From Oscillospiraceae bacterium (GTDB taxonomy: Bacteria > Bacillota > Clostridia > Oscillospirales > Oscillospiraceae): a stretch of 56,563 bases of DNA. The stretch covers positions 1-56,563 of the forward strand of contig JAAWUC010000003.1 of NCBI GenBank assembly GCA_022804995.1, written 5' to 3'. The position numbers and the translations under genes were made by a program. The first letter of the stretch is position 1, and each line of letters starts with the position of its first letter. The notes under the pieces are model-generated. The model had not been told where the DNA came from. It saw only the letters and a list, made by a program, of their open reading frames with translations, and did not search any database. Positions 1 through 56,563 of the stretch are shown piece after piece.

Positions 1-98
<98 letters not shown>

Positions 99-102
99 CG
101 CG

Positions 103-136
103 AGAGGGACAGTCAAGAGACTGTCTCTCTTTTTAT
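103..136 (+). terminator. Intrinsic terminator of the rRNA operon
   Basis: A 12-bp stem (103-114 with 119-130, loop AAGA, one G-T pair) is followed directly by a T-rich run. It sits just after the 5S rRNA, as expected for the end of an rRNA operon. Confidence 0.9.
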
Positions 137-170
137 TATTTAAAAATCTAAAAAAGGAGAACGTATACCG

Positions 171-626
171 GTGGACAGAAGCGAACGAGTGGTTTTGACC
201 AATATGTGCATGGTCTGTGACGGAGCGGGAAATGTACTGGTGCAGGACCGGCTGGACCCAAACTGGCCGGGGGTTGCCTTTCCCGGCGGCCATGTGGAGC
301 CGGGAGAGTCCTTTACCGCCGCCGTCGTCCGTGAGGTGCGGGAGGAGACGGGCCTGACCATTGAGGCGCCGCGCCTGTGCGGTCTGAAGCAGTTCCCCTT
401 AGAGGGTGGAGGCCGTTATATCGTGTTTCTCTACCAGGCGGACCGGTTTTCCGGGGAGCTGGCTTCTTCCCAGGAAGGGAAGGTCTTTTGGCTGGAGCGG
501 AGCCGGCTGGAGACAATGGAGCTGCCTGTGTCCTTTGCCCAAACCCTCCAGGTCTATGAGAATGACAGTCTGGGGGAGCACTATATCTATTGGGAAGACG
601 GTGAGCTCAAACAGGATATTCTGTAA
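171..626 (+). CDS. Nudix hydrolase (8-oxo-dGTP diphosphatase-like)
   Basis: A 151-residue single-domain Nudix protein. The full Nudix box lies at residues 40-62: G40, E46, R54-E55, E58-E59 and G61-L62 fit the G-x5-E-x7-REUxEExGU signature that binds Mg2+ and cleaves nucleoside diphosphates linked to another group. The GTG start at 171 follows AAGGAGA at 154-160 with normal spacing. The family includes MutT-type pool-cleaning enzymes, but substrate cannot be read from the sequence. It begins right after the rRNA terminator, and the next gene starts 12 bases downstream, so the two are probably cotranscribed. Confidence 0.9.
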
Positions 627-637
627 AGAGTAAGACG

Positions 638-1543
638 ATGAAATTGAGAAAGCTCCATATAGGCCTGCGTACGGTAAAGACAGCCATTGCGATCATTGTG
701 GCGATGCTGGTTGTCGAGCTCTACGGCGCAACCAGCGACAAGCTGATTTTCGCTATGCTGGGGGCTATGTCTGCGGTCCAGCCTACCTTCCGGGAGTCGA
801 TGGAGTCCTGCTTCAGTCAGATTATCGGCGTCAGTATGGGGGCGTTGTTCAGCCTGGCCTTGGACGCGCTGCCTATTGGACCGATGACCTCCATCGGCAT
901 CGGCGTTATCGGGATTATCGCGGCCTACAACGCCCTGCGGCTGAAAATTTCCCCGTCCCTGCCCTGCTTTATCCTGGTGATGATTTGCCTCAGTGACACC
1001 ATGGAACCCATCTCCTATGCCCTGGGCCGCATCTGGGATACGGCGATTGGCCTGGGGGTGGGGATGCTGATCAATATGCTGATTCTGCCCTACAACAACA
1101 GCCGCCAGATTCGGAGCACCATTGAGAGCCTGGATAAGGACCTGCTGCGGATGCTGGAGGACTTGTTCGATGGCGATAACATTCTCCCGGACCCGGAGCG
1201 GATGGTGAAGCGGGTGAACGCCATAGAGGCCCAGCTGGACCTATTCTCCAACCAGAGGCTGTTGCTCCACCTGCGGCGGCAGCGCCAGGAGCTGGAGCGC
1301 TACCGCATGTGTGAGCGGAAGGCCAAGGCGCTGGTAGCCCAGATGGAGGTTCTCTGCGGCATGGGGAGGCCCGGGCGGCTCAACAGCGAGAACCGGCGGC
1401 GGCTGGAGGCCAACGGCGCGAGGATCCTGGACATTCGTCCCCTTGACTCCGTGATGGAGCGGGACGTGGTGACCAACTATCATGTGGGCCAGGTGCTGAC
1501 TTTGCGGCGGGAGCTTCTGGAGGCGCTGCGGGGCGGACGGTGA
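638..1543 (+). CDS. FUSC / aromatic acid exporter family membrane protein
   Basis: 301 residues. The N-terminal half (about 12-155) has several hydrophobic segments and the ArAE/FUSC-like pattern (LRTVKTAIAI start, AMLGAMSAVQPT, then GxxxGxL membrane helices). The C-terminal half is a soluble, charged helical tail of about 140 residues. Related Firmicutes proteins are annotated as aromatic acid exporter family or DUF939. Role in export is inferred from family only. It lies 12 bases behind the Nudix gene and ends just before a strong terminator, so the two form a transcription unit. The ribosome site is weak (AAAGAG). Confidence 0.75.
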   Translation: MKLRKLHIGLRTVKTAIAIIVAMLVVELYGATSDKLIFAMLGAMSAVQPTFRESMESCFSQIIGVSMGALFSLALDALPIGPMTSIGIGVIGIIAAYNALRLKISPSLPCFILVMICLSDTMEPISYALGRIWDTAIGLGVGMLINMLILPYNNSRQIRSTIESLDKDLLRMLEDLFDGDNILPDPERMVKRVNAIEAQLDLFSNQRLLLHLRRQRQELERYRMCERKAKALVAQMEVLCGMGRPGRLNSENRRRLEANGARILDIRPLDSVMERDVVTNYHVGQVLTLRRELLEALRGGR

Positions 1544-1552
1544 GAAAGCGGG

Positions 1553-1582
1553 AAGGGCCGGGACTGTGGTCCCGGCCTTTTT
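1553..1582 (+). terminator. Intrinsic terminator after the FUSC gene
   Basis: Stem GGCCGGGAC / GTCCCGGCC with a TGTG loop, followed by five T. It closes the Nudix-FUSC unit. Confidence 0.9.
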
Positions 1583-1636
1583 GCGCCCGCTGGAGGCCCT
1601 CTGAGCCGTCCAAAACAGCCGCTGGGGCGGAATAAC

Positions 1637-1664
1637 TTGTTTTCCCCGCCCCGTCTGCTACAAT
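1637..1664 (+). promoter_or_regulatory. SigA-type promoter for the LytTR/DUF3021 pair
   Basis: TTGTTT (1637-1642), a 16-bp spacer, and TACAAT (1659-1664), followed 8 bases later by the AAAGGAGG ribosome site of the LytTR gene. Confidence 0.6.
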
Positions 1665-1685
1665 GGCGTAGAAAGGAGGACGCAT

Positions 1686-2144
1686 ATGAAGATTACCTTG
1701 AATCAGGACCCGGCCTTCCCGGAGACGGAGGTCATCATCAACTGTCCCCAGGCCGACGAGGACATCCTGCGGCTGGTGGCTATGCTCCGCATCCACCAGA
1801 AAAAGCTGGTGGGCATCCTGGAGGGAGGCCGTCACCTGCTGGATGTGAAGGATATCCTCTATATCGACACGGCGGACAAGAGAACCTTCCTCTATACCGG
1901 GAAAGCGGTCTACGAGTCCGCCCTGCGGCTCTATGAGCTGGAGGACAGCCTCCGGGAGCTGGACTTCCTCCGGGCGGGCCGGTCTGCCATTGTCAACTTC
2001 CGCCGCATCCGCTCCATCCGCCCGGAGCTGGGGGGCAGGCTGCTGCTGACCATGGACAACGGGGAGCAGGTGTACGTGTCCCGCCAGTACGCCGGAGAGA
2101 TGAAGGAGAAGCTGCGGGAGCTGGAAAGGAGTATCTTGAAATGA
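1686..2144 (+). CDS. LytTR-family DNA-binding transcriptional regulator
   Basis: 152 residues. The C-terminal two thirds (about 50-150) is a LytTR DNA-binding domain: the strand pattern around DILYIDTADKRTFLYT, the LRELDFLRAGRSAIVN segment and the terminal YVSRQYAGEMKEKL helix are characteristic. There is no receiver domain, so it is the short stand-alone type that is usually paired with a membrane protein. Here that partner is the DUF3021 gene, whose ATG overlaps this stop (ATGA at 2141-2144). The ATG at 1686 has AAAGGAGG upstream. In such pairs the membrane protein is thought to control the regulator; the target genes are unknown. Confidence 0.87.
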   Translation: MKITLNQDPAFPETEVIINCPQADEDILRLVAMLRIHQKKLVGILEGGRHLLDVKDILYIDTADKRTFLYTGKAVYESALRLYELEDSLRELDFLRAGRSAIVNFRRIRSIRPELGGRLLLTMDNGEQVYVSRQYAGEMKEKLRELERSILK

Positions 2145-2590
2145 AACAGTTCTTGAAAGGCCTTGTTGAATGGAAAACCTCGGCGTGCATGATTTTTACC
2201 GCCGCCATATTTTTCTATCTGTTTTTCTGCTGGGTGTACGGTACCCGCGAGGTATCCACCACCATGCTCTGGACGCTGTTCTGGGCCAGCGCGGCCGCTT
2301 CGCTGATCCAGGCGGTCTGCTTCTCCGACTGGATCATCAAAAAGATGCGCTACACCCGGCGCAGCCTGCTGTTTGTGCTGCTGTTTCTGCCCACGTTGAC
2401 CCTGGCTGCCTGGAAGGGGGGGTGGTTTCCCATGGAACAGACGGGGGCCTGGGCCGTGTTTCTCGGGATGTTTTTTCTGACCTTTGTGGGCATGACCATC
2501 GGTTTTGATATCTATTTCCGCATCACCGGGCGGAAGTATGACGGCCTGCTGGGCCAGTACCGGCGGGAGAAGGAGGAGAAGGGGGAGTAG
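2141..2590 (+). CDS. DUF3021 family membrane protein
   Basis: 149 residues with four predicted transmembrane helices (about 16-34, 44-64, 75-92, 103-125) and a short charged cytoplasmic tail ending in lysine/glutamate. Size, topology and coupling to a LytTR regulator match the DUF3021 family. It overlaps the upstream LytTR gene by 4 bases, so translation is coupled. The probable role is modulating or sensing for that regulator at the membrane; this is inference from gene pairing. Confidence 0.8.
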   Translation: MKQFLKGLVEWKTSACMIFTAAIFFYLFFCWVYGTREVSTTMLWTLFWASAAASLIQAVCFSDWIIKKMRYTRRSLLFVLLFLPTLTLAAWKGGWFPMEQTGAWAVFLGMFFLTFVGMTIGFDIYFRITGRKYDGLLGQYRREKEEKGE

Positions 2591-2716
2591 AGGTCTGGGA
2601 AATACTTTCTTTTGTCAATCTCCCTCTTATTTTTCAAAAAATTCTGCCGATTTCTCCCTATAGAGGCATTTCCGGCGGAAAACGGATCTGCCCAACAATA
2701 TGAAGGGAGGCAAGAA

Positions 2717-3817
2717 ATGAGAAGAGAGAAACTGACGGCCCTGCTGATGGCGGTTCTGCTGCTGGTGTCCGCCGGATGCTCCTCCTCCGGCTTGAAGGAT
2801 CGGGAGACGGACAAGGACAGCCAGACCACGGACGATGGCGCCGGCAAGCGGGAGGACGGCGATTCCTTCGGCGGTGATTCCGCCGGGGTCCCTGCGGAGG
2901 CGGACCAGGACCAGCCGCCGGAGACAGGCGGGGACGAGGAGGCGCTGGACCCGGAGATGGTGGACCGGGCGAAGTACAATATCTACGTGGAGATGAACAA
3001 CAAGATCGTGGATGTGCTGGACACCCTGTACAGCTACTATGAGGTGGTGGAGTACGCCGAGGAGTTCGCCCTCCTCCCCGACAGCCAGTATACCTACAAA
3101 TACAATATTTCCCCCTATAATACGGATCTGCTGGACGACGCCCAGTATGTGGCGTCCCTGGAGCCGGCCTATGAGACCCTGGACGAGCTGACCCTTCAGA
3201 TTCTCCTGCCTATGCGGAGCCTGATGGATGCCTTCTCCGACATCTACCACGACTACGACTATGCTGCCGACCAGTACGCCAAGCCCAAGGAGTACCACAA
3301 GGCCATCCAGGGCAATGCCGCTGTCTTTGAAGAGCTGGCCTACCAGTACATGGACGCGGTGGAGGCGCTGAGCATGGAGCGGGTGGAGGCCGACGAGCAG
3401 CAGATGCGGGACGACGGCCGCCTGCTGGCCTACGGCTTCAGCCATTCCATCACCGTGGTCAAGAAGATCCTCAACGAGTGCTACAGCCAGGAGGTCGACG
3501 ACTATAACCTCCTGGAGCTGGACCTGGAGCCCATCCGGCCCCTGTATCAGGAGCTGCTGGACACCATCGCCGCCTACAAGACCGCGGCGGAGGACAGCAA
3601 CCAGCTCATGGCGGAGTCCATGACCGCTGACGGCGCCTACCACTACGGTACTCAGATGGACCGCATGGTCCAGGCGCTGGAGTATATGATAAATCAGGTG
3701 GAGGACCAGTATCTGGCCAGCGAGCCGGGCCACACCTATCTGGGAAGCCTGCTGTTTGTCAACGAAGTGCTCTCCGACTGCATCGACCAGTATAACAGCA
3801 GCTCGTTTGTGTCATAA
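2717..3817 (+). CDS. DUF3829-like secreted lipoprotein
   Basis: 366 residues. The start at 2717 (not the longer reading frame from 2612) is chosen because it follows GAAGGGAGG and gives a clean lipoprotein signal: basic start, hydrophobic core, lipobox VSAGC near residue 20. An acidic, disordered linker (about 20-80) leads into a helical domain rich in Tyr, Asp and Glu. The pattern of an early YNIYVEMNNKI helix, a central DYDYAADQYAKPKEYHK stretch and a DGRLLAYGFSHSI helix resembles the YiiG/DUF3829 family, whose function is unknown. It is anchored outside the membrane. It is followed at once by a terminator. Confidence 0.65.
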   Translation: MRREKLTALLMAVLLLVSAGCSSSGLKDRETDKDSQTTDDGAGKREDGDSFGGDSAGVPAEADQDQPPETGGDEEALDPEMVDRAKYNIYVEMNNKIVDVLDTLYSYYEVVEYAEEFALLPDSQYTYKYNISPYNTDLLDDAQYVASLEPAYETLDELTLQILLPMRSLMDAFSDIYHDYDYAADQYAKPKEYHKAIQGNAAVFEELAYQYMDAVEALSMERVEADEQQMRDDGRLLAYGFSHSITVVKKILNECYSQEVDDYNLLELDLEPIRPLYQELLDTIAAYKTAAEDSNQLMAESMTADGAYHYGTQMDRMVQALEYMINQVEDQYLASEPGHTYLGSLLFVNEVLSDCIDQYNSSSFVS

Positions 3818-3828
3818 AGAGCATAAAA

Positions 3829-3858
3829 CCGGAGGAGGGAGCAATCCCTCCTCCGTGT
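3829..3858. terminator. Bidirectional terminator between convergent genes
   Basis: Perfect 10-bp stem GGAGGAGGGA / TCCCTCCTCC around GCAA (3831-3854). A T-rich tail lies on the plus side, and AAAA before the stem gives TTTT on the minus side. It serves the lipoprotein gene (plus) and the DUF4173 gene (minus). Confidence 0.8.
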
Positions 3859-3863
3859 TCTGT

Positions 3864-5357
3864 TCATGAGCACCAGCGTCTGGCCCGGGCCGCTGACAGG
3901 CTCCAGGTGGTCCAGCTCCCGCAGTCCTCTGCCGCCATCTCCCCGGCCCACGAAAGGACCTGGGCATCCGGACCGTCCATGCTCCCGGCCAGCGCGGGGA
4001 GGCCGTCGTAGCCCTGCCGGGTGTAGAAGAGGGCGGTGACCGCGCTCTCCGCCAGCTGTCCCCGCTCCACCTGCCAGGCGTTGTACCGGGCGGCGATGCC
4101 GTCGATATTGGCGTAGTTGAGGGCCAGCCAGCCCGCCAGGGCGATGGGAGCCGCCGTCCGGAAGAAGCGGAATTCCCGCCGCCAGACCTTCCGCACAATA
4201 AGGGCCAGGGCAACAGACAGCATCCCCATGCCCCAGTAGGTGAGGCACCGCTTGAAGGACAGGCCGTAGACGGAGACATACAGCGTCATCCGCCACCCGG
4301 CGGACACCAGCAGCACCACTGTCAGTCCCACCAGAGCCGTGGACAGAACCCGGAGCCGCTTATCCTCCCGGCACAGCCACACCGCCGCCAGAATCACAGC
4401 CCCGTTGAACCCCGCCAGTCCCACCAGCTGGAAGAAGCCGCCGCGGGCGTACTCGGCGTAGGAGATGCCCGCCTTGATCAGATAGCTCCTGTCCCCGAAA
4501 AGAGCGGCGGACTGGACCGCCAGAAACAGGACGTACAGCCCGTCCAGAGCCCCCAGCAGCATCACCGCAGGCAGCGGGTCCCGGCCTGTATGGACTTTCT
4601 CCACTCCGGGCGCTTGCTCCGTATGGGCGGCGAAGTAGAACAGGGAGAAGCAGAGGGGTGTCAAGAGTATTGTCAGTATCAGCCGCACCGGCCCCTCGCT
4701 GAAGCTCACGTCCAGTTTCTCCAGCACATCCCCGGCCACCATGGCGAACACCGCGTCCGCGTCCATGAGCACAGCGGTCACGACGCCCAGCACCGGCAGA
4801 GTCACCGCCAGGCCAATCAGTACCGGCAGGCTTTGGGCGAGGCGCCTTTCCCCCTTCTCGCTCCGCAGGGTATCAAAGAGCGCGCCGCACCGGACGAAGG
4901 GACCCTTGAGGAGCAGCCACAGCCGCTCAAAGACCATCCCGGCCCGGTCCCAGCCCAGCCGCCCTCCGCCGCAGAGCTCCCAGGTGTGGACCGCGAGGAG
5001 CAGAACCAGTGCCCCGCTGTTCCAGAACCGAAACCACTGGTTGGAGAAGATTGCGAAGGTCAGCGCCAGCAGAGTGACCGCCCCCATGAGAACCCGGTTG
5101 ACCCGCCGCTCCATGCCGCCGGTCCCCCGGTAGAGGAAGAGGACGGCGTACCAGCCGGCGGTAAGCACCGTGACGCCCAGCCCCGGCAGAGCCCGCCAGC
5201 TCCAGTCCCTCAGAAAGCTCACCCCCAGAAACGACAGCCCCAGGGACAGCCAGAGAAGCCGCCGCTCCCCAGCCCCCGCCCTCCAGGGCTCCCGCGGAGG
5301 AGGCGCGGCGGGAGGGCTCGCGGGTATCCGGGGCATTCCGGTATTGGATTCTGTCAT
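3864..5357 (-). CDS. DUF4173/DUF4153-like polytopic membrane protein
   Basis: 497 residues, last gene of the minus-strand DUF2975 operon. After a proline-rich cytoplasmic N-terminus (1-30) come about 11-12 hydrophobic segments, with a large loop around the middle (MDADAVFAMV...LDVSFSEG) typical of DUF4173. The start at 5357 follows GGAGGG and begins 4 bases after the stop of the DUF5301 gene; the longer upstream frame runs through that gene and is not used. The C-terminal soluble part contains a NYANIDGIAARYN motif also seen in this family. Function is unknown; the constant association with DUF2975 and XRE genes suggests an envelope-stress or membrane-sensing module. Confidence 0.72.
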   Translation of the reverse strand: MTESNTGMPRIPASPPAAPPPREPWRAGAGERRLLWLSLGLSFLGVSFLRDWSWRALPGLGVTVLTAGWYAVLFLYRGTGGMERRVNRVLMGAVTLLALTFAIFSNQWFRFWNSGALVLLLAVHTWELCGGGRLGWDRAGMVFERLWLLLKGPFVRCGALFDTLRSEKGERRLAQSLPVLIGLAVTLPVLGVVTAVLMDADAVFAMVAGDVLEKLDVSFSEGPVRLILTILLTPLCFSLFYFAAHTEQAPGVEKVHTGRDPLPAVMLLGALDGLYVLFLAVQSAALFGDRSYLIKAGISYAEYARGGFFQLVGLAGFNGAVILAAVWLCREDKRLRVLSTALVGLTVVLLVSAGWRMTLYVSVYGLSFKRCLTYWGMGMLSVALALIVRKVWRREFRFFRTAAPIALAGWLALNYANIDGIAARYNAWQVERGQLAESAVTALFYTRQGYDGLPALAGSMDGPDAQVLSWAGEMAAEDCGSWTTWSLSAARARRWCS

Positions 5358-5361
5358 CGTG

Positions 5362-5772
5362 TCATCCCTCCTGTTCGATGGTTTGCAGTTGATCCAGGCG
5401 GAGATCACTGTCCATCTCATAGATCCCCTGATAGGGCTGCTCCAGAAACAGCCTCGCACCCTCCCGGTAGAGGAACACCGTGCCGGTGCCGCCGGCCCGG
5501 AAGCCGAAGTCGATCCGCGCCAGCCCGGCTCTCTCACTGGGGACGTCCCGTACGCTGGGCCGTCCGGTATTTTCCTTGACGGACCGCCGGAGCAGGTCCA
5601 GAAGCCGGGCAATCGAATCCCCGCCGGTGACGGTCAGATCCAGCTGATCCACGGTAATGGTGACGCTCTCCAGGTCCTCCGCCGCCGGGAGAACCAGCTT
5701 CCCGGCGGACAGCACGCCGCAGGAGGTTAGAAGCAACAGAGCGGCAATCGCCCCCGCCAGCCGCATTTTCAT
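5362..5772 (-). CDS. DUF5301-like lipoprotein
   Basis: 136 residues with a lipoprotein signal (LLLLTSCGV, Cys near 17). The mature part has a VTITV..LDLTVTGGDSI..LLDLLR start and a DVPSERAGLARIDFGF core, matching the small extracellular DUF5301 family. The ATG at 5772 is preceded by GGAGGAAGG and overlaps the stop of the XRE gene (ATGA). Its position between a cytoplasmic regulator and a polytopic membrane protein suggests a surface subunit of the same system. No catalytic motif is visible. Confidence 0.72.
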   Translation of the reverse strand: MKMRLAGAIAALLLLTSCGVLSAGKLVLPAAEDLESVTITVDQLDLTVTGGDSIARLLDLLRRSVKENTGRPSVRDVPSERAGLARIDFGFRAGGTGTVFLYREGARLFLEQPYQGIYEMDSDLRLDQLQTIEQEG

Positions 5773-5990
5773 CGTGTTCCTTCCTCCTCCGGCGCGTACT
5801 CCAGAATATCCCCCGGCTGACAGTCCAGGACCTCGCAGATGGCCTCCAGAGTGGAGAAGCGCACCGCCTTGGCCTTGTTGGTCTTCAGCACGGAGAGGTT
5901 GGCGATGGTCACGTCCACCCGCTCGGACAGCTGGCTCAGGCTCATCTTCCGCTTGGCCAGCATCACATCCAGATTTACCACAATCGGCAT
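5769..5990 (-). CDS. XRE-family helix-turn-helix regulator (YozG-like)
   Basis: 73 residues, essentially one Cro/C1-type helix-turn-helix (about 8-62): SLSQLSERVDVTIANLSVLKT gives the turn and recognition helix, then FSTLEAICEVLDCQPGDIL, the usual end of this domain. It belongs to the short YozG-like class that is nearly always next to DUF2975. It lies 15 bases after the DUF2975 gene and overlaps the DUF5301 start by 4 bases. A likely operator is the inverted repeat inside the operon promoter (6515-6532), suggesting autoregulation. Confidence 0.88.
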   Translation of the reverse strand: MPIVVNLDVMLAKRKMSLSQLSERVDVTIANLSVLKTNKAKAVRFSTLEAICEVLDCQPGDILEYAPEEEGTR

Positions 5991-6005
5991 TTCGCGCCTC
6001 CCTCT

Positions 6006-6479
6006 CTATATGGTCAGATCGTTTTCCGCTTTCAGATCGGCGGCCTTCAGCACCAGATGGCTCAGCAAAAACGCCGCCAGGGCGATAGCAAGCCCCACCA
6101 CGCATACCGCCGTCCCCAGCAGCCATATGGGGGAGCCCGCCAGGATCTCCAGCGTCACGGTGCCCACTGCGCAATACCCCGTATCAACGAGGGCGCAGAA
6201 GCCGATGCCGCTGAGCCAGCGGGCGTTTTTGTGGCAGAAGGAGTTGTCCCGTCCGATCTCCGTGCAGATTTTCCAGAACAGCACCAGCGCGATGACAATG
6301 GGGATTGCGCTGGCGCTGACGGCGATAATCCCCGGCGTCACCAGCCACGCAAATTCCGGCATCTGCGCTCCGATCTCCCGTATCCGAATGGGGAAGATCT
6401 CGATATACCATACCGCCACCAGCGCCGCCAGAAACAAAACGGTCCCCTTCAGCGTCCGCACCAGCCCTACTCGTTTCAT
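6006..6479 (-). CDS. DUF2975 membrane protein
   Basis: 157 residues, four transmembrane helices (about 10-28, 46-68, 88-112, 118-142) and a conserved loop after helix 2 containing FWKICTEIGRDNSFCHKNARWL, the signature stretch of DUF2975. First gene of the minus operon DUF2975-XRE-DUF5301-DUF4173. It starts with ATG at 6479 after an AAGGAGGA ribosome site. The family is thought to hold or sense in partnership with the XRE regulator; the signal is unknown. Confidence 0.85.
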   Translation of the reverse strand: MKRVGLVRTLKGTVLFLAALVAVWYIEIFPIRIREIGAQMPEFAWLVTPGIIAVSASAIPIVIALVLFWKICTEIGRDNSFCHKNARWLSGIGFCALVDTGYCAVGTVTLEILAGSPIWLLGTAVCVVGLAIALAAFLLSHLVLKAADLKAENDLTI

Positions 6480-6509
6480 GTTTCCGTCCTCCTTCCAGAT
6501 TCTGCCCCT

Positions 6510-6538
6510 ATCATAACAGGAGGATTCCTGTTTGTCAA
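6510..6538 (-). promoter_or_regulatory. Promoter of the DUF2975 operon with operator in its spacer
   Basis: On the minus strand: TTGACA (6538-6533), a 17-bp spacer and TATGAT (6515-6510), close to a consensus SigA promoter. The spacer is almost exactly a perfect inverted repeat, AACAGGA-4-TCCTGTT (6515-6532). A repressor bound there would block RNA polymerase directly. The XRE protein of this operon is the obvious candidate, which is inference. Confidence 0.75.
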
Positions 6539-6572
6539 TATATTTTTATTGTTTTTCGATAAATTTATACTC

Positions 6573-6601
6573 TTTACCCAAAAGACGCCCTGTGGTATAA
6601 T
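6573..6601 (+). promoter_or_regulatory. SigA-type promoter for mtnN-luxS
   Basis: TTTACC (6573-6578), 17-bp spacer and a perfect TATAAT (6596-6601), then AGGAGG at 6619-6624 before the mtnN start. The region from 6480 to 6630 is the divergent control region shared with the DUF2975 operon. Confidence 0.65.
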
Positions 6602-6630
6602 GAAGCCACCGAAATACAGGAGGACTGACC

Positions 6631-7314
6631 ATGAAGATTGGACTTGCCTACGCCCTCAAGGGGGAGATCAGGAGTATTCTGAACACAATGGACGCCAAGC
6701 TGCTGGAGACGGTGGCCGGCATGGGCGTCTATGAGATCGAGCCGGATCTGCTGGCCTACCTGGGCGGCGTTGGAAAGGTGAACGCCGCCATGAGCACCCA
6801 GCTCTTCATCGACCGCTACCGGCCGGACTGGATCGTCAACGCCGGATGCGCCGGGAGCTTCCGGGACCTGCCCATTGGAACGGTGGTGCTGGCGGAGGAT
6901 TTTGTCCAGCACGACGTGGACACCACCGCTATGGGGGACCCCATCGGCCTGGTCTCCACAGTGGACCGGGTGGACTTCCCCACCGCCGATCCCCAGCGGC
7001 TGAGCGGTATTCTGACGGCCCAGGGTGTGGCCCATCAGGTGGGCCGCGCCGCCACCGGCGAGGTGTTCATGACCAAGGGGGACCGGGCGGACTGGGTAGC
7101 GAAAACCTTCTCCCCCGTGCTCTGTGAGATGGAGGGTGGGGCCATCGCCCAAGTGTGCCTGCGCAATGGGGTGAAATTTACCGCCCTGAAATCCGTCTCC
7201 GACCGGCTGTGCCAGGAAAACAACGCAGAGGAGTACTTCAACTACGGCGAGGCCATGGCGAAGCTCAACAGCATTGTGCTGCCCTTCGCCCGGGCCCTGC
7301 GGGACGGGGAATAA
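6631..7314 (+). CDS. mtnN: 5'-methylthioadenosine/S-adenosylhomocysteine nucleosidase
   Basis: 227 residues, normal length. It removes adenine from methylthioadenosine and S-adenosylhomocysteine, feeding S-ribosylhomocysteine to LuxS encoded immediately downstream. Visible signatures are E12 (general acid region KGEI), GGVGKVNAA (45-53), NAGCAG (70-75), ATGEVFM (141-147), the ribose-binding CEMEGG with E166/E168, and D191 in KSVSD, matching the catalytic Asp of the E. coli enzyme. Start at 6631 has AGGAGG. The gap of 19 bases to luxS indicates one operon for the activated methyl cycle. Confidence 0.93.
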   Translation: MKIGLAYALKGEIRSILNTMDAKLLETVAGMGVYEIEPDLLAYLGGVGKVNAAMSTQLFIDRYRPDWIVNAGCAGSFRDLPIGTVVLAEDFVQHDVDTTAMGDPIGLVSTVDRVDFPTADPQRLSGILTAQGVAHQVGRAATGEVFMTKGDRADWVAKTFSPVLCEMEGGAIAQVCLRNGVKFTALKSVSDRLCQENNAEEYFNYGEAMAKLNSIVLPFARALRDGE

Positions 7315-7333
7315 TGAAAAAGGAGAATCGACT

Positions 7334-7792
7334 ATGGAACGCATTGCAAGCTTTCAGGTGGACCACAACAAGCTGGAGCCGGGACTGTACCTCTCCCGCC
7401 GGGACGGGGAGGTGACGACCCTTGACCTCCGCTTCAAGAAGCCCAACACCGGCGATCTGCTCTCCAACGGGGAGATGCACTCTGTGGAGCACGTCATCGC
7501 CACCCTTCTGCGCAGCGGCAGGGCCAAGGACGCCGTTATCTATTTCGGCCCCATGGGCTGTCAGACCGGGTTTTACCTCCTCTTCGACAGCCGGCAGCTC
7601 ACCGACGAACAGGCGGTGGAGCTGGTGAAGGAGACCTTCGCTGCCGCAGCAGCCTTTGACGGCCCCATGCCCGGGAAGAGCGCCGCGGAGTGCGGAAACT
7701 ACGTCAATCTGGACGTGGAGCTGGCCCGGAACCAGTGCGGGTTCTACAGCGGGCTGATTCGGGACTGGACAGCGGAGAAGCTGGCCTATTAG
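7334..7792 (+). CDS. luxS: S-ribosylhomocysteine lyase LuxS (autoinducer-2 synthesis)
   Basis: 152 residues. LuxS splits S-ribosylhomocysteine into homocysteine and DPD, the precursor of autoinducer-2. The metal site is complete: H49 and H53 in the HSVEH motif with E52, and C120 in ECGNY; C76 in GPMGCQTG is the second catalytic Cys. The ATG at 7334 follows AAGGAGA; the frame is open 60 bases further upstream but lacks a ribosome site there. It forms a two-gene unit with mtnN, the usual partner in methyl-cycle recycling. Whether AI-2 signals in this organism cannot be seen. Confidence 0.95.
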   Translation: MERIASFQVDHNKLEPGLYLSRRDGEVTTLDLRFKKPNTGDLLSNGEMHSVEHVIATLLRSGRAKDAVIYFGPMGCQTGFYLLFDSRQLTDEQAVELVKETFAAAAAFDGPMPGKSAAECGNYVNLDVELARNQCGFYSGLIRDWTAEKLAY

Positions 7793-7893
7793 AAAATCAC
7801 GGCGGGCGGGAATATTCCGGCATCATCTCACATAAGCTGGACCGTCGGCGCGGGGACAGCCCCCGCCGAACTACCAATGAGGTGAACGTACAT

Positions 7894-8505
7894 ATGGAAG
7901 AAACCTGCAACCTGGTCCAGCTGCGGGGGACCGCCGCCGGAGAGCCCGTCCTGTCCCATGAGAACCACGACCAGCGGTTCTGCCGCTTCCCCTTCTCCGT
8001 CCGCCGCCTGTCCGGACAGGCGGACATCCTCTACGTCATCGCCACGGAGGAGCAGCTCCGGGGCCTGCTGCCCCTGGAGGGGCGGCGGCTGACCATCGGC
8101 GGGCAGCTGCGCTCCTTCAACAACAAGAGCGGCAGGGGCAGCCGGCTGGTGATCTCGGTGTTTGCCCGGACCCTGACCCCCACCGGGGAGGATGACTACA
8201 ACTGCATCCGCCTGCGGGGCGTGATCTGCAAGCCGCCGGTGCTCCGGCGGACGCCCCTGGGCCGGTGCATCTCCGACATGATGCTGGCGGTGAACCGCCG
8301 GTATGGCCGGGCGGACTACCTGCCCTGCATCGCCTGGGGCCAGGTGGCCATGGTGACGGGGCGCATGGCGGTGGGCACGCCCCTGGCCCTGGAGGGCCGG
8401 GTCCAGAGCCGGATCTACACCAAGGTCATCGAGGGGCAGGCCGAGGAGCGCACTGCCTATGAGGTCAGCGTGATGCAGCTCGTCCACGACGGGGAGGAGC
8501 CGTGA
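7894..8505 (+). CDS. Single-stranded DNA-binding protein with two OB folds
   Basis: 203 residues. The second half (about 95-190) is a clear SSB-type OB fold: RLRGVICKPPVLRRTPLGR, LAVNRR, ADYLPCIAWG and LEGRVQSRIYTK all match the bacterial SSB core. The first half (about 5-90) has the same layout (LVQLRGTAAGEPVL, FPFSVRRLSG, DILYV, GQLRSFNNKSGRGS) but is more divergent, so the protein looks like an internal OB duplication. The acidic C-terminal tip of a housekeeping SSB is missing, so this is probably a specialised paralogue. ATG at 7894 follows GAGGTG; a GTG at 7882 is possible. Confidence 0.82.
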   Translation: MEETCNLVQLRGTAAGEPVLSHENHDQRFCRFPFSVRRLSGQADILYVIATEEQLRGLLPLEGRRLTIGGQLRSFNNKSGRGSRLVISVFARTLTPTGEDDYNCIRLRGVICKPPVLRRTPLGRCISDMMLAVNRRYGRADYLPCIAWGQVAMVTGRMAVGTPLALEGRVQSRIYTKVIEGQAEERTAYEVSVMQLVHDGEEP

Positions 8506-8533
8506 GCATTGCTCACGGCTCCTCCCATTTTTC
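8492..8533. terminator. Bidirectional terminator overlapping the SSB stop codon
   Basis: Perfect 16-bp stem (8492-8507 with 8511-8526, loop ATT) then ATTTTT. The left arm includes the last codons and TGA of the SSB gene. It separates that gene from the convergent DUF1846 gene. Confidence 0.88.
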
Positions 8534-8536
8534 CGC

Positions 8537-10021
8537 CTATCGGTAGTACAGCCTTCGCCGCTCGTACTTCGCCTCACAGCTGATGTGCATTCCCAGCCGG
8601 TGGTACAGGTTCTCGTCCACGGCGCTGAGAACCACGGTGAAGTGGGCGGCGCAGTTTTTCAGCTTGGGGAGCTGCCGCTGGGCCAGGGCGGCGATGGGGT
8701 TGGTCAGGGCGCTGACGCACAGGGCGATGAGCACCTCGTCGCTGTGGAGCCGGGGATTTTTGTTCCCAAGGCTCTCGGTTTTCAGCCGGCAGATGGGTTC
8801 CAGCACCTGGGTGGAGATGAGGTCCAGATCCTGGTCGATGCCTCCCAGCGCCTTCAGAGCGTTGAGCAGCAGGGACGCCGACGCCCCCAGCAGATCGCTG
8901 GTCTTTCCCGTTACCACCCGTCCGTCGGGGAGGACCATGGCTCCGGCGGGTTTGCCGGTGGCCTCCTCCCGGACCAGGGCAGCGGACACGGCGGGGAAGA
9001 TAGCCGGGGTGATGTCCGCCTGCTTCATCAGCAGCTCCAGCTTATAGACCACCTCGTCGTCCACGGTGCCCCGCAGCCGCCCGGTGCAGGCGGTGTAGTA
9101 GCGCCGGAGGATCTCCATGTGGGACGCCTCACGGCAGACCTCGTCGTCGATGATGCAGTTTCCCACCATGTTGACCCCCATGTCCGTGGGGGACTTGTAG
9201 GGGCACTCCCCCAGAATGGATTCAAAGATGGTCCGCAGCACCGGGAAGATCTCCACATCCCGGTTGTAGTTGGTGGCGGCGGCGCCGTAGGCGTCCATGT
9301 GGAAGGGGTCGATCATGTTCACATCGTTGAGGTCCGCCGTCGCCGCCTCGTAGGCCAGATTCACGGGGTGCTTGAGGGGCAGGTTCCAGATGGGGAAGGT
9401 CTCGAACTTGGCGTAGCCCGCCTCCCGCCCCCGGCGGTGCTCATGGTAGAGCTGGCTCAGGCACACGGCCATCTTTCCGCTGCCGGGCCCCGGGGCGGTG
9501 ACCACCACCAGGGACCGGCTGGTCTCCACGTACTCGTTGCGGCCGTAGCCCTCCTCGCTGACGATAACCCCAATGTTGTGGGGGTACCCGGCGATGGGGT
9601 AGTGGCGGTAAGCCCGGACCCCCAGGGCCGACAGCCGCTTGAGAAACACGTCCGCCGCCGGCTGGCCGCTGTACTGGGTGACCACCACGCTGCCCACGTA
9701 CAGGTCCATGCCCTGGAAGGCGTCGATGAGCCGGAGCACGTCCTCCTCGTAGGGGATGCCCAGATCCCCACGGACCTTGTTCTTCTCAATGTCCCCGGCG
9801 CAGATGGCGATGACGATCTCCACGTCCTCCCGCAGCTGCTGGAGCATCCGCACCTTGCTGTCCGGCTCGAAGCCCGGCAGAACCCGGGAGGCGTGGTAGT
9901 CGTCGAAGAGCTTCCCGCCGAACTCCAAATACAGTTTCCCGCCGAACTGCCCGATCCGCTCCCGGATGTGGGCGGACTGCGTTTCGATATACTTTTGATT
10001 GTCGTATCCAATCTTCCCCAT
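8537..10021 (-). CDS. DUF1846 family protein
   Basis: 494 residues, the usual size for DUF1846. The start at 10021 (MGKIGYDNQKYIE) follows AAAAGGGAGAG and fits the family N-terminus; the longer frame overlaps the glycosylase gene. A glycine-rich nucleotide-loop-like stretch (VVTAPGPGSGKMAVCLSQLYHE, split here by description into residues about 178-199) is conserved in the family. Structures exist for relatives, but the reaction is not established. It is 22 bases downstream of the uracil-DNA glycosylase gene on the same strand, so the two are likely cotranscribed. Confidence 0.88.
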   Translation of the reverse strand: MGKIGYDNQKYIETQSAHIRERIGQFGGKLYLEFGGKLFDDYHASRVLPGFEPDSKVRMLQQLREDVEIVIAICAGDIEKNKVRGDLGIPYEEDVLRLIDAFQGMDLYVGSVVVTQYSGQPAADVFLKRLSALGVRAYRHYPIAGYPHNIGVIVSEEGYGRNEYVETSRSLVVVTAPGPGSGKMAVCLSQLYHEHRRGREAGYAKFETFPIWNLPLKHPVNLAYEAATADLNDVNMIDPFHMDAYGAAATNYNRDVEIFPVLRTIFESILGECPYKSPTDMGVNMVGNCIIDDEVCREASHMEILRRYYTACTGRLRGTVDDEVVYKLELLMKQADITPAIFPAVSAALVREEATGKPAGAMVLPDGRVVTGKTSDLLGASASLLLNALKALGGIDQDLDLISTQVLEPICRLKTESLGNKNPRLHSDEVLIALCVSALTNPIAALAQRQLPKLKNCAAHFTVVLSAVDENLYHRLGMHISCEAKYERRRLYYR

Positions 10022-10043
10022 TGGTGTTCTCTCCCTTTTCCCG

Positions 10044-10646
10044 TTACAGTTTGATCCCCCGCAGCTCCGCCCGGGTGTGGTCACAGATCCGGTTGATCTC
10101 CGCCTGGAGGGACTTCAGATCGTCAAAGGACTCCGGCCGCTTGCTGGGGTCCCGCAGCAGGGCCGAGGGGTGGTAGAGGGCCATGGCCCGCATCGTCCCC
10201 AGATCGTAAAACTGCCCGTGCTCCTTGGTGATGCGGAACTTGGGGTTCATCAGCCGCATGGCGGCGATGCGCCCCAGGCAGACCAGGATCTTCGGCTGGA
10301 GAATCTGGGTCTGCTGGCGCAGATAGCCGATGCAGGCGTCCTGCTCCACGTTCAGCGGGTCCCGGTTCTGGGGCGGGCGGCACTTGACGATGTTGGTGAT
10401 ATAAACCATGGTCCGGTCCAGGCCGATGATGGCCAGCATGTCATCCAGCAGCTTCCCGGCTTTCCCCACAAAGGGCTCCCCCTGCTCGTCCTCGTTGGCC
10501 CCGGGGCCCTCGCCCACGAACAGGATCTCCGCCTCCGGATTGCCCACGCCGAAGACCACGTTTTTTCTCGTCTGGCCCAGGGCGCACTCCCTGCACTGGA
10601 GGCACCGCTCCCGCAGGGCCTCCAGACGCTCCCGATTCTCTCCCAT
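10044..10646 (-). CDS. Uracil-DNA glycosylase, family 4 (4Fe-4S)
   Basis: 200 residues. It removes uracil from DNA to start base excision repair. Motif A is [20 protein letters not shown] (about 38-57) and motif B is HPSALLR near 158. Cysteines in CLQC (near 15-18), [10 protein letters not shown] and DACIGYL fit the four ligands of the iron-sulfur cluster of family 4. The start at 10646 follows AGGATATACAAA-type spacing with GGAGGA; a longer frame upstream lacks support. First gene of the unit with DUF1846. Confidence 0.92.
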
Positions 10647-10738
10647 TTTGTATATCCTCCATGTTCTCTGGTATATTCCCCCGTACCGGGGGGATGATAC
10701 GGGATACGGCCCCATCTCTCGTGAAAGGAGCGGCGTCC

Positions 10739-11299
10739 ATGTCCCGTTGGTTCCTGTATTTCCTGACCTACAGCTTTCTGGGCTACTGTCTGGAGAAGCT
10801 CTTCGCCCGCGCCGTCCGCTCTCCGGAGCGGGTGCGCAAGTGCCTTCTGCTGCTGCCCCTGTGCCCGGTCTACGGTCTGGCCATGACGGTCTGCGCCGCC
10901 CTCACCGGACCGGCGGACGGACTGCTCTATCTGGCGCTGGTGGGGGGCGCGGTGTCCACGGCGGCGGAATATCTGGTCCACCTCTTCTACGACCGGGCCT
11001 TCGCCGTCCGCTTCTGGGACTACAGCGGCATCCCCGGACATATCGAAGGCCGGATCTGCCCCCAGTTCGCCCTGATCTGGGGCGTTCTGTCCGCCCTGGC
11101 CCTCCGCACAATCCAGCCGGCCCTGGCGCAGCTGGCCGGGCGGATCCCCGCCGGGGGGAGCTTTGTCCTCTGGCTGGTCTTCGCGGCGGACTGCGTGGTC
11201 AGCGGGGCTCTCCTCCTGGAGAAGAGGGACACCCAGCTGCTGGCCCTGGGGCCCGGTCTGGCTCACATATGGGCCTCCAGCCAGTCCAGAACATCCTGA
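10739..11299 (+). CDS. Putative ABC transporter permease, CmpB-like membrane protein
   Basis: 186 residues with five or six hydrophobic segments. The N-terminus [23 protein letters not shown] followed by [12 protein letters not shown] matches the family annotated as putative ABC-transporter type IV (CmpB); the central [22 protein letters not shown] segment is the strongest family signature. The ATG at 10739 has GAAAGGAG. Despite the family name there is no ATPase nearby, so transport is unproven. Its last 37 bases overlap the convergent hydrolase gene. Confidence 0.8.
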
Positions 11300-12192
11300 T
11301 AGACGTACTGCCGGGCGGTCTCGTTGAGGATCTCGTGGCGCAGGCCGTGGTAGAGCTTGCAGGACACATCCCGCAGCCCCGCCCTTCGGAAGCAGTCCCT
11401 GGCCCGCAGAACGCCCCGGCCCATCTCCCCCACCGGGTCCTGGTCCCCGGCGATGAAGAACACAGGCAGATGCTTGTCCATCCGGTCCATATTGGCCTGC
11501 CTGGTGATCATGCCGAGCCCGTCCAGCATATCCCGGAACAGCCCCAGGGTGGCGTCCCCGCCGCAGAGGGGGTCGGCCATGTAGGCGTCCACGTTCTCCT
11601 CGCTCCTGGATACCCAGTCAAACCGGGTCCGGTTGGGGGCGAAGGGCCGGTTATAGGTTCCGAAGGCCAGCGCGTCCGCCCGGGCGCTGAAGGCCGTCCG
11701 GCCCAGGCGCCGGATCTCCCGGTCCGCCACCAGCTTCCCCCCGGCGATGGTCAGGGGGGACATGTGCCCCGTGCCGCAGAGTACGCAGCCCGACAGGGTC
11801 CCCGGGTAGCGGATAAGGTGGGTCCGGGAGAGGAAGGAGCCCATGGAGTGGCCGAAGAGGAAGTAGGGCTTCCCCGGAAAGACCCGGGCGGCCGTCCGGC
11901 GCAGTGTCTCCATGTCGTCCACCGTGCAGCGCCAGCCGTCCCTGTCCCCCAGGTAAACCATGGGCCGGTCCGGGATGCGGGACAGGCCGTGGCCCAGGTG
12001 GTCGTTGGCTACGACAGCAAAGCCGTTTTTACATAGAAACCGGGCGAAGGGCGCGTACCGCCCGCCGTACTCCGCCACGCCGTGGGCGATCTGCACCACG
12101 CCCCGGATCTCCCGGCACAGGGGGGTCCACTGGCTGACGTGGATCAGGGCCTCGCCGCCGCTGGAGGGGAAAAAATACTCTGAGTGGATCAT
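11263..12192 (-). CDS. Alpha/beta hydrolase (monoglyceride lipase/lysophospholipase-like, S33)
   Basis: 309 residues. Fold and catalytic triad are visible: oxyanion/GHG segment DHLGHGLSR (about 79-87), nucleophile elbow GHSMGS near 125-130, acid Asp in IAGDQDPVG near 254, and His in [11 protein letters not shown] near 284. The pattern is that of serine aminopeptidase-like S33 hydrolases acting on monoacylglycerols or lysophospholipids. No signal peptide, so cytoplasmic. It converges on and overlaps the CmpB-like gene by 37 bases. Confidence 0.88.
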
Positions 12193-12306
12193 GACGCACG
12201 CTCCTCTGTCTCATCCGGACTGCCGGCTGAAAATCACTTCCCGTCTATTTTAACACAAAGCCGGGAAAATGGGTAGGCAAAATTTTCTTCCCGGCAGAAA
12301 ATGTTC

Positions 12307-12335
12307 TTGCGGCGGCGGGGAAAAGAGGCTATAAT
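12307..12335 (+). promoter_or_regulatory. SigA-type promoter for the zinc-ribbon protein
   Basis: TTGCGG (12307-12312), 17-bp spacer, perfect TATAAT (12330-12335). The leaderless distance to the gene is about 45 bases, with AAAGGAG at 12374-12380. Confidence 0.75.
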
Positions 12336-12386
12336 GGAGGCAACAGCTGGGGAAGCGCTCCCCGCGCGTTCTGAAAGGAGACACAT

Positions 12387-12806
12387 ATGAGCTTTTTTGA
12401 CGAGTTGACCCAGAAGGCCAGAGTAGTAGCCGCCACCGCCTCGGAGAAGGCGCGGGAGGCCGCCGATTCCGCCAAGATCTCCGCCGCCATTCTCACGGAG
12501 AAGCGGGAGCTGGACCGGAACTACCGGGCCATCGGCCAGTGGTACGTGGGCGAGTATCAGGAGGTTCCCGAGGCCATCGCGGACGTGGTGGCGGCGGTGA
12601 AGGCGTCCCAGGAGAAGATCGAGCAGCTCCAGGCCACCCGGGAGAAGGCGGAGAACGAGGAGGCCTCCATAGAGACGGAGGCGGTGGCCGGCGTGGTCTG
12701 CCCGGTGTGCGGGAAGATCAGCGACTCCAAATTCTGCCCCCACTGCGGCGCGCCCCTGGAGAAGAAGGAGCCCGCCGGCGGGCCGGCGGAGGAGGCCGGG
12801 GAGTAA
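12387..12806 (+). CDS. Zinc-ribbon coiled-coil protein of unknown function
   Basis: 139 residues. Residues about 5-95 are a long amphipathic helix region rich in Ala, Glu and Lys, probably a coiled coil. A four-cysteine zinc ribbon follows: CPVCG near 108-112 and CPHCG near 121-125. The tail is acidic and low in complexity. This layout is common among small Oscillospiraceae proteins but I do not know a function. It has its own promoter and a GC-rich hairpin downstream, so it is monocistronic. Confidence 0.75.
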   Translation: MSFFDELTQKARVVAATASEKAREAADSAKISAAILTEKRELDRNYRAIGQWYVGEYQEVPEAIADVVAAVKASQEKIEQLQATREKAENEEASIETEAVAGVVCPVCGKISDSKFCPHCGAPLEKKEPAGGPAEEAGE

Positions 12807-12825
12807 GCCCGGAATCCATAGAGAA

Positions 12826-12856
12826 GCCCCGCTCCGGAGGAGCGGGGCCTTGCCGC
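12826..12856 (+). terminator. GC-rich hairpin after the zinc-ribbon gene
   Basis: Stem GCCCCGCTC / GAGCGGGGC around CGGAG (12826-12849). The tail is CTTGCC with no real T run, so termination is plausible rather than certain. Confidence 0.55.
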
Positions 12857-12882
12857 CGGATGAGGCTTTCGAAAATTTCCTC

Positions 12883-12911
12883 TTGCATCCCGGCGGAAAC
12901 CGTGATATAAT
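12883..12911 (+). promoter_or_regulatory. SigA promoter of the aromatic amino acid operon
   Basis: TTGCAT (12883-12888), exactly 17 bases, perfect TATAAT (12906-12911). Transcription should begin near 12918, just ahead of the leader-peptide ribosome site AAAAAAGGAG (12923-12932). Confidence 0.88.
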
Positions 12912-12942
12912 GCCACCAGCTTTAAAAAAGGAGCTCTTTCCC

Positions 12943-13002
12943 ATGATGAATACCGCCCTCCACACCGCTTACTTCTACTTTACCTTTATCTACCACAAGT
13001 AG
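12943..13002 (+). CDS. Tyr/Phe-rich leader peptide of the aromatic operon
   Basis: A 19-codon frame starting ATG-ATG, encoding MMNTALHTAYFYFTFIYHK, with AAAAAAGGAG 10 bases upstream. Six of the eight residues 10-17 are Tyr or Phe (three TAC; one TTC and two TTT). It lies between a strong promoter and an intrinsic terminator, directly ahead of DAHP synthase. This is the layout of attenuation leader peptides such as PheL of enterobacteria. It is too short for routine gene callers. Stalling at Tyr/Phe codons would report shortage of charged tRNA-Tyr or tRNA-Phe. Confidence rests on the coincidence of ribosome site, codon content, RNA structures and downstream genes. Confidence 0.88.
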   Translation: MMNTALHTAYFYFTFIYHK

Positions 13003-13094
13003 ATAAGGGTTGTTTTGCTGCGGTGAGAAGGCAGGGCTGAGGAAAGTCCATTCAGGGTCTTACAGTGAAACAACACTGTAGGACCCTTTTATAT
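12982..13094 (+). promoter_or_regulatory. Transcription attenuator (pause, antiterminator and terminator hairpins)
   Basis: Three alternative RNA hairpins can be read. (1) Pause/protector: 12982-12993 pairs with 12999-13010, twelve base pairs with one wobble, loop CACAA; its left arm contains the last Phe/Ile/Tyr codons. (2) Antiterminator: GTTGTTTTGCTG (13009-13020) pairs with CAGTGAAACAAC (13063-13074), twelve continuous pairs including two wobbles. (3) Terminator: AGGGTCTTACAGTG (13054-13067) with CACTGTAGGACCCT (13074-13087), then a T-rich run. Hairpin 2 uses the arm of both 1 and 3. A ribosome stalled on Tyr/Phe codons would open hairpin 1 and allow 2; a ribosome at the stop codon would cover part of 13009-13020 and allow 3. 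Confidence 0.85.
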
Positions 13095-13125
13095 TTTCAA
13101 AAATGCAGATTGGAGTGTTGTCAAT

Positions 13126-14160
13126 ATGATCGTCATCCTGAAAAAGAACGCGGAGAAACAGCAGGTGGAGCTCTTCGACCAGTGGCTCCACAGCATGGGC
13201 CTGGAGACCCACAAGTCCATCGGCGAGAACCACACCATTGTCGGCCTGGTGGGGGACACCTCCCGGGTGGATATCGAGAGCATCATGGCCCTGGACATCG
13301 TGGAGACCGTCAAGCGCATCCAGGAGCCCTATAAAAACGCCAACCGGAAGTTCCACGAGCAGGACACCGTCATCACCCTCTCCAATGGGGCGAAGATCGG
13401 CGGAGGCCACTTCCTGGTCATGGCCGGACCCTGCTCCGTGGAGACGGAGGAGCAGATCATCTCCGTGGCCGAGAGCGTGAAGGCCGCGGGAGCCCAGGTC
13501 CTCCGGGGCGGCGCCTTCAAGCCCCGCACCTCCCCCTACGCCTTCCAGGGGCTCCACGAGGAGGGCATCCGCCTGCTGCTGAAGGCCAGGGAGGCCACCG
13601 GACTGCCTATTGTCACGGAGATCATGGACGCCAAGCACCTGCCCCTTTTCGAGGATATCGACATCATCCAGGTGGGGGCCCGGAATATGCAGAACTTCGA
13701 GCTGCTCAAGGAGCTGGGGAAGCTGCGCAAGCCGGTGCTCATCAAGCGGGGCATGGCCAACACCCTCCAGGAGCTGCTTATGAGCGCCGAGTACGTCATG
13801 GCCGGGGGTAACGAGCAGGTCATCCTCTGCGAGCGGGGCATCCGCACCTTTGAAACCGCCACCCGGAACACCATGGACCTGAGCGTGATCCCGGTGCTCC
13901 ACCAGCTCACCCACCTGCCGGTGGTGGTGGACCCCAGCCACGCCACGGGCCGCTGGGAGCTGGTGGCCCCCATGGCCCTGGGGGCCACGGCCTGCGGGGC
14001 CGACGGGCTCATCATCGAGGTCCACAACGACCCGGAGCACGCCCTGTGCGACGGCCCCCAGAGCCTGCGGCCGGAGAAGTTCACGGACATGATGGAGAAG
14101 GTCCGGGCCATCCGGCCCTACGCCGACCGCTCCTTTACCACAGGTGGCCTCCATGGTTGA
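13126..14160 (+). CDS. aroF: 3-deoxy-7-phosphoheptulonate (DAHP) synthase
   Basis: 344 residues. First committed step of the shikimate pathway: phosphoenolpyruvate plus erythrose 4-phosphate. Residues 1-70 form the ferredoxin-like regulatory domain of the AroF/Thermotoga type (MIVILKKNA...GDTSRVDIESI). The TIM barrel follows with MAGPCSVET (about 98-106), RGGAFKPRTSPYAFQG (about 124-139), IQVGARNMQNF, KRGM and VDPSHATGRWE, which carry the metal and phosphate ligands. The N-terminal domain usually mediates feedback inhibition by Tyr or Phe. First structural gene after the attenuator; it overlaps tyrA. Confidence 0.96.
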   Translation: MIVILKKNAEKQQVELFDQWLHSMGLETHKSIGENHTIVGLVGDTSRVDIESIMALDIVETVKRIQEPYKNANRKFHEQDTVITLSNGAKIGGGHFLVMAGPCSVETEEQIISVAESVKAAGAQVLRGGAFKPRTSPYAFQGLHEEGIRLLLKAREATGLPIVTEIMDAKHLPLFEDIDIIQVGARNMQNFELLKELGKLRKPVLIKRGMANTLQELLMSAEYVMAGGNEQVILCERGIRTFETATRNTMDLSVIPVLHQLTHLPVVVDPSHATGRWELVAPMALGATACGADGLIIEVHNDPEHALCDGPQSLRPEKFTDMMEKVRAIRPYADRSFTTGGLHG

Positions 14161-14998
14161 GACGGTAGGCGTTGTGGGCCTGGGCCTCATCGGCGGCAGC
14201 ATGGCCAAGGCCATCCGCAAGTATACGGACTGCACCCTCCTGGGCTATAACCGCAGCGGTTCCGTCCTCAGCCAGGCTCTGGACGAGGGGGTGCTGGACG
14301 GGGTGCTGACAGAGGAGAAGCTCTCGGAGTGCGGCCTGGTCATCATCGCCCTGTACCCGGAGGCCACGGTGGAGTATGTCACCAGGCACCGGGACCAGTT
14401 CAAAAAGGGCGGCATCGTCATGGACTGCGGCGGCGTGAAGGGCGTGGTCTGCGGCCCCCTGGAGGAGGTGGTGAAGGACGCCGGGTTCTGGTTCGTGGGA
14501 GGCCACCCCATGGCGGGCATTGAGCGCTCCGGCTACGCCCACGCCTTCCCGGAGCTGTTCCAGGGGGCGTCCCTGATCCTCACGCCATACCCCGGCACGC
14601 CCCAGAGCTGCCTGGATGAGATCTGGGAGCTGGCCCGGAAGCTGGGCTTTGGGCACCTCCAGCCCTCCACCCCGGCCGAGCACGACCATATTATCGCCTA
14701 CACCTCCCAGCTGGCCCATGTGGTGAGCTGCGCCTACGTGGGCAGCCCCTCGGCTCCCAACTTTGCGGGCTTCTCCGCCGGGAGCTTCAAGGACATGACA
14801 AGGGTGGCCAAGCTCAACGAGGAGATGTGGACGGAGCTGTTTCTGGAGAACCAGGACGCCCTGGTCCGGGAGATCGACACCCTGGTGGAGGAGCTGGCGG
14901 CCTTTGCCTACACCATCCGCCGGGGGGACCGGGAGCGTTTAAGGGATATGCTCAGGCACGCAAGAGAGATTAAGGAAGCCATTGACAAGGACTGCTGA
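14153..14998 (+). CDS. tyrA: Prephenate dehydrogenase
   Basis: 281 residues. Oxidative decarboxylation of prephenate to 4-hydroxyphenylpyruvate, the tyrosine branch. A Rossmann NAD site opens the protein (VGVVGLGLIGGSMAKA), then GGVKG (about 93-97), GGHPMAG (about 114-120) and the helical dimer domain with HDHIIAYTSQLAHV. No chorismate mutase is fused; PheA supplies that activity. The ATG at 14153 overlaps the aroF stop by 8 bases and is preceded by CAGGTGG; a GTG at 14144 in the same frame would add three residues. Confidence 0.93.
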   Translation: MVETVGVVGLGLIGGSMAKAIRKYTDCTLLGYNRSGSVLSQALDEGVLDGVLTEEKLSECGLVIIALYPEATVEYVTRHRDQFKKGGIVMDCGGVKGVVCGPLEEVVKDAGFWFVGGHPMAGIERSGYAHAFPELFQGASLILTPYPGTPQSCLDEIWELARKLGFGHLQPSTPAEHDHIIAYTSQLAHVVSCAYVGSPSAPNFAGFSAGSFKDMTRVAKLNEEMWTELFLENQDALVREIDTLVEELAAFAYTIRRGDRERLRDMLRHAREIKEAIDKDC

Positions 14999-15012
14999 GA
15001 AAGGGGAGAACG

Positions 15013-15804
15013 ATGAATACCAGCTATATCACCGACTACTACAACAGCTACAACGAGGACGAGCGGACCAAATCCCGCCACGGCAGCGTGGAATTCACCA
15101 CCAACATGAAATATATCCGGGCCTATGTCCCCCAGGGCGGGAAAATCCTGGACGTGGGCGCGGGCACCGGGGTCTACTCCATGGCCCTGGCTATGGACGG
15201 CTACGATGTCCACGCCATGGAGCTGGTGGAGCACAATATTGAGATTTTCCGGGAGAACCTGCGTGCCTGCGGGGCGGAGATTCCGGTGGAGCAGGGCGAC
15301 GCCATGGACCTGAGCCGCTTCGCGGACGAGAGCTTCGACGCGGTGCTGCTCTTCGGGCCGCTGTACCACCTGTACGACAAGGCGGACAAGCTCACTGTTC
15401 TCCGGGAAGCCAAGCGGGTGGTAAAGAAGGGCGGGTATATTTTCGCGGCCTACTGCATGAACGAGGCCGTCATTATCCAGGAGGGTTTCAAGGACGACGG
15501 CAGCGCCATGATGGACTACCTGACCAAGGGGATGATTACTCCAGACTATCACTGCATCTCCAAGCCGGCGGACCTCTTTGAGATGGTGCGGCTGGAGGAC
15601 ATCGACGAGCTCAACCGGGAGACCGGCCTGCGCCGGGAGAAGATTGTCGCTTCCGACCTCTTCTCCCACTATATGAAGGACCGGATTGACAGCTTTTCCG
15701 ACGTTGTCTATCAGACCTATGTCAAATACCATCTGTCCATCTGTGAGCGGCCCGACCTCATCGGGGCCACCAACCACAGCCTGGATATTCTAGTCAAGGA
15801 GTGA
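15013..15804 (+). CDS. Class I SAM-dependent methyltransferase
   Basis: 263 residues. The SAM-binding motif I is ILDVGAGTGVYSMALA (about 45-60), with the acidic residue after strand 2 in VHAMEL, motif II-like QGDAMDLS and FDAVLLFGPLYHL, and a post-motif KKGGYIFAAYC. The substrate is not evident. It is embedded between tyrA and aroB with a 14-base gap before it, and its stop overlaps the aroB ribosome-site region, so it is part of the aromatic operon. That may point to an aromatic or shikimate-derived acceptor, but this is inference from position only. Confidence 0.85.
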   Translation: MNTSYITDYYNSYNEDERTKSRHGSVEFTTNMKYIRAYVPQGGKILDVGAGTGVYSMALAMDGYDVHAMELVEHNIEIFRENLRACGAEIPVEQGDAMDLSRFADESFDAVLLFGPLYHLYDKADKLTVLREAKRVVKKGGYIFAAYCMNEAVIIQEGFKDDGSAMMDYLTKGMITPDYHCISKPADLFEMVRLEDIDELNRETGLRREKIVASDLFSHYMKDRIDSFSDVVYQTYVKYHLSICERPDLIGATNHSLDILVKE

Positions 15805-15809
15805 TGGTT

Positions 15810-16859
15810 ATGCAGACGGTCATGGTCAACGCATCCGCGTCCTACCCCGTCCACATCGGCGAGGGCCTGCTGGACAGGGCCGGGGAGCTCATTGCCGATA
15901 TCACAAAGTCCCGCCGCTGCGCCATCGTGACGGACAGCTCCGTGGGGCCTCTCTACGGCGGGCGGGTGCGGGATTCCCTGGAAAAGGCCGGGTTTGCCTG
16001 CCTGGTTTACACCTTCCCCGCCGGGGAGCAGAACAAAAATCTGTCCACCTATGGAAACATTCTGGAGTTTCTGGCCCAGAATAAGCTCACCCGCTCCGAT
16101 TTTGTCATCGCCCTTGGGGGCGGCGTGACGGGGGATATGGCAGGCTTCGCCGCCGCCACCTACCAGCGGGGTGTCGACTATATCCAGGTACCCACCACCT
16201 TCCTGGCCGCGTCGGACTCCTCCGTAGGGGGCAAGACCGCCGTGGACCTGGAGGCGGGGAAGAACCTTGTGGGGGCCTTTCACCAGCCGAAAATGGTCCT
16301 CTGCGATACGGACACCTTCCGGACGCTGCCTGGGGATACCTTTGCCGACGGCATGGCGGAAACCCTCAAGCACGGCCTGATTGCCGACGCGGACTTCTTC
16401 GAGACGCTGACGGACGGCGCAAACCCGCCTGTTGACATGATGGTCCGCAAAAACGTGGAGATCAAGTCCGCTGTGGTCCGGGAGGACGAGTTCGAGCGCG
16501 GAACCCGGAAGCTCCTGAACTTCGGCCACACCCTGGGCCACGCCATTGAGAAGATCAGCGGCTTCTCCGTCACCCACGGCCACGCGGTGGCCATCGGCAT
16601 GGTGCTGGCCTGCCGGGCGGCGGAGCGGCTGGGGTACAGTCCCGCCGGGACCCTGGAGCGGGTGGTCAGGGCCAACGAGATGTACCGCCTGCCTACGGAG
16701 TGTCCCTACACAGCGGAGCAGGTCTACGACGCCGCCACCGGCGACAAGAAGCGGGACGGCGGCAGCATTGACGTGGTAGTGCTGGAGCGCGTCGGGCAGG
16801 CCCGGACCGTCCGCCTGGACATGGAGGGCCTGCGGACCTTCGTGGAGGCCGCGCTATGA
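15810..16859 (+). CDS. aroB: 3-dehydroquinate synthase
   Basis: 349 residues. Converts DAHP to 3-dehydroquinate with NAD+ and a divalent metal. Signatures: GGGVTGDMAGFAAATYQRG with the NAD-binding GGG, VPTTFLAASDSSVGGKTAVD, the zinc ligands Glu in DGMAETLKHG, His in FGHTLGHAIE and His in HGHAVAIGM. The ATG at 15810 is favoured because AAGGAG (15797-15802) is at normal distance; GTG 15801 and ATG 15804 are too close. It overlaps the next gene by 4 bases (ATGA). Confidence 0.95.
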   Translation: MQTVMVNASASYPVHIGEGLLDRAGELIADITKSRRCAIVTDSSVGPLYGGRVRDSLEKAGFACLVYTFPAGEQNKNLSTYGNILEFLAQNKLTRSDFVIALGGGVTGDMAGFAAATYQRGVDYIQVPTTFLAASDSSVGGKTAVDLEAGKNLVGAFHQPKMVLCDTDTFRTLPGDTFADGMAETLKHGLIADADFFETLTDGANPPVDMMVRKNVEIKSAVVREDEFERGTRKLLNFGHTLGHAIEKISGFSVTHGHAVAIGMVLACRAAERLGYSPAGTLERVVRANEMYRLPTECPYTAEQVYDAATGDKKRDGGSIDVVVLERVGQARTVRLDMEGLRTFVEAAL

Positions 16860-18031
16860 ACCTGACCATCACGCCCACACGGCTCTCGGGGACCGTCACC
16901 CCGCCTCCCAGCAAATCCCAGGCCCACCGCCTGCTCCTCTGCGCGGCCCTGGCGGGAGGGGAGAGCCGGATTGAGAATCTGGCGGACTCCCAGGATATCC
17001 AGGCCACCCGGCGGTGTATGGCGGAGCTGAAAACAGAACGTAATTCTCTCCCTCACTTCGACTGCGGGGAATCGGGCTCCACCCTGCGCTTTCTCATCCC
17101 CATCGCCCTGGCCCTCCGGGGCGGCGGGGTGTTCACCGGGCACGGGCGGCTCATGGAGCGGCCCCAGAAGCCCTACTTTGACATCTTCGACGAAAAGGGC
17201 GTTCGATATGAGCAGCGGGACGGCGTACTGACCGTCCAGGGGAAGCTGCCCCCCGGCGTCTACCGCCTGCCTGGGAATGTGTCCAGCCAGTTTGTCACCG
17301 GCCTGCTCTACGCCCTGCCCCTGCTGGAGGGGGATTCGGAGCTTGTGCTGACCACCCCCCTGGAGAGCCGCGGGTATGTGGATATGACCCTGGAGGCCCT
17401 GGCCCGCTTCGGTATCCACGGCACCGAGCGGGAAAACGGCTTCCTGATTCCCGGCAGGCAGAAATACTGCCCCGCCCAGGCTTCCGTGGAGGCCGACTGG
17501 TCCCAGGCCGCCTTCTGGCTGGCCGCCGCCGCTCTGGGAAACCCCGTACAGCCGGTAGGGCTGGAGGAGGACTCCTCCCAGGGGGACCGGGTCATCGGGG
17601 ACTACTACGTCCCCCTGTGCCGCCCGGGGGATGTGGACATCGACCTCTCCCAGTGTCCGGATCTGGCCCCGCCCCTGGCGGTGATGGCGGCAGTGCGCTG
17701 CGGGACCACCCGGCTGGTGAACGCCGGGCGGCTGCGCCTCAAGGAGAGCGACCGCCTTGCCTCCATCACACAGGTGCTCCGCGCCCTGGGGGCGGATGTG
17801 GAGGAGGGGCCGGACTTTCTCATGATTCAGGGCCGGGATGCTCTGGCGGGGGGCTGTACGGTGGACTGCTGCAATGACCACCGGATTGCCATGATGGCCG
17901 CTGTGGCCGCCGCCCGGTGCGAAAGCCCGGTGACGCTCACCGGCGCGGAGTGTGTGGCGAAATCCTACCCCGATTTTTGGGCACACTACCGCATGTTAGG
18001 AGGGGTTTTCCATGAACACACTGGGAAATAA
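16856..18031 (+). CDS. aroA: 3-phosphoshikimate 1-carboxyvinyltransferase (EPSP synthase)
   Basis: 391 residues. Transfers enolpyruvyl from PEP to shikimate 3-phosphate. Visible are PPSKSQAHRLLLCAAL (about 17-32, the Lys/Ser substrate site), GESGSTLRFLIP (about 75-86, in place of the enterobacterial GNAGTAMRPL loop that also determines glyphosate sensitivity), GNVSSQFVTGLLYALPL, LRLKESDRLASI and DHRIAMMAAVAA. The protein is shorter than the 420-430 residue enterobacterial type, as in other Clostridia. Start overlaps aroB by 4 bases; the end overlaps aroC by 20 bases. Confidence 0.94.
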   Translation: MNLTITPTRLSGTVTPPPSKSQAHRLLLCAALAGGESRIENLADSQDIQATRRCMAELKTERNSLPHFDCGESGSTLRFLIPIALALRGGGVFTGHGRLMERPQKPYFDIFDEKGVRYEQRDGVLTVQGKLPPGVYRLPGNVSSQFVTGLLYALPLLEGDSELVLTTPLESRGYVDMTLEALARFGIHGTERENGFLIPGRQKYCPAQASVEADWSQAAFWLAAAALGNPVQPVGLEEDSSQGDRVIGDYYVPLCRPGDVDIDLSQCPDLAPPLAVMAAVRCGTTRLVNAGRLRLKESDRLASITQVLRALGADVEEGPDFLMIQGRDALAGGCTVDCCNDHRIAMMAAVAAARCESPVTLTGAECVAKSYPDFWAHYRMLGGVFHEHTGK

Positions 18032-19085
18032 ACTGAAAGTCACCGTCTTTGGACAGTCCCACGCCCCCGCCATCGGCTGCGTCATCGACGGTCTGCCGTC
18101 CGGCTTCGCGCCGGATATGGAGCGGGTATCCGCCTTCATGGCCCGCCGCGCCCCGGGGCGGAACGCCTGGTCCACCAACCGGAAGGAGAGCGATACCCCG
18201 GAGATCCTCTCCGGCCTGGTGGAGGGCAGGACCTGCGGCGCGCCGGTGTCTATGCTCATCCGCAACAGTGACCAGCACAGCAGGGATTACGCCGGGCTCA
18301 AGCGCACCCCCCGGCCCTCCCACGCTGATTATACTGCTATTATCAAATATGGCGGCAATTACGATATTCGCGGCGGCGGGCAGTTCTCCGGGCGGCTGAC
18401 GGCCCCGCTGTGCTTCGCAGGGGCATTGGCTTTACAGCTGCTGGAGCAGAAGGGGATTACCGTTGCCGCCCACATCGCCCAGATTGAGGGCGTGTTTGAC
18501 AGCGCCCCAGATTTTGCCTCCGTAGCCCGGACAGAGCTGGAGACGCTGCTGAAAAAGCCCTTCCCCGTCTTCTCCGACGACGCCGGCATAAGGATGCGGC
18601 AGGCCATCGAGGCGGCGCGGCTGGACGCGGACTCCGTGGGCGGGGTGATCCGATGCTTCGCCCTAGGCCTCCCGGCGGGGATCGGGGAGCCTATGTTCGG
18701 CGGAGTGGAGAACCGGCTGGCAGCGGCCCTGTTCGGGATCCCCGCCGTCCGGGGGGTGTCCTTCGGCACGGGCTTTGCCGCTGCCGGGATGCGGGGCAGC
18801 GAGCACAACGACCCCTTTTTCATGGACGGGGACCGGGTCTCCGCCCGGACCAACCACGCCGGAGGCGTGCTGGGGGGGATCACCAGCGGCCTGCCCCTGG
18901 TGGTGAACATCGCCGTCAAGCCCACCGCCTCTATCGCCAAGGAGCAGGAGACGGTGGATCTGGAGACGCGGGAGAGTACCAGCCTGGTCATCCACGGCCG
19001 GCACGACCCCTGCATTGTACCAAGGGCGGTGCCGGTGGCGGAGGCAGTGACGGCACTGACGGTGTTGGATATGCTGCTGGAGTGA
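18012..19085 (+). CDS. aroC: Chorismate synthase, divergent clostridial type
   Basis: 357 residues. Forms chorismate from EPSP with reduced FMN. Both catalytic His are kept: H17 in FGQSHAPA and H103 in RPSHADYT. Conserved motifs differ from E. coli: FGESHG is FGQSHA, RPGHAD is RPSHAD, and the RGGGRSSARET loop is RGGGQFSGRLT. Later motifs (LPAGIGEP, GVSFGTGFAAA, NHAGGVLGGI, GRHDPCIVPRAVPVAEA) are typical. I regard it as a functional member of a divergent Clostridia clade. GGAGG upstream lies within the end of aroA. Confidence 0.92.
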   Translation: MNTLGNKLKVTVFGQSHAPAIGCVIDGLPSGFAPDMERVSAFMARRAPGRNAWSTNRKESDTPEILSGLVEGRTCGAPVSMLIRNSDQHSRDYAGLKRTPRPSHADYTAIIKYGGNYDIRGGGQFSGRLTAPLCFAGALALQLLEQKGITVAAHIAQIEGVFDSAPDFASVARTELETLLKKPFPVFSDDAGIRMRQAIEAARLDADSVGGVIRCFALGLPAGIGEPMFGGVENRLAAALFGIPAVRGVSFGTGFAAAGMRGSEHNDPFFMDGDRVSARTNHAGGVLGGITSGLPLVVNIAVKPTASIAKEQETVDLETRESTSLVIHGRHDPCIVPRAVPVAEAVTALTVLDMLLE

Positions 19086-19137
19086 CTTGGTTAAAAAGCT
19101 TTCGCCTACAGCGCGGTAAAAGGGGAAAAGTGATACA

Positions 19138-19662
19138 ATGAAGTATTTGATAAAATATTTTATAGATTTTGCAGTGCTGATTTTCCTGTATGCTTCCGTC
19201 TTTTTCAGAAGGTGGAGGCCCCAGGGCAGAGACGTTCTGTTTGTCAACACTCTCATGTATGCCTATCTCTCGGCAGTGCTCTTTTTTACCATGATGCAAG
19301 TGATTGTGTCCATCCCGTTCCTGCTGGACCACCCCTATAAGCCCATGAATCTTGTGCCGTTTATTGACGTTTCTTTGAGGAGAGGGGATTTTTTCAGGCA
19401 AGTGGGCTTGAATATCATTATGACTATGCCCTTCGGGTTCCTGTTTCCTCTGACCAGGGACAAAAAGGCCAAATTCAGCGCAACGGTGTTTTCCTGCTTT
19501 TTGATGAGCTTGGGTATCGAACTCCTACAACCGTTCTTCGATCGCTCTGCGGATGTCACGGACCTAATTACCAATGTAATCGGTGGGGTGCTGGGATATG
19601 GATTTTATGCTGTTTTTAAGCCAATCACCTTTTGGGTTTTAGAGCGTTTGAAAACCAGATGA
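19138..19662 (+). CDS. VanZ-like membrane protein, AT-rich insertion in the aromatic operon
   Basis: 174 residues with four or five transmembrane helices and the VanZ-family core: NLVPFIDV near 77-84, NIIMTMPFGFLFPL near 99-112 and LGIELLQPFFDRSADVTDLITN near 131-152. VanZ confers low teicoplanin resistance in vancomycin clusters, but most relatives have unknown roles. The gene and its flanks (about 19090-19770) are far richer in A and T than the adjoining aroC and pheA, and codon use differs, suggesting later acquisition. It splits an otherwise tightly overlapping operon with gaps of 52 and 108 bases. Confidence 0.85.
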   Translation: MKYLIKYFIDFAVLIFLYASVFFRRWRPQGRDVLFVNTLMYAYLSAVLFFTMMQVIVSIPFLLDHPYKPMNLVPFIDVSLRRGDFFRQVGLNIIMTMPFGFLFPLTRDKKAKFSATVFSCFLMSLGIELLQPFFDRSADVTDLITNVIGGVLGYGFYAVFKPITFWVLERLKTR

Positions 19663-19770
19663 CAGGCTGTTTTGCAATAAATTCCAGTTTATTGGGACAT
19701 TCATACAAGCAGCTCACGAAATCTCCGATCAAAAACAAATCAGAAACAGAATATTGGGAGGACAATTATC

Positions 19771-20907
19771 ATGAATCTACAGGACTGCCGGGAGCGGCTG
19801 GACCAGATCGACGGCCAGCTGGCCGCCCTCTTCAAGGAGCGCATGGAGACCGTCAAGCTGGTGGCGGACTACAAGAAGGAGCACAACCTCCCCGTCCTGG
19901 CCTCCGGTCGGGAGCGGGACATCCTCTACCGGGTGACGGGTCTGTGCGGTCCGGAGCTGGAGGAGTACACGAAGATTCTCTACAGCACCCTGCTGGAGCT
20001 GAGCCGGGACTACCAGGAGGACCGGCTGTCCACCGGCGAGTCCCGGCTCTGCCGGGATATCCTGGCCGCGGCGGAGTCCACCGGGGACTTCCCCAGCCGG
20101 GCGGTGGTGGCCTGCCAGGGCGCCGAGGGGGCCTACTCCCAGATCGCCTGCTGCAAGATGTTCTCCCTGCCCCAGATCATGTACTTCGGCCGGTTTGACG
20201 GGGTATTCCGGGCGGTGGAGACGGGGATGTGCCGGTACGGCATCCTGCCCATTGAGAACTCCTCCGCCGGCTCCGTCACCGAGGTCTACGACCTGATGGA
20301 GAAGTACAACTGCAAGATTGTCCGCAGTCTGAAGCTGAAGATCGAGCACCGCCTCCTGGCCCGGCCCGGTGTGAAGCTGGAGGATGTGAGGGAGGTGGTG
20401 GCCCACGAGCAGTCCCTCAACCAGTGCGGCGAGTTTTTGAAGAACAGCGGCGTCAAGATCACAGTCTTCTCCAACAACGCCGCCGCCGCCAAGTACGTTT
20501 CCGAGAGCGAGCGGACGGATCTGGCGGCTATCGCCTCCGAGAGCTGCGCGGAGCTCTACGGCCTGCGGGTCATCAGCGGCCGGGTGGCCAACACCGACCA
20601 CAACTACACCCGGTTCATCTGCATCTCCAAGTCCCTGGAGATCTTCGAGGGGGCCAACAAGATCACCTTTGTGGCCTCCGCCAGCCACCGCCCCGGCTCC
20701 CTCTACAGCCTCATCGCCAAGTTCGCCACCCGGGGGCTGAATATCTGCAAGCTGGAGAGCCGCCCCATCCCCGGCAAGGACTTCGAGTTCCGCTTCTACT
20801 TCGATGTGGACGCCTCGGTGAAGAGCGGGGACACACAGACCATCCTCAGCCAGCTGGAGAAGGAGGACTTTTTCACCTTCCTGGGGGCCTACAGCGAGGT
20901 GTTTTAG
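19771..20907 (+). CDS. pheA: Bifunctional chorismate mutase / prephenate dehydratase
   Basis: 378 residues in three parts. Residues 1-85: AroQ-class chorismate mutase helices (LQDCRERLDQIDGQLAALFKERM, with the Arg, Lys and Glu positions of the active site). About 108-285: prephenate dehydratase with GAEGAYSQIA, GILPIENSSAGSV, HEQSLNQC and the catalytic NYTRFICIS. About 296-378: ACT domain, including KLESRPIPGKDFEFRFYFD, the Phe-binding regulatory region. It makes phenylpyruvate and supplies prephenate for TyrA. GGGAGG precedes the ATG. The stop is immediately followed by the aroE-aroK ATG. Confidence 0.95.
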   Translation: MNLQDCRERLDQIDGQLAALFKERMETVKLVADYKKEHNLPVLASGRERDILYRVTGLCGPELEEYTKILYSTLLELSRDYQEDRLSTGESRLCRDILAAAESTGDFPSRAVVACQGAEGAYSQIACCKMFSLPQIMYFGRFDGVFRAVETGMCRYGILPIENSSAGSVTEVYDLMEKYNCKIVRSLKLKIEHRLLARPGVKLEDVREVVAHEQSLNQCGEFLKNSGVKITVFSNNAAAAKYVSESERTDLAAIASESCAELYGLRVISGRVANTDHNYTRFICISKSLEIFEGANKITFVASASHRPGSLYSLIAKFATRGLNICKLESRPIPGKDFEFRFYFDVDASVKSGDTQTILSQLEKEDFFTFLGAYSEVF

Positions 20908-22131
20908 ATGGAGTACGGCCTTCTGGGAGAGAAGCTGGGCCACAGCTTCTCCCCCCAGCTCCACCGGGCCCTGGCGGGCTATGACTACCGGCTGCTGCCC
21001 ACCCCCCGGGAGGAGGTGGAGGAGCTCTTCCGCCGCCGGGACTTCCGGGGGCTCAACGTAACCATCCCCTACAAACAGACGGTTATTCCCCTGTGCGACG
21101 AGATCGACCCCCGGGCCTCCGCCATCGGCGCGGTGAACACGGTGGTCAATCGGGGCGGGCGGCTCACCGGGTACAACACCGACATCGACGGCCTCATCTA
21201 TCTGGCAAAGCGGGCCGGGGTGGATATGGCGGGGAAAAAGGTGGTGATTCTGGGCTCCGGCGGCACCAGCCGCACCGCCCAGGCCGCCGCCCGGGAGCTG
21301 GGAGCGGTGGAGATCGTGGTTGTCTCCCGCCGGGGGGAGGACAACTACGAAACGCTCCCCCGCCACGCCGACGCCGGGGTCCTCATCAACACCACCCCCG
21401 TGGGGATGTACCCCGGCTGCGGCGAGGCGCCGGTGGAGATATCCCTGTTTCCCCGGTTGACCGGAGTGCTGGACGTGGTGTATAATCCTCTTCGTACCGC
21501 CCTGCTGATGGGGGCGGAGGAGCGGGGGATCCCGGCCTCCTGCGGCCTGCCCATGCTGGCGGCTCAGGCATGGCGGGCAGCGGAGCTCTTCACCGGGGAG
21601 GATATCCCCGAAAGCCGCCTGGAGGCGGCCCACGCCGATCTGTTGCGCCAGGTCCGGAACGTAGTACTCATCGGAATGCCCGGCTGCGGCAAGTCCACTG
21701 TGGGCCGGGCCCTGGCTCGGCGGCTGGGGAAGGAGTTTCTGGATCTGGACCAGCTGGTTGTGGAGGAGGCCCGCAAATCCATCCCGGCCATCTTCGCCCA
21801 AGAGGGGGAGGAGGCATTCCGGGCTATGGAGAGCCGGATTGTCCGGCGGGCCGGGGGCCGCACCGGCTGCGTCATCAGCACCGGAGGCGGCGTTGTCACC
21901 CGGCGGGAGAATTACGCTCCCCTCCACCAGAACGGGGTGCTCGTCCATCTGACCCGCAGTCTTGACCTGCTGCCCAAGGCGGGCCGTCCCGTGTCCCAGC
22001 GCACGGATCCGGCGGCGCTGTGGCGTCAAAGGGAGGGGCTGTACCGGGCCTTCGCCGATGCGGAGGCGGACAACAACGGGCCTCTGGAGGCCACGCTGGA
22101 GCAAATCGAAAAGGAGCTGAACGCGCTGTGA
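20908..22131 (+). CDS. aroE-aroK: Shikimate dehydrogenase - shikimate kinase fusion
   Basis: 407 residues, two enzymes in one chain. About 1-245 is shikimate dehydrogenase: substrate motif GHSFSPQLH, catalytic K56 in NVTIPYKQ, D92 in GYNTDIDG, NADP loop LGSGGTSRTA (about 115-124) and NTTPVGMYP. About 250-407 is shikimate kinase: Walker A GMPGCGKST (256-264), substrate Asp in DLDQLV (about 279-284), GGG at 326-328 and a lid region with RPVSQRTD. The two act in consecutive steps (dehydroshikimate to shikimate to shikimate 3-phosphate). The junction has no frameshift and the linker is very short. Confidence 0.94.
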   Translation: MEYGLLGEKLGHSFSPQLHRALAGYDYRLLPTPREEVEELFRRRDFRGLNVTIPYKQTVIPLCDEIDPRASAIGAVNTVVNRGGRLTGYNTDIDGLIYLAKRAGVDMAGKKVVILGSGGTSRTAQAAARELGAVEIVVVSRRGEDNYETLPRHADAGVLINTTPVGMYPGCGEAPVEISLFPRLTGVLDVVYNPLRTALLMGAEERGIPASCGLPMLAAQAWRAAELFTGEDIPESRLEAAHADLLRQVRNVVLIGMPGCGKSTVGRALARRLGKEFLDLDQLVVEEARKSIPAIFAQEGEEAFRAMESRIVRRAGGRTGCVISTGGGVVTRRENYAPLHQNGVLVHLTRSLDLLPKAGRPVSQRTDPAALWRQREGLYRAFADAEADNNGPLEATLEQIEKELNAL

Positions 22132-22562
22132 AGCTGCTGTTTCTCAACGGTCCCAACCTGAATATGCTGGGCATCCGGGAGCCGGATATCTACGGAAAGC
22201 AGACCTACGCCGACCTGGAGCGCTACATCCGGGACTTCTGCGGCGAGCTGGGCGTGGACTGCGAGATCCTCCAGTCCAACCACGAGGGAGTTCTGGTGGA
22301 CGCCATTCAGTCCGCTTACGGCCAGGCGGACGGCATCGTCATCAACCCCGCCGCCTATACACACACCAGCGTGGCCCTGCTGGACGCGCTGAAGGCCGTG
22401 GACATCCCGGCGGTGGAGGTCCACCTGTCCGACGTCAGCAGGCGGGAGGACTTCCGGCAGATCTCCTATGTCCGGCAGGCCTGCCGCGCCACCTTCGCCG
22501 GGTACGGCTTTGAGGGCTACCGGCTGGCGGCGGAGCGCCTGCTTTGTCAAAAGGGACAATAA
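22128..22562 (+). CDS. aroQ: 3-dehydroquinate dehydratase, type II
   Basis: 144 residues, normal for the dodecameric type II enzyme. Signatures: LNGPNLNMLGIREPDIYG (7-24; Tyr of YG is the base), QSNHEGVLVDAI, INPAAYTHTSVALLDAL and EVHLSDVSRREDFR with the catalytic His. GTG start at 22128 overlaps the stop of the fusion gene (GTGA), with AAGGAG at 22111-22116; the earlier ATG in frame would lie inside the kinase. Last gene of the aromatic operon. Its reaction sits between AroB and the AroE domain. Confidence 0.94.
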   Translation: MKLLFLNGPNLNMLGIREPDIYGKQTYADLERYIRDFCGELGVDCEILQSNHEGVLVDAIQSAYGQADGIVINPAAYTHTSVALLDALKAVDIPAVEVHLSDVSRREDFRQISYVRQACRATFAGYGFEGYRLAAERLLCQKGQ

Positions 22563-22612
22563 CCTTTTTCCGGCTGAAATCATACAATGGCCTTGTAAAG
22601 GAGGCTGTTGTC

Positions 22613-23284
22613 ATGGAAAATCAAGTAAACAACCAAGCGGCCCCGTCCGTCTACGACTACCGGCAGTACGACCGCATCTGGCGGCGGGTATCCCCGGAGC
22701 TGGACCCCTACCCGGAGATCCGGGCGGAGGCGGACCGGACGCACCAGGCTGTGCCGGCCAACCAAACCGCTCAGACCACCCAGGCTACCACGCCGGCCCC
22801 CGCCGCCGGCGCGCCGGCCAGCAGTCTGGAGAGCCTGCCGGGCGCGGACGGAAACCCCTGCTGTATGGGGACGCAGGCCCGGGTGTCCCTGGAGGTGCTT
22901 GAGGGCTTTATCGAGGAGGAGTCGGCGGACCGGCGGCACTATCTGACCCTCGCCCGCCGCGTCCGCTCCCAGCAGGCCGCCGCCCTGCTGCGGACCTTCG
23001 CGGAAGAGAAGCGGGAGGCGGGTCAGAAGCTGCGGGCGTCCTACTTCCTCATCACCGGGGAGCGCTACGTCCCCGCCGTCATGGTGGAGCAGCTCCGCTG
23101 CCAGCCGCTGGCGGACGCCCTGCGGGAGGTGTACCACCAGGAGGCCTGCGGCGGGTACAACTACGAGCGCTCCGCCGAGGAGACGATGGACCAGTGCCTG
23201 ACAAAGCTCTTTGAGGAGCTGAGCAAGGCCTCCTTCCGGCGCGCGGAGCAGGTTTTGGAGTTACTGGGCAAACTGATCCGGTAA
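22613..23284 (+). CDS. Ferritin-like helical protein of unknown function
   Basis: 223 residues. Residues 1-85 are low-complexity and rich in Gln, Ala, Pro and Thr. From about 95 on, the helices LEGFIEEESADRRHYLTLARRVR and LLRTFAEEKREAGQKLRASYFLITG look like a ferritin-like/rubrerythrin-type four-helix bundle with E-E...H and E...E pairs that could hold a di-iron site. I would not assign an activity. ATG at 22613 follows AAAGGAGG. It starts 50 bases after aroQ with no terminator between, so it may receive read-through. Confidence 0.68.
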   Translation: MENQVNNQAAPSVYDYRQYDRIWRRVSPELDPYPEIRAEADRTHQAVPANQTAQTTQATTPAPAAGAPASSLESLPGADGNPCCMGTQARVSLEVLEGFIEEESADRRHYLTLARRVRSQQAAALLRTFAEEKREAGQKLRASYFLITGERYVPAVMVEQLRCQPLADALREVYHQEACGGYNYERSAEETMDQCLTKLFEELSKASFRRAEQVLELLGKLIR

Positions 23285-23312
23285 AATAAACATTGACAAA
23301 GGAGAAACACAT

Positions 23313-23891
23313 ATGCCGCAGGATCGCGCACAGGCGCTGGCGCTGCTGCGCCGGTACAACAAGGAGCCCTTCCATCTCCAGCACGCGCTGACGGTGGAGG
23401 CTGTCATGGGCTGGTACGCCCGGGAGCTGGGCTATGGGGAGGAGGCGGAGTTCTGGTCCATGGTGGGCCTGCTCCACGACATCGACTTTGAGCAGTGGCC
23501 GGAGGAGCACTGCCAAAAGGCCCCGGAGCTCCTCCGGGAGGCCGGGGCGGACAGCCGGTTCATCCACGCGGTGGTGAGCCACGGGTACGGACTGTGCTCC
23601 GACGTGGAGCCGGAGCACGAGATGGAGAAGGTGCTCTTCGCCGCCGACGAGCTGACGGGGCTTATCGGGGCGGCGGCTCTGATGCGGCCCAGCAAGAGCG
23701 TCCAGGATATGGAGGTCAGCAGCTTGAAGAAGAAGTTCAAGGACAAGAAGTTCGCCGCTGGGTGCAGCCGGGATGTGATCCGCCAGGGAGCGGAGCGCCT
23801 GGGCTGGGAGCTGGAGGCGCTCCTCGAGCGGACGCTCCAGGCCATGCGGGCCGTGGAGGCGGACATTGCCGCCGGTATGGCCGCGCTGTAA
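23313..23891 (+). CDS. HD-domain hydrolase
   Basis: 192 residues. An HD phosphohydrolase fold with H in FHLQHALTVE (about 21-30), the H-D pair in GLLHDIDFE (about 51-59), VVSHGYG (about 88-94) and AADELTG (about 109-115), in the order seen in HDIG-type metal sites. Substrate unknown. AAGGAG precedes the ATG. It shares a unit with the ferritin-like gene (28-base gap) and ends in a strong terminator. Confidence 0.85.
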   Translation: MPQDRAQALALLRRYNKEPFHLQHALTVEAVMGWYARELGYGEEAEFWSMVGLLHDIDFEQWPEEHCQKAPELLREAGADSRFIHAVVSHGYGLCSDVEPEHEMEKVLFAADELTGLIGAAALMRPSKSVQDMEVSSLKKKFKDKKFAAGCSRDVIRQGAERLGWELEALLERTLQAMRAVEADIAAGMAAL

Positions 23892-23928
23892 ACTTGCGGC
23901 TCCCCTCGGGGGAGCCGCAAGTTTTTCT
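23892..23928 (+). terminator. Strong intrinsic terminator after the HD gene
   Basis: Stem ACTTGCGGCTCCC with GGGAGCCGCAAGT, a short loop and TTTTTC. It ends the aromatic/ferritin-like/HD stretch. Confidence 0.93.
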
Positions 23929-23956
23929 TGCCTCTTTCCGGAAAATCATCTATAAT
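23928..23956 (+). promoter_or_regulatory. SigA promoter for the pseudouridine synthase unit
   Basis: TTGCCT (23928-23933), 17-bp spacer, perfect TATAAT (23951-23956). The -35 begins inside the T run of the preceding terminator. The predicted start site is about 10 bases before the GTG start, so the untranslated leader is very short. Confidence 0.78.
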
Positions 23957-23971
23957 AGTGCGGACAAGGGG

Positions 23972-24964
23972 GTGGGTCCAACGAGAGAATTCATCATCGG
24001 AAAAAATGACGCCGGACAGCGCCTGGACCGCTTCGCGGCCAGGGTCATGCCCCTCATGCCCCCGGCTCTGCTGCAAAAGTACATCCGCATCAAGCGCATC
24101 AAGTGCAACAACGTCCGCTGCCAGCGGGACCAGCGCCTCCGGGAGGGGGACGCGCTCCAGTTCTACATCAATGACGAGTTCTTTGAGCCGCCCAGGGAGG
24201 ACAACCTGTTCCTCTCCCTCTTCACCCCGAAGCTGGATATCCTCTACGAGGACGGCAACCTGCTGCTTCTGGACAAGCGCCCGGGGCTGGTGGTCCACCC
24301 TGACGAGACGGAGAAGGTCAACACCCTCCTCACCCATCTCCAGGCCTACCTCTACCAGAAGCGGGAGTGGAATCCCCGGGGGGAAAACGCCTTCGCCCCG
24401 GCTCTGTGCAACCGCATCGACCGGAACACAGGGGGCATCGTCATCGCCGCCAAAAACGCGGAGGCCCTCCGGGTCCTCACCGCCAAAATCCGGGACCGGG
24501 AGATCACCAAAAAATACCTGTGCGCCGTCCTGGGGCGGATGAATCCGCCGGAGGGCCGGCTGGAGTGCTTCCTCCTTAAGGACGAGAAGAAAAAGCAGGT
24601 CGCCGTCTACCGCCGCCCCGTCCCCGGGGGGAAGTCCGCCGTGACCCTCTACCGGACCCTCCGTACCAAGGGGGAGCTGAGCCTGGTGGAGGCGGAGCTC
24701 CTCACGGGGCGGACGCACCAGATCCGGGCCTCCTTTGCCGACGCCGGGCACCCCCTGCTGGGGGACGGAAAGTACGGCCGGGGGGACGTGAACCGCCGCT
24801 ACGGTGAGACCCGCCAGGCGCTCTACAGCTATTCCCTCCGCTTTGATTTTCCCACGGACGCCGGGGCCCTGAGCTATCTGCGGGGCAGGGTGTTCCGGGT
24901 GGAGCGCGCACCCTTTGCGGAGAAGTATTTCGGACTATCCAACCTACAGGAGGAAATCCTATGA
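23972..24964 (+). CDS. RluA-family pseudouridine synthase
   Basis: 330 residues. N-terminal S4-like RNA-binding part (about 10-75: GQRLDRFAARVMPLMPPALLQKYIR, RQRLREGD-like turn), then the synthase core with the catalytic Asp in NRIDRNTGGIVI (about 150-161), KKYLC, and LLTGRTHQIRASFADAGHPLLGD. It isomerises uridine in rRNA or tRNA; the target is not deducible. No ATG fits the N-terminus; the GTG at 23972 is the only start that keeps the S4 part and lies just downstream of a strong promoter. Ribosome site AAGGGG is very close to the start. It overlaps the next gene by 4 bases. Confidence 0.85.
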   Translation: MGPTREFIIGKNDAGQRLDRFAARVMPLMPPALLQKYIRIKRIKCNNVRCQRDQRLREGDALQFYINDEFFEPPREDNLFLSLFTPKLDILYEDGNLLLLDKRPGLVVHPDETEKVNTLLTHLQAYLYQKREWNPRGENAFAPALCNRIDRNTGGIVIAAKNAEALRVLTAKIRDREITKKYLCAVLGRMNPPEGRLECFLLKDEKKKQVAVYRRPVPGGKSAVTLYRTLRTKGELSLVEAELLTGRTHQIRASFADAGHPLLGDGKYGRGDVNRRYGETRQALYSYSLRFDFPTDAGALSYLRGRVFRVERAPFAEKYFGLSNLQEEIL

Positions 24965-25929
24965 AATCCATTACAGACTTTCCCAATCTCCCCCTGGCCC
25001 TGCTGCCAACCCCCATCTGCAAGCTGGAGAACCTGAGCCGGGCGCTGGGGAAGCAGATCTACATCAAGCGGGACGATCTGACCGGCCTCGGTCTGGGGGG
25101 CAACAAGGTCCGCAAGCTGGAATTCCTTTTGGCCGACGCCAAAGCCAAAGGGGCCGACGTAGTTCTCACCGCCGGGGGTCCCCAGTCCAACCACGCCGCC
25201 CTCACCGCCGCCTGTGCCGGAAAGCTGGGCATGGAGAGTATCCTCGTGCTGAAAAAGCGGGGCGTCCTCTCCGGCGGAAACCTGATCGTGGACGGCATCC
25301 TGGGGGCCCAGGTCCGGTTTGTGGACACGGACAGCTACGATGATGTTTACGCCGAAATGGACCGCCTCATGGAGGCGCTCCGGGCCCAGGGCCGGACGCC
25401 CTATTTCATCCCGGTGGGGGGCTCCGTGCCCGTGGGGTGCCTGGGGTATGTCAACTGCGCGTTGGAGATCGCCGGCCAGGCAGAGGAAATGGACGTTCAC
25501 TTTGACGCGGCCGTCAGCGCCGTGGGCTCCGGCGGCACCTACGCCGGGCTGACCCTGGGGGCCAAGCTGTTTCTGCCGGGGACCCGGAGCGTGGGGATCG
25601 GCGTGTGCGATGACCCCTTTGAGGCCATCGCCCTGGAGCTGATGCAAAAAACCGCCGCCCTGCTGGAGGCGGAGGCCCCTGTCACAAAAGACGATATCCA
25701 CATCCGCTACCACACCGGCCCCGGCTACGCCCAGCCCTCCATGGAGGGGTGCGAGGCGGTCCGCCGTCTGGCCCGGACCGAGGGGATTCTGGCGGACCCG
25801 GTGTATACCGGCAAGGCCCTGGCCGGGTTTTTCCGCCTGCTGGAGGAGGGATATTTTGACGGGGAGGACACGGTCCTCTTCCTCCACACCGGCGGCGCGG
25901 GGGCGCTGTTCGCGGTGGAGATGGTTTAA
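24961..25929 (+). CDS. D-cysteine desulfhydrase / ACC deaminase-family PLP enzyme
   Basis: 322 residues. Fold type II PLP enzyme: IKRDDLTGLGLGGNKVRKLE (about 34-53) contains the PLP Lys, followed by TAGGPQSNHAALTAA (about 70-84) and the phosphate-binding GSGGTYAGL near 194-202. The family degrades D-cysteine to pyruvate, ammonia and sulfide, or opens aminocyclopropane carboxylate. The D-cysteine route is the more common in anaerobic Firmicutes. The ATG at 24961 follows AGGAGG and overlaps the pseudouridine synthase stop. Confidence 0.87.
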   Translation: MKSITDFPNLPLALLPTPICKLENLSRALGKQIYIKRDDLTGLGLGGNKVRKLEFLLADAKAKGADVVLTAGGPQSNHAALTAACAGKLGMESILVLKKRGVLSGGNLIVDGILGAQVRFVDTDSYDDVYAEMDRLMEALRAQGRTPYFIPVGGSVPVGCLGYVNCALEIAGQAEEMDVHFDAAVSAVGSGGTYAGLTLGAKLFLPGTRSVGIGVCDDPFEAIALELMQKTAALLEAEAPVTKDDIHIRYHTGPGYAQPSMEGCEAVRRLARTEGILADPVYTGKALAGFFRLLEEGYFDGEDTVLFLHTGGAGALFAVEMV

Positions 25930-25948
25930 GAGAGAGGAGAGGGCTGCT

Positions 25949-26416
25949 ATGGCACATACTATCTGCGGCGCGGAGTGCGCCGGGTGCCCTATGGAGTCCA
26001 ACTGCGGCGGGTGCGCGGAGACGGGCGGACGGCCCTTTGGCACGCCGTGTATGCTGGCGGACTGCTGCCGGGAGCGGGGATACACGCGCTGCGGCGAGTG
26101 TTCCGGCACACCCTGCGGGCTCCGGACCCGGCTGATGGCGGAGTTTAACGCCCTGGGGATTGCGGATCTGGAGGAGGTGACGGTGCTCCACGCCCTTCCG
26201 GGGGCGTTTGTCAATCTGGAATACACCCTGCCAAACGGGCAGAAGGTAAAGCTGCTGGATGACCACAAAGTCTATCTGGGCAGCCAGTGCCGCAAAAGGG
26301 GCGGCGAGCGCTGTTACGGGATTGCCGCTGACGAACAGTATCTGCTGGTCTGCGAGTACGGCGAGGCGGGAGCGGAGCCGGAGATTGTTGTGTACAAAAG
26401 GCGGAAGAACCACTAG
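25949..26416 (+). CDS. Cysteine-rich DUF3795-like protein
   Basis: 155 residues. The first 65 residues hold thirteen Cys in a zinc-binding pattern (CGAECAGCP, CGGCAETGG, CMLADCCRERGYTRCGECSGTPC), the DUF3795-type module. The remainder is a small beta-rich domain. Function unknown; possibly metal or redox linked. The ATG at 25949 follows AGAGAGGAGAG, 19 bases after the PLP enzyme gene, so it ends a three-gene unit. A related shorter DUF3795 protein is at 42238-42519. Confidence 0.75.
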   Translation: MAHTICGAECAGCPMESNCGGCAETGGRPFGTPCMLADCCRERGYTRCGECSGTPCGLRTRLMAEFNALGIADLEEVTVLHALPGAFVNLEYTLPNGQKVKLLDDHKVYLGSQCRKRGGERCYGIAADEQYLLVCEYGEAGAEPEIVVYKRRKNH

Positions 26417-26423
26417 TATCCGG

Positions 26424-26520
26424 ATGGACGCAGAGCTGAAACGCCAGTTTGAGGCGTTTTGCGCGGATGCTGGCATGAGCATGACGACAGCTTTCTGCGT
26501 GTTTGCAAAAAAACTGCGCG
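26424..26520 (+). pseudogene. RelB/DinJ antitoxin remnant
   Basis: The frame from the ATG at 26424 reads MDAELKRQFEAFCADAGMSMTTAFCVFAKKLREI, the N-terminal ribbon-helix-helix of RelB/DinJ antitoxins (typical: SIRMDxELKxQFExFCxxxGMxMTTAFxxFA). The residues just before, SIR, are also in frame, but a stop of the previous gene precedes them and no ribosome site is present. The similarity ends where a perfect hairpin begins, and no toxin gene follows. It is a decayed fragment, probably left by deletion of a relBE-type pair. Confidence 0.7.
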
Positions 26521-26549
26521 AGATAACTTATCCCGCGCAGTTTTTTTGC
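26505..26549. terminator. Bidirectional terminator inside the RelB remnant
   Basis: A perfect 16-bp stem, GCAAAAAAACTGCGCG (26505-26520) with CGCGCAGTTTTTTTGC (26534-26549). It provides a T7 run in both directions and serves the plus-strand unit and the convergent glgX gene. Its left arm reads as the last codons of the antitoxin remnant. Confidence 0.93.
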
Positions 26550-26553
26550 GGTC

Positions 26554-28662
<2,109 letters not shown>

Positions 28663-28751
28663 GGGCTCTCTCCTTTTCGGTTTCTGATGGAATTGACACG
28701 CCCGGGTCCCGGGGGGCATAGACTGGTGGTGACCGGGAGTGTGAAATACGT

Positions 28752-29192
28752 ATGGCTTATTCTGATCGTGAACTGCTGGCCCGGCTCATCGAGTGCGAGG
28801 CCGGCGGCGAAGGGGAAAACGGGATGAAGGCGGTGGCCTCGGTGGTCATGAACCGGGTCCACGCCACCGGCGGCGAGTACGCCCGCATCGGCAGGGGCAG
28901 CGTGCGCAACATCATCTTCCAGCCCGGCCAGTTCGTCTGCGCCAGCGAGACGGAGGGCGGGGCCTACAACCCGCAGAACATCTACAACATGCGCCCGGAG
29001 GCTATCCACTACGAGATCGCCGACTGGGCCATCGCGGGCAACCGCCTGCCGGATGTGGCCCAGTCCCTGTGGTTCTACAACCCCTTCAGCCCCAAGTGCC
29101 GCAGCAATTTTCCCACCGGCGTGGGCTACTGGCAGACCCGCATCGGGGACCATTGCTTTTACAATCCGACGAACGCCTACTTTTCTACATAA
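28752..29192 (+). CDS. cwlJ: Spore cortex-lytic cell wall hydrolase CwlJ
   Basis: 146 residues, one hydrolase-2 (SleB/CwlJ) domain: LLARLIECEAGGEGENGMKAVASVVMNRV carries the catalytic Glu (E14), followed by IIFQPGQFVCA and SLWFYNPFSP. There is no signal peptide or SPOR/PG-binding domain, which separates CwlJ from exported SleB. In Bacillus CwlJ is made in the mother cell, placed in the coat with help of GerQ, and degrades cortex during germination. Here a GerQ homologue follows directly, which supports the name. Start at 28752 has GGGAG upstream. Confidence 0.9.
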   Translation: MAYSDRELLARLIECEAGGEGENGMKAVASVVMNRVHATGGEYARIGRGSVRNIIFQPGQFVCASETEGGAYNPQNIYNMRPEAIHYEIADWAIAGNRLPDVAQSLWFYNPFSPKCRSNFPTGVGYWQTRIGDHCFYNPTNAYFST

Positions 29193-29263
29193 GAGATCAT
29201 CCGCGCATGGTCAAGCAGCCTCCAGAGACGCCCCACTACAAGACTTTAAGGAGTGATCGTTCT

Positions 29264-29845
29264 ATGGCCCAAGACATCAACCACATGAACATACAGGTCA
29301 ACACCGGGGACAACGCCCGCAACTCCAGCGGCGGCGGTCAGGACGGCCAGAGCCGCGCCGCCCGCGGCGCACCCGATGAGACCGGCGCCCACATGCCACC
29401 TGCCTCCAGCCCCGCCTGGGCCGGGGAGATCAGCTACGCCCCCGCCGCTCCGGAGGAGATGATGGTGGGCGGCGCCGTCAGCTACGACCCCAGTCCCCGG
29501 GCCGACTACGCCCAGAGCCAGCGGATGCGCAACCCTGTGGACATGGAGGCCACCATGAACCCCTCCGACAGCAGCGAGAGCTACCGGGCCTCCCTGCGCA
29601 GTCTGCTGGACCGAAACATCGGCTTCTTCGTGGTGGCCACCTTCCTGATGGGCACCACCCAGTCCGTCACCTGGCAGGGTATCCTCCATACCGTGGGCAG
29701 CGACTACTTCGTGCTCTACCAGCCGGACTACGACCGGTATGTCTCCTGCGACCTCTACTCGGTAAAGTTCGTCCAGTTCCACAATGTGAAGGGCGTGCCC
29801 TACTGCGCCAGCGCCCGGACCTGGGAGGGAAGCTCCTCCTGGTAA
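29264..29845 (+). CDS. gerQ: Spore coat protein GerQ family
   Basis: 193 residues. The C-terminal 75 residues (ESYRASLRSLLDRNIGFFVVATF, WQGILHTVGSDYFVLYQP, CDLYSVKFVQF) match the GerQ domain. The N-terminal 115 residues are low in complexity with Gly, Ala, Pro, Ser, Gln, as expected of a cross-linked coat protein. GerQ is required for CwlJ to act in the coat. The ATG at 29264 follows AAGGAG. Gap to cwlJ is 71 bases with no terminator, so they are cotranscribed. Confidence 0.88.
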   Translation: MAQDINHMNIQVNTGDNARNSSGGGQDGQSRAARGAPDETGAHMPPASSPAWAGEISYAPAAPEEMMVGGAVSYDPSPRADYAQSQRMRNPVDMEATMNPSDSSESYRASLRSLLDRNIGFFVVATFLMGTTQSVTWQGILHTVGSDYFVLYQPDYDRYVSCDLYSVKFVQFHNVKGVPYCASARTWEGSSSW

Positions 29846-29851
29846 TACGCG

Positions 29852-29880
29852 GAGGCCCGCCCCGCCGGGGCGGGCCTCTG
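29852..29880. terminator. GC-rich hairpin between gerQ and the barstar gene
   Basis: Stem AGGCCCGCCCC / GGGGCGGGCCT with a 3-base loop, between convergent gene ends. T runs are short on both sides, so efficiency is uncertain. Confidence 0.6.
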
Positions 29881-29887
29881 TGCGCCC

Positions 29888-30142
29888 CTATTCGTATACA
29901 AGCTCCAGGGCTGGATTTTCCGCCGCCGCCTCCGCCAGGGTCCGCAGGAGGTCCTCCGCGTACTCCGCCAGGGCCTCCCGGTTCCGGACAAGCAGCCTCA
30001 GCGGCTCCCCCCGCTCGGTGAGCACGTCGTAGAGGGCGTCCAGGTTCCGGCCGTACCACTCCGGCAGGTCCAGGGCGCGGGTGAAGAGATCGTGGACCGC
30101 CGCCGCCTCGGGCAGGGCAGAGCCGTCAATGATCAGCTCCAT
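29888..30142 (-). CDS. Barstar-family ribonuclease inhibitor
   Basis: 84 residues. Near-textbook barstar: an IIDGSAL first strand, then DLPEWYGRNLDALYDVLT (25-42) corresponding to the barnase-binding helix and loop, with D35 and D39 in the same positions as barstar and Tyr29 replaced by Trp. It lacks a signal peptide and would protect the cytoplasm against the nuclease encoded one base upstream. ATG at 30142 is preferred over ATG 30157, which lies inside the barnase gene. Last gene of the SLH-phosphate-binding/barnase/barstar unit. Confidence 0.92.
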   Translation of the reverse strand: MELIIDGSALPEAAAVHDLFTRALDLPEWYGRNLDALYDVLTERGEPLRLLVRNREALAEYAEDLLRTLAEAAAENPALELVYE

Positions 30143-30143
30143 C

Positions 30144-30722
30144 CTACGCCCCCCCAAACTTCTCAGTGACTACCGGATAGAGAAGCGTGAAGCTCTCGTA
30201 GTGGTCCTCGGTGTAGTAGATGAGCCCGTCGTCGGACCAGACGATCCGCTTGGCCCCCCGGCTGTTTTCACCGATGGTGTCAATGTCGCACTCGTAGTAC
30301 TGCCGCCCGCCGGCCTTGGGCAGGAGCCCCTCCCGGTTGCCGAAGCGGTCCCCGCCGATGGCGCAGCCGGGGGCAACCTGCTCTACGGAGCCGCCGGTCC
30401 AGCCCAGCTCCCGGGCCTCGTTTTTGGTGATGTAGTTGTCCGGCAGGTGGTCGTAGGTGTAGAGGTACAGCGACACGTCCTCCACACTGTTGTAGGTGCC
30501 GTCCTCGTCGATCTGGACAGGCTCCTCCGGCTCCTCCTCCGCTGCCGGTTCAGTCCCGGCAGGGTCCTCCTCCGGGAGCTGGACTGTCTCCGAAACGCCC
30601 GGCCCGCTGACAATAACCTCCGTGGGTCCGTCCTCGCCGCCGATGACGCTGATATCCATGCCGCAGCCCGAGACGGTCAGCGCCGTCACGGCCAGCAGCA
30701 GGGCCAGTATTTTTTCTTTCAT
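30144..30722 (-). CDS. Barnase-family guanyl-specific ribonuclease, lipoprotein
   Basis: 192 residues. Lipoprotein signal with lipobox VSGC20, then ISVIGGEDGPTEV, an acidic linker to about 75, then a barnase domain (76-185). All catalytic positions of Bacillus barnase are present: K100 (K27), R130 (R59), E144 (E73), R155 (R83), R159 (R87) and H174 (H102), with one extra residue between E144 and R155. It should cleave extracellular RNA after G. Unlike barnase it is membrane-anchored. A second ATG lies at 30725. It is 7-10 bases behind the SLH gene and one base before barstar. Confidence 0.93.
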   Translation of the reverse strand: MKEKILALLLAVTALTVSGCGMDISVIGGEDGPTEVIVSGPGVSETVQLPEEDPAGTEPAAEEEPEEPVQIDEDGTYNSVEDVSLYLYTYDHLPDNYITKNEARELGWTGGSVEQVAPGCAIGGDRFGNREGLLPKAGGRQYYECDIDTIGENSRGAKRIVWSDDGLIYYTEDHYESFTLLYPVVTEKFGGA

Positions 30723-30732
30723 CATGCTTCCT

Positions 30733-32481
30733 TTACTTAGCCAGCGCCCCGAAGCCGGCGTTGACCACGACCTCCTGACCGGCCTCGCTGACCATGAAGT
30801 CCGCCAGACGGCGGGCGGGGCTGTCCTCCGGCTCGCCGGCGCGGAGGACAATGTAGTTATAGGACGAGAGGGGGTAGCTGCCGTCGGCGATGGTCTCGTC
30901 GGAGGGCGTCACGCCGTCCACCGCCAGCAGGTGCAGGCGGTTCTCCGTCACGTCGCCCATCATGAACTCGGCAGTCAGATAGTAGTAGTACACGCTGTAT
31001 CCGATGGCGTACCCCGCCGGGTCGCGTTCCAGAGCCGCCGCCACATCGGTGAGGGCGGTGCTCATGGCGGTGGAGACGTTCCCCTGGGCGATGCCGTCGG
31101 AGAGCGTGCCGCCGTCCAGGATCATCGCTTCCATGAGGGCGTGGGACCCGCTGTCCGTATTCCGGCAGTAGGGCGTGAGCTTGGCGTCGGGCCCGCCCAC
31201 CTGGCTCCAGTTGTCGTAGGCGTTCCGGACATAGATGTCCTGGAGCTGCTGGATAGTCAGGCCCTTCACCGGGTTCTCCTCGTTGGTGAAGAAGACCATG
31301 GCGTCGTAGGCGATGGGGATGTACTCCAGCTCCACTCCGGCGGCTTTCGCCTGCTCCTCCAGCTCGCTGGAGGCTTTGGTGGCGGCGAAGAGGACGTCCG
31401 CCTCGCCGTCAATCAGCCGCTCGTAGGAGGCATGGCTCTTGCTGTGCTTTTCAGGGTAGTCCGGGTGGGCGCTGTAGTTCTGGAAAAACCGGCCGTAGAG
31501 GGCGGTGGTGTAGGGATAGGTGGAGGTGGAGCCGTCGATAACCGGTATGGCCTGGTCAAAGCCCAGCTCGATGGCCTCCTGAGAGGGATACACCGGCAGA
31601 TAGCGCAGCGCGCCCTCCAGCAGCTTAATGACCTCCTCCCGGGTTGCGCCCTTCTGGGGCTCCGCCAGGTACTCCGGAATGGGCACGCCGTCGGTGGGGT
31701 CCACCTCCTGGGTCTCCCGGTCGGTGGAGATGAGCCCGCAGCGCTCCAGAGCCAGATAGGCCTCCAGGGCCCAGTCCGGGATGCTCCCGCCGTCCGTGAG
31801 ATCCAGGTCCGCCGCCGTGCCCTCCACAGTCCGGGCCCAGCCAATGGCGCGGAAGGCGCGGTAGACCATGGTGGTGAACTCCGCCCGGCTGACCTCGTCG
31901 TTGGGGCGGAAGGTCTCGTCCTCCGCCGCAAGTCCCGCCGCCCTGGCGGCGGAGACGGCGTCATAGAACCAGTCGCTGGGCTTCACATCGGCGTAGCCGG
32001 GGTCCTCCCCAGGCTCCAGGCCCAGCAGGCGCACCAGCAGGGTGAACGCCTCGGCGCGGGTGAGCATCTGGTCCAGGTTCAAGCGCCCCTGGCTGTCGCC
32101 CTGGAGCACGCCGCGAATGTACAGAAGATTGGCCCCCATGGGCTCGCTCTGATACTGGATGTCCGTCCAGTCGAAGCGCTCCCCCTGAAAGACCTCCAGG
32201 GGCCGAGCCGCGTCCGCCGCCGGGACGGTGGCGAAGAGATACCCCTGCCAGTGGTCGCTGGAGAGGGCTACCGGCTCCTTGGTGTCGGCGTAGCGCACGG
32301 CCCGGTAACGGGCCTTGGCCCAGCCCAGGTCATTGGCGTCCGCCGGGTCCGGGACCCGGATGGTCACATAGGCCCCGTCCCCCTCCGCCCTGGTCCAGAG
32401 GGGCTCCTCCTCCGCCAGCGCGGCGGGGGTCAGGGTGCTGAGAAGCAGAACGCTCAGCAGCAAAGCGAAAAATTTTTTCAT
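30733..32481 (-). CDS. SLH-domain protein fused to a PstS-like phosphate-binding domain
   Basis: 582 residues. Signal peptide 1-23 (cleavage after LAxA, AALA). About 125-325 contains two or three S-layer homology repeats (LTRAEAFTLLVRLLG, GYADVKPSDWFYDAV, VSRAEFTTMVYRAF), which tether proteins to the cell wall. About 330-582 is a periplasmic-binding-protein fold of the PstS type: PVIDGSTSTYPYTTALY near the start is the phosphate-loop equivalent, and NTDSGSHALME resembles the second phosphate motif. The start at 32481 follows AAAGGAGG. Cotranscribed with barnase and barstar. No PstCAB genes are present here. Confidence 0.85.
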   Translation of the reverse strand: MKKFFALLLSVLLLSTLTPAALAEEEPLWTRAEGDGAYVTIRVPDPADANDLGWAKARYRAVRYADTKEPVALSSDHWQGYLFATVPAADAARPLEVFQGERFDWTDIQYQSEPMGANLLYIRGVLQGDSQGRLNLDQMLTRAEAFTLLVRLLGLEPGEDPGYADVKPSDWFYDAVSAARAAGLAAEDETFRPNDEVSRAEFTTMVYRAFRAIGWARTVEGTAADLDLTDGGSIPDWALEAYLALERCGLISTDRETQEVDPTDGVPIPEYLAEPQKGATREEVIKLLEGALRYLPVYPSQEAIELGFDQAIPVIDGSTSTYPYTTALYGRFFQNYSAHPDYPEKHSKSHASYERLIDGEADVLFAATKASSELEEQAKAAGVELEYIPIAYDAMVFFTNEENPVKGLTIQQLQDIYVRNAYDNWSQVGGPDAKLTPYCRNTDSGSHALMEAMILDGGTLSDGIAQGNVSTAMSTALTDVAAALERDPAGYAIGYSVYYYYLTAEFMMGDVTENRLHLLAVDGVTPSDETIADGSYPLSSYNYIVLRAGEPEDSPARRLADFMVSEAGQEVVVNAGFGALAK

Positions 32482-32512
32482 ATCGTGGTCCTCCTTTGCT
32501 TGGATAGAACCC

Positions 32513-32541
32513 ATTATACGGCTCCATGTATCATTCCTGCA
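32513..32541 (-). promoter_or_regulatory. Probable promoter of the SLH/barnase/barstar operon
   Basis: On the minus strand: weak -35 TGCAGG (32541-32536), 17-bp spacer, perfect TATAAT (32518-32513). The poor -35 might mean that an activator is used. Confidence 0.55.
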
Positions 32542-32555
32542 TCCGGCCCCTCCGT

Positions 32556-33470
32556 TCAGGGCCGGAAACCGCCGATAATTTCAGGAAATTTTCGAAAATA
32601 CTCCCTGGCGGCCTCCGCGTCGGCGGCAATCTGCGCCTGGAGCTCCCGCAGGCCGGGAAACTCCTCCTCGGGCCGCAGGCGCTTGAGGAGGGACACCCGG
32701 CAGCTCTCTCCGTAAAAATCCCCCTCCGCCTCCAGCAGGTGGCTCTCCACGGTCACGCCGCCGTCCCGGTCCACCGTGGGCCGCACGCCCACATTGGTGA
32801 CAGCGGGAAAGCGCCGGCCCGCCAGCTCCGCCGCCGCCACATACACCCCCCGGGCGGGAATCAGCTGGTCCCCGCCCGGCAGCAGGTTCAGAGTGGGCCG
32901 GCCGATGCGGGACCCCAGGCCCTTGCCGTGGGCGATGGTCCCGGCGATGGAGAAGGGTCGGCCCAGCAGCCGCCCGGCCTCCTCCGCCCGCCCCTCCTCC
33001 AGCAGAGAGCGGATGCGGGTGGAGCTGACGGTCACGCCGTCCACGGCCACGGCGGGGATGATGTCCCAGCCCATGCCCAGCTCCGCCGCCCCCCGGGCCA
33101 GCAGGGCGGCGTCCCCCTCGTTGCGGTGGCCGAAGCGGAAGTCGTGGCCCGCCACCAGCCACCCGGCGTTATACCGGCCCGCCAGCACCCGCAGAAAGTC
33201 CATCCAGGGCATGGTCATCATGGCCCGGTCGAACTTGGCCACAATGACCCGGCGGATGGGGAAGCTCTCCTCCACCAGCCGCCGCCGCTCCTCCGGCGAG
33301 GTCAGCAGGGGCACCGGCTTTCCGGTGACGAACTCCCTGGGGGAGCGGTCGAAGGTGAACACCGCCGGCTCCAGGCCGTGCTCCCGGCCCCGCTCCACCG
33401 CCCGGGCCATCAGGGCCTGGTGGCCCAGGTGGACCCCGTCGAAAAAGCCCAGGGCAATTACCGTTTTCAT
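32556..33470 (-). CDS. ribF: Bifunctional riboflavin kinase / FAD synthetase
   Basis: 304 residues. Makes FMN and then FAD from riboflavin. N-terminal adenylyltransferase: GFFDGVHLGHQALM (8-21; HxGH nucleotide site), FDRSPREF, VAGHDFRFGHRNEG and STRIRSLLEEG. C-terminal flavokinase from about 180: GTIAHGKGLGSRIGRPTLNL and GVYVAAAEL, then ATNVG-like AVTNVGVRPTV and ESHLLE. Last gene of the minus unit with truB (12-base gap), a common arrangement in Firmicutes. Both chorismate synthase (FMN) and many local redox enzymes depend on its products. Confidence 0.94.
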   Translation of the reverse strand: MKTVIALGFFDGVHLGHQALMARAVERGREHGLEPAVFTFDRSPREFVTGKPVPLLTSPEERRRLVEESFPIRRVIVAKFDRAMMTMPWMDFLRVLAGRYNAGWLVAGHDFRFGHRNEGDAALLARGAAELGMGWDIIPAVAVDGVTVSSTRIRSLLEEGRAEEAGRLLGRPFSIAGTIAHGKGLGSRIGRPTLNLLPGGDQLIPARGVYVAAAELAGRRFPAVTNVGVRPTVDRDGGVTVESHLLEAEGDFYGESCRVSLLKRLRPEEEFPGLRELQAQIAADAEAAREYFRKFPEIIGGFRP

Positions 33471-33482
33471 AAGAAAGCCCCT

Positions 33483-34343
33483 TCAGAAAAAGTTTTTGAC
33501 AGCCGTCAGCGTGCCGCCTCCGGCCCGGGACAGGCACAGGAAGGTCCCGTCCGGTCCGTAGACCCGGTAGAGCCCCTCCGCCGTCTCCGGCACGGTGATG
33601 GGGCTCCCGTTGCGGACCCGCTTCTCCTGTCCGGCGGAGCGTATGGTCCAGGCGGGGTGGGCGGAGAACAGACTGTCCACAGGCCGCAGCAGCGCCGCGC
33701 CCTTCTCCTGGACATCCTCGATGGTCACGGCGTCCTCCAGAGGAAACCCCGCCGCCATGGTCCGCCGCAGGGAGCTCATGCACCCGCCGCAGCCCAGCAT
33801 ACCGCCGATATCGTGGCAGAGGGTGCGCACATAGGTCCCCTTGGAGCAGCGGATCCGCAGGAGAAAGTCCCCCTCCGCATCCGTCCCCAGCGCCTCCAGG
33901 GCGTGAATGGTGACGGTCCGGGGTTTCCGCTCCACCTCCCGGCCCTTTCGGGCCAGCTCGTAGAGCTTCTGGCCGTGAATCTTGATGGCGGAGTACATGG
34001 GCGGAATCTGCTGAATCTCCCCCCGGAAGCGCTCCAGAACCGCCTCCAGCGCCGCCTGGTCGGCCTCCGCTGGACGCTGCGCCAGAACTTCCCCGGTGAT
34101 GTCCTGGGTGTTGGTGGCAACGCCCAGCCGCAGGCCGGCAATATACTCCTTATCCCCCTTCTCGGCGAACTCCACCGCCCGGGTGGCCCGGCCTGCGAAG
34201 ACAGGCAGCACGCCGGTGGCCATGGGGTCCAGCGTCCCCCCGTGGCCCACCCGCTTCTCCTTCAGGATTCCCCGGAGCTTGGCGCAGACGTCCATACTGG
34301 TCCAGCCCTGAGGCTTGTCGATAATTACGATTCCGTCCGGCAT
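33483..34343 (-). CDS. truB: tRNA pseudouridine-55 synthase
   Basis: 286 residues. Forms pseudouridine 55 in the T arm of tRNA. IIDKPQGWTSMDVCAKL (6-22), VGHGGTLDPMATGVLPV with the catalytic Asp (about 39), KEYIAGLRLGVATNTQDITGEV and CSKGTYVRTLCHDIG are diagnostic. The start at 34343 leaves a 4-base gap to the upstream foldase gene; the longer open frame runs through that gene. Operon order foldase-truB-ribF. Confidence 0.94.
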   Translation of the reverse strand: MPDGIVIIDKPQGWTSMDVCAKLRGILKEKRVGHGGTLDPMATGVLPVFAGRATRAVEFAEKGDKEYIAGLRLGVATNTQDITGEVLAQRPAEADQAALEAVLERFRGEIQQIPPMYSAIKIHGQKLYELARKGREVERKPRTVTIHALEALGTDAEGDFLLRIRCSKGTYVRTLCHDIGGMLGCGGCMSSLRRTMAAGFPLEDAVTIEDVQEKGAALLRPVDSLFSAHPAWTIRSAGQEKRVRNGSPITVPETAEGLYRVYGPDGTFLCLSRAGGGTLTAVKNFF

Positions 34344-34347
34344 GGCC

Positions 34348-35526
34348 CTACTGGCCCTCCTGACCGTCCGCAGCGGCAGCGGCTTCCCGGGCGGCAAGGG
34401 CCTCGGTGTAGCTCTGATAGAAGGCCCCGGCGTCAAAGCTGTCCAGCTTCTCGCTGAAAACCGCCTCCATTTTATCAATCCGCCGCTCCAGCTCGCCGCC
34501 CAGCCAGATGTCCGCCAGGTTCCGGCGCTGCTCCTCGCTGCCCTCCAGAACCTCCCAGAGGCTCCGGCGCAGGAGAATATGGAAGCCGTACTCACTCTCC
34601 ACGATGCCGCTGAGCTCGCCGGGGGCCAGTGAGAGGGCGGTTTCCTTGAAGGATGTGACAAAGCTGGAGTCCGGCGTGACCACATAGCCCCTCGGGTTCG
34701 CGGCCCGGCCGCTGTCCTCGCTGTACTGCCCGGCCAGCTGGTCAAAGAGGGCCTCCGGGTCCTCCGCCGCCTGGAGCTGGGCAAGAAGCTCCTCCGCCAG
34801 CCGCCGCTTGCCGGCGATCTCCTCCTCCGGCAGGGCCTCCCGGGTCTCCAGGTTGATGGAGGCCAGCAGGATATGGTCTGCGCAAGCGGCGTAGCTCTCG
34901 TATTCCTCGGGGGCCAAATAGAGGCCGCTTCCCTCCTCCGCCGTCAGGGCCAGCAGCTTTTCATAGAGCATAGCGGAGCGGTTGATGCGGCTGTAGCTGT
35001 CCTCGCTGAGGCCGATCTTGGACAGGTAGTCCGCGAAGGCATCCTCGCCGCCCAGCTGCTCCACCATGCCCGCCCGGCTGGCGGCGAGGGAGGACTCGTC
35101 CTCCTCGGTGATGGACTGGCCGTACTGCGCGGCTAGGTTCTCCACGGCGGCATAGAAGGTGACGGCCTGACGGGCGTCCTCCCGGGCCGTTTCGCCCAGG
35201 GTTGAGCCCTGGTAGCTGGCGGACCAGTTGATCTCGCCGGTTTCGGTGTCCAGGAACTCGGCGTAGAGCCCCTGGGTGTAATAGGCGCTGGCGATCTGGT
35301 ACTCCAGGGAGCTGCACACATAGCTGACCCAGTAGTAGAAGAGTTCGGCGGGGATCTCGTTGCCGTCCAGGGTGAGGACGATCTCCCGGGGGTCCATGCC
35401 GGTGATGTCGTAGTAGATGCTGTCGGGGGGGAGGTCCTCCGCCGGCTGGGGCGGCGGGGTCTCCCCGCCGCAGGCGCAGAGGGCCAGGGTCAGAAGGGCC
35501 AGCAGAAGGCTGAGATATCTTTTCAT
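34348..35526 (-). CDS. Peptidylprolyl isomerase-like foldase lipoprotein (PrsA/SurA-like)
   Basis: 392 residues. Lipoprotein signal with lipobox ALCAC near 19. N-terminal SurA-N-like helical region with EIPAELFYYWVSYV, then a parvulin-type domain (about 210-320) starting ACADHILLASINLE, with FDQLAGQYSEDSGRAANPRGYVVTPDSSFVTSFKETALSLAPGELSGIVESEYGFHILLRR split across the fold. It should help fold exported proteins outside the membrane. First gene of the unit with truB and ribF; CGGAG before the ATG. Confidence 0.88.
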   Translation of the reverse strand: MKRYLSLLLALLTLALCACGGETPPPQPAEDLPPDSIYYDITGMDPREIVLTLDGNEIPAELFYYWVSYVCSSLEYQIASAYYTQGLYAEFLDTETGEINWSASYQGSTLGETAREDARQAVTFYAAVENLAAQYGQSITEEDESSLAASRAGMVEQLGGEDAFADYLSKIGLSEDSYSRINRSAMLYEKLLALTAEEGSGLYLAPEEYESYAACADHILLASINLETREALPEEEIAGKRRLAEELLAQLQAAEDPEALFDQLAGQYSEDSGRAANPRGYVVTPDSSFVTSFKETALSLAPGELSGIVESEYGFHILLRRSLWEVLEGSEEQRRNLADIWLGGELERRIDKMEAVFSEKLDSFDAGAFYQSYTEALAAREAAAAADGQEGQ

Positions 35527-35584
35527 TCCATTACTCCGTTTCTAAAGCGAATCCGCCCCGCCGCCAGGGAGGGGTATAAATTCT

Positions 35585-35613
35585 AGTGTACCACATTTCC
35601 CGGCGGCAGACAA
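35585..35613 (-). promoter_or_regulatory. SigA-type promoter of the foldase-truB-ribF operon
   Basis: On the minus strand: TTGTCT (35613-35608), 17 bases, TACACT (35590-35585). The intergenic region 35527-35739 also must hold the promoter of the plus-strand M16 operon; a TATACT at 35702-35707 is a candidate -10 without a clear -35. Confidence 0.6.
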
Positions 35614-35739
35614 CCTTTTTTCCTCGGTATCCGTCCGCCGCCATCCGCTTCTCAATTTGTAAAATTTTCACCAACCTATGGAAACCGGGGCCGAAAAGGT
35701 ATATACTATTAAGGATTTGACAAAAGAAGGAGAGAGGTC

Positions 35740-37002
35740 ATGGCACGAGAACAGCTTCTGGAGAACACCTATCTGACATATCTCCCGTCGGAAAAATTCA
35801 AGACGGGGCTTTTAAGTGCCCAGCTGGTTCTGCCCTTGGAGGAGGAGACGGCGTCCCTCCACGCGCTGCTGGTCAACGTCCTGAACCGGGGCACGGAGCG
35901 CTGTCCCAATATGGAGGCTGTCTCCGCCCGGCTGGACGAGCTCTACGGGGCCCGGCTGGACCCCACGGTGCGGAAAATCGGGGAGAGCCATGTGGTGGGC
36001 TTTGCCGCCAGCTGTGTGGACGACCGGCTGCTGCCCGGGGGGGAGCGGCTGCTGGAGCCCCTGGCGGATCTCATGGGGGAGATGATCCTCCGCCCCGCCC
36101 GGGAAAACGGCGGCTTTGTGTCCAGCTTTGTGGACAGTGAGCAGAACAATTTGGTGGATCTCATCGAGAGCGAGATCAATGACAAACGGCTCTACGCCTC
36201 CAAGCGGCTCATAGAGGAGATGTGCGCCGGAGAGCCCTTCGGCGTTAGCCGGCTGGGGAGCGCCGAGGCGGCGGAGCATATCACCCGGGAGGCGCTGGAG
36301 GCCCGCTACGAGGCCATTCTGCCGCGGGCCCGGCTGGAGCTCTTCTACTGCGGCGGGGCGCCGGCTGAGCGGGTGCGGGGCCTGTTCCTGCGGGCCTTTG
36401 CCGGACGGCCCCAGGGGGAGCCCTTCGTCCTGCCCCCCGTCACCCGCCGCCCCGCGCCGCCGGCGCCCCGGCTGGTGGAGGAGTCCATGGACGTGTCCCA
36501 GGGGAAGCTGTGCATGGGCTTCCGGGTGGGCGGGGACGATATCCCCGCCGGAATGCTGATGAACGCTATGTTCGGCGGTACCAGCAATTCCAAGCTGTTC
36601 CTCAATGTCCGGGAGAAGCTGTCCCTATGCTACTACGCCGGCAGCACCTACTACCGCCGCAAGGGCCTTCTCACCGTCTCCTCGGGGATCGAGTTTGAGA
36701 ATTACCAGCGGGCGGTGGACGAGATTTTCGCCCAGCTGGAGGCCATCCGGCGGGGGGAGTGGGAGGCGTGGGAGCTGGACGGCGCCCGGTCCTCCATGCT
36801 CCACATCCTGCGGACCATGGAGGACTCCGCCGGGGCCATGGAAGACTTCCACCTCCAGCAGGCCGTCGCCGGCGGGGAGGAGACCCTCCAGAGCCTGGCG
36901 GACGACCTCCGCGCGGTGACGCCGGAGCGGATCCAGGCCGCGGCGGAGCGGGTGAAGGCCGACACCATCTACTTCCTGAAGGGAAAGGAGGCCCGGGGAT
37001 GA
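35740..37002 (+). CDS. yfmF: M16-family peptidase-like protein YfmF (EF-P modification-associated)
   Basis: 420 residues, M16 fold without the HxxEH zinc motif at the N-terminus, so the non-catalytic half of a heterodimer. KTGLLSAQLVLPLEEETASLHALLVNVLNRG and the C-terminal MLMNAMFGGTSNSKLFLNVREKLSLCYYAGS are typical of the B. subtilis YmfF type, which NCBI-style annotation calls EF-P 5-aminopentanol modification-associated. AAGGAGAGAGG precedes the ATG. Its stop overlaps the start of the catalytic partner (ATGA). Confidence 0.87.
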   Translation: MAREQLLENTYLTYLPSEKFKTGLLSAQLVLPLEEETASLHALLVNVLNRGTERCPNMEAVSARLDELYGARLDPTVRKIGESHVVGFAASCVDDRLLPGGERLLEPLADLMGEMILRPARENGGFVSSFVDSEQNNLVDLIESEINDKRLYASKRLIEEMCAGEPFGVSRLGSAEAAEHITREALEARYEAILPRARLELFYCGGAPAERVRGLFLRAFAGRPQGEPFVLPPVTRRPAPPAPRLVEESMDVSQGKLCMGFRVGGDDIPAGMLMNAMFGGTSNSKLFLNVREKLSLCYYAGSTYYRRKGLLTVSSGIEFENYQRAVDEIFAQLEAIRRGEWEAWELDGARSSMLHILRTMEDSAGAMEDFHLQQAVAGGEETLQSLADDLRAVTPERIQAAAERVKADTIYFLKGKEARG

Positions 37003-38273
37003 GCGTGAGAGAATACCCCCGCCTGGACGAGCGGGTCAGCCGGCGGACCCTGGAAAACGGCCTGGAGGTCATCGTGGTCCACAAGCCCCGCCACGCCAAG
37101 CAGTACGCCTTTTTCGCCACCCGCTACGGCGGGATGGATCTGCGCTTCCAGCTGGGGGGCCAGTGGCTGGACACCCCCGCGGGCATTGCCCACTACCTGG
37201 AGCACAAGATGTTTGACACCAAGGAGGGCAACGCCCTCCAGGAGCTGGCCCGGAACGGGGCGGAGCCCAACGCCTTTACCAGCAACGCCATCACCGCCTA
37301 CCACTTCGACTCCACGGAGCGCTTCTACGACAACCTGCGGATTCTGCTGTCCTTCGTCTCGGAGCCCTACTTCACCGACGAGTCCGTAGCTAAGGAGCAG
37401 GGGATCATCGGCCAGGAGATCCGGATGATTGAGGACAACCCGGAGTGGCGGGTGTACACCAACCTTCTGCGCTGCCTCTACCGGAACAGCCCTGCCCGCG
37501 TCTCCGTGGCCGGGACGGTGGAGAGCATCAGCCATATTACGGCCCAGACCCTGTACGACTGCCACAGGGCCTTTTACACGCCGGGGAACATGGTGCTCGT
37601 GTGCGTGGGGAATCTGGAGATGGATCGGGTCGCGGCGGCTGCGGAGGAGATTCTGCCCCGGGAGAGCGGCCCGGCGGTCCCCAGGGACTACGGCGGGGAG
37701 GAGGACCAGACCCCCGCCGGCCCGGAGGTGTCGGAGGCCATGGAGGTCTCCATGCCCCAGTTCCTGGCGGGCTTCAAGTGCCGCCCCATCGACGGCGGGG
37801 AGCCGCTGCTGCGTCAGAGCCTGGTGGGAGATCTGGCCTGCGACGTGCTCTTCGGGGACAGCAGCCCCCTCTACACCCGGCTCTATGAGGAGGGGCTTAT
37901 CAACGGCAGCCTGGGGGGGAATTTCGACACCCTGCCCGGAGCGGCCTACCTCTACGTGGGCGGAGACGCCAAGGAGCCCCGGCGGGTTTTCGAGGATATC
38001 ATGGCCCAGGCCCGCCGCCTGGGGGAGGAGGGCATTGACGAGGCGTTCTACCAGCGGGTGCGCCGGGCCTCCTACGGGAGCATGCTCCGATCTCTCAACT
38101 CCTTTGAGAATATCGCCGTCAGCATGTCCGAGGGGCACTTCCGCGGCTTTGACTACTACCGCTTCCCGGAGATCTTTGAGACGGTTTCCAAGTCGGATGT
38201 GGAGCGGTTCCTGCGGGAAAACGTGGTTCCGGACCGCGCGGCCCTCTCCCTGATTGTGCCCAAGGAGCGGTAA
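36999..38273 (+). CDS. yfmH: M16-family zinc metallopeptidase YfmH (EF-P modification-associated)
   Basis: 424 residues. Catalytic M16 subunit: inverted zinc motif H65-Y-L-E68-H69 and the distal Glu in QGIIGQEIRM (about 137-146). R/Y pair region near SLVGDLACDVLFGDSSPLYTRLYEEGLI also fits the family. Pairs with YfmF through a 4-base overlap. In B. subtilis the ymfF/ymfH pair is linked to EF-P modification, but substrate peptides are unknown. Cytoplasmic, no signal peptide. The lgt gene follows 38 bases later. Confidence 0.9.
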   Translation: MSVREYPRLDERVSRRTLENGLEVIVVHKPRHAKQYAFFATRYGGMDLRFQLGGQWLDTPAGIAHYLEHKMFDTKEGNALQELARNGAEPNAFTSNAITAYHFDSTERFYDNLRILLSFVSEPYFTDESVAKEQGIIGQEIRMIEDNPEWRVYTNLLRCLYRNSPARVSVAGTVESISHITAQTLYDCHRAFYTPGNMVLVCVGNLEMDRVAAAAEEILPRESGPAVPRDYGGEEDQTPAGPEVSEAMEVSMPQFLAGFKCRPIDGGEPLLRQSLVGDLACDVLFGDSSPLYTRLYEEGLINGSLGGNFDTLPGAAYLYVGGDAKEPRRVFEDIMAQARRLGEEGIDEAFYQRVRRASYGSMLRSLNSFENIAVSMSEGHFRGFDYYRFPEIFETVSKSDVERFLRENVVPDRAALSLIVPKER

Positions 38274-38311
38274 ACCCACAACCTTTTTGACGTTTTGGAG
38301 GACAACTGACT

Positions 38312-39262
38312 ATGTACGCACGCAGCGACCTGCCCATCAGCTTCCCGGGCCTCTTTGGGGACTGGGAATTCAACCCCTCGCCGGTGGCCCTGCGTTTGGG
38401 ACCCAACGGCGTGTACTGGTATGGGATCATCATCTGCGCGGGGCTGATTCTGGCGGTGCTGTTCTGCTGCCGCCAGAGCAAGCGCTATGGCATCACCGAG
38501 GATAACATCTACGATATGCTCCTGTGGGAAATTCCACTCTGTATTATCGGCGCCAGGATTTACTATGTGATATTCTATCTGGACCTCTACCGGACCGCCT
38601 CCGGCGGACTGGACTGGGGGCGGATGATCGCCATCTGGGACGGCGGACTGGCTATCTATGGGGCGGTGATCACGGCCTATGTGGTGCTGTGGCTCTTCTG
38701 CCGGAAAAAGAAGATTGTCTTCGGGGCCTTCGCGGACCTGGGGGTCATGGGCCTGCTCATCGGGCAGGCCGTGGGCCGGTGGGGGAACTTTATGAACCGG
38801 GAGGCCTTCGGCGGAGAGACCACCCTGCCCTGGCGGATGCGGCTGTGGACCTCCACCACGGAATATATCGAGGTTCACCCCACATTTTTGTACGAGAGCC
38901 TGTGGAATCTCGTCGGACTTCTGCTCATCGTGTTCGTGATTTCCAAGGCCCGGACCTTCGACGGGGAGAACACCTGCTTCTACTTCGTCTGGTACGGCAT
39001 CGGCCGGGCCTGGATCGAGGGTCTGCGCACCGACAGCCTCTACCTTTTCGGGTGGGAGCTGTTCGGTGTGCCGGTGCGGGTGTCCCAGCTGCTGAGCCTG
39101 GTGCTGGCGGGGACGGCCCTGGCGGTGATGATCGTTCAGAAGCGGCGGCACCCCCACGGGAAGGACGCCCTTTTTGTTACAAAGCAAATGGCTCTTGCCG
39201 CCGTCCCGGAGGAGGCGGAGAGCCCGGAAGAAGAGAGGAGTACAGACAATGACACAATTTGA
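38312..39262 (+). CDS. lgt: Prolipoprotein diacylglyceryl transferase
   Basis: 316 residues, seven predicted transmembrane helices. Transfers diacylglycerol to the lipobox Cys of prolipoproteins, needed by the many lipoproteins in this window. The Lgt signature GQAVGRWGNFMNREAFGG (about 152-169) contains the essential Arg and Asn/Glu residues; WYGIIICAGLI and HPTFLYESLWNL are also conserved. The C-terminal 45 residues form a charged cytoplasmic tail longer than usual. GGAGGA precedes the ATG; the end overlaps the aminopeptidase start by 14 bases. Confidence 0.94.
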   Translation: MYARSDLPISFPGLFGDWEFNPSPVALRLGPNGVYWYGIIICAGLILAVLFCCRQSKRYGITEDNIYDMLLWEIPLCIIGARIYYVIFYLDLYRTASGGLDWGRMIAIWDGGLAIYGAVITAYVVLWLFCRKKKIVFGAFADLGVMGLLIGQAVGRWGNFMNREAFGGETTLPWRMRLWTSTTEYIEVHPTFLYESLWNLVGLLLIVFVISKARTFDGENTCFYFVWYGIGRAWIEGLRTDSLYLFGWELFGVPVRVSQLLSLVLAGTALAVMIVQKRRHPHGKDALFVTKQMALAAVPEEAESPEEERSTDNDTI

Positions 39263-40475
39263 GGAATACGCCAAGCTCCTGGTGGAGGTGGGCGTCAACA
39301 TCCAGAAGGGCCAGAACCTGGTCATCAGCAGCCCGGTGGACTGCGCCTGGTTCGTCCGGCTCTGCGCCAAAGCCGCCTATGACGCCGGGTGCCGGGAGGT
39401 AATCAACTGCTGGGACGACGACGAGCTGAGCCGGGAGAAGGGCCTCCGGGCCGCTGACGATGTCTTTGACACCGTCCCCGCCTGGCGGGTGGATATGCTC
39501 ACCGGCTACGCCAGAGGCGGGGCCGCCTTCCTGCGCATTGCCGCCGAGGACCCGGAGAACCTGAAGGGCGTGGACCCGGACCGCCTCCTCCGCCTGCGCC
39601 GGGCCAGCGGCAAGGCCCTGGAGGAGTACCGCCGCCTGACCATGACCAACGCCGTGGCCTGGTCCATCGGCTCCATCCCCATCCCCTCCTGGGCGCGGAA
39701 GGTGTTCCCGGGCCGGGTGGAGGAGGAGTCCATGGAGAAGCTGTGGGACGCTATTTTTGCCGCCGTCCGGGTCACCGGGGACGGAAAGGCCGTGGAGCGC
39801 TGGCGGGAGCACACCGCCGCCATCCAGGAGCGGGTGGAGAAGCTCAACGCCCTGAATCTGGAGAGCCTCCACTACACCAACAGCCTGGGCACCGACCTCA
39901 CCGTCCGCCTGCCGGAGGGGCACCTCTGGGCCGGCGGGGCCAGCAGGACCAAGGGCGGCGTACCCTTTATCGCCAATATGCCCACCGAGGAGATCTTCAC
40001 CGCCCCCCTGCGGAACGGGGTGGACGGCGTGGTCTACGCCTCCATGCCCCTGTCGGAGGACGGGAATCTGGTGGACAAGTTCTACATGGTCGTGAAGGAG
40101 GGGAAGATCGTGGAGGTCCACGCGGAGACCGGCGAGGAGACCCTGAAGGCCGGCATCAGCGTGGACGAGGGTGCGTCCTACTTCGGCGAGGTGGCCCTGG
40201 TGCCCTACGACAGTCCGATCAGTAATCAAAAACTCCTTTACTACAATACGTTGTTTGACGAGAACGCCTCCTGCCACCTGGCCTTCGGGGAGGCGTACTC
40301 CGAGTGCATCCGGGGCGGGGAGAGCATGACCCCGGAGGAGCTGAAGGCCCACGGCCTCAACAGCTCCATCACCCATGTGGACTTCATGGTGGGCACCGCC
40401 GATCTGCGCATCACGGGCCGCACCCGCGACGGGAGAGAGGTCCCCGTCTTTATCGACGGCAACTTCGCTCTATAA
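39249..40475 (+). CDS. M29-family aminopeptidase
   Basis: 408 residues. Thermophilic-aminopeptidase (M29/AmpS) fold with metal ligands in PTEEIFTAP, DEGASYFGEVALV, LLYYNTLFDENASCHLAFGEAYSEC and SITHVDFMVG. It trims N-terminal residues from peptides. The ATG at 39249 follows GAGGAG and overlaps lgt by 14 bases; the longer frame is lgt in another phase. A terminator follows, so it ends the M16-M16-lgt-aminopeptidase unit. Confidence 0.92.
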   Translation: MTQFEEYAKLLVEVGVNIQKGQNLVISSPVDCAWFVRLCAKAAYDAGCREVINCWDDDELSREKGLRAADDVFDTVPAWRVDMLTGYARGGAAFLRIAAEDPENLKGVDPDRLLRLRRASGKALEEYRRLTMTNAVAWSIGSIPIPSWARKVFPGRVEEESMEKLWDAIFAAVRVTGDGKAVERWREHTAAIQERVEKLNALNLESLHYTNSLGTDLTVRLPEGHLWAGGASRTKGGVPFIANMPTEEIFTAPLRNGVDGVVYASMPLSEDGNLVDKFYMVVKEGKIVEVHAETGEETLKAGISVDEGASYFGEVALVPYDSPISNQKLLYYNTLFDENASCHLAFGEAYSECIRGGESMTPEELKAHGLNSSITHVDFMVGTADLRITGRTRDGREVPVFIDGNFAL

Positions 40476-40484
40476 ATACCTGAC

Positions 40485-40515
40485 GCGCCCCGGCCCAGTG
40501 GACCGGGGCGTTTTT
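40485..40515 (+). terminator. Intrinsic terminator after the aminopeptidase gene
   Basis: Stem CGCCCCGG / CCGGGGCG with a 9-base loop (40485-40510), followed by TTTTT. Confidence 0.88.
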
Positions 40516-40531
40516 CAAAGGAGGACGCGAA

Positions 40532-41434
40532 ATGGTGGTTGACCGGCTGATTGGGATTCTGGCGGTGCTCCTGCGGGAGGAGCGGGTGACGGCGGGACAG
40601 CTGGCGGACCGGTTCGAGGTCAGCGTGCGGACCGTCCGCCGGGACATCGACCGCCTCTGCCGGGCGGGGATTCCCCTGCGGACCGAGCGGGGAAGCGGCG
40701 GGGGCGTGTCCATCATGGAGGGCTACAACCTGGACAGAACCCTGCTGACCGACGCGGACCGGGGGGCGATTCTGGCGGGGCTGCGGAGCCTGGACAGCGT
40801 ATCCGGCACCGGCTACTACCGCCAGCTGATGGAGAAGCTGCCGCCGGCGGCGGAGAGCGCGGGGGACGACTGCGTGGTTATCGACCTGGCCTCCTGGTAC
40901 GGACCGGCCCTGGCGCCCCGGCTGGCGGAGCTGAAGGAGGCCTGCGCCGGGCGGCGGGTGGTAACCTTCCGCTACTGCGCCCCCGGCGGGGAGAGCTTCC
41001 GGACCGTGGAGCCAAACAAGCTGGTGTTCCGCTGGTCGAGCTGGTATCTCCACGGCTGGTGCCGGGACCGGGAGGAATGGCGGCTCTTCAAACTGAGCCG
41101 GATGCTGGAGCTGACGGTCAGGGAGGAGCGCTTTGTCCCCCGCCCCGCGCCCTGGCCCATCACGCCGGTGGAGCGAATCTACCCCGACGCCCTCCAGGCG
41201 GCGGTGCGCTTCGCGCCGGAGGCCCGCTGGCGGCTGGTGGACGAGTACGGCGCGGAGAGCTTCACCTGGGAGCCGGACGGGACCCTGCTGTTCCGGCGGG
41301 GGTTCCCGGACCGGGAGGAGCTGCTGCGCTGGGTGCTCAGCTTTCAGGACCAGGCGGAGCTGCTGGAGCCGGAGGAGCTGCGGCGGGAGCTGGGGAGAAG
41401 GCTGAAAAAATTTTCGGAGAAATATGACACATAG
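40532..41434 (+). CDS. WYL-domain transcriptional regulator (YafY-like)
   Basis: 300 residues. N-terminal winged helix (HTH-11; RLIGILAVLLREERVTAGQLADRFEVSVRTVRRDIDRL, 5-42), then a WYL domain (about 140-215) with the SSWYLHGWCRDREEWRLFKLSRM stretch, which has the W-Y-L core. WYL proteins sense ligands, often nucleic acids or second messengers, and control neighbours. It lies 57 bases before the four-gene cassette at 41492-43476. An inverted repeat TGTCCT-25-AGGACA (41436-41472) in that gap is a possible operator. Confidence 0.9.
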   Translation: MVVDRLIGILAVLLREERVTAGQLADRFEVSVRTVRRDIDRLCRAGIPLRTERGSGGGVSIMEGYNLDRTLLTDADRGAILAGLRSLDSVSGTGYYRQLMEKLPPAAESAGDDCVVIDLASWYGPALAPRLAELKEACAGRRVVTFRYCAPGGESFRTVEPNKLVFRWSSWYLHGWCRDREEWRLFKLSRMLELTVREERFVPRPAPWPITPVERIYPDALQAAVRFAPEARWRLVDEYGAESFTWEPDGTLLFRRGFPDREELLRWVLSFQDQAELLEPEELRRELGRRLKKFSEKYDT

Positions 41435-41491
41435 ATGTCCTATTACAGGTGGTAGAATCATGTCGAAGGACAACAAGGAGGAGGGGTTCTG

Positions 41492-42241
41492 ATGGAATTT
41501 ATTCAAGTAACGGCGGAAAATCTGGAGCGGGAGCACATCTGCTGCGCCATCGCCTCCGGCAGGGACTGCCAGGTGCTCAGCAAGAAATCCTGGCTGGCGG
41601 AGCGGTTTGACGAGGGCCTGACGTTCTGGAAGGCGGATGCCCGGGGGAAGTGCTTTATTGAATATATCCCCGGGGAAAATGCCTGGGCTCCGGTGGAGGC
41701 GGAGGGGCTGATGTGGATTGACTGCCTGTGGGTGTCCGGCCAGCTGGCGGGGCATGGGTATGCGGACGAGCTGCTGGAAAGGTGTTTTATGGATACCCGC
41801 GCTCAGGGGCGGCAGGGGATGGCCATTCTGGCATCGGACAAGAAGCGGGGCTTCCTGGCGGACCCGAGGTTCCTGGAGCACAAGGGCTTTACGGTTGCGG
41901 ACCAGGCGGGGTATTTCCGTTTGTACTGGAAGCCCATCGACGAGATGGTCCAGCCGCCCAGGTTTCTGGACTGCGCAAAAAGCCTGCGGACAGACCGGGA
42001 GGGGCTGGTCCTCTACTATACCCATCAATGCCCCTTTACGGCCAAGTATGCCCCCGTCGCCCAGGCGGCGGCGGAGCGGCACGGCGTCCCCTTTCAGGCT
42101 GTCCGCCTGGAGAGCGGGGAGCAGGCCAGGGAGAATCCATCGCCCTTTACCGCGTACAGCCTGTTCTGGCAGGGGGAATTTGTGACCCATGAAATCCAGT
42201 CGGAGAAGAAAATAGAGAAATTATTGGAGGCGCTTTCATGA
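41492..42241 (+). CDS. GNAT N-acetyltransferase with YoaP-type C-terminal domain
   Basis: 249 residues. About 1-150 is a GNAT-like fold with an acetyl-CoA loop-like stretch (WVSGQLAGHGYADELLERC, about 80-98). About 175-249 resembles the YoaP domain with a thioredoxin-like strand LVLYYTHQCPFTAKY (a single Cys). Substrate unknown. AAGGAGGAGG precedes the ATG. It overlaps the DUF3795 gene by 4 bases and begins the overlapping cassette. Confidence 0.82.
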   Translation: MEFIQVTAENLEREHICCAIASGRDCQVLSKKSWLAERFDEGLTFWKADARGKCFIEYIPGENAWAPVEAEGLMWIDCLWVSGQLAGHGYADELLERCFMDTRAQGRQGMAILASDKKRGFLADPRFLEHKGFTVADQAGYFRLYWKPIDEMVQPPRFLDCAKSLRTDREGLVLYYTHQCPFTAKYAPVAQAAAERHGVPFQAVRLESGEQARENPSPFTAYSLFWQGEFVTHEIQSEKKIEKLLEALS

Positions 42242-42519
42242 CGAGAGAATCCAGATGCGGCCTTCTGTGCAGCCAGTGCTCCTTCCGGGAGAGCATGGGG
42301 TGCAAGGGGTGCGTACAGATTGACAAGCCCTTCTGGGGCGAGAGCTGCCCGGTGAAGGGCTGCTGCGAGGGACGGCTGCTGCCCCACTGCGGGATGTGCG
42401 GGTCCTTCCCCTGCCGGACGCTGGAGGGCTTTGCCTACGACCCCCAGCAGGGCGACAACGGCGCACGGCTGGAGCAGTGCATGGCGTGGGCAAAGGAGGA
42501 CCTATGCCCTCCAGTGTAA
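42238..42519 (+). CDS. DUF3795 cysteine-rich small protein
   Basis: 93 residues with eleven Cys: CGLLCSQCSFRESMGCKGC, CPVKGCCEGRLLPHCGMCGSFPC. This is the compact DUF3795 metal-binding form. Its start overlaps the GNAT gene (ATGA) and its last 16 bases overlap the TfoX gene, which signals translational coupling. Function unknown. Confidence 0.82.
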   Translation: MTRESRCGLLCSQCSFRESMGCKGCVQIDKPFWGESCPVKGCCEGRLLPHCGMCGSFPCRTLEGFAYDPQQGDNGARLEQCMAWAKEDLCPPV

Positions 42520-42851
42520 GCTATGTAGAATTCGTCAAGGAGCAGCTCTCCGGCGCGGGGACAATCACACACCGCCGGATGTTCGGGGAGTACGGGCTGT
42601 ACTGTGACGGGAAGTATTTTGCCTGCATCTGCGACGACCGGCTGCTGGTCAAGGTAACCCCCGCCGGGGAGGCGCTGATGCCGGACTGCCCCCGGGGCAT
42701 TCCCTACGAGGGGGGCGGGGAGATGTTCCTGCCGGATGTGGAAAACCGGGAGGGGCTGGTGGAGCTGGCGCGGGTGACCTGCGCGGCTCTGCCGGAGAAG
42801 AAGCCCAGGAAAAGGGCGGCGAAAAAGGAGTGTCCCGATGGACAAAATTGA
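42504..42851 (+). CDS. TfoX/Sxy N-terminal-domain protein
   Basis: 115 residues. YVEFVKEQLSGAGTITHRRMFGEYGLYCDGKYFACICDDRLLVKVT in pieces is the TfoX N-terminal domain (RRMFGxxGLYxxG core near 24-36). Proteobacterial TfoX induces competence; in Firmicutes the single-domain forms have unknown roles. The C-terminus is basic (KKPRKRAAKK). AAAGGAGGA precedes the ATG at 42504; it overlaps both neighbours (16 and 14 bases). Confidence 0.88.
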   Translation: MPSSVSYVEFVKEQLSGAGTITHRRMFGEYGLYCDGKYFACICDDRLLVKVTPAGEALMPDCPRGIPYEGGGEMFLPDVENREGLVELARVTCAALPEKKPRKRAAKKECPDGQN

Positions 42852-43476
42852 CTACAAGAGGACGGAAAAGCATCTGTACCTGCCTAAAGTCCCGGCGATT
42901 GTGGACGTACCGGAGATGGTATTTTTCGCGGTGGACGGAAAGGGTGACCCCAATACCTCGGCGGCGTATGCCGAGGCGCTGGAGCTGCTGTATGGGCTGA
43001 GCTTCACGGTGAAGATGAGCAAAATGGGAGGCGAGACGCCGGAGGGATATTTCGAGTATGTGGTGCCGCCGCTGGAGGGCCTGTGGTGGACGGAGGAGCC
43101 GGGCTTTGACGGCCGTTCCCCGAAGGATAAGGCGGATTTTCGCTGGACGTCGCTGATCCGACAGCCGGATTTTGTGACGGAGGAGGTCTTTTCCTGGGCA
43201 AAGGAGCGGCTTTTAAAGAAGAAGCCGGCTCTCGATTTGAAAAAGGCGCGTTTTCTCCGCTGGCGGGAGGGCGTATGCGCCCATGTGGTTCATGCAGGGC
43301 CATACGATGACGAGCCGGGGACCCTTGACAAGCTGGAGGCCTTTGCGGCGGAGGCGGGGTACAGGCCCGACCATTCGGAGGTCCGCAGGCACCATGAGAT
43401 ATATCTCTCCAACCCCAAACGGACTGCGGCGGCGCGGCTGAAGACGCTGCTTCGGATGCCGGTTGCGAGGGATTGA
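42838..43476 (+). CDS. GyrI-like small-molecule-binding protein
   Basis: 212 residues. GyrI-like/AraC effector-binding fold: VPEMVFFAVDGKGDPNTSAAYAEALELLYGLSFTVKM (about 23-59), YVVPPLEGLWW, and VVHAGPYDDEPGTLDKLEAFAAEAGY near 150-175. These domains bind hydrophobic ligands and some hydrolyse cyclopropyl compounds. Without a DNA-binding domain it is probably a scavenger or hydrolase. Last gene of the cassette; AAAGGAG precedes the ATG. Confidence 0.87.
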   Translation: MDKIDYKRTEKHLYLPKVPAIVDVPEMVFFAVDGKGDPNTSAAYAEALELLYGLSFTVKMSKMGGETPEGYFEYVVPPLEGLWWTEEPGFDGRSPKDKADFRWTSLIRQPDFVTEEVFSWAKERLLKKKPALDLKKARFLRWREGVCAHVVHAGPYDDEPGTLDKLEAFAAEAGYRPDHSEVRRHHEIYLSNPKRTAAARLKTLLRMPVARD

Positions 43477-43511
43477 CGGCGGGCTTCGGAGAGAAGCGCC
43501 GTGTCCGTAAA

Positions 43512-43548
43512 AGGGAAAAGCGCCCGGCCGCTTCCGCGGCCGGGCGCT
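43512..43548. terminator. Bidirectional terminator between the GyrI-like and G5-3D genes
   Basis: Perfect 13-bp stem AGCGCCCGGCCGC / GCGGCCGGGCGCT around TTCC (43519-43548). On the minus strand TTTT follows directly; on the plus strand the tail is CCTTAT. Confidence 0.82.
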
Positions 43549-43568
43549 CCTTATGCTGCTATCCTTTA

Positions 43569-44579
43569 TCAGTCGAGAATATACACCGTACACTCCCGCA
43601 CACCGAACTGGATGCACTCATTATAGCTGTCCATATACAGGTCGATGGTGTTTCCCCGCACGCCGGTGTCCTCCGCCACGGCCATGCCGTAGTCGCAGTA
43701 CCCGTCGTTGGAGACCACATATACCTTCGTACCCAGGGGCAGGACCTTCCGGTCCACAGCCACCACGCCCCGCCGCACGGCGGTGCCGGAGGCGGTCCGG
43801 CTGCCAACCCCGCTCTCATTCTTGGTGTAGGCGGTGCCCCGCATAGTCCGCACGGAGCTGTAGGTTACAGTAGAGCCGTTCTCCAGGGTGATCGTCCCGG
43901 TGCCGTCGCCGTTGGAGGCGATGCTCGCCGCAGACTCGTTGGGGGCGGCAAAAACGCCGGTACCCTTCTCAATAATCTCGTCTACCGTCTCGCTCTCCAC
44001 CTGCTCCACCAGCTGCCGGGCGATCTCCACGCCGTCCTGATAGATGATCTCATAGACCTCACGGCGGACGCCGTCCCGGCCCTCCTGGACCACCTGCTCA
44101 TAGCCCTCAGGCTTCTTGTCGTTGTACTGGTAGACAGTCTCATATTCCGCCGTGGAGCTGTCCTCCTCATAGAAAACCAGCTCGGAGCCGATAACAATCT
44201 CCGGGGCCTTCTGGGGGGAGTAGACCGCCACCATCTCCAGGGGACTCAGCTGCAGATCCAGGCGGCTGAGGAATTCCGCCACGCTCTCCCGCTTGGAGAC
44301 CTGGACAAACTCCTCCCCCTGATAGCGGACGGTGATCCGCTGTCCGGCGGGGAGCAGGTACGCCGCCCCATCCTTCCGGGCAATCAGCTGGTCCTCGCTG
44401 TCGATGAGGAAAACCTCCAGCTCCGTCTCCTCCGCTTCACCGGAGGAGATATAGAGGGCTGCGGCGTTCCGCTCCGCAGGCCGGACAGTCAGAGCCATCG
44501 TCAGGACGGTGAGGGGAATCACGGCCGCAGCCGCCAGCTGCCGGATAAGGGCCGCGGCCCGTCTGTTCTTTTTGGACAT
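43569..44579 (-). CDS. G5 and 3D domain cell-wall protein (YabE-like)
   Basis: 336 residues. N-terminal membrane anchor or uncleaved signal (about 12-33), a DUF348-like ubiquitin-fold segment (about 50-125), a G5 domain (about 145-220, VYQYNDKKPEGYEQVVQEGRDGVRREVYEI), and a C-terminal 3D domain (about 250-336) with the three Asp of lytic transglycosylases in AVDRKVLPLGTKVYV, YGMAVAEDTG and IDLYMDSY. This is the YabE/Rpf-like layout acting on peptidoglycan. GGAGGT precedes the ATG at 44579. It has a consensus promoter with unusual GTTACA boxes around it. Confidence 0.9.
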   Translation of the reverse strand: MSKKNRRAAALIRQLAAAAVIPLTVLTMALTVRPAERNAAALYISSGEAEETELEVFLIDSEDQLIARKDGAAYLLPAGQRITVRYQGEEFVQVSKRESVAEFLSRLDLQLSPLEMVAVYSPQKAPEIVIGSELVFYEEDSSTAEYETVYQYNDKKPEGYEQVVQEGRDGVRREVYEIIYQDGVEIARQLVEQVESETVDEIIEKGTGVFAAPNESAASIASNGDGTGTITLENGSTVTYSSVRTMRGTAYTKNESGVGSRTASGTAVRRGVVAVDRKVLPLGTKVYVVSNDGYCDYGMAVAEDTGVRGNTIDLYMDSYNECIQFGVRECTVYILD

Positions 44580-44721
44580 GATACTTGTACCTCCATTGGT
44601 TTTCAGAAAGGCGGCAAAGAGAAGCCTGAGCATCTTCCGGCCAGATCCGCTCTGTCCGGAGACCGCCTGTGGGAATAGGATTACCAAATTTTCCTCTCCC
44701 GATACAGTATATGCAACAGAT

Positions 44722-44891
44722 TGTAACTTTTGTAACTTTTCTGAAAACTGGGTGTAGTATAGCGCATTTCTGGCTGTTTGTCAAGTATTTTTGACTTAGG
44801 CGGCGTTTTGAGTTGACATAATTGCAGAATTTTGCCGTTATGACAAGGAAAATCCCGGAAAAAGGTTACAGCGTTTGTTACAAAAGTTACA
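44722..44891. repeat. Perfect 15-bp inverted repeat flanking the G5-3D promoter
   Basis: TGTAACTTTTGTAAC at 44722-44736 and GTTACAAAAGTTACA at 44877-44891. Each copy is itself a direct repeat of a hexamer with 9-base period. One copy lies about 20 bases downstream of the predicted start site, the other about 135 bases upstream. Confidence 0.85.
44756..44784 (-). promoter_or_regulatory. Consensus SigA promoter of the G5-3D gene
   Basis: On the minus strand: TTGACA (44784-44779), 17 bases, TATACT (44761-44756). Predicted start near 44749. Confidence 0.85.
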
Positions 44892-44903
44892 GGGCCAGGC
44901 CGC

Positions 44904-44928
44904 AAAAAAGGGGCCCCAAAGGGCCCCT
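44904..44928 (-). terminator. Intrinsic terminator of the coiled-coil protein gene
   Basis: On the minus strand: AGGGGCCC / GGGCCCCT hairpin with 4-base loop, then TTTTTT, six bases after the stop codon of the gene. Confidence 0.88.
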
Positions 44929-44934
44929 GCGCGG

Positions 44935-45723
44935 TTAAAACGATCCCTCTATCCCACCGCCTGCGGGCGCGGCCTCCGGCGGCGCGGCCTGGGCGGCATA
45001 CTGCTGGGCGACAGCCTCCAGGGTCATGCCGGTGGAGGCGGAGAGATCCTGCATCTGCTGCCGCAGCTCCATCTGGGTCTGGGTCAGCTGGGCGTGGATC
45101 TTCTCGCTGACCACAGCCTCCCGCGTGTAGCCGGACTCCCGGATAATCCGCTGGTTCCTTTTGCGCTGGAGCTCCTGGCGCAGGCGCTTGGCCTTCTGCT
45201 CCTCCTTCTCCCGCCGGGCCTTGGCCTGCCGGCGGTCCAGCAGCTGTTCCCGGTCCAGCTCCCGCTTCTTCCGCTCCGCCCGGTTGATGGACTTCTGCAG
45301 CTGGTTGATGGCCCCCCGGATGGTGGGGGTGTTCTCACTGTCGCTGTGGAGCGCGGCCTTCAGCTGAAACAGCTTCCGCCGGGCGAAGCCGGAGGCCGCG
45401 TTGACCTGGGCTTTGTTCTTGGCCCGGGCCAGCCGGGCGTAGGCCTCCAGAGGGGCGTCGCCGTAGCGGGTGTTGTTCTTGGGCAGCTTGAGGGCCTCCC
45501 GCTGTTCGGCGGCCTTCTTTTGGGCGGCCTCGATCATCTCCGCCAGGCTCTTGGACTGTTCCTCCTGCTCCCGCAGCATGGACTGGATCAGGCCCTCCTC
45601 CACGGTCCCGCCGTTCTCTCCGCCCGATCCGGGCGCGGCGTCCTCCGAGGCGGCGCTCTGCTCCTGACCCCAGTTGGGCTGGGACGCCGCCATTCCGGCG
45701 GCACGGATGCTCAGATCGCTCAC
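44935..45723 (-). CDS. Coiled-coil protein of unknown function
   Basis: 262 residues, not recognised. The N-terminal 45 residues are Gly/Ala/Ser/Gln-rich. Residues about 45-215 are almost entirely helical, very rich in Lys, Arg, Glu and Gln, with several heptad-like runs (REQEEQSKSLAEMIEAAQKKA, AERKKRELDREQLLDRRQA), so a long coiled coil is likely. The tail (about 225-262) is again Ala/Pro/Gly-rich. No signal peptide or membrane segment. The GTG start at 45723 follows GGAGAGGGGG. It lies 69 bases after the HD gene on the same strand. Confidence 0.7.
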   Translation of the reverse strand: MSDLSIRAAGMAASQPNWGQEQSAASEDAAPGSGGENGGTVEEGLIQSMLREQEEQSKSLAEMIEAAQKKAAEQREALKLPKNNTRYGDAPLEAYARLARAKNKAQVNAASGFARRKLFQLKAALHSDSENTPTIRGAINQLQKSINRAERKKRELDREQLLDRRQAKARREKEEQKAKRLRQELQRKRNQRIIRESGYTREAVVSEKIHAQLTQTQMELRQQMQDLSASTGMTLEAVAQQYAAQAAPPEAAPAGGGIEGSF

Positions 45724-45792
45724 AGCCGGTTCCCCCCTCTCCGCTCTGCTTTATACTGCTACTATCGGCAGGGAACCGGAAAATGATAATCC

Positions 45793-46383
45793 TCAGTCCT
45801 CTCGGATATACCCTTTTTTCATGTTTTCCCGGATGATGGCGTCCGACACCTGGAAGAGGGTCTCCGAGCCCAGCCTGGTTTTCCGCTGCCGCCCGTAGAC
45901 CTGCTCCGCCGTCACCTGGTGCCCGATCCAGTCGCCGCCGTCGTTGCTGTGGTTGAGCAGCAGGGGCTGAAGGTTGTCCATCGCGTGGGCGTAGCGGGCC
46001 TCCGGCGTCTCGTTGTCCTCAAACTCGTCAAAGAGGGCGATGAGCTCCCGCTTCTGGTCCTCCGGCAGAATGGAATAGATCTTCTCCTTGGCGGCGTCCT
46101 CCCGAGCCTTCTGGGTTTTCAGGCTCTCGGCGTCGTAGGCGTAGGTGTCCCCGGCCTCAATCTCCACAATGTCGTGGATGAGGCACATGAGCATGACCCT
46201 GCCGATATCCACTGGCTCGTTGGCGTACTCCCGCAGGAGGTAGGCCATCACCGCCATGTGCCAGGCGTGCTCCGCGTCGTTCTCCCGCCGCCCGTGGCCG
46301 GAAAGATGGGTCTGACGGAAAATGTTTTTCTCCTTGTCAATCTCCAGCACAAAATCCAGCTGTTTTTGCAGTCTCTCGTCCAT
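45793..46383 (-). CDS. HD-domain hydrolase (YfbR/5'-deoxynucleotidase-like)
   Basis: 196 residues. HD-family metal site: H in RQTHLSGHGRRENDAEHAWHMAVM (about 27-50), the H-D pair in CLIHDIVEIEAGD (about 70-82) and a late Asp in AHAMDNLQPLLLN (about 133-145). Layout and length match the YfbR/HDDC2 group of 5'-nucleotidases for deoxynucleoside monophosphates. Start at 46383 follows AAGGAGGAG; the longer frame upstream lacks a site. Confidence 0.88.
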   Translation of the reverse strand: MDERLQKQLDFVLEIDKEKNIFRQTHLSGHGRRENDAEHAWHMAVMAYLLREYANEPVDIGRVMLMCLIHDIVEIEAGDTYAYDAESLKTQKAREDAAKEKIYSILPEDQKRELIALFDEFEDNETPEARYAHAMDNLQPLLLNHSNDGGDWIGHQVTAEQVYGRQRKTRLGSETLFQVSDAIIRENMKKGYIRED

Positions 46384-46494
46384 TTGAAACTCCTCCTTGT
46401 CCGTCTGTGTTCTTATTGTACCATGGGAAGAGGCCGGCGGCAAGGGGGAGCGGCCTCCCAAAGGCCTCCCCCCATTTTTCGCCATTCTGCCCTA

Positions 46495-46524
46495 TTGCTT
46501 TTCCTCTTCAGCTTCTGCTATAAT
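46495..46524 (+). promoter_or_regulatory. SigA-type promoter for the 86-residue protein
   Basis: TTGCTT (46495-46500), 18-bp spacer, perfect TATAAT (46519-46524). Confidence 0.68.
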
Positions 46525-46558
46525 GAAGCGGACATCATATTTACACAGGAGGAGTCCC

Positions 46559-46819
46559 ATGCAGATTGTTGTACGCAACGGCACCATGACCGAGGCGGAG
46601 CAGGACTATTACGTCCGCCACATCACCGCAAAATACCCCATGGGCGCCATTGACAAGCTGGTCCTGGACATCCAGGGGGAGTTTGTCGACGCCCACTACA
46701 CCCTCCACCGCTTCCCGGAGCTGCGGAAGATGGGGGGCTACTGCGCGGGGGAACCGGCGGACTGGAACCCGGCCAAGCAGGCGGAGCTGCGGGACACCCT
46801 GCCAAACCCTGTGGAGTGA
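46559..46819 (+). CDS. Small protein of unknown function
   Basis: 86 residues, not assigned. It starts MQIVVRNGTMTEAEQDYYVRH and ends with a GGYCAGEPADWNPAKQAELRDTL segment. The NPAKQ-like C-terminal stretch recalls the end of anaerobic ribonucleotide reductases, but the similarity is too short to use. Ribosome site AGGAGG and a good promoter make the frame real. No neighbour gives a functional hint. Confidence 0.7.
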   Translation: MQIVVRNGTMTEAEQDYYVRHITAKYPMGAIDKLVLDIQGEFVDAHYTLHRFPELRKMGGYCAGEPADWNPAKQAELRDTLPNPVE

Positions 46820-46840
46820 GGCTTCTCTACGGAGCGTAGG

Positions 46841-46869
46841 TTGCGCCGGCGGCGGGGAGATGGTATCAT
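46841..46869 (+). promoter_or_regulatory. SigA-type promoter for the HTH-desulfoferrodoxin gene
   Basis: TTGCGC (46841-46846), 17 bases, TATCAT (46864-46869), followed by AGGAGG at 46903-46908. Confidence 0.62.
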
Positions 46870-46914
46870 CCTCCCATACCATAGGGCGCACATGCGCCGG
46901 ACAGGAGGACTGCC

Positions 46915-47499
46915 ATGAATCAATATGTAACGGGCGCTGTTATCAAATCCCTGCGGGAGCGCCGGAGCCTGACCCAGGCCCAGCTTGCGGACCGGCTGGG
47001 GGTGGGGGGCAAGGCGGTGAGCCGCTGGGAGACGGGCCGGGGCTTTCCGGACATTACCCTGATGGAGCCCCTGGCGGGGGCCCTGGGCGTCTCCGTCATT
47101 GAGCTGCTGGCTGGGGAGGCGGTGTCCAACCGGAACCGGGCGGGGAATCTGTCCCGCTCCCGGCTGTACGTCTGCCCTATCTGCGGCAATGTGCTCCACA
47201 GCGCCGGGGGCGCGGTGGTAAGCTGTTGCGGGGTGGTGCTGCCGCCTCTGGAGGCGGAGGATCCGGACGACGGCCACGCCCTCCGGCGGGAGGCGGTGGA
47301 GGATGAATGGCTGGTGTCGCTGGACCACCCTATGACCAAGGAGCACTATATCTCCTTCCTGGCCTGGGTGTCCACGGACCGGCTGGAGCTGGTGCGGCTC
47401 TACCCAGAGGGCCCCGCCGCCGCCCGGCTGGGGTGCCGGGGGATGGGACGGCTGTACGCCTATTGCAACCGCCACGGATTATTTTCCATAAAAATCTGA
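46915..47499 (+). CDS. XRE regulator fused to a desulfoferrodoxin (superoxide reductase-like) module
   Basis: 194 residues, three parts. 5-67: XRE helix-turn-helix (SLTQAQLADRLGVGGKAVSRWETGRGFPD). 84-108: desulforedoxin-like FeCys4 site, C87-x2-C90 and C104-C105. 120-194: superoxide reductase-like domain with H121, H138 (HPM), H144 (EHY), C184 and H187 (CNRHG), the complete His4-Cys set of neelaredoxin/desulfoferrodoxin. Spacings match class I desulfoferrodoxin closely (6 bases between the second and third His, 3 between Cys and last His). The Lys-Glu pair ahead of the first His is missing (DDGH). Likely a redox or superoxide-sensing regulator; enzyme activity is uncertain. Confidence 0.88.
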   Translation: MNQYVTGAVIKSLRERRSLTQAQLADRLGVGGKAVSRWETGRGFPDITLMEPLAGALGVSVIELLAGEAVSNRNRAGNLSRSRLYVCPICGNVLHSAGGAVVSCCGVVLPPLEAEDPDDGHALRREAVEDEWLVSLDHPMTKEHYISFLAWVSTDRLELVRLYPEGPAAARLGCRGMGRLYAYCNRHGLFSIKI

Positions 47500-47507
47500 G
47501 ATCCACG

Positions 47508-47536
47508 TTGCAATCGGTCGGGACATCCGCTACAAT
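47508..47536 (+). promoter_or_regulatory. SigA-type promoter for the DUF4317 gene
   Basis: TTGCAA (47508-47513), 17 bases, TACAAT (47531-47536). Confidence 0.72.
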
Positions 47537-47576
47537 AGAGAACATCCGATTCATAAAAAAGCGAGGTGTCCTACCT

Positions 47577-48728
47577 ATGAACCAAAAGGAACTGGGCGAG
47601 CTGCGCCGGCGGTTCAAGCCGGAGAAGAGCGCCGTGGGCCGCGTCTACGGCTGCTATGTCAACAGCAAAAAGGAGGTTATCTCCTATCTGGACGAGTCTT
47701 TGGGGCTGATGCCCCTGGAGGAGGCGGAGAAGTACCTGGGCCTGCTGAAAAAATCCCTCTCCGGCACGCCGGGGCGGAACCTCATCGACATCGTCTTCAC
47801 CACCGAGCAGGTGATGGACAGCGACGAGCACCGCCTCCTCTCCGCCCTGCGGGACTCGGAGCTGAAGGATGGGGAAGTCCGGAGCGAATTTTACGGGAAG
47901 ATCATGGAGAGCCTGGAGCTGGGGGACAGCAACTACCTCATTCTTCTGGCCTTCGACGCCTACGACGTGCCCTTCCGGGGCGGGGACGGGGAGCGCCAGG
48001 ACGACGCCGGGGACGGCGTGTTCCGCTACATCCTCTGCGCCATCTGCCCGGTGAAGGAGGGCAAGCCGGAGCTGGGCTACTTCCCCGGGGAGAACGAGTT
48101 CCACAATTGCACCGCCGGGCAGGTGGTTTCCGCGCCGGAGGCGGGCTTCCTCTTCCCGGCCTTTGACAACCGGGCCGCCAATCTGTACAACGCCCTCTAT
48201 TATGTCCGGAAGCCGGACGAGCTTCACCCGGAGCTTATCGAAGCCCTCTTTCGGGCGGAGACGCCCATGTCCGCCGGCCAGCAGCGGGAGGCCTTTGAGG
48301 AGGCGCTGGCGGAGAGTCTGGAGGAGTCGTGCAGCCTGGAGGTGGTCCAGGCCGTCCACGGACGCCTGCGGGAGCGCATCGAGGAGCACCGGGAGAGCAA
48401 GGACCCGGAGCCCCTGGCCATCACAGCCCGGGAGGTGGAGAGCATCCTCGCGGACTGCGGCGTGGACGGGGAGCGGGTGGACGCCTTCGGCCGGGCCTGC
48501 GGGGAGCGGTTCGGCGGCGGGGCGATGGACCCGGCCAACCTGATCGACAGCAAAAAATTCGAGGTCAGAACCGGCGAGGTGACGATCTCCGTGGACCCGG
48601 AATACAGCTACCTGGTGGAAACTCGGGTCATTGACGGGAAAACCTACCTCCTCATCCCCGCCGGCAGCGGCGTGGAGCTCAACGGCATGGCTGTGGGGCT
48701 GGGGGGAGCGGAACCGGCGGAGGCATAA
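47577..48728 (+). CDS. DUF4317 family protein
   Basis: 383 residues. The whole chain fits DUF4317, a Clostridia-enriched family: MNQKELGELRRRFKPEK start, GRVYGCYVNSKKEVISYLDESL, LSGTPGRNLIDIVFTT, and a long C-terminal acidic part with DSKKFEVRTGEVTISVDPE. Cytoplasmic, no catalytic motif recognised. GAGGTG precedes the ATG. Monocistronic, with its own promoter and terminator. Confidence 0.87.
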   Translation: MNQKELGELRRRFKPEKSAVGRVYGCYVNSKKEVISYLDESLGLMPLEEAEKYLGLLKKSLSGTPGRNLIDIVFTTEQVMDSDEHRLLSALRDSELKDGEVRSEFYGKIMESLELGDSNYLILLAFDAYDVPFRGGDGERQDDAGDGVFRYILCAICPVKEGKPELGYFPGENEFHNCTAGQVVSAPEAGFLFPAFDNRAANLYNALYYVRKPDELHPELIEALFRAETPMSAGQQREAFEEALAESLEESCSLEVVQAVHGRLRERIEEHRESKDPEPLAITAREVESILADCGVDGERVDAFGRACGERFGGGAMDPANLIDSKKFEVRTGEVTISVDPEYSYLVETRVIDGKTYLLIPAGSGVELNGMAVGLGGAEPAEA

Positions 48729-48734
48729 CAGAGA

Positions 48735-48767
48735 GCGCCCGATCCATCTGGATCGGGCGCCTTTTCG
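48735..48767. terminator. Terminator after DUF4317
   Basis: Stem GCGCCCGATCC / GGATCGGGCGC with a short loop and CTTTTCG tail, placed between convergent gene ends. Confidence 0.82.
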
Positions 48768-48792
48768 CCGGAGAGCAGTTGCGCGGAAGCGG

Positions 48793-49029
48793 TCAGATCT
48801 CCGCCACATGCCATCCGGCCACCTCTACCCCGGCCTGCCGGGCGGCGTCCCGGACGGCCTCGCCGTCCTCCGGCGGAGCGGCCCAGCACATCCCGCACCC
48901 CGCCGTAATGGACCGGGGCGCCGGGATCAGCCGCCCCGGCGCGCCAAGCCGGGCGCAGGCCCGCTCCATCGCCATGGCGGCGGCGGTGGTGTGGAAGACG
49001 GCGATGAGCCGCGTTTTTTTTGCTCTCAC
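48793..49029 (-). CDS. DUF3343 protein (putative Se/S carrier)
   Basis: 78 residues. Matches the small DUF3343 family: LIAVFHTTAAAMAMERACARLG, APRSITAGCGMCWAA (the Cys pair near 49-52). Families of this type sit with YedF and class V aminotransferases in selenium-using Clostridia and are proposed sulfur/selenium carriers. The GTG start at 49029 overlaps the aminotransferase stop (GTGA), with GAGGAG upstream. Last gene of the three-gene minus unit. Confidence 0.85.
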   Translation of the reverse strand: MRAKKTRLIAVFHTTAAAMAMERACARLGAPGRLIPAPRSITAGCGMCWAAPPEDGEAVRDAARQAGVEVAGWHVAEI

Positions 49030-50159
49030 CGGCTCAGCTCCTCCAGGGCGCGGATGGCTGCGTCTACCTCCTCCGGGGTGTTGACCCAGGAGAAGCTGAA
49101 GCGCACCGCCCCCCGTTCCCCGGTGCCCAGGGCCCGGTGCATCCGGGGGGCGCAGTGGCCTCCGGCCCGGACGGCGATGCCATAGTCCTGATACAGGGCG
49201 TCCGCCACCGCCCCGGCGTCCTCCTCCCCCAGGTTCAGGGACACAATCGCCGCCCGCTCCCGGGAGAAATCGCCGTAGATCTCCACCTCCGGGAGGTCCC
49301 GGACGCCCAGGTAAAACCGCTCCATCAGCGCCCGCTCCCGCGTCCGGATGCTGTCGATTCCCTTCTCCGCCAGAAAGTCCAGGGCGGCGGAGAGGCCGGC
49401 GATGCCGTGGCCGTTGAGGGTCCCGGCCTCCAGCCGGGTGGGGTAGGCCTCCGGCTGGGTGGGGCTGTAGGTCTGAATCCCGGTGCCCCCCACCTTCCAG
49501 GGCCGGATCTCCACCCCGGGCCGGACGCACAGCCCGCCGGTGCCCTGGGGGCCCATGAGGCCCTTGTGGCCGGTGAAGCAGAGCACGTCGATGCCCATTT
49601 TCTCCATGTGGAGGGGGAACACCCCTGCGGTCTGGGCGGCATCCACCACCAGCAGAAGGCCGCGGTCCCGGGCAAATTGCCCGATCCGGGGGATGTCTAC
49701 CAGCTCCCCGGTAAGGTTGGAGGCGTGGGTGCAGACAATGGCCCTGGTCTCCGGCCGCAGAAGACGCGCGAAGGCCCCGTAGTCCAGCCGCCCCAGCCGG
49801 TCCGCCGGGACGAAGTCCACCGGCACGCCCCCCTCCCGCTCCAGCCGGTACAGGGGGCGCAGGACGCTGTTGTGCTCCAGATCCGTGGAGATCACGTGGT
49901 CCCCGGGGCGGAAAAGACCGCTGATGGCGATGTTCAGAGCCTCGGTGGCATTGCAGGTGAAGATCACGTGGTCCGGCCTGGGACAGCCGAAGAAGGCCGC
50001 CAGTTTCTCCCGGGCGGCGTAGACCGTCCGGTTCGCCGCCAGACTGCCCCCGTGGACTCCCCGGGAGGCGCTGCCCAGGGCGCACATGGCCTCCGCCGCG
50101 GCCTGCACCACCTGGGGCGGACGCCAGAGGGCGGTGGCGGCGCTGTCCAGGTAGATCAC
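49026..50159 (-). CDS. Class V aminotransferase (cysteine desulfurase-like)
   Basis: 377 residues. Fold type I PLP enzyme related to SufS/CsdB: HNSVLRPLYRLE, ASNLTGELVDI, VVDAAQTAGVFPL, the PLP Lys in FTGHKGLMGPQG (about 197-208) and a Cys in RAGGHCAPRMHRALG (about 333-347) in the active-site loop. This subgroup (EF2568-like) goes with selenium metabolism genes and may release Se or S from (seleno)cysteine. Start overlaps the yedF stop by 4 bases. Confidence 0.9.
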   Translation of the reverse strand: MIYLDSAATALWRPPQVVQAAAEAMCALGSASRGVHGGSLAANRTVYAAREKLAAFFGCPRPDHVIFTCNATEALNIAISGLFRPGDHVISTDLEHNSVLRPLYRLEREGGVPVDFVPADRLGRLDYGAFARLLRPETRAIVCTHASNLTGELVDIPRIGQFARDRGLLLVVDAAQTAGVFPLHMEKMGIDVLCFTGHKGLMGPQGTGGLCVRPGVEIRPWKVGGTGIQTYSPTQPEAYPTRLEAGTLNGHGIAGLSAALDFLAEKGIDSIRTRERALMERFYLGVRDLPEVEIYGDFSRERAAIVSLNLGEEDAGAVADALYQDYGIAVRAGGHCAPRMHRALGTGERGAVRFSFSWVNTPEEVDAAIRALEELSR

Positions 50160-50767
50160 GGGCGGATCACCTTCCCGGCCCCGGCCAGCGTCTCCGCAAT
50201 GGTATACATATTGCTCACCGAGCCCACCGCCAGCCGCTCCGTCAGGCCGTAGTAGTTCAGGCAGGTGCCGCAGGTCATGATCGTCACCCCCTGGGCCTCC
50301 AGGGTCCGCAGATCCTCCAGGGAGGCGGAGCCCTCGGTGGTGAGGGCAGCGCCTCCGTTGTAGAAGATGACGGTGTCCGGCAGGGGGCGCAGCTGGGTGA
50401 GGGCGAAGAGGAAGCCCTTCATCAGGGTTTTCCCCAGCTCGTCATCCCCGCTGCCCATACAGGCGGAGCCCACGGCCACCACAAAATCCCCCCGGGCGTC
50501 GGGGGCGCAGACGGGGAGCTCCTCCTCCGGCGCGGACAGGGGGGCGTCCACGGTGATCCGGACTACAAAGTGCTGTCCGTCCAGCCTCTCGCAGGACGAC
50601 GGAAGGCCCTTTCCCGAGGCCAGGCGGGTGACGTTCTGCACGGCGATCTCGTTGTCTACATGGACCTCCAGCGTGCCGGGGCCGGCCAGCTCCCCCAGAG
50701 CCTTAGCGGCCTTGACCACGGGAATGGGGCACTGCTCGCCGAGGGCGTTGACGGTGACTGTCTCCAT
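50156..50767 (-). CDS. yedF: Selenium metabolism protein YedF (TusA-DsrE fusion)
   Basis: 203 residues. About 1-75 is a TusA/SirA-like domain with the active Cys in LGEQCPIPVVKAAKAL (C13). About 90-203 is a DsrE-like domain with MTCGTCLNYYGL (two Cys). YedF is a marker of selenium use and is proposed to carry sulfur or selenium. First gene of the unit yedF-aminotransferase-DUF3343. No selenoprotein gene or selA/B/D was seen in this window. Confidence 0.92.
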   Translation of the reverse strand: METVTVNALGEQCPIPVVKAAKALGELAGPGTLEVHVDNEIAVQNVTRLASGKGLPSSCERLDGQHFVVRITVDAPLSAPEEELPVCAPDARGDFVVAVGSACMGSGDDELGKTLMKGFLFALTQLRPLPDTVIFYNGGAALTTEGSASLEDLRTLEAQGVTIMTCGTCLNYYGLTERLAVGSVSNMYTIAETLAGAGKVIRP

Positions 50768-50799
50768 ATCGTTTCTCCCTTCTGTTTTTCAGAGTGTGC

Positions 50800-50835
50800 A
50801 AAAGCCCGCCGCGCGGGAAAGCACCGGCGGCGGGC
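50800..50835 (-). terminator. Intrinsic terminator of the P-loop protein gene
   Basis: On the minus strand: stem GCCCGCCGC / GCGGCGGGC with a 14-base loop, then TTTT. Confidence 0.72.
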
Positions 50836-50860
50836 GGGTATCATATCGAAAGAGGGGCGG

Positions 50861-51271
50861 TTACATATACTTGCGCATCGTGTCGGTGGCGCTCTCCGGG
50901 TCTCCGCTGACGGTGACGGTGATCTTCAGATTCAGGGACGCGCTGAATTTGTCCATCCAGTTGAGAAACGCGCCGATGCTCCGCTCGTCCGTGCTGCCGG
51001 CCACCTTGCACAGGTTGTCCACAAAGACGTGGGAGATGTCGTAGTTGCCGGCATACATGCCGCAGATGAAGCCCCGCAGGCAGTCAAAGCTGTCGATACC
51101 GAACTCCGAGGCGTCCACCAGACGGGTCTGATGCCGCAGGCTGAAGCTCATGTTCCGGGTGGGCTCAATACATACCATGCACCCGGTTTCCGTATCGCCG
51201 GCGCTGTCCATCAGCTCGAGCAGCTGCTTGGTCTTTCCCTCGCCCGAGCCGCTCATGATCAGTCTAACCAT
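50861..51271 (-). CDS. P-loop-like small protein of unknown function
   Basis: 136 residues. A Walker-A-like loop SGSGEGKT is at 7-14 (first Gly replaced by Ser) and a Walker-B-like strand HVFVDNLCK near 85. The rest is mixed alpha/beta without other motifs. Similar clostridial proteins are sometimes labelled PilT-like, which I would not rely on. Own promoter at 51319-51347 and own terminator, so monocistronic. Ribosome site AAGGAGTG. Confidence 0.75.
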   Translation of the reverse strand: MVRLIMSGSGEGKTKQLLELMDSAGDTETGCMVCIEPTRNMSFSLRHQTRLVDASEFGIDSFDCLRGFICGMYAGNYDISHVFVDNLCKVAGSTDERSIGAFLNWMDKFSASLNLKITVTVSGDPESATDTMRKYM

Positions 51272-51318
51272 ATGATATCACTCCTTCTCTGCATTTGGTT
51301 CTGATGATGGGTAACTAC

Positions 51319-51347
51319 AGCATATCACAGCCGGGAGCGAAACACAA
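51319..51347 (-). promoter_or_regulatory. SigA-type promoter for the P-loop protein
   Basis: On the minus strand: TTGTGT (51347-51342), 17 bases, TATGCT (51324-51319). Confidence 0.6.
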
Positions 51348-51376
51348 CGGGAAAATGAAAAATTCACAGCTTGTTT

Positions 51377-52228
51377 TTATTTCCCGGGGGCGGGGGCGTC
51401 CTCCGGCGGGGGCTCCTCCCCGGCGATCCGCCGGGCCACCACCACGAAGCGGCCGTAGTCGGTGTGGTAGCTGCAGGTGGAGAGGGTGAGGAGCTGGTCT
51501 CCGAAGGACACCTCCGCCCCGGAGTCGTAGGCGGCGAGGCGGCGGACCTGGCGTATGTAGCTGTTGAAGGACTCCTCCACGGTCAGATCGGTGTACCTGT
51601 GGTACTGGAATTTGCTGGCGTAGGCCTTGGTATAGAAGGCGGCCACCACCTCGTAGCTGTTCTCCTCGGTGAGCGTATCATAGCGGATAACGGGGTGGGC
51701 CCTGGCGAACTCCGGGTCGGCGTACTGCATGATGCCCGCGAACATGGACCCGTCCTTCATATGGTGTCCGTAGATGAGGACGTTGGAGCCGTCGGGGGCG
51801 CTGTTGGCCCCAATGAAGAGACAGCCGCTGGCGGCGTACTTCTTGTCGAAGCCCCGGTGGATGTAGTACTCCGGATCATCGGGGGTGAACATGACCGGGT
51901 AGTCAATCCGGGTGTCCTCGATATAGAGCCAGCCGGCCATGTCGCTGTTCATGCTGTAGAGGGCGTCGTACTGGTAGAGGAGGCCGCTGGCGGCGTACTT
52001 GGGCAGTACGACGCTTCCCAGCCCGGACTGAATGCCCGTCCCCGTGCCGCTGGGGGCGGGATCCGCTTCGCCTCCCCGGGCGGCGCGGACCATCGCGGCC
52101 AGCTGCTCGTTGGCGGCGCGCTCTCTGCTGGAGCGGATGAGATCCTGGACCAGAAGGGAGCCGGATACGAGGAACACAAGGACGCAGGCGGCGAGAGCGG
52201 CGGTCCGCCAGTTCAGCTTCTTTTTCAT
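51377..52228 (-). CDS. srtB: Class B sortase
   Basis: 283 residues. One N-terminal membrane helix (about 8-30) then a sortase domain with the catalytic His in YGHHMKDGS, Cys in LSTCSYH and Arg in GRFVVVARR, and the extra N-terminal helices typical of class B. It attaches proteins with an LPxTG- or NPxTN-like signal to the wall. No protein in this window carries a clear sorting signal, so its substrates lie elsewhere. GGAGG precedes the ATG. Confidence 0.93.
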   Translation of the reverse strand: MKKKLNWRTAALAACVLVFLVSGSLLVQDLIRSSRERAANEQLAAMVRAARGGEADPAPSGTGTGIQSGLGSVVLPKYAASGLLYQYDALYSMNSDMAGWLYIEDTRIDYPVMFTPDDPEYYIHRGFDKKYAASGCLFIGANSAPDGSNVLIYGHHMKDGSMFAGIMQYADPEFARAHPVIRYDTLTEENSYEVVAAFYTKAYASKFQYHRYTDLTVEESFNSYIRQVRRLAAYDSGAEVSFGDQLLTLSTCSYHTDYGRFVVVARRIAGEEPPPEDAPAPGK

Positions 52229-52251
52229 AGGACCTCCCGGCGTTTTTTTAT

Positions 52252-52280
52252 ATCATAGCACAATTCCCGCCGTCCTGCAA
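52252..52280 (-). promoter_or_regulatory. SigA promoter of the sortase gene
   Basis: On the minus strand: TTGCAG (52280-52275), 17 bases, TATGAT (52257-52252). Confidence 0.75.
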
Positions 52281-52330
52281 ACAAAAGCTGGGACCCCTTG
52301 AAAATCTTGGCGCGGCTTCTATTTTCCCCG

Positions 52331-52359
52331 TTGTCAACGGCGGCAAAGGGTGCTATAAT
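52331..52359 (+). promoter_or_regulatory. SigA promoter of the solute-binding protein/chemoreceptor unit
   Basis: TTGTCA (52331-52336), 17 bases, perfect TATAAT (52354-52359), then GGAGAGG before the ATG at 52391. Confidence 0.85.
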
Positions 52360-52390
52360 ACGGTCGAATTATTCGGAGAGGTTTGATACG

Positions 52391-53626
52391 ATGAAGAAGA
52401 GACTGTTTCCACTGCTGCTGTCCATATGGACCCTGCTTCTGGCCGCTGGCTGCGGACAGACGGCGCCGCCCGCTCCGGACGCCGGCGCCGCTGCTGAGAC
52501 TGTCGCGCTGACGGTTTGGGGCGCGGAGGAGGACGAGGCCCTCCTTCAGGAGATTTTCGCATCCTTCCAGTCCCACTACGCTGGTCAAGCGGTCTTTCAG
52601 ATTACCTTCCAGCCTCAGAGCGAGTCCCACTGCAAGGACGCGCTGCTGGGAGATCTGGAGGGGGGCGCGGACGTGTTCGCCTTCGCCGACGACCAGGTGG
52701 CCGCGCTGGCCGCTGCCGGCGGGCTGGACCCCATTGAGAACGCCGGGGATATCCGCGCCGCCAGCCTCTCTGCGGCGGTGGAGGCGGCCAGCGTGGACGG
52801 CGAGCTCTACGCCTATCCCCTGACGGCGGACAACGGCTACTTTCTCTACTACAACAAGGCGTACTTCACCGAGGAGGACGTGAAGAGCCTGGACCGGATA
52901 CTGGCCGCGGCGGAGGAGGCCGGACGGCTGGTGGCGATGGACTGGTCCTCCGCCTGGTATGTCTACGCTTTCTTCGGCAACACCGGATTGGAGATCGGCC
53001 TCAATGACGACGGCCTGACCAACTACTGCACCTGGAACAGCACAGAAAATGAGATCCGGGGGGTGGACGTGGCCCAGGCCATGCTGTCCATCGCCGCCAG
53101 CCCGGCCTTCGCCAGCCGGACGGACACGGAATTTATGGAGGGCGTCCGGGACGGCTCCATTATCGCCGGGGTCAGCGGCTCGTGGAACGCGGTGGCCGTC
53201 GAGGAGGCCTGGGGGGCGGACACCGGCGCGGCCAAGCTGCCCACCTACACCTGCAAGGGACGGCAGGTCCAGATGGCCTCCTTCTCCGGCTGCAAGCTCA
53301 TCGGCGTCAACGCCTACTCCCAGCACCCGGTGTGGGCGGCGCGGCTGGCGGAGTGGATCACCAGCGAGTCCAACCAGCGCCTGCGCTTCCAGCTGCGGGG
53401 CCAGGGGCCCGCTAACACCAGCGCGGCGAACTCCCCGGAGGTCCAGGCGTCCCCGTCCATCGCGGCCCTGCTGGCCCAGTCGGAGTTCTCCCAGCTCCAG
53501 CGGGTGGGGGGAAAGTTCTGGGATCCGGTGGCGGCGTTCGCCGGCAGCATGGCGGCGGGAAACCCCTCCGGCGCATCCCTCCAGGCCCAGCTGGACCGGC
53601 TGGTAGAGGATGTGACGGCGCGGTAG
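52391..53626 (+). CDS. Extracellular solute-binding lipoprotein (ABC sugar type)
   Basis: 411 residues. Lipoprotein signal with lipobox AAGC21. The mature chain is a type 1 extracellular binding protein: VALTVWGAEEDEALLQEIFASFQ at the start, DVFAFADDQVAALAAAGGLDPI, YAYPLTADNGYFLYYNKAYF, and SGSWNAVAVEEAWG are typical of maltose/oligosaccharide binders. No ABC permease or ATPase gene follows; instead the next gene is a chemoreceptor 31 bases downstream. The ligand is not deducible. Confidence 0.9.
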   Translation: MKKRLFPLLLSIWTLLLAAGCGQTAPPAPDAGAAAETVALTVWGAEEDEALLQEIFASFQSHYAGQAVFQITFQPQSESHCKDALLGDLEGGADVFAFADDQVAALAAAGGLDPIENAGDIRAASLSAAVEAASVDGELYAYPLTADNGYFLYYNKAYFTEEDVKSLDRILAAAEEAGRLVAMDWSSAWYVYAFFGNTGLEIGLNDDGLTNYCTWNSTENEIRGVDVAQAMLSIAASPAFASRTDTEFMEGVRDGSIIAGVSGSWNAVAVEEAWGADTGAAKLPTYTCKGRQVQMASFSGCKLIGVNAYSQHPVWAARLAEWITSESNQRLRFQLRGQGPANTSAANSPEVQASPSIAALLAQSEFSQLQRVGGKFWDPVAAFAGSMAAGNPSGASLQAQLDRLVEDVTAR

Positions 53627-53657
53627 CGCCGGCAGTATCACAAGGGGAGGAGAGCAC

Positions 53658-55244
53658 ATGAAAGGAAAGCTGACATTGCAGCAGCGGCTGATTCTGCCGA
53701 TTGTCCTGCTGGGACTGGTGGCCCTGCTGTCCAATATTCTGGCGGTTTTCGGCATCAACAACGTCCACGCCAACGCGGGGACCATCGTGGATGAGTACAT
53801 GGCCAGCGAGACGCAGCTGGAGGAGATCCGGCGCTCCATGATGGATATCCACCGGCTGGCCCTCAGCCACATCGTGGCGGCGGACCACGCCACCATGATC
53901 CGGCTGGTTCAGGAGATCAAGGCGGAGGAGGCCGCGCTGGACGAGCGTCTGGCGGCCTATGAGAGCGCTGTGGACGAGGGGGACATGGACACCTACCGGG
54001 CGCTTCTGCGGGACTACGACGCATTCAAGCACGCCCTGGTCCACCTGGTCTGCGCCAGCGCCGACAGCAAGACCCAGGACGCCTACGCCACGGCCAACGG
54101 GGACGTGGCGAGCTATGGCGGCGCGGCGGAGGCGGACATCGACGCCCTCTACGCCTCCGTCAGCGCCCAGGCGGAGGCGGCGCAAGGACGGCTCACAGCG
54201 GTCTACATCACCTCTCTGGTGGTCAGCGCTGCCGCCCTTTTAGCGGGGATTCTGCTGGTGCTGGCGGCGTTCCGGATCATCCGGAGGTACGTCATCACCC
54301 CCATCCGGGACGCCATGGGGATGCTCCAGGACAGCTCGGAGCGGATCAGCGGCGTGGTGGGGGAGGTCCGCCGCAGGACCCAGACCTCCAGCGGCAGCGT
54401 CCGGCAGCTCTCCGGTCTGACGGAGCGGCTCTCCGCCGCTCTGGAGGAGATCGCCGGCAGCGTCTCCTCCATCACCGCCAGCACCTCCGGCACCCAGGGC
54501 GACGCCAAGGATATGGCGGAGGAGTGCGCCGCCATCACCGCCTACTCCGCAGACATGCGGGGAAGGGCGGAGGAGATGGAGCGGTCCGCCCAGTCGGAGA
54601 TGGAGGCGGTCCGGGCCCGGACGGAGGAGATCATGTCTGTGCTGAACCGGGCCATCGAGCAGAGCCACAGCGTCAGCCAGATCGGCATTCTTACCAAGGA
54701 CATCCTGTCCATCTCCTCCTCCACGGACCTGATCGCTATCAACGCCTCCATTGAGGCGTCCCGGGCCGGCGCGGCGGGGAAGGGCTTCGCTGTGGTGGCC
54801 CAGGAGATCCGCAAGCTGGCCGACGCCTGCGCCGAGACCGCCAACCACATCCAGGAGGTCAGCGGGGAGGTCACAGGGGCGGTGGACTATCTCTCCGGCA
54901 GCGCCCAGGAACTGGCGGACTATCTGGGCAGGGCCATTCTGGCGCAGCTGGAGCGGTCTGTCCAGGCGGGGCAGCAGTACCGGGAGGACTCGGCCTACAT
55001 AGGGCACTCCATGGACGCCTTCAACCAGCGGACAGACCGGCTGCGGATCGCCATGGATGAGATCGCGGGGTCCATCGCCAGTATCTCCGGCGCGATTGAC
55101 GGCGCGGCCTCGGGCCTGACCGGCGCGGCCGGCAGCACCCGGGCGCTGGTGGACGACATGGCGGGCATCACAGCCCGTATGGACACCAACCAGGAGATTG
55201 TCGGGGAGCTGCAGAGGCAGATGGATGTGTTCGCCAATCTGTAA
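53658..55244 (+). CDS. Methyl-accepting chemotaxis protein
   Basis: 528 residues. TM1 about 10-33, an extracellular four-helix-bundle-type sensor (34-181), TM2 about 182-207, then the long cytoplasmic coiled-coil signalling domain. The hairpin tip near 355-385 (DLIAINASIEASRAGAAGKG and FAVVAQEIRKLAD) binds CheW/CheA. A HAMP domain is not obvious. GGGGAGGAG precedes the ATG. Paired with the solute-binding lipoprotein, suggesting that loaded binding protein is the stimulus; no che or flagellar genes are in this window. Confidence 0.92.
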   Translation: MKGKLTLQQRLILPIVLLGLVALLSNILAVFGINNVHANAGTIVDEYMASETQLEEIRRSMMDIHRLALSHIVAADHATMIRLVQEIKAEEAALDERLAAYESAVDEGDMDTYRALLRDYDAFKHALVHLVCASADSKTQDAYATANGDVASYGGAAEADIDALYASVSAQAEAAQGRLTAVYITSLVVSAAALLAGILLVLAAFRIIRRYVITPIRDAMGMLQDSSERISGVVGEVRRRTQTSSGSVRQLSGLTERLSAALEEIAGSVSSITASTSGTQGDAKDMAEECAAITAYSADMRGRAEEMERSAQSEMEAVRARTEEIMSVLNRAIEQSHSVSQIGILTKDILSISSSTDLIAINASIEASRAGAAGKGFAVVAQEIRKLADACAETANHIQEVSGEVTGAVDYLSGSAQELADYLGRAILAQLERSVQAGQQYREDSAYIGHSMDAFNQRTDRLRIAMDEIAGSIASISGAIDGAASGLTGAAGSTRALVDDMAGITARMDTNQEIVGELQRQMDVFANL

Positions 55245-55248
55245 GTGG

Positions 55249-55288
55249 AAAAAAGAGGGAGCGCCTGCGGGGCGCTCCCTCTTTTTCG
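55249..55288. terminator. Bidirectional terminator after the chemoreceptor
   Basis: Stem AAAAAGAGGGAGCGCC / GGCGCTCCCTCTTTTT with TGCGG-type loop; a T5 run in both directions. It serves the chemoreceptor (plus) and the M56 gene (minus). Confidence 0.92.
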
Positions 55289-55296
55289 TCTCTCCG

Positions 55297-56563
55297 TCAG
55301 CCCGCCGCCATGGCGTCCGCCACCTGCGCGTCATCCAGCCACCACAGGCTCGCGGCTGTAATCCGGTGAATGCCTGGATCCTCCCCGGGGCGGGTGGAGA
55401 CGGTCAGTGCCCCGGTGTCCGGGCTCCGGCCCAGGCAGGTGGGATAGAGGCTGACGTTCTCCGACCATTGGCACTCCAGGGCGTAGGTTTCCCCAAAGAT
55501 TCCGGCAATCTTGGAGACGGGGCGCAGGGTGATATCCCCTGCGGTGGTCCAGCGGGTTCCGATCAGGCGCATCTCGTAGTGGAGCCGGGCGTCGGCGGGG
55601 ATGGTCCCGTCCTCGCCGTAGGGGGACCAGTACACCGTCCCGTCGGTACCGGTGTAGGAGGAGCCGCGGTACAGCCTCCCAGAGGTCACGCGCACATCTG
55701 TCGAGTCGCTGAAGGAGATGGGCAGAGCGCTGCGGCTGTTGGCGGTCCACAGGAAGCCGCCCTTCTCCGGATCGGGGAACGCCTCCGCCAGATCAATGAG
55801 CTCGTAGAGCCGGAGAGGGATAATAGAGCCCTCCCCCAGCAGAAGAGCGCCGCCGTCCGCCTCGCTGAACTGCCAGACGGTAAACGCCTGGTCCCCGTCA
55901 AAATAGACTCTCCCCTCTGCGGAGCTGTTTTCCGGACAGAGCTGGCCGACCAGGCCGATTTCGTTGGCGTACTGCTCCAACCCGGCGCGCAGAAACATGT
56001 CGTCCACGGGCTCCTGGCCGGCCAGTTTTCCGGAGAAGGTCCCGCCGTCGCTGAAGGTGATCTCCAGCATGCCGCCAATCTCCTGGACCCGGGCATAATA
56101 GCTGCCGTCGGCGGGCAGATAGTTCAGCGACATCTGCTCATAGAGCAGAGCCCCGCCGGTGTAGACCGGGGCGTCCTCCCTGACGGCCAGGGGCGCGGCG
56201 GCGGGGTCCCCGTCCGCTTTTTCCGCCGGCGGATCCGTCAAAAAGCACACCGCCGCCGCGGCGCAGGCCAGGAGGGCGGCGGCTGTCACCCAGAAGGCCG
56301 GTTTCTTGTAGTGGAGCACATTCTTCACCCTCTCCTTCACGCCCACCTCCCCGAAGGCCAGGGGGCAGGCGGCGATTGTGCCCCGGCTGACACTGCACTG
56401 AAGCAGGGTCTGGGAGTAGCGCCTTCTGCCCGCCGGGTCCAGGTCCCGGGCCACCCGCTCGTCACAGGCCAGTTCGATGTCCCGGCACAGCAGCACATAG
56501 GCGATCCACACCAGGGGCTGAAACCAGTAGACCGCCAGCAGCAGGTAGGCGGCAGGCTTGACC
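55297..56563 (-). CDS. M56 family peptidase (BlaR1/MecR1-like), N-terminus off the right edge
   Basis: About 421 codons are visible; the gene continues beyond base 56563. The visible start YLLLAVYWFQPLVW...LLCRDIELACDERVARDL is the segment right after the zinc-binding HExxH of BlaR1/MecR1 peptidases, so the metal site itself lies just outside. A further transmembrane helix (KKPAFWVTAAALLACAAAAVCFL) leads to a C-terminal extracellular domain of about 300 residues with no penicillin-binding motif that I can see. In such systems the peptidase inactivates a BlaI-type repressor, presumably encoded to the right. It ends before the shared terminator. Confidence 0.85.
   Translation of the reverse strand, partial: VKPAAYLLLAVYWFQPLVWIAYVLLCRDIELACDERVARDLDPAGRRRYSQTLLQCSVSRGTIAACPLAFGEVGVKERVKNVLHYKKPAFWVTAAALLACAAAAVCFLTDPPAEKADGDPAAAPLAVREDAPVYTGGALLYEQMSLNYLPADGSYYARVQEIGGMLEITFSDGGTFSGKLAGQEPVDDMFLRAGLEQYANEIGLVGQLCPENSSAEGRVYFDGDQAFTVWQFSEADGGALLLGEGSIIPLRLYELIDLAEAFPDPEKGGFLWTANSRSALPISFSDSTDVRVTSGRLYRGSSYTGTDGTVYWSPYGEDGTIPADARLHYEMRLIGTRWTTAGDITLRPVSKIAGIFGETYALECQWSENVSLYPTCLGRSPDTGALTVSTRPGEDPGIHRITAASLWWLDDAQVADAMAAG

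Follow-up and report, generated by a model that had tools for sequence, protein, structure and literature searches.

Ribosome-mediated attenuators of the trpL, pheL and hisL type in Proteobacteria consist of a leader ORF that carries control codons, stems 1:2, 2:3 and 3:4 that exclude one another, and an intrinsic terminator. T-boxes sense the charging state of tRNA and control a terminator. The initial annotation of the locus described here presented leader-peptide attenuation as well described in Proteobacteria and T-boxes as the more frequent control of amino acid genes in Firmicutes. It was right that no T-box is present at this locus, but leader-peptide attenuation has already been reported in Firmicutes; the accessible texts describe a His leader peptide before hisZ/hisS* in bacilli (PMC2965389) and a Leu/Ile leader peptide before ilvD in Staphylococcus aureus (PMC5794164). 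Those leaders concern other amino acids, other genes and another class, and in the S. aureus model, as the accessible text presents it, the antiterminator fold leaves the terminator stem intact (PMC5794164).

The mechanism that we describe is of a known kind, and partial sightings of it are in print. Stav et al. 2019 (PMC6429828) analyzed five genomes, Clostridium novyi NT among them, and according to the accessible text their Fig. 6b shows a pair of uORF candidates that contain Phe and Tyr and are linked to genes of shikimate metabolism. These candidates resemble the leader here in being short ORFs with F and Y codons beside shikimate genes. The accessible text names neither the genome nor the gene of the two, nor an antiterminator; they may be identical with the leader family treated below. 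Brewer et al. 2021 (PMC8632094) described the uORFC-13-1 motif upstream of aroF, followed by a terminator and proposed to act by attenuation, with 24 examples from Acholeplasma and environmental sequences and one or more Phe codons within a run of U. It shares with our locus a uORF before aroF, a terminator and a proposed attenuation mechanism, and differs in coming from Acholeplasma and environmental sequences and in a description, within the accessible text, that is without Tyr. A word search of PMC11109978 returned no phenylalanine, tyrosine or aroF. In literature searches that extended to the main text of open-access papers, we found no description of a Tyr/Phe leader as an aroF control across Clostridia.

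The window, the whole 56,563-nucleotide stretch of Oscillospiraceae DNA that was analyzed, very probably carries a classical ribosome-mediated attenuator that responds to the charging of tRNA-Tyr and tRNA-Phe and governs an aro operon. By sequence, computed folding and comparison, its anatomy comprises a leader ORF, a Tyr/Phe codon run, two helices (P0 and P1) that together form the 1:2 stem, an antiterminator as 2:3 and a terminator as 3:4. Like trpL, pheL and hisL, it combines a control-codon leader ORF, exclusive stems and an intrinsic terminator before the first structural gene. Unlike them, it has no Rfam match, uses Tyr and Phe codons together, precedes aroF and a run of common-pathway genes, and has an interrupted 1:2 stem with control codons lying between and inside its 5' arms.

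All features below lie on the forward strand. The upstream ORF ends at 12806, and a GC hairpin (12826-12843) lies between it and the promoter. The promoter had been called a consensus one, a description that suits its −10 hexamer (TATAAT, 12906-12911), which is perfect and preceded by an extended TG (TG-A-TATAAT; TGATATAAT), but not its −35 hexamer (TTGCAT, 12883-12888; 17-nt spacer), a weak element that matches TTGACA at 3 of 6 positions; a sigma-70 promoter rule applied to the leader region called nothing at 12883-12911. Boxes like TTGC..TGCTACAAT are visible by eye in genus relatives. The ribosome-binding site named in the initial annotation, GGAG (12930-12933), is present 9 nt before the ATG at 12943, and the leader ORF MMNTALHTAYFYFTFIYHK (12943-13002, stop TAG at 13000-13002) has the 19 sense codons ascribed to it, with a Tyr/Phe cluster that is kept in the genus and beyond. 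The control codons TAC TTC TAC TTT ACC TTT ATC TAC (12970-12993) comprise 3 Tyr and 3 Phe. With a ribosome-binding site and repeated codons for the end products of the pathway, the leader appears translatable. A pattern search of the bacterium's own genome returned no further copies of the leader block; the pattern, whose loop length was fixed, picked up just 5 of 25 genus genomes. Further downstream, GAGGAAAGTCC (13039-13049) resembles an RNase P RNA motif; it is absent from the near relative L020 and we consider the likeness to be chance.

P1 pairs 12982-12993, inside the Tyr/Phe codons, with 12999-13010, which holds the leader stop codon, through 12 bp with one G-U; the hairpin over the leader end was found exactly where it had been placed. 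The antiterminator pairs GUUGUUUUGCUG (13009-13020) with CAGUGAAACAAC (13063-13074); folding recovers the 12 bp first proposed, two of them G-U, at −12.8 kcal/mol. The terminator is a 14-bp hairpin (13054-13067 with 13074-13087) directly followed by TTTTATATTTT, with a U-rich tail at 13088-13098. The 3' arm of the antiterminator overlaps the terminator 5' arm, its loop and the first base of its 3' arm, and the bases common to both structures (13063-13067 and 13074) uphold the view that the two are mutually exclusive. Six terminator-like sites were called in 1 kb on both strands, compared to 1.2 in shuffles, and the terminator and P1 are two of them.

Absent from the elements listed at first is an outer helix, P0. 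Its 5' arm CACCGC (12963-12968, with an extension at 12955-12961) lies in the codons just before the Tyr/Phe run, and its 3' arm GCGGTG (13020-13025, with an extension at 13030-13037) closes around P1; G13020 is common to P0 and the antiterminator. In computed folds without a ribosome, the window leader forms P1 and the outer P0, which encloses the antiterminator 5' arm, and antiterminator pairing is then zero. Because P0 encloses P1 and excludes the antiterminator, the two helices together would correspond to the 1:2 stem of a classical attenuator. Ala codons before the run may be kept as part of the P0 arm. A pair of Ala codons near the start of the Tyr/Phe run occurs in 35 of 134 leaders vs 8 of 78 in a downstream control stretch; present in so few leaders, it is ruled out as a general feature.

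Aligned with regions upstream of aroF elsewhere, the leader frame, the Tyr/Phe codons and the stems are conserved both among close relatives and among many distant ones, and this supports a Tyr/Phe leader-peptide attenuator before the shikimate operon. The genus alignment holds 20 same-genus leaders; L015 contains Ns and was left out here and in the structure tests. Terminator pairing is intact in 98.9% of cells, and in 8 of the pairs both partners have changed; 0 of 500 shuffles reach this level. P1 is paired in 95.6% of cells and has one pair that is A-U in 12 sequences and C-G in 8, while its outermost pair is unpaired in 10 of the 20. P0 is paired in 95.0% of cells, with covariation little above shuffles (66 and 34 of 500). 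The nine-pair core of the antiterminator forms in all 20 sequences, and its variation consists mainly of G-U exchanges, only one pair being double-changed. As many double-changed cells arise in 93 of 500 shuffles, and the covariation score of 0.135 compares with 0.149 for the same structure slid by +3 columns. Compensatory change within the genus, proposed as a test of the stems, is seen in the terminator and in one P1 pair but not above controls in the antiterminator. Within the genus the antiterminator is backed by pairing, not by covariation, and its covariation comes from other genera.

As aligned, P1 and the antiterminator overlap by 2 nt in 7 of the 20 genus sequences and by 0 in the remainder, and so P1 alone cannot exclude the antiterminator there. 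An antiterminator-excluding role for P1 is ruled out on this ground in the window and the genus; P1 may possibly contribute in other loci.

To model translation, the RNA was folded up to the terminator loop with a ribosome assumed to cover −17 to +12 around its A site, a footprint taken from general knowledge. Across 117 loci the expected antiterminator pairs were 7.8 for a ribosome stalled on Tyr/Phe and 3.8 for no ribosome; a ribosome at the stop codon gave 1.1 (114 loci); stalling exceeded the ribosome-free state in 100 of 117 loci and the stop state in 109 of 114. The corresponding values for the window are 13.3, 0.0 and 0.0. Pairing without a ribosome was at most 0.3 in 11 of 12 genus loci folded. 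L019 is an exception that folds the antiterminator unaided. Masking Tyr/Phe codons frees more pairs than masking other sense codons of the same leader (7.2 vs 5.0; better in 81 of 106). The masking profile is broad, in that codons before or early in the run free the antiterminator nearly as well and the effect fades toward the run end; the Tyr/Phe codons are distinguished not by position alone but by their identity.

The length of the RNA also matters in these folds. At equilibrium the window antiterminator prevails only when the RNA ends near 13074, and masking of the last Tyr codon (12991) gives 0.01 even at that end. With RNA extended to 13080, antiterminator pairing never exceeds 0.07, whatever the ribosome state, and the terminator takes over. 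The antiterminator advantage is transient in equilibrium folding, and the switch would therefore have to be kinetic, acting during RNA synthesis. For RNA ending before the terminator 3' arm, the folds predict that a ribosome on the control codons favors the antiterminator and a ribosome at the stop favors the terminator.

We propose that tRNA charging gates the operon as follows. When both Tyr and Phe are plentiful, the ribosome would reach the stop codon and cover P1 and the start of the antiterminator 5' arm; P0 would re-form behind it, the antiterminator would be blocked, the terminator would form, and transcription would stop downstream of 13087, in the U-rich tail. A shortage of either amino acid would stall the ribosome on the Tyr/Phe codons, where it would cover the P0 5' arm and P1 and leave the antiterminator 5' arm free to capture the emerging terminator 5' arm, so that RNA polymerase enters aroF. 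Without translation, P0 and P1 would form and transcription would also end.

P1 perhaps also pauses RNA polymerase and thereby lets the ribosome catch up. A candidate pause spans 13012-13022, with G(−10) at 13012, T(−3) at 13019, G(−2) at 13020, C(−1) at 13021 and G(+1) at 13022. These positions are invariant in the 20 genus sequences, and the RNA end at C13021 lies 11 nt after P1, within TGCG, which presumably fits the elemental pause consensus. At least 5 of 6 consensus positions are found downstream of P1 in 28 of 115 loci, compared to 9.2 in shuffles and 4 in a window placed further on. A polymerase pause downstream of P1 is suggested, and it remains a suggestion because the motif overlaps the antiterminator and P0 arms and is shared by descent. 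The accessible text of PMC6336406 attributes the consensus pause sequence to Larson et al. 2014.

Structure in divergent loci was tested on the first and class surveys described below. P1 was found in 126 of 134 loci and was followed by a terminator in 117 of those 126. Its score beats all 20 shuffles in 48 of 123 loci where about 6 are expected; this shuffle control is the one to use, as a comparison of own with foreign arms is unfair to a helix that was picked as the best stem. The segments of the antiterminator test (P1 3' arm onward vs terminator 5' arm and loop) were not selected by mutual pairing. Own-locus antiterminator duplexes are more stable than cross-locus ones (−13.4 vs −9.0 kcal/mol; better in 84 of 106 loci, no better in 22; p=1.5e-13), and the same holds for the P0 arms (−9.8 vs −6.9; better in 77 of 106, no better in 29; p=8.6e-9), although both p-values are too optimistic because the loci are related by descent. 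Long matched P0 arms that differ between loci occur in L054, L070, L079 and L095. A median of 7 of the 12 antiterminator pairs fall in the terminator 5' arm, which makes the two structures mutually exclusive. By pairing and computed folding, then, the antiterminator is predicted to exclude the terminator, and the 1:2 stem to exclude the antiterminator.

These same loci bear on a different assignment of roles, in which the attenuator is kept but P1 is the switching helix, P0 is a by-product of conserved codons, and a ribosome at the stop codon disables the antiterminator simply by covering its arm. P1 is strong and conserved, and P0 covariation within the genus is weak, as that scheme would have it. 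In 39 of 106 loci the best antiterminator recruits 3 or more P1 3'-arm bases, and P1 itself would compete with it there; among 82 loci with a strong antiterminator the ribosome at the stop reaches its 5' arm in 78. Against this, the best antiterminator uses no P1 base in 48 of the 106 loci, and the genus overlap is the 2 nt or none given above. One overlap count permits up to 2 shared nt by construction, and a free fraction of 0.99 is nearly given, because the antiterminator was sought only after P1. The P0 arms match better within than between loci, and the antiterminator hardly pairs in the ribosome-free genus folds. On balance we consider it unlikely that P1 is the switch, and we retain P0 and P1 together as the 1:2 stem.

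Relative to chance, Tyr/Phe leaders are abundant upstream of aroF. An ORF was scored as a leader if 6 or more of 12 residues were Tyr/Phe. A search of 60 related genomes recovered the DAHP synthase in 47, and the 80 loci chosen are the best 80 of 586 and hence biased to similarity. The first survey covered 120 distinct aroF upstream regions (L001-L126 minus 5 duplicates and L104, which was too short); 88 have a leader, compared to 3.0 in shuffles, and 32 do not. Carriers of the leader include Anaerotignum neopropionicum (L113), Angelakisella massiliensis (L079), Emergencia sp. (L072), Yanshouia hominis (L070) and Aminicella lysinilytica (L062). Among 190 amino-acid pairs, Tyr and Phe are the most enriched in ORFs upstream of aroF in these regions. 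The class survey drew on 147 genomes, 109 of them with a match, and on 108 regions representing the better matches (L220 was left out), of which 101 finish with an ATG at the presumed start of aroF and at least 8 are second copies of a genome. Leaders were scored in 56 of the 108, compared to 3.5 in shuffles, with 52 lacking one; this count, the set of 134 leaders and the structure tests include L217 and L243, whose frames are chance ones inside T-boxes. In the phylum survey (199 genomes, 178 with a match), 17 of 69 regions have a leader, compared to 1.2 in shuffles, and 52 do not; these regions comprise 29 with loci among the best matches and 40 hand-picked down the list rather than a random draw, and one of them, L254, is the class-survey region L184. 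In the same loci, a Tyr/Phe ORF lies upstream of other long ORFs in 26 of 696 cases, and such an ORF occurs in 33 of 1500 random windows. After near-duplicate removal, the residues of the 134 leaders comprise 19.1% Phe, 14.1% Tyr and 0.7% Trp. Two or more Tyr together with two or more Phe occur in 127 of them, and 23 contain Trp.

This composition also bears on the idea that the locus combines a simple terminator with a short translated ORF whose effect is to raise or insulate aroF expression, no amino acid being sensed. Upstream short ORFs have been proposed to help downstream translation (PMC4833913, accessible text), but the identity of the Tyr/Phe codons, the antiterminator pairing and the placement of a terminator between leader and aroF would have no role in such an arrangement, and we judge it very improbable.

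Several further observations were made in the surveys. A second leader type in other families (L176, L185, L200, L203, L252 and L260) has a longer peptide, sometimes with Trp codons, and a motif like F-S-A/T-G-Y after the Tyr/Phe run; the P1 search fits it poorly. An aroF close to that of the window, with a Tyr/Phe-rich ORF upstream, occurs on contigs titled Thermoguttaceae, Oligosphaeraceae, Lentisphaerae and Treponema (L051, L073, L086, L100 and L112), through either horizontal transfer or misbinning. Two genomes have head-to-head aroF copies about 570 nt apart (G126:C1:2072667-2075216, L157 and L240; G196:C1:928630-931170, L158 and L241), with only weak Tyr/Phe frames (5-6 in 12) between them. 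In L035, a glmS ribozyme match (1155-1309) lies on the opposite strand, a few hundred nucleotides upstream of the aroF leader.

T-boxes serve the same gene in other Clostridia (RF00230); there the RNA binds tRNA directly and has no leader peptide. The 108 class regions divide into 54 with a leader only, 15 with a T-box motif only, 2 with both and 37 with neither. Of 40 loci scanned with RF00230, 14 are confirmed as T-boxes, namely 13 of the 17 motif regions and L202. L217 and L243, the two regions scored as both, belong to the Rfam T-boxes, and their Tyr/Phe frame is a chance one. In the phylum survey, the T-box motif occurs in 12 regions, none with a leader. Across the class and phylum surveys there is no true co-occurrence of leader and T-box upstream of one aroF, and many aroF genes have neither within 330 nt.

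Given such T-boxes upstream of aroF in other class members, it could be asked whether a T-box or another ligand-binding riboswitch controls this operon too, the Tyr/Phe frame being incidental. Ten T-box matches with E values of 0.001 or lower occur in the bacterium's own genome. One is above the Rfam cut-off, and another, L134 (G000:C17:828-1068, minus strand; 72.5 bits against a cut-off of 93), precedes a gene that reads by eye as tyrosyl-tRNA synthetase (tyrS). The same model, RF00230, is unmatched in the window leader. A search of the whole window with Rfam release 15 at gathering score returned only 5S rRNA and no leader family, and a relaxed search of 12800-13300 gave 13 matches, none above gathering score and all chance-like. 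Rfam likewise finds nothing at the leader in 18 Tyr/Phe-leader loci scanned, and the Tyr/Phe codons are far in excess of chance. We therefore give almost no credence to riboswitch control here and keep to the leader-peptide attenuator.

Downstream of the leader, a same-strand run with overlaps or short gaps reads aroF-tyrA-(MTase)-aroB-aroA-aroC-(VanZ-like)-pheA-aroEK-aroQ. Above NCBIfam cut-offs are aroF, encoding DAHP synthase (13126-14160; PRK08673 and TIGR01361), aroB (15801-16859; TIGR01357), aroA (16856-18031; TIGR01356, just above), aroC (18012-19085; TIGR00033) and aroQ, a type II dehydroquinase with an inferred start (22128-22562; TIGR01088). Below cut-offs, and named by best NCBIfam match, are tyrA of the prephenate dehydrogenase family (14144-14998; E 3e-48) and pheA, chorismate mutase-prephenate dehydratase (19771-20907; E 7e-58); the aroE-aroK fusion (20908-22131) matches shikimate dehydrogenase (E 3e-51) and shikimate kinase (E 1.5e-30), both also below cut-offs. 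Two further genes with best-match names below cut-offs sit within the shikimate run, one like SAM-dependent methyltransferases (15013-15804) and one VanZ-like (19138-19662). No promoter or terminator was called in the widest intergenic space, the 108 nt that precede pheA. Elsewhere in the run, a weak terminator-like site was called at 14469, and a promoter-like site (TTGACC-18-TATAAT, 11/12) lies inside the aroE part of aroEK at 21457-21486. The whole run is likely carried on one transcript. At the upstream end of the window, positions 1-98 contain the 5S rRNA, cut at the window start.

Finally, these results bear on the wider family. We give even odds to a larger claim, namely that the leaders form a large undescribed family of Tyr+Phe attenuators that is a main aroF/shikimate control across Clostridia in place of the T-box, with codons ahead of the Tyr/Phe run kept for encoding the P0 arm and with P1 also setting a TGYG pause about 11 nt downstream. 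Firmicutes amino-acid genes are often assigned to T-boxes. In this class aroF is served by two unrelated devices, and the swap between T-box and leader peptide can thus be compared directly; this bacterium's own genome has a T-box match before an apparent tyrS and the leader before its aro genes. The family provides a covariance-model target that Rfam leaves unmatched and marks small frames that annotation may miss. For the organisms themselves, the leader would predict which Clostridia raise aromatic amino acid synthesis when Tyr or Phe runs short.
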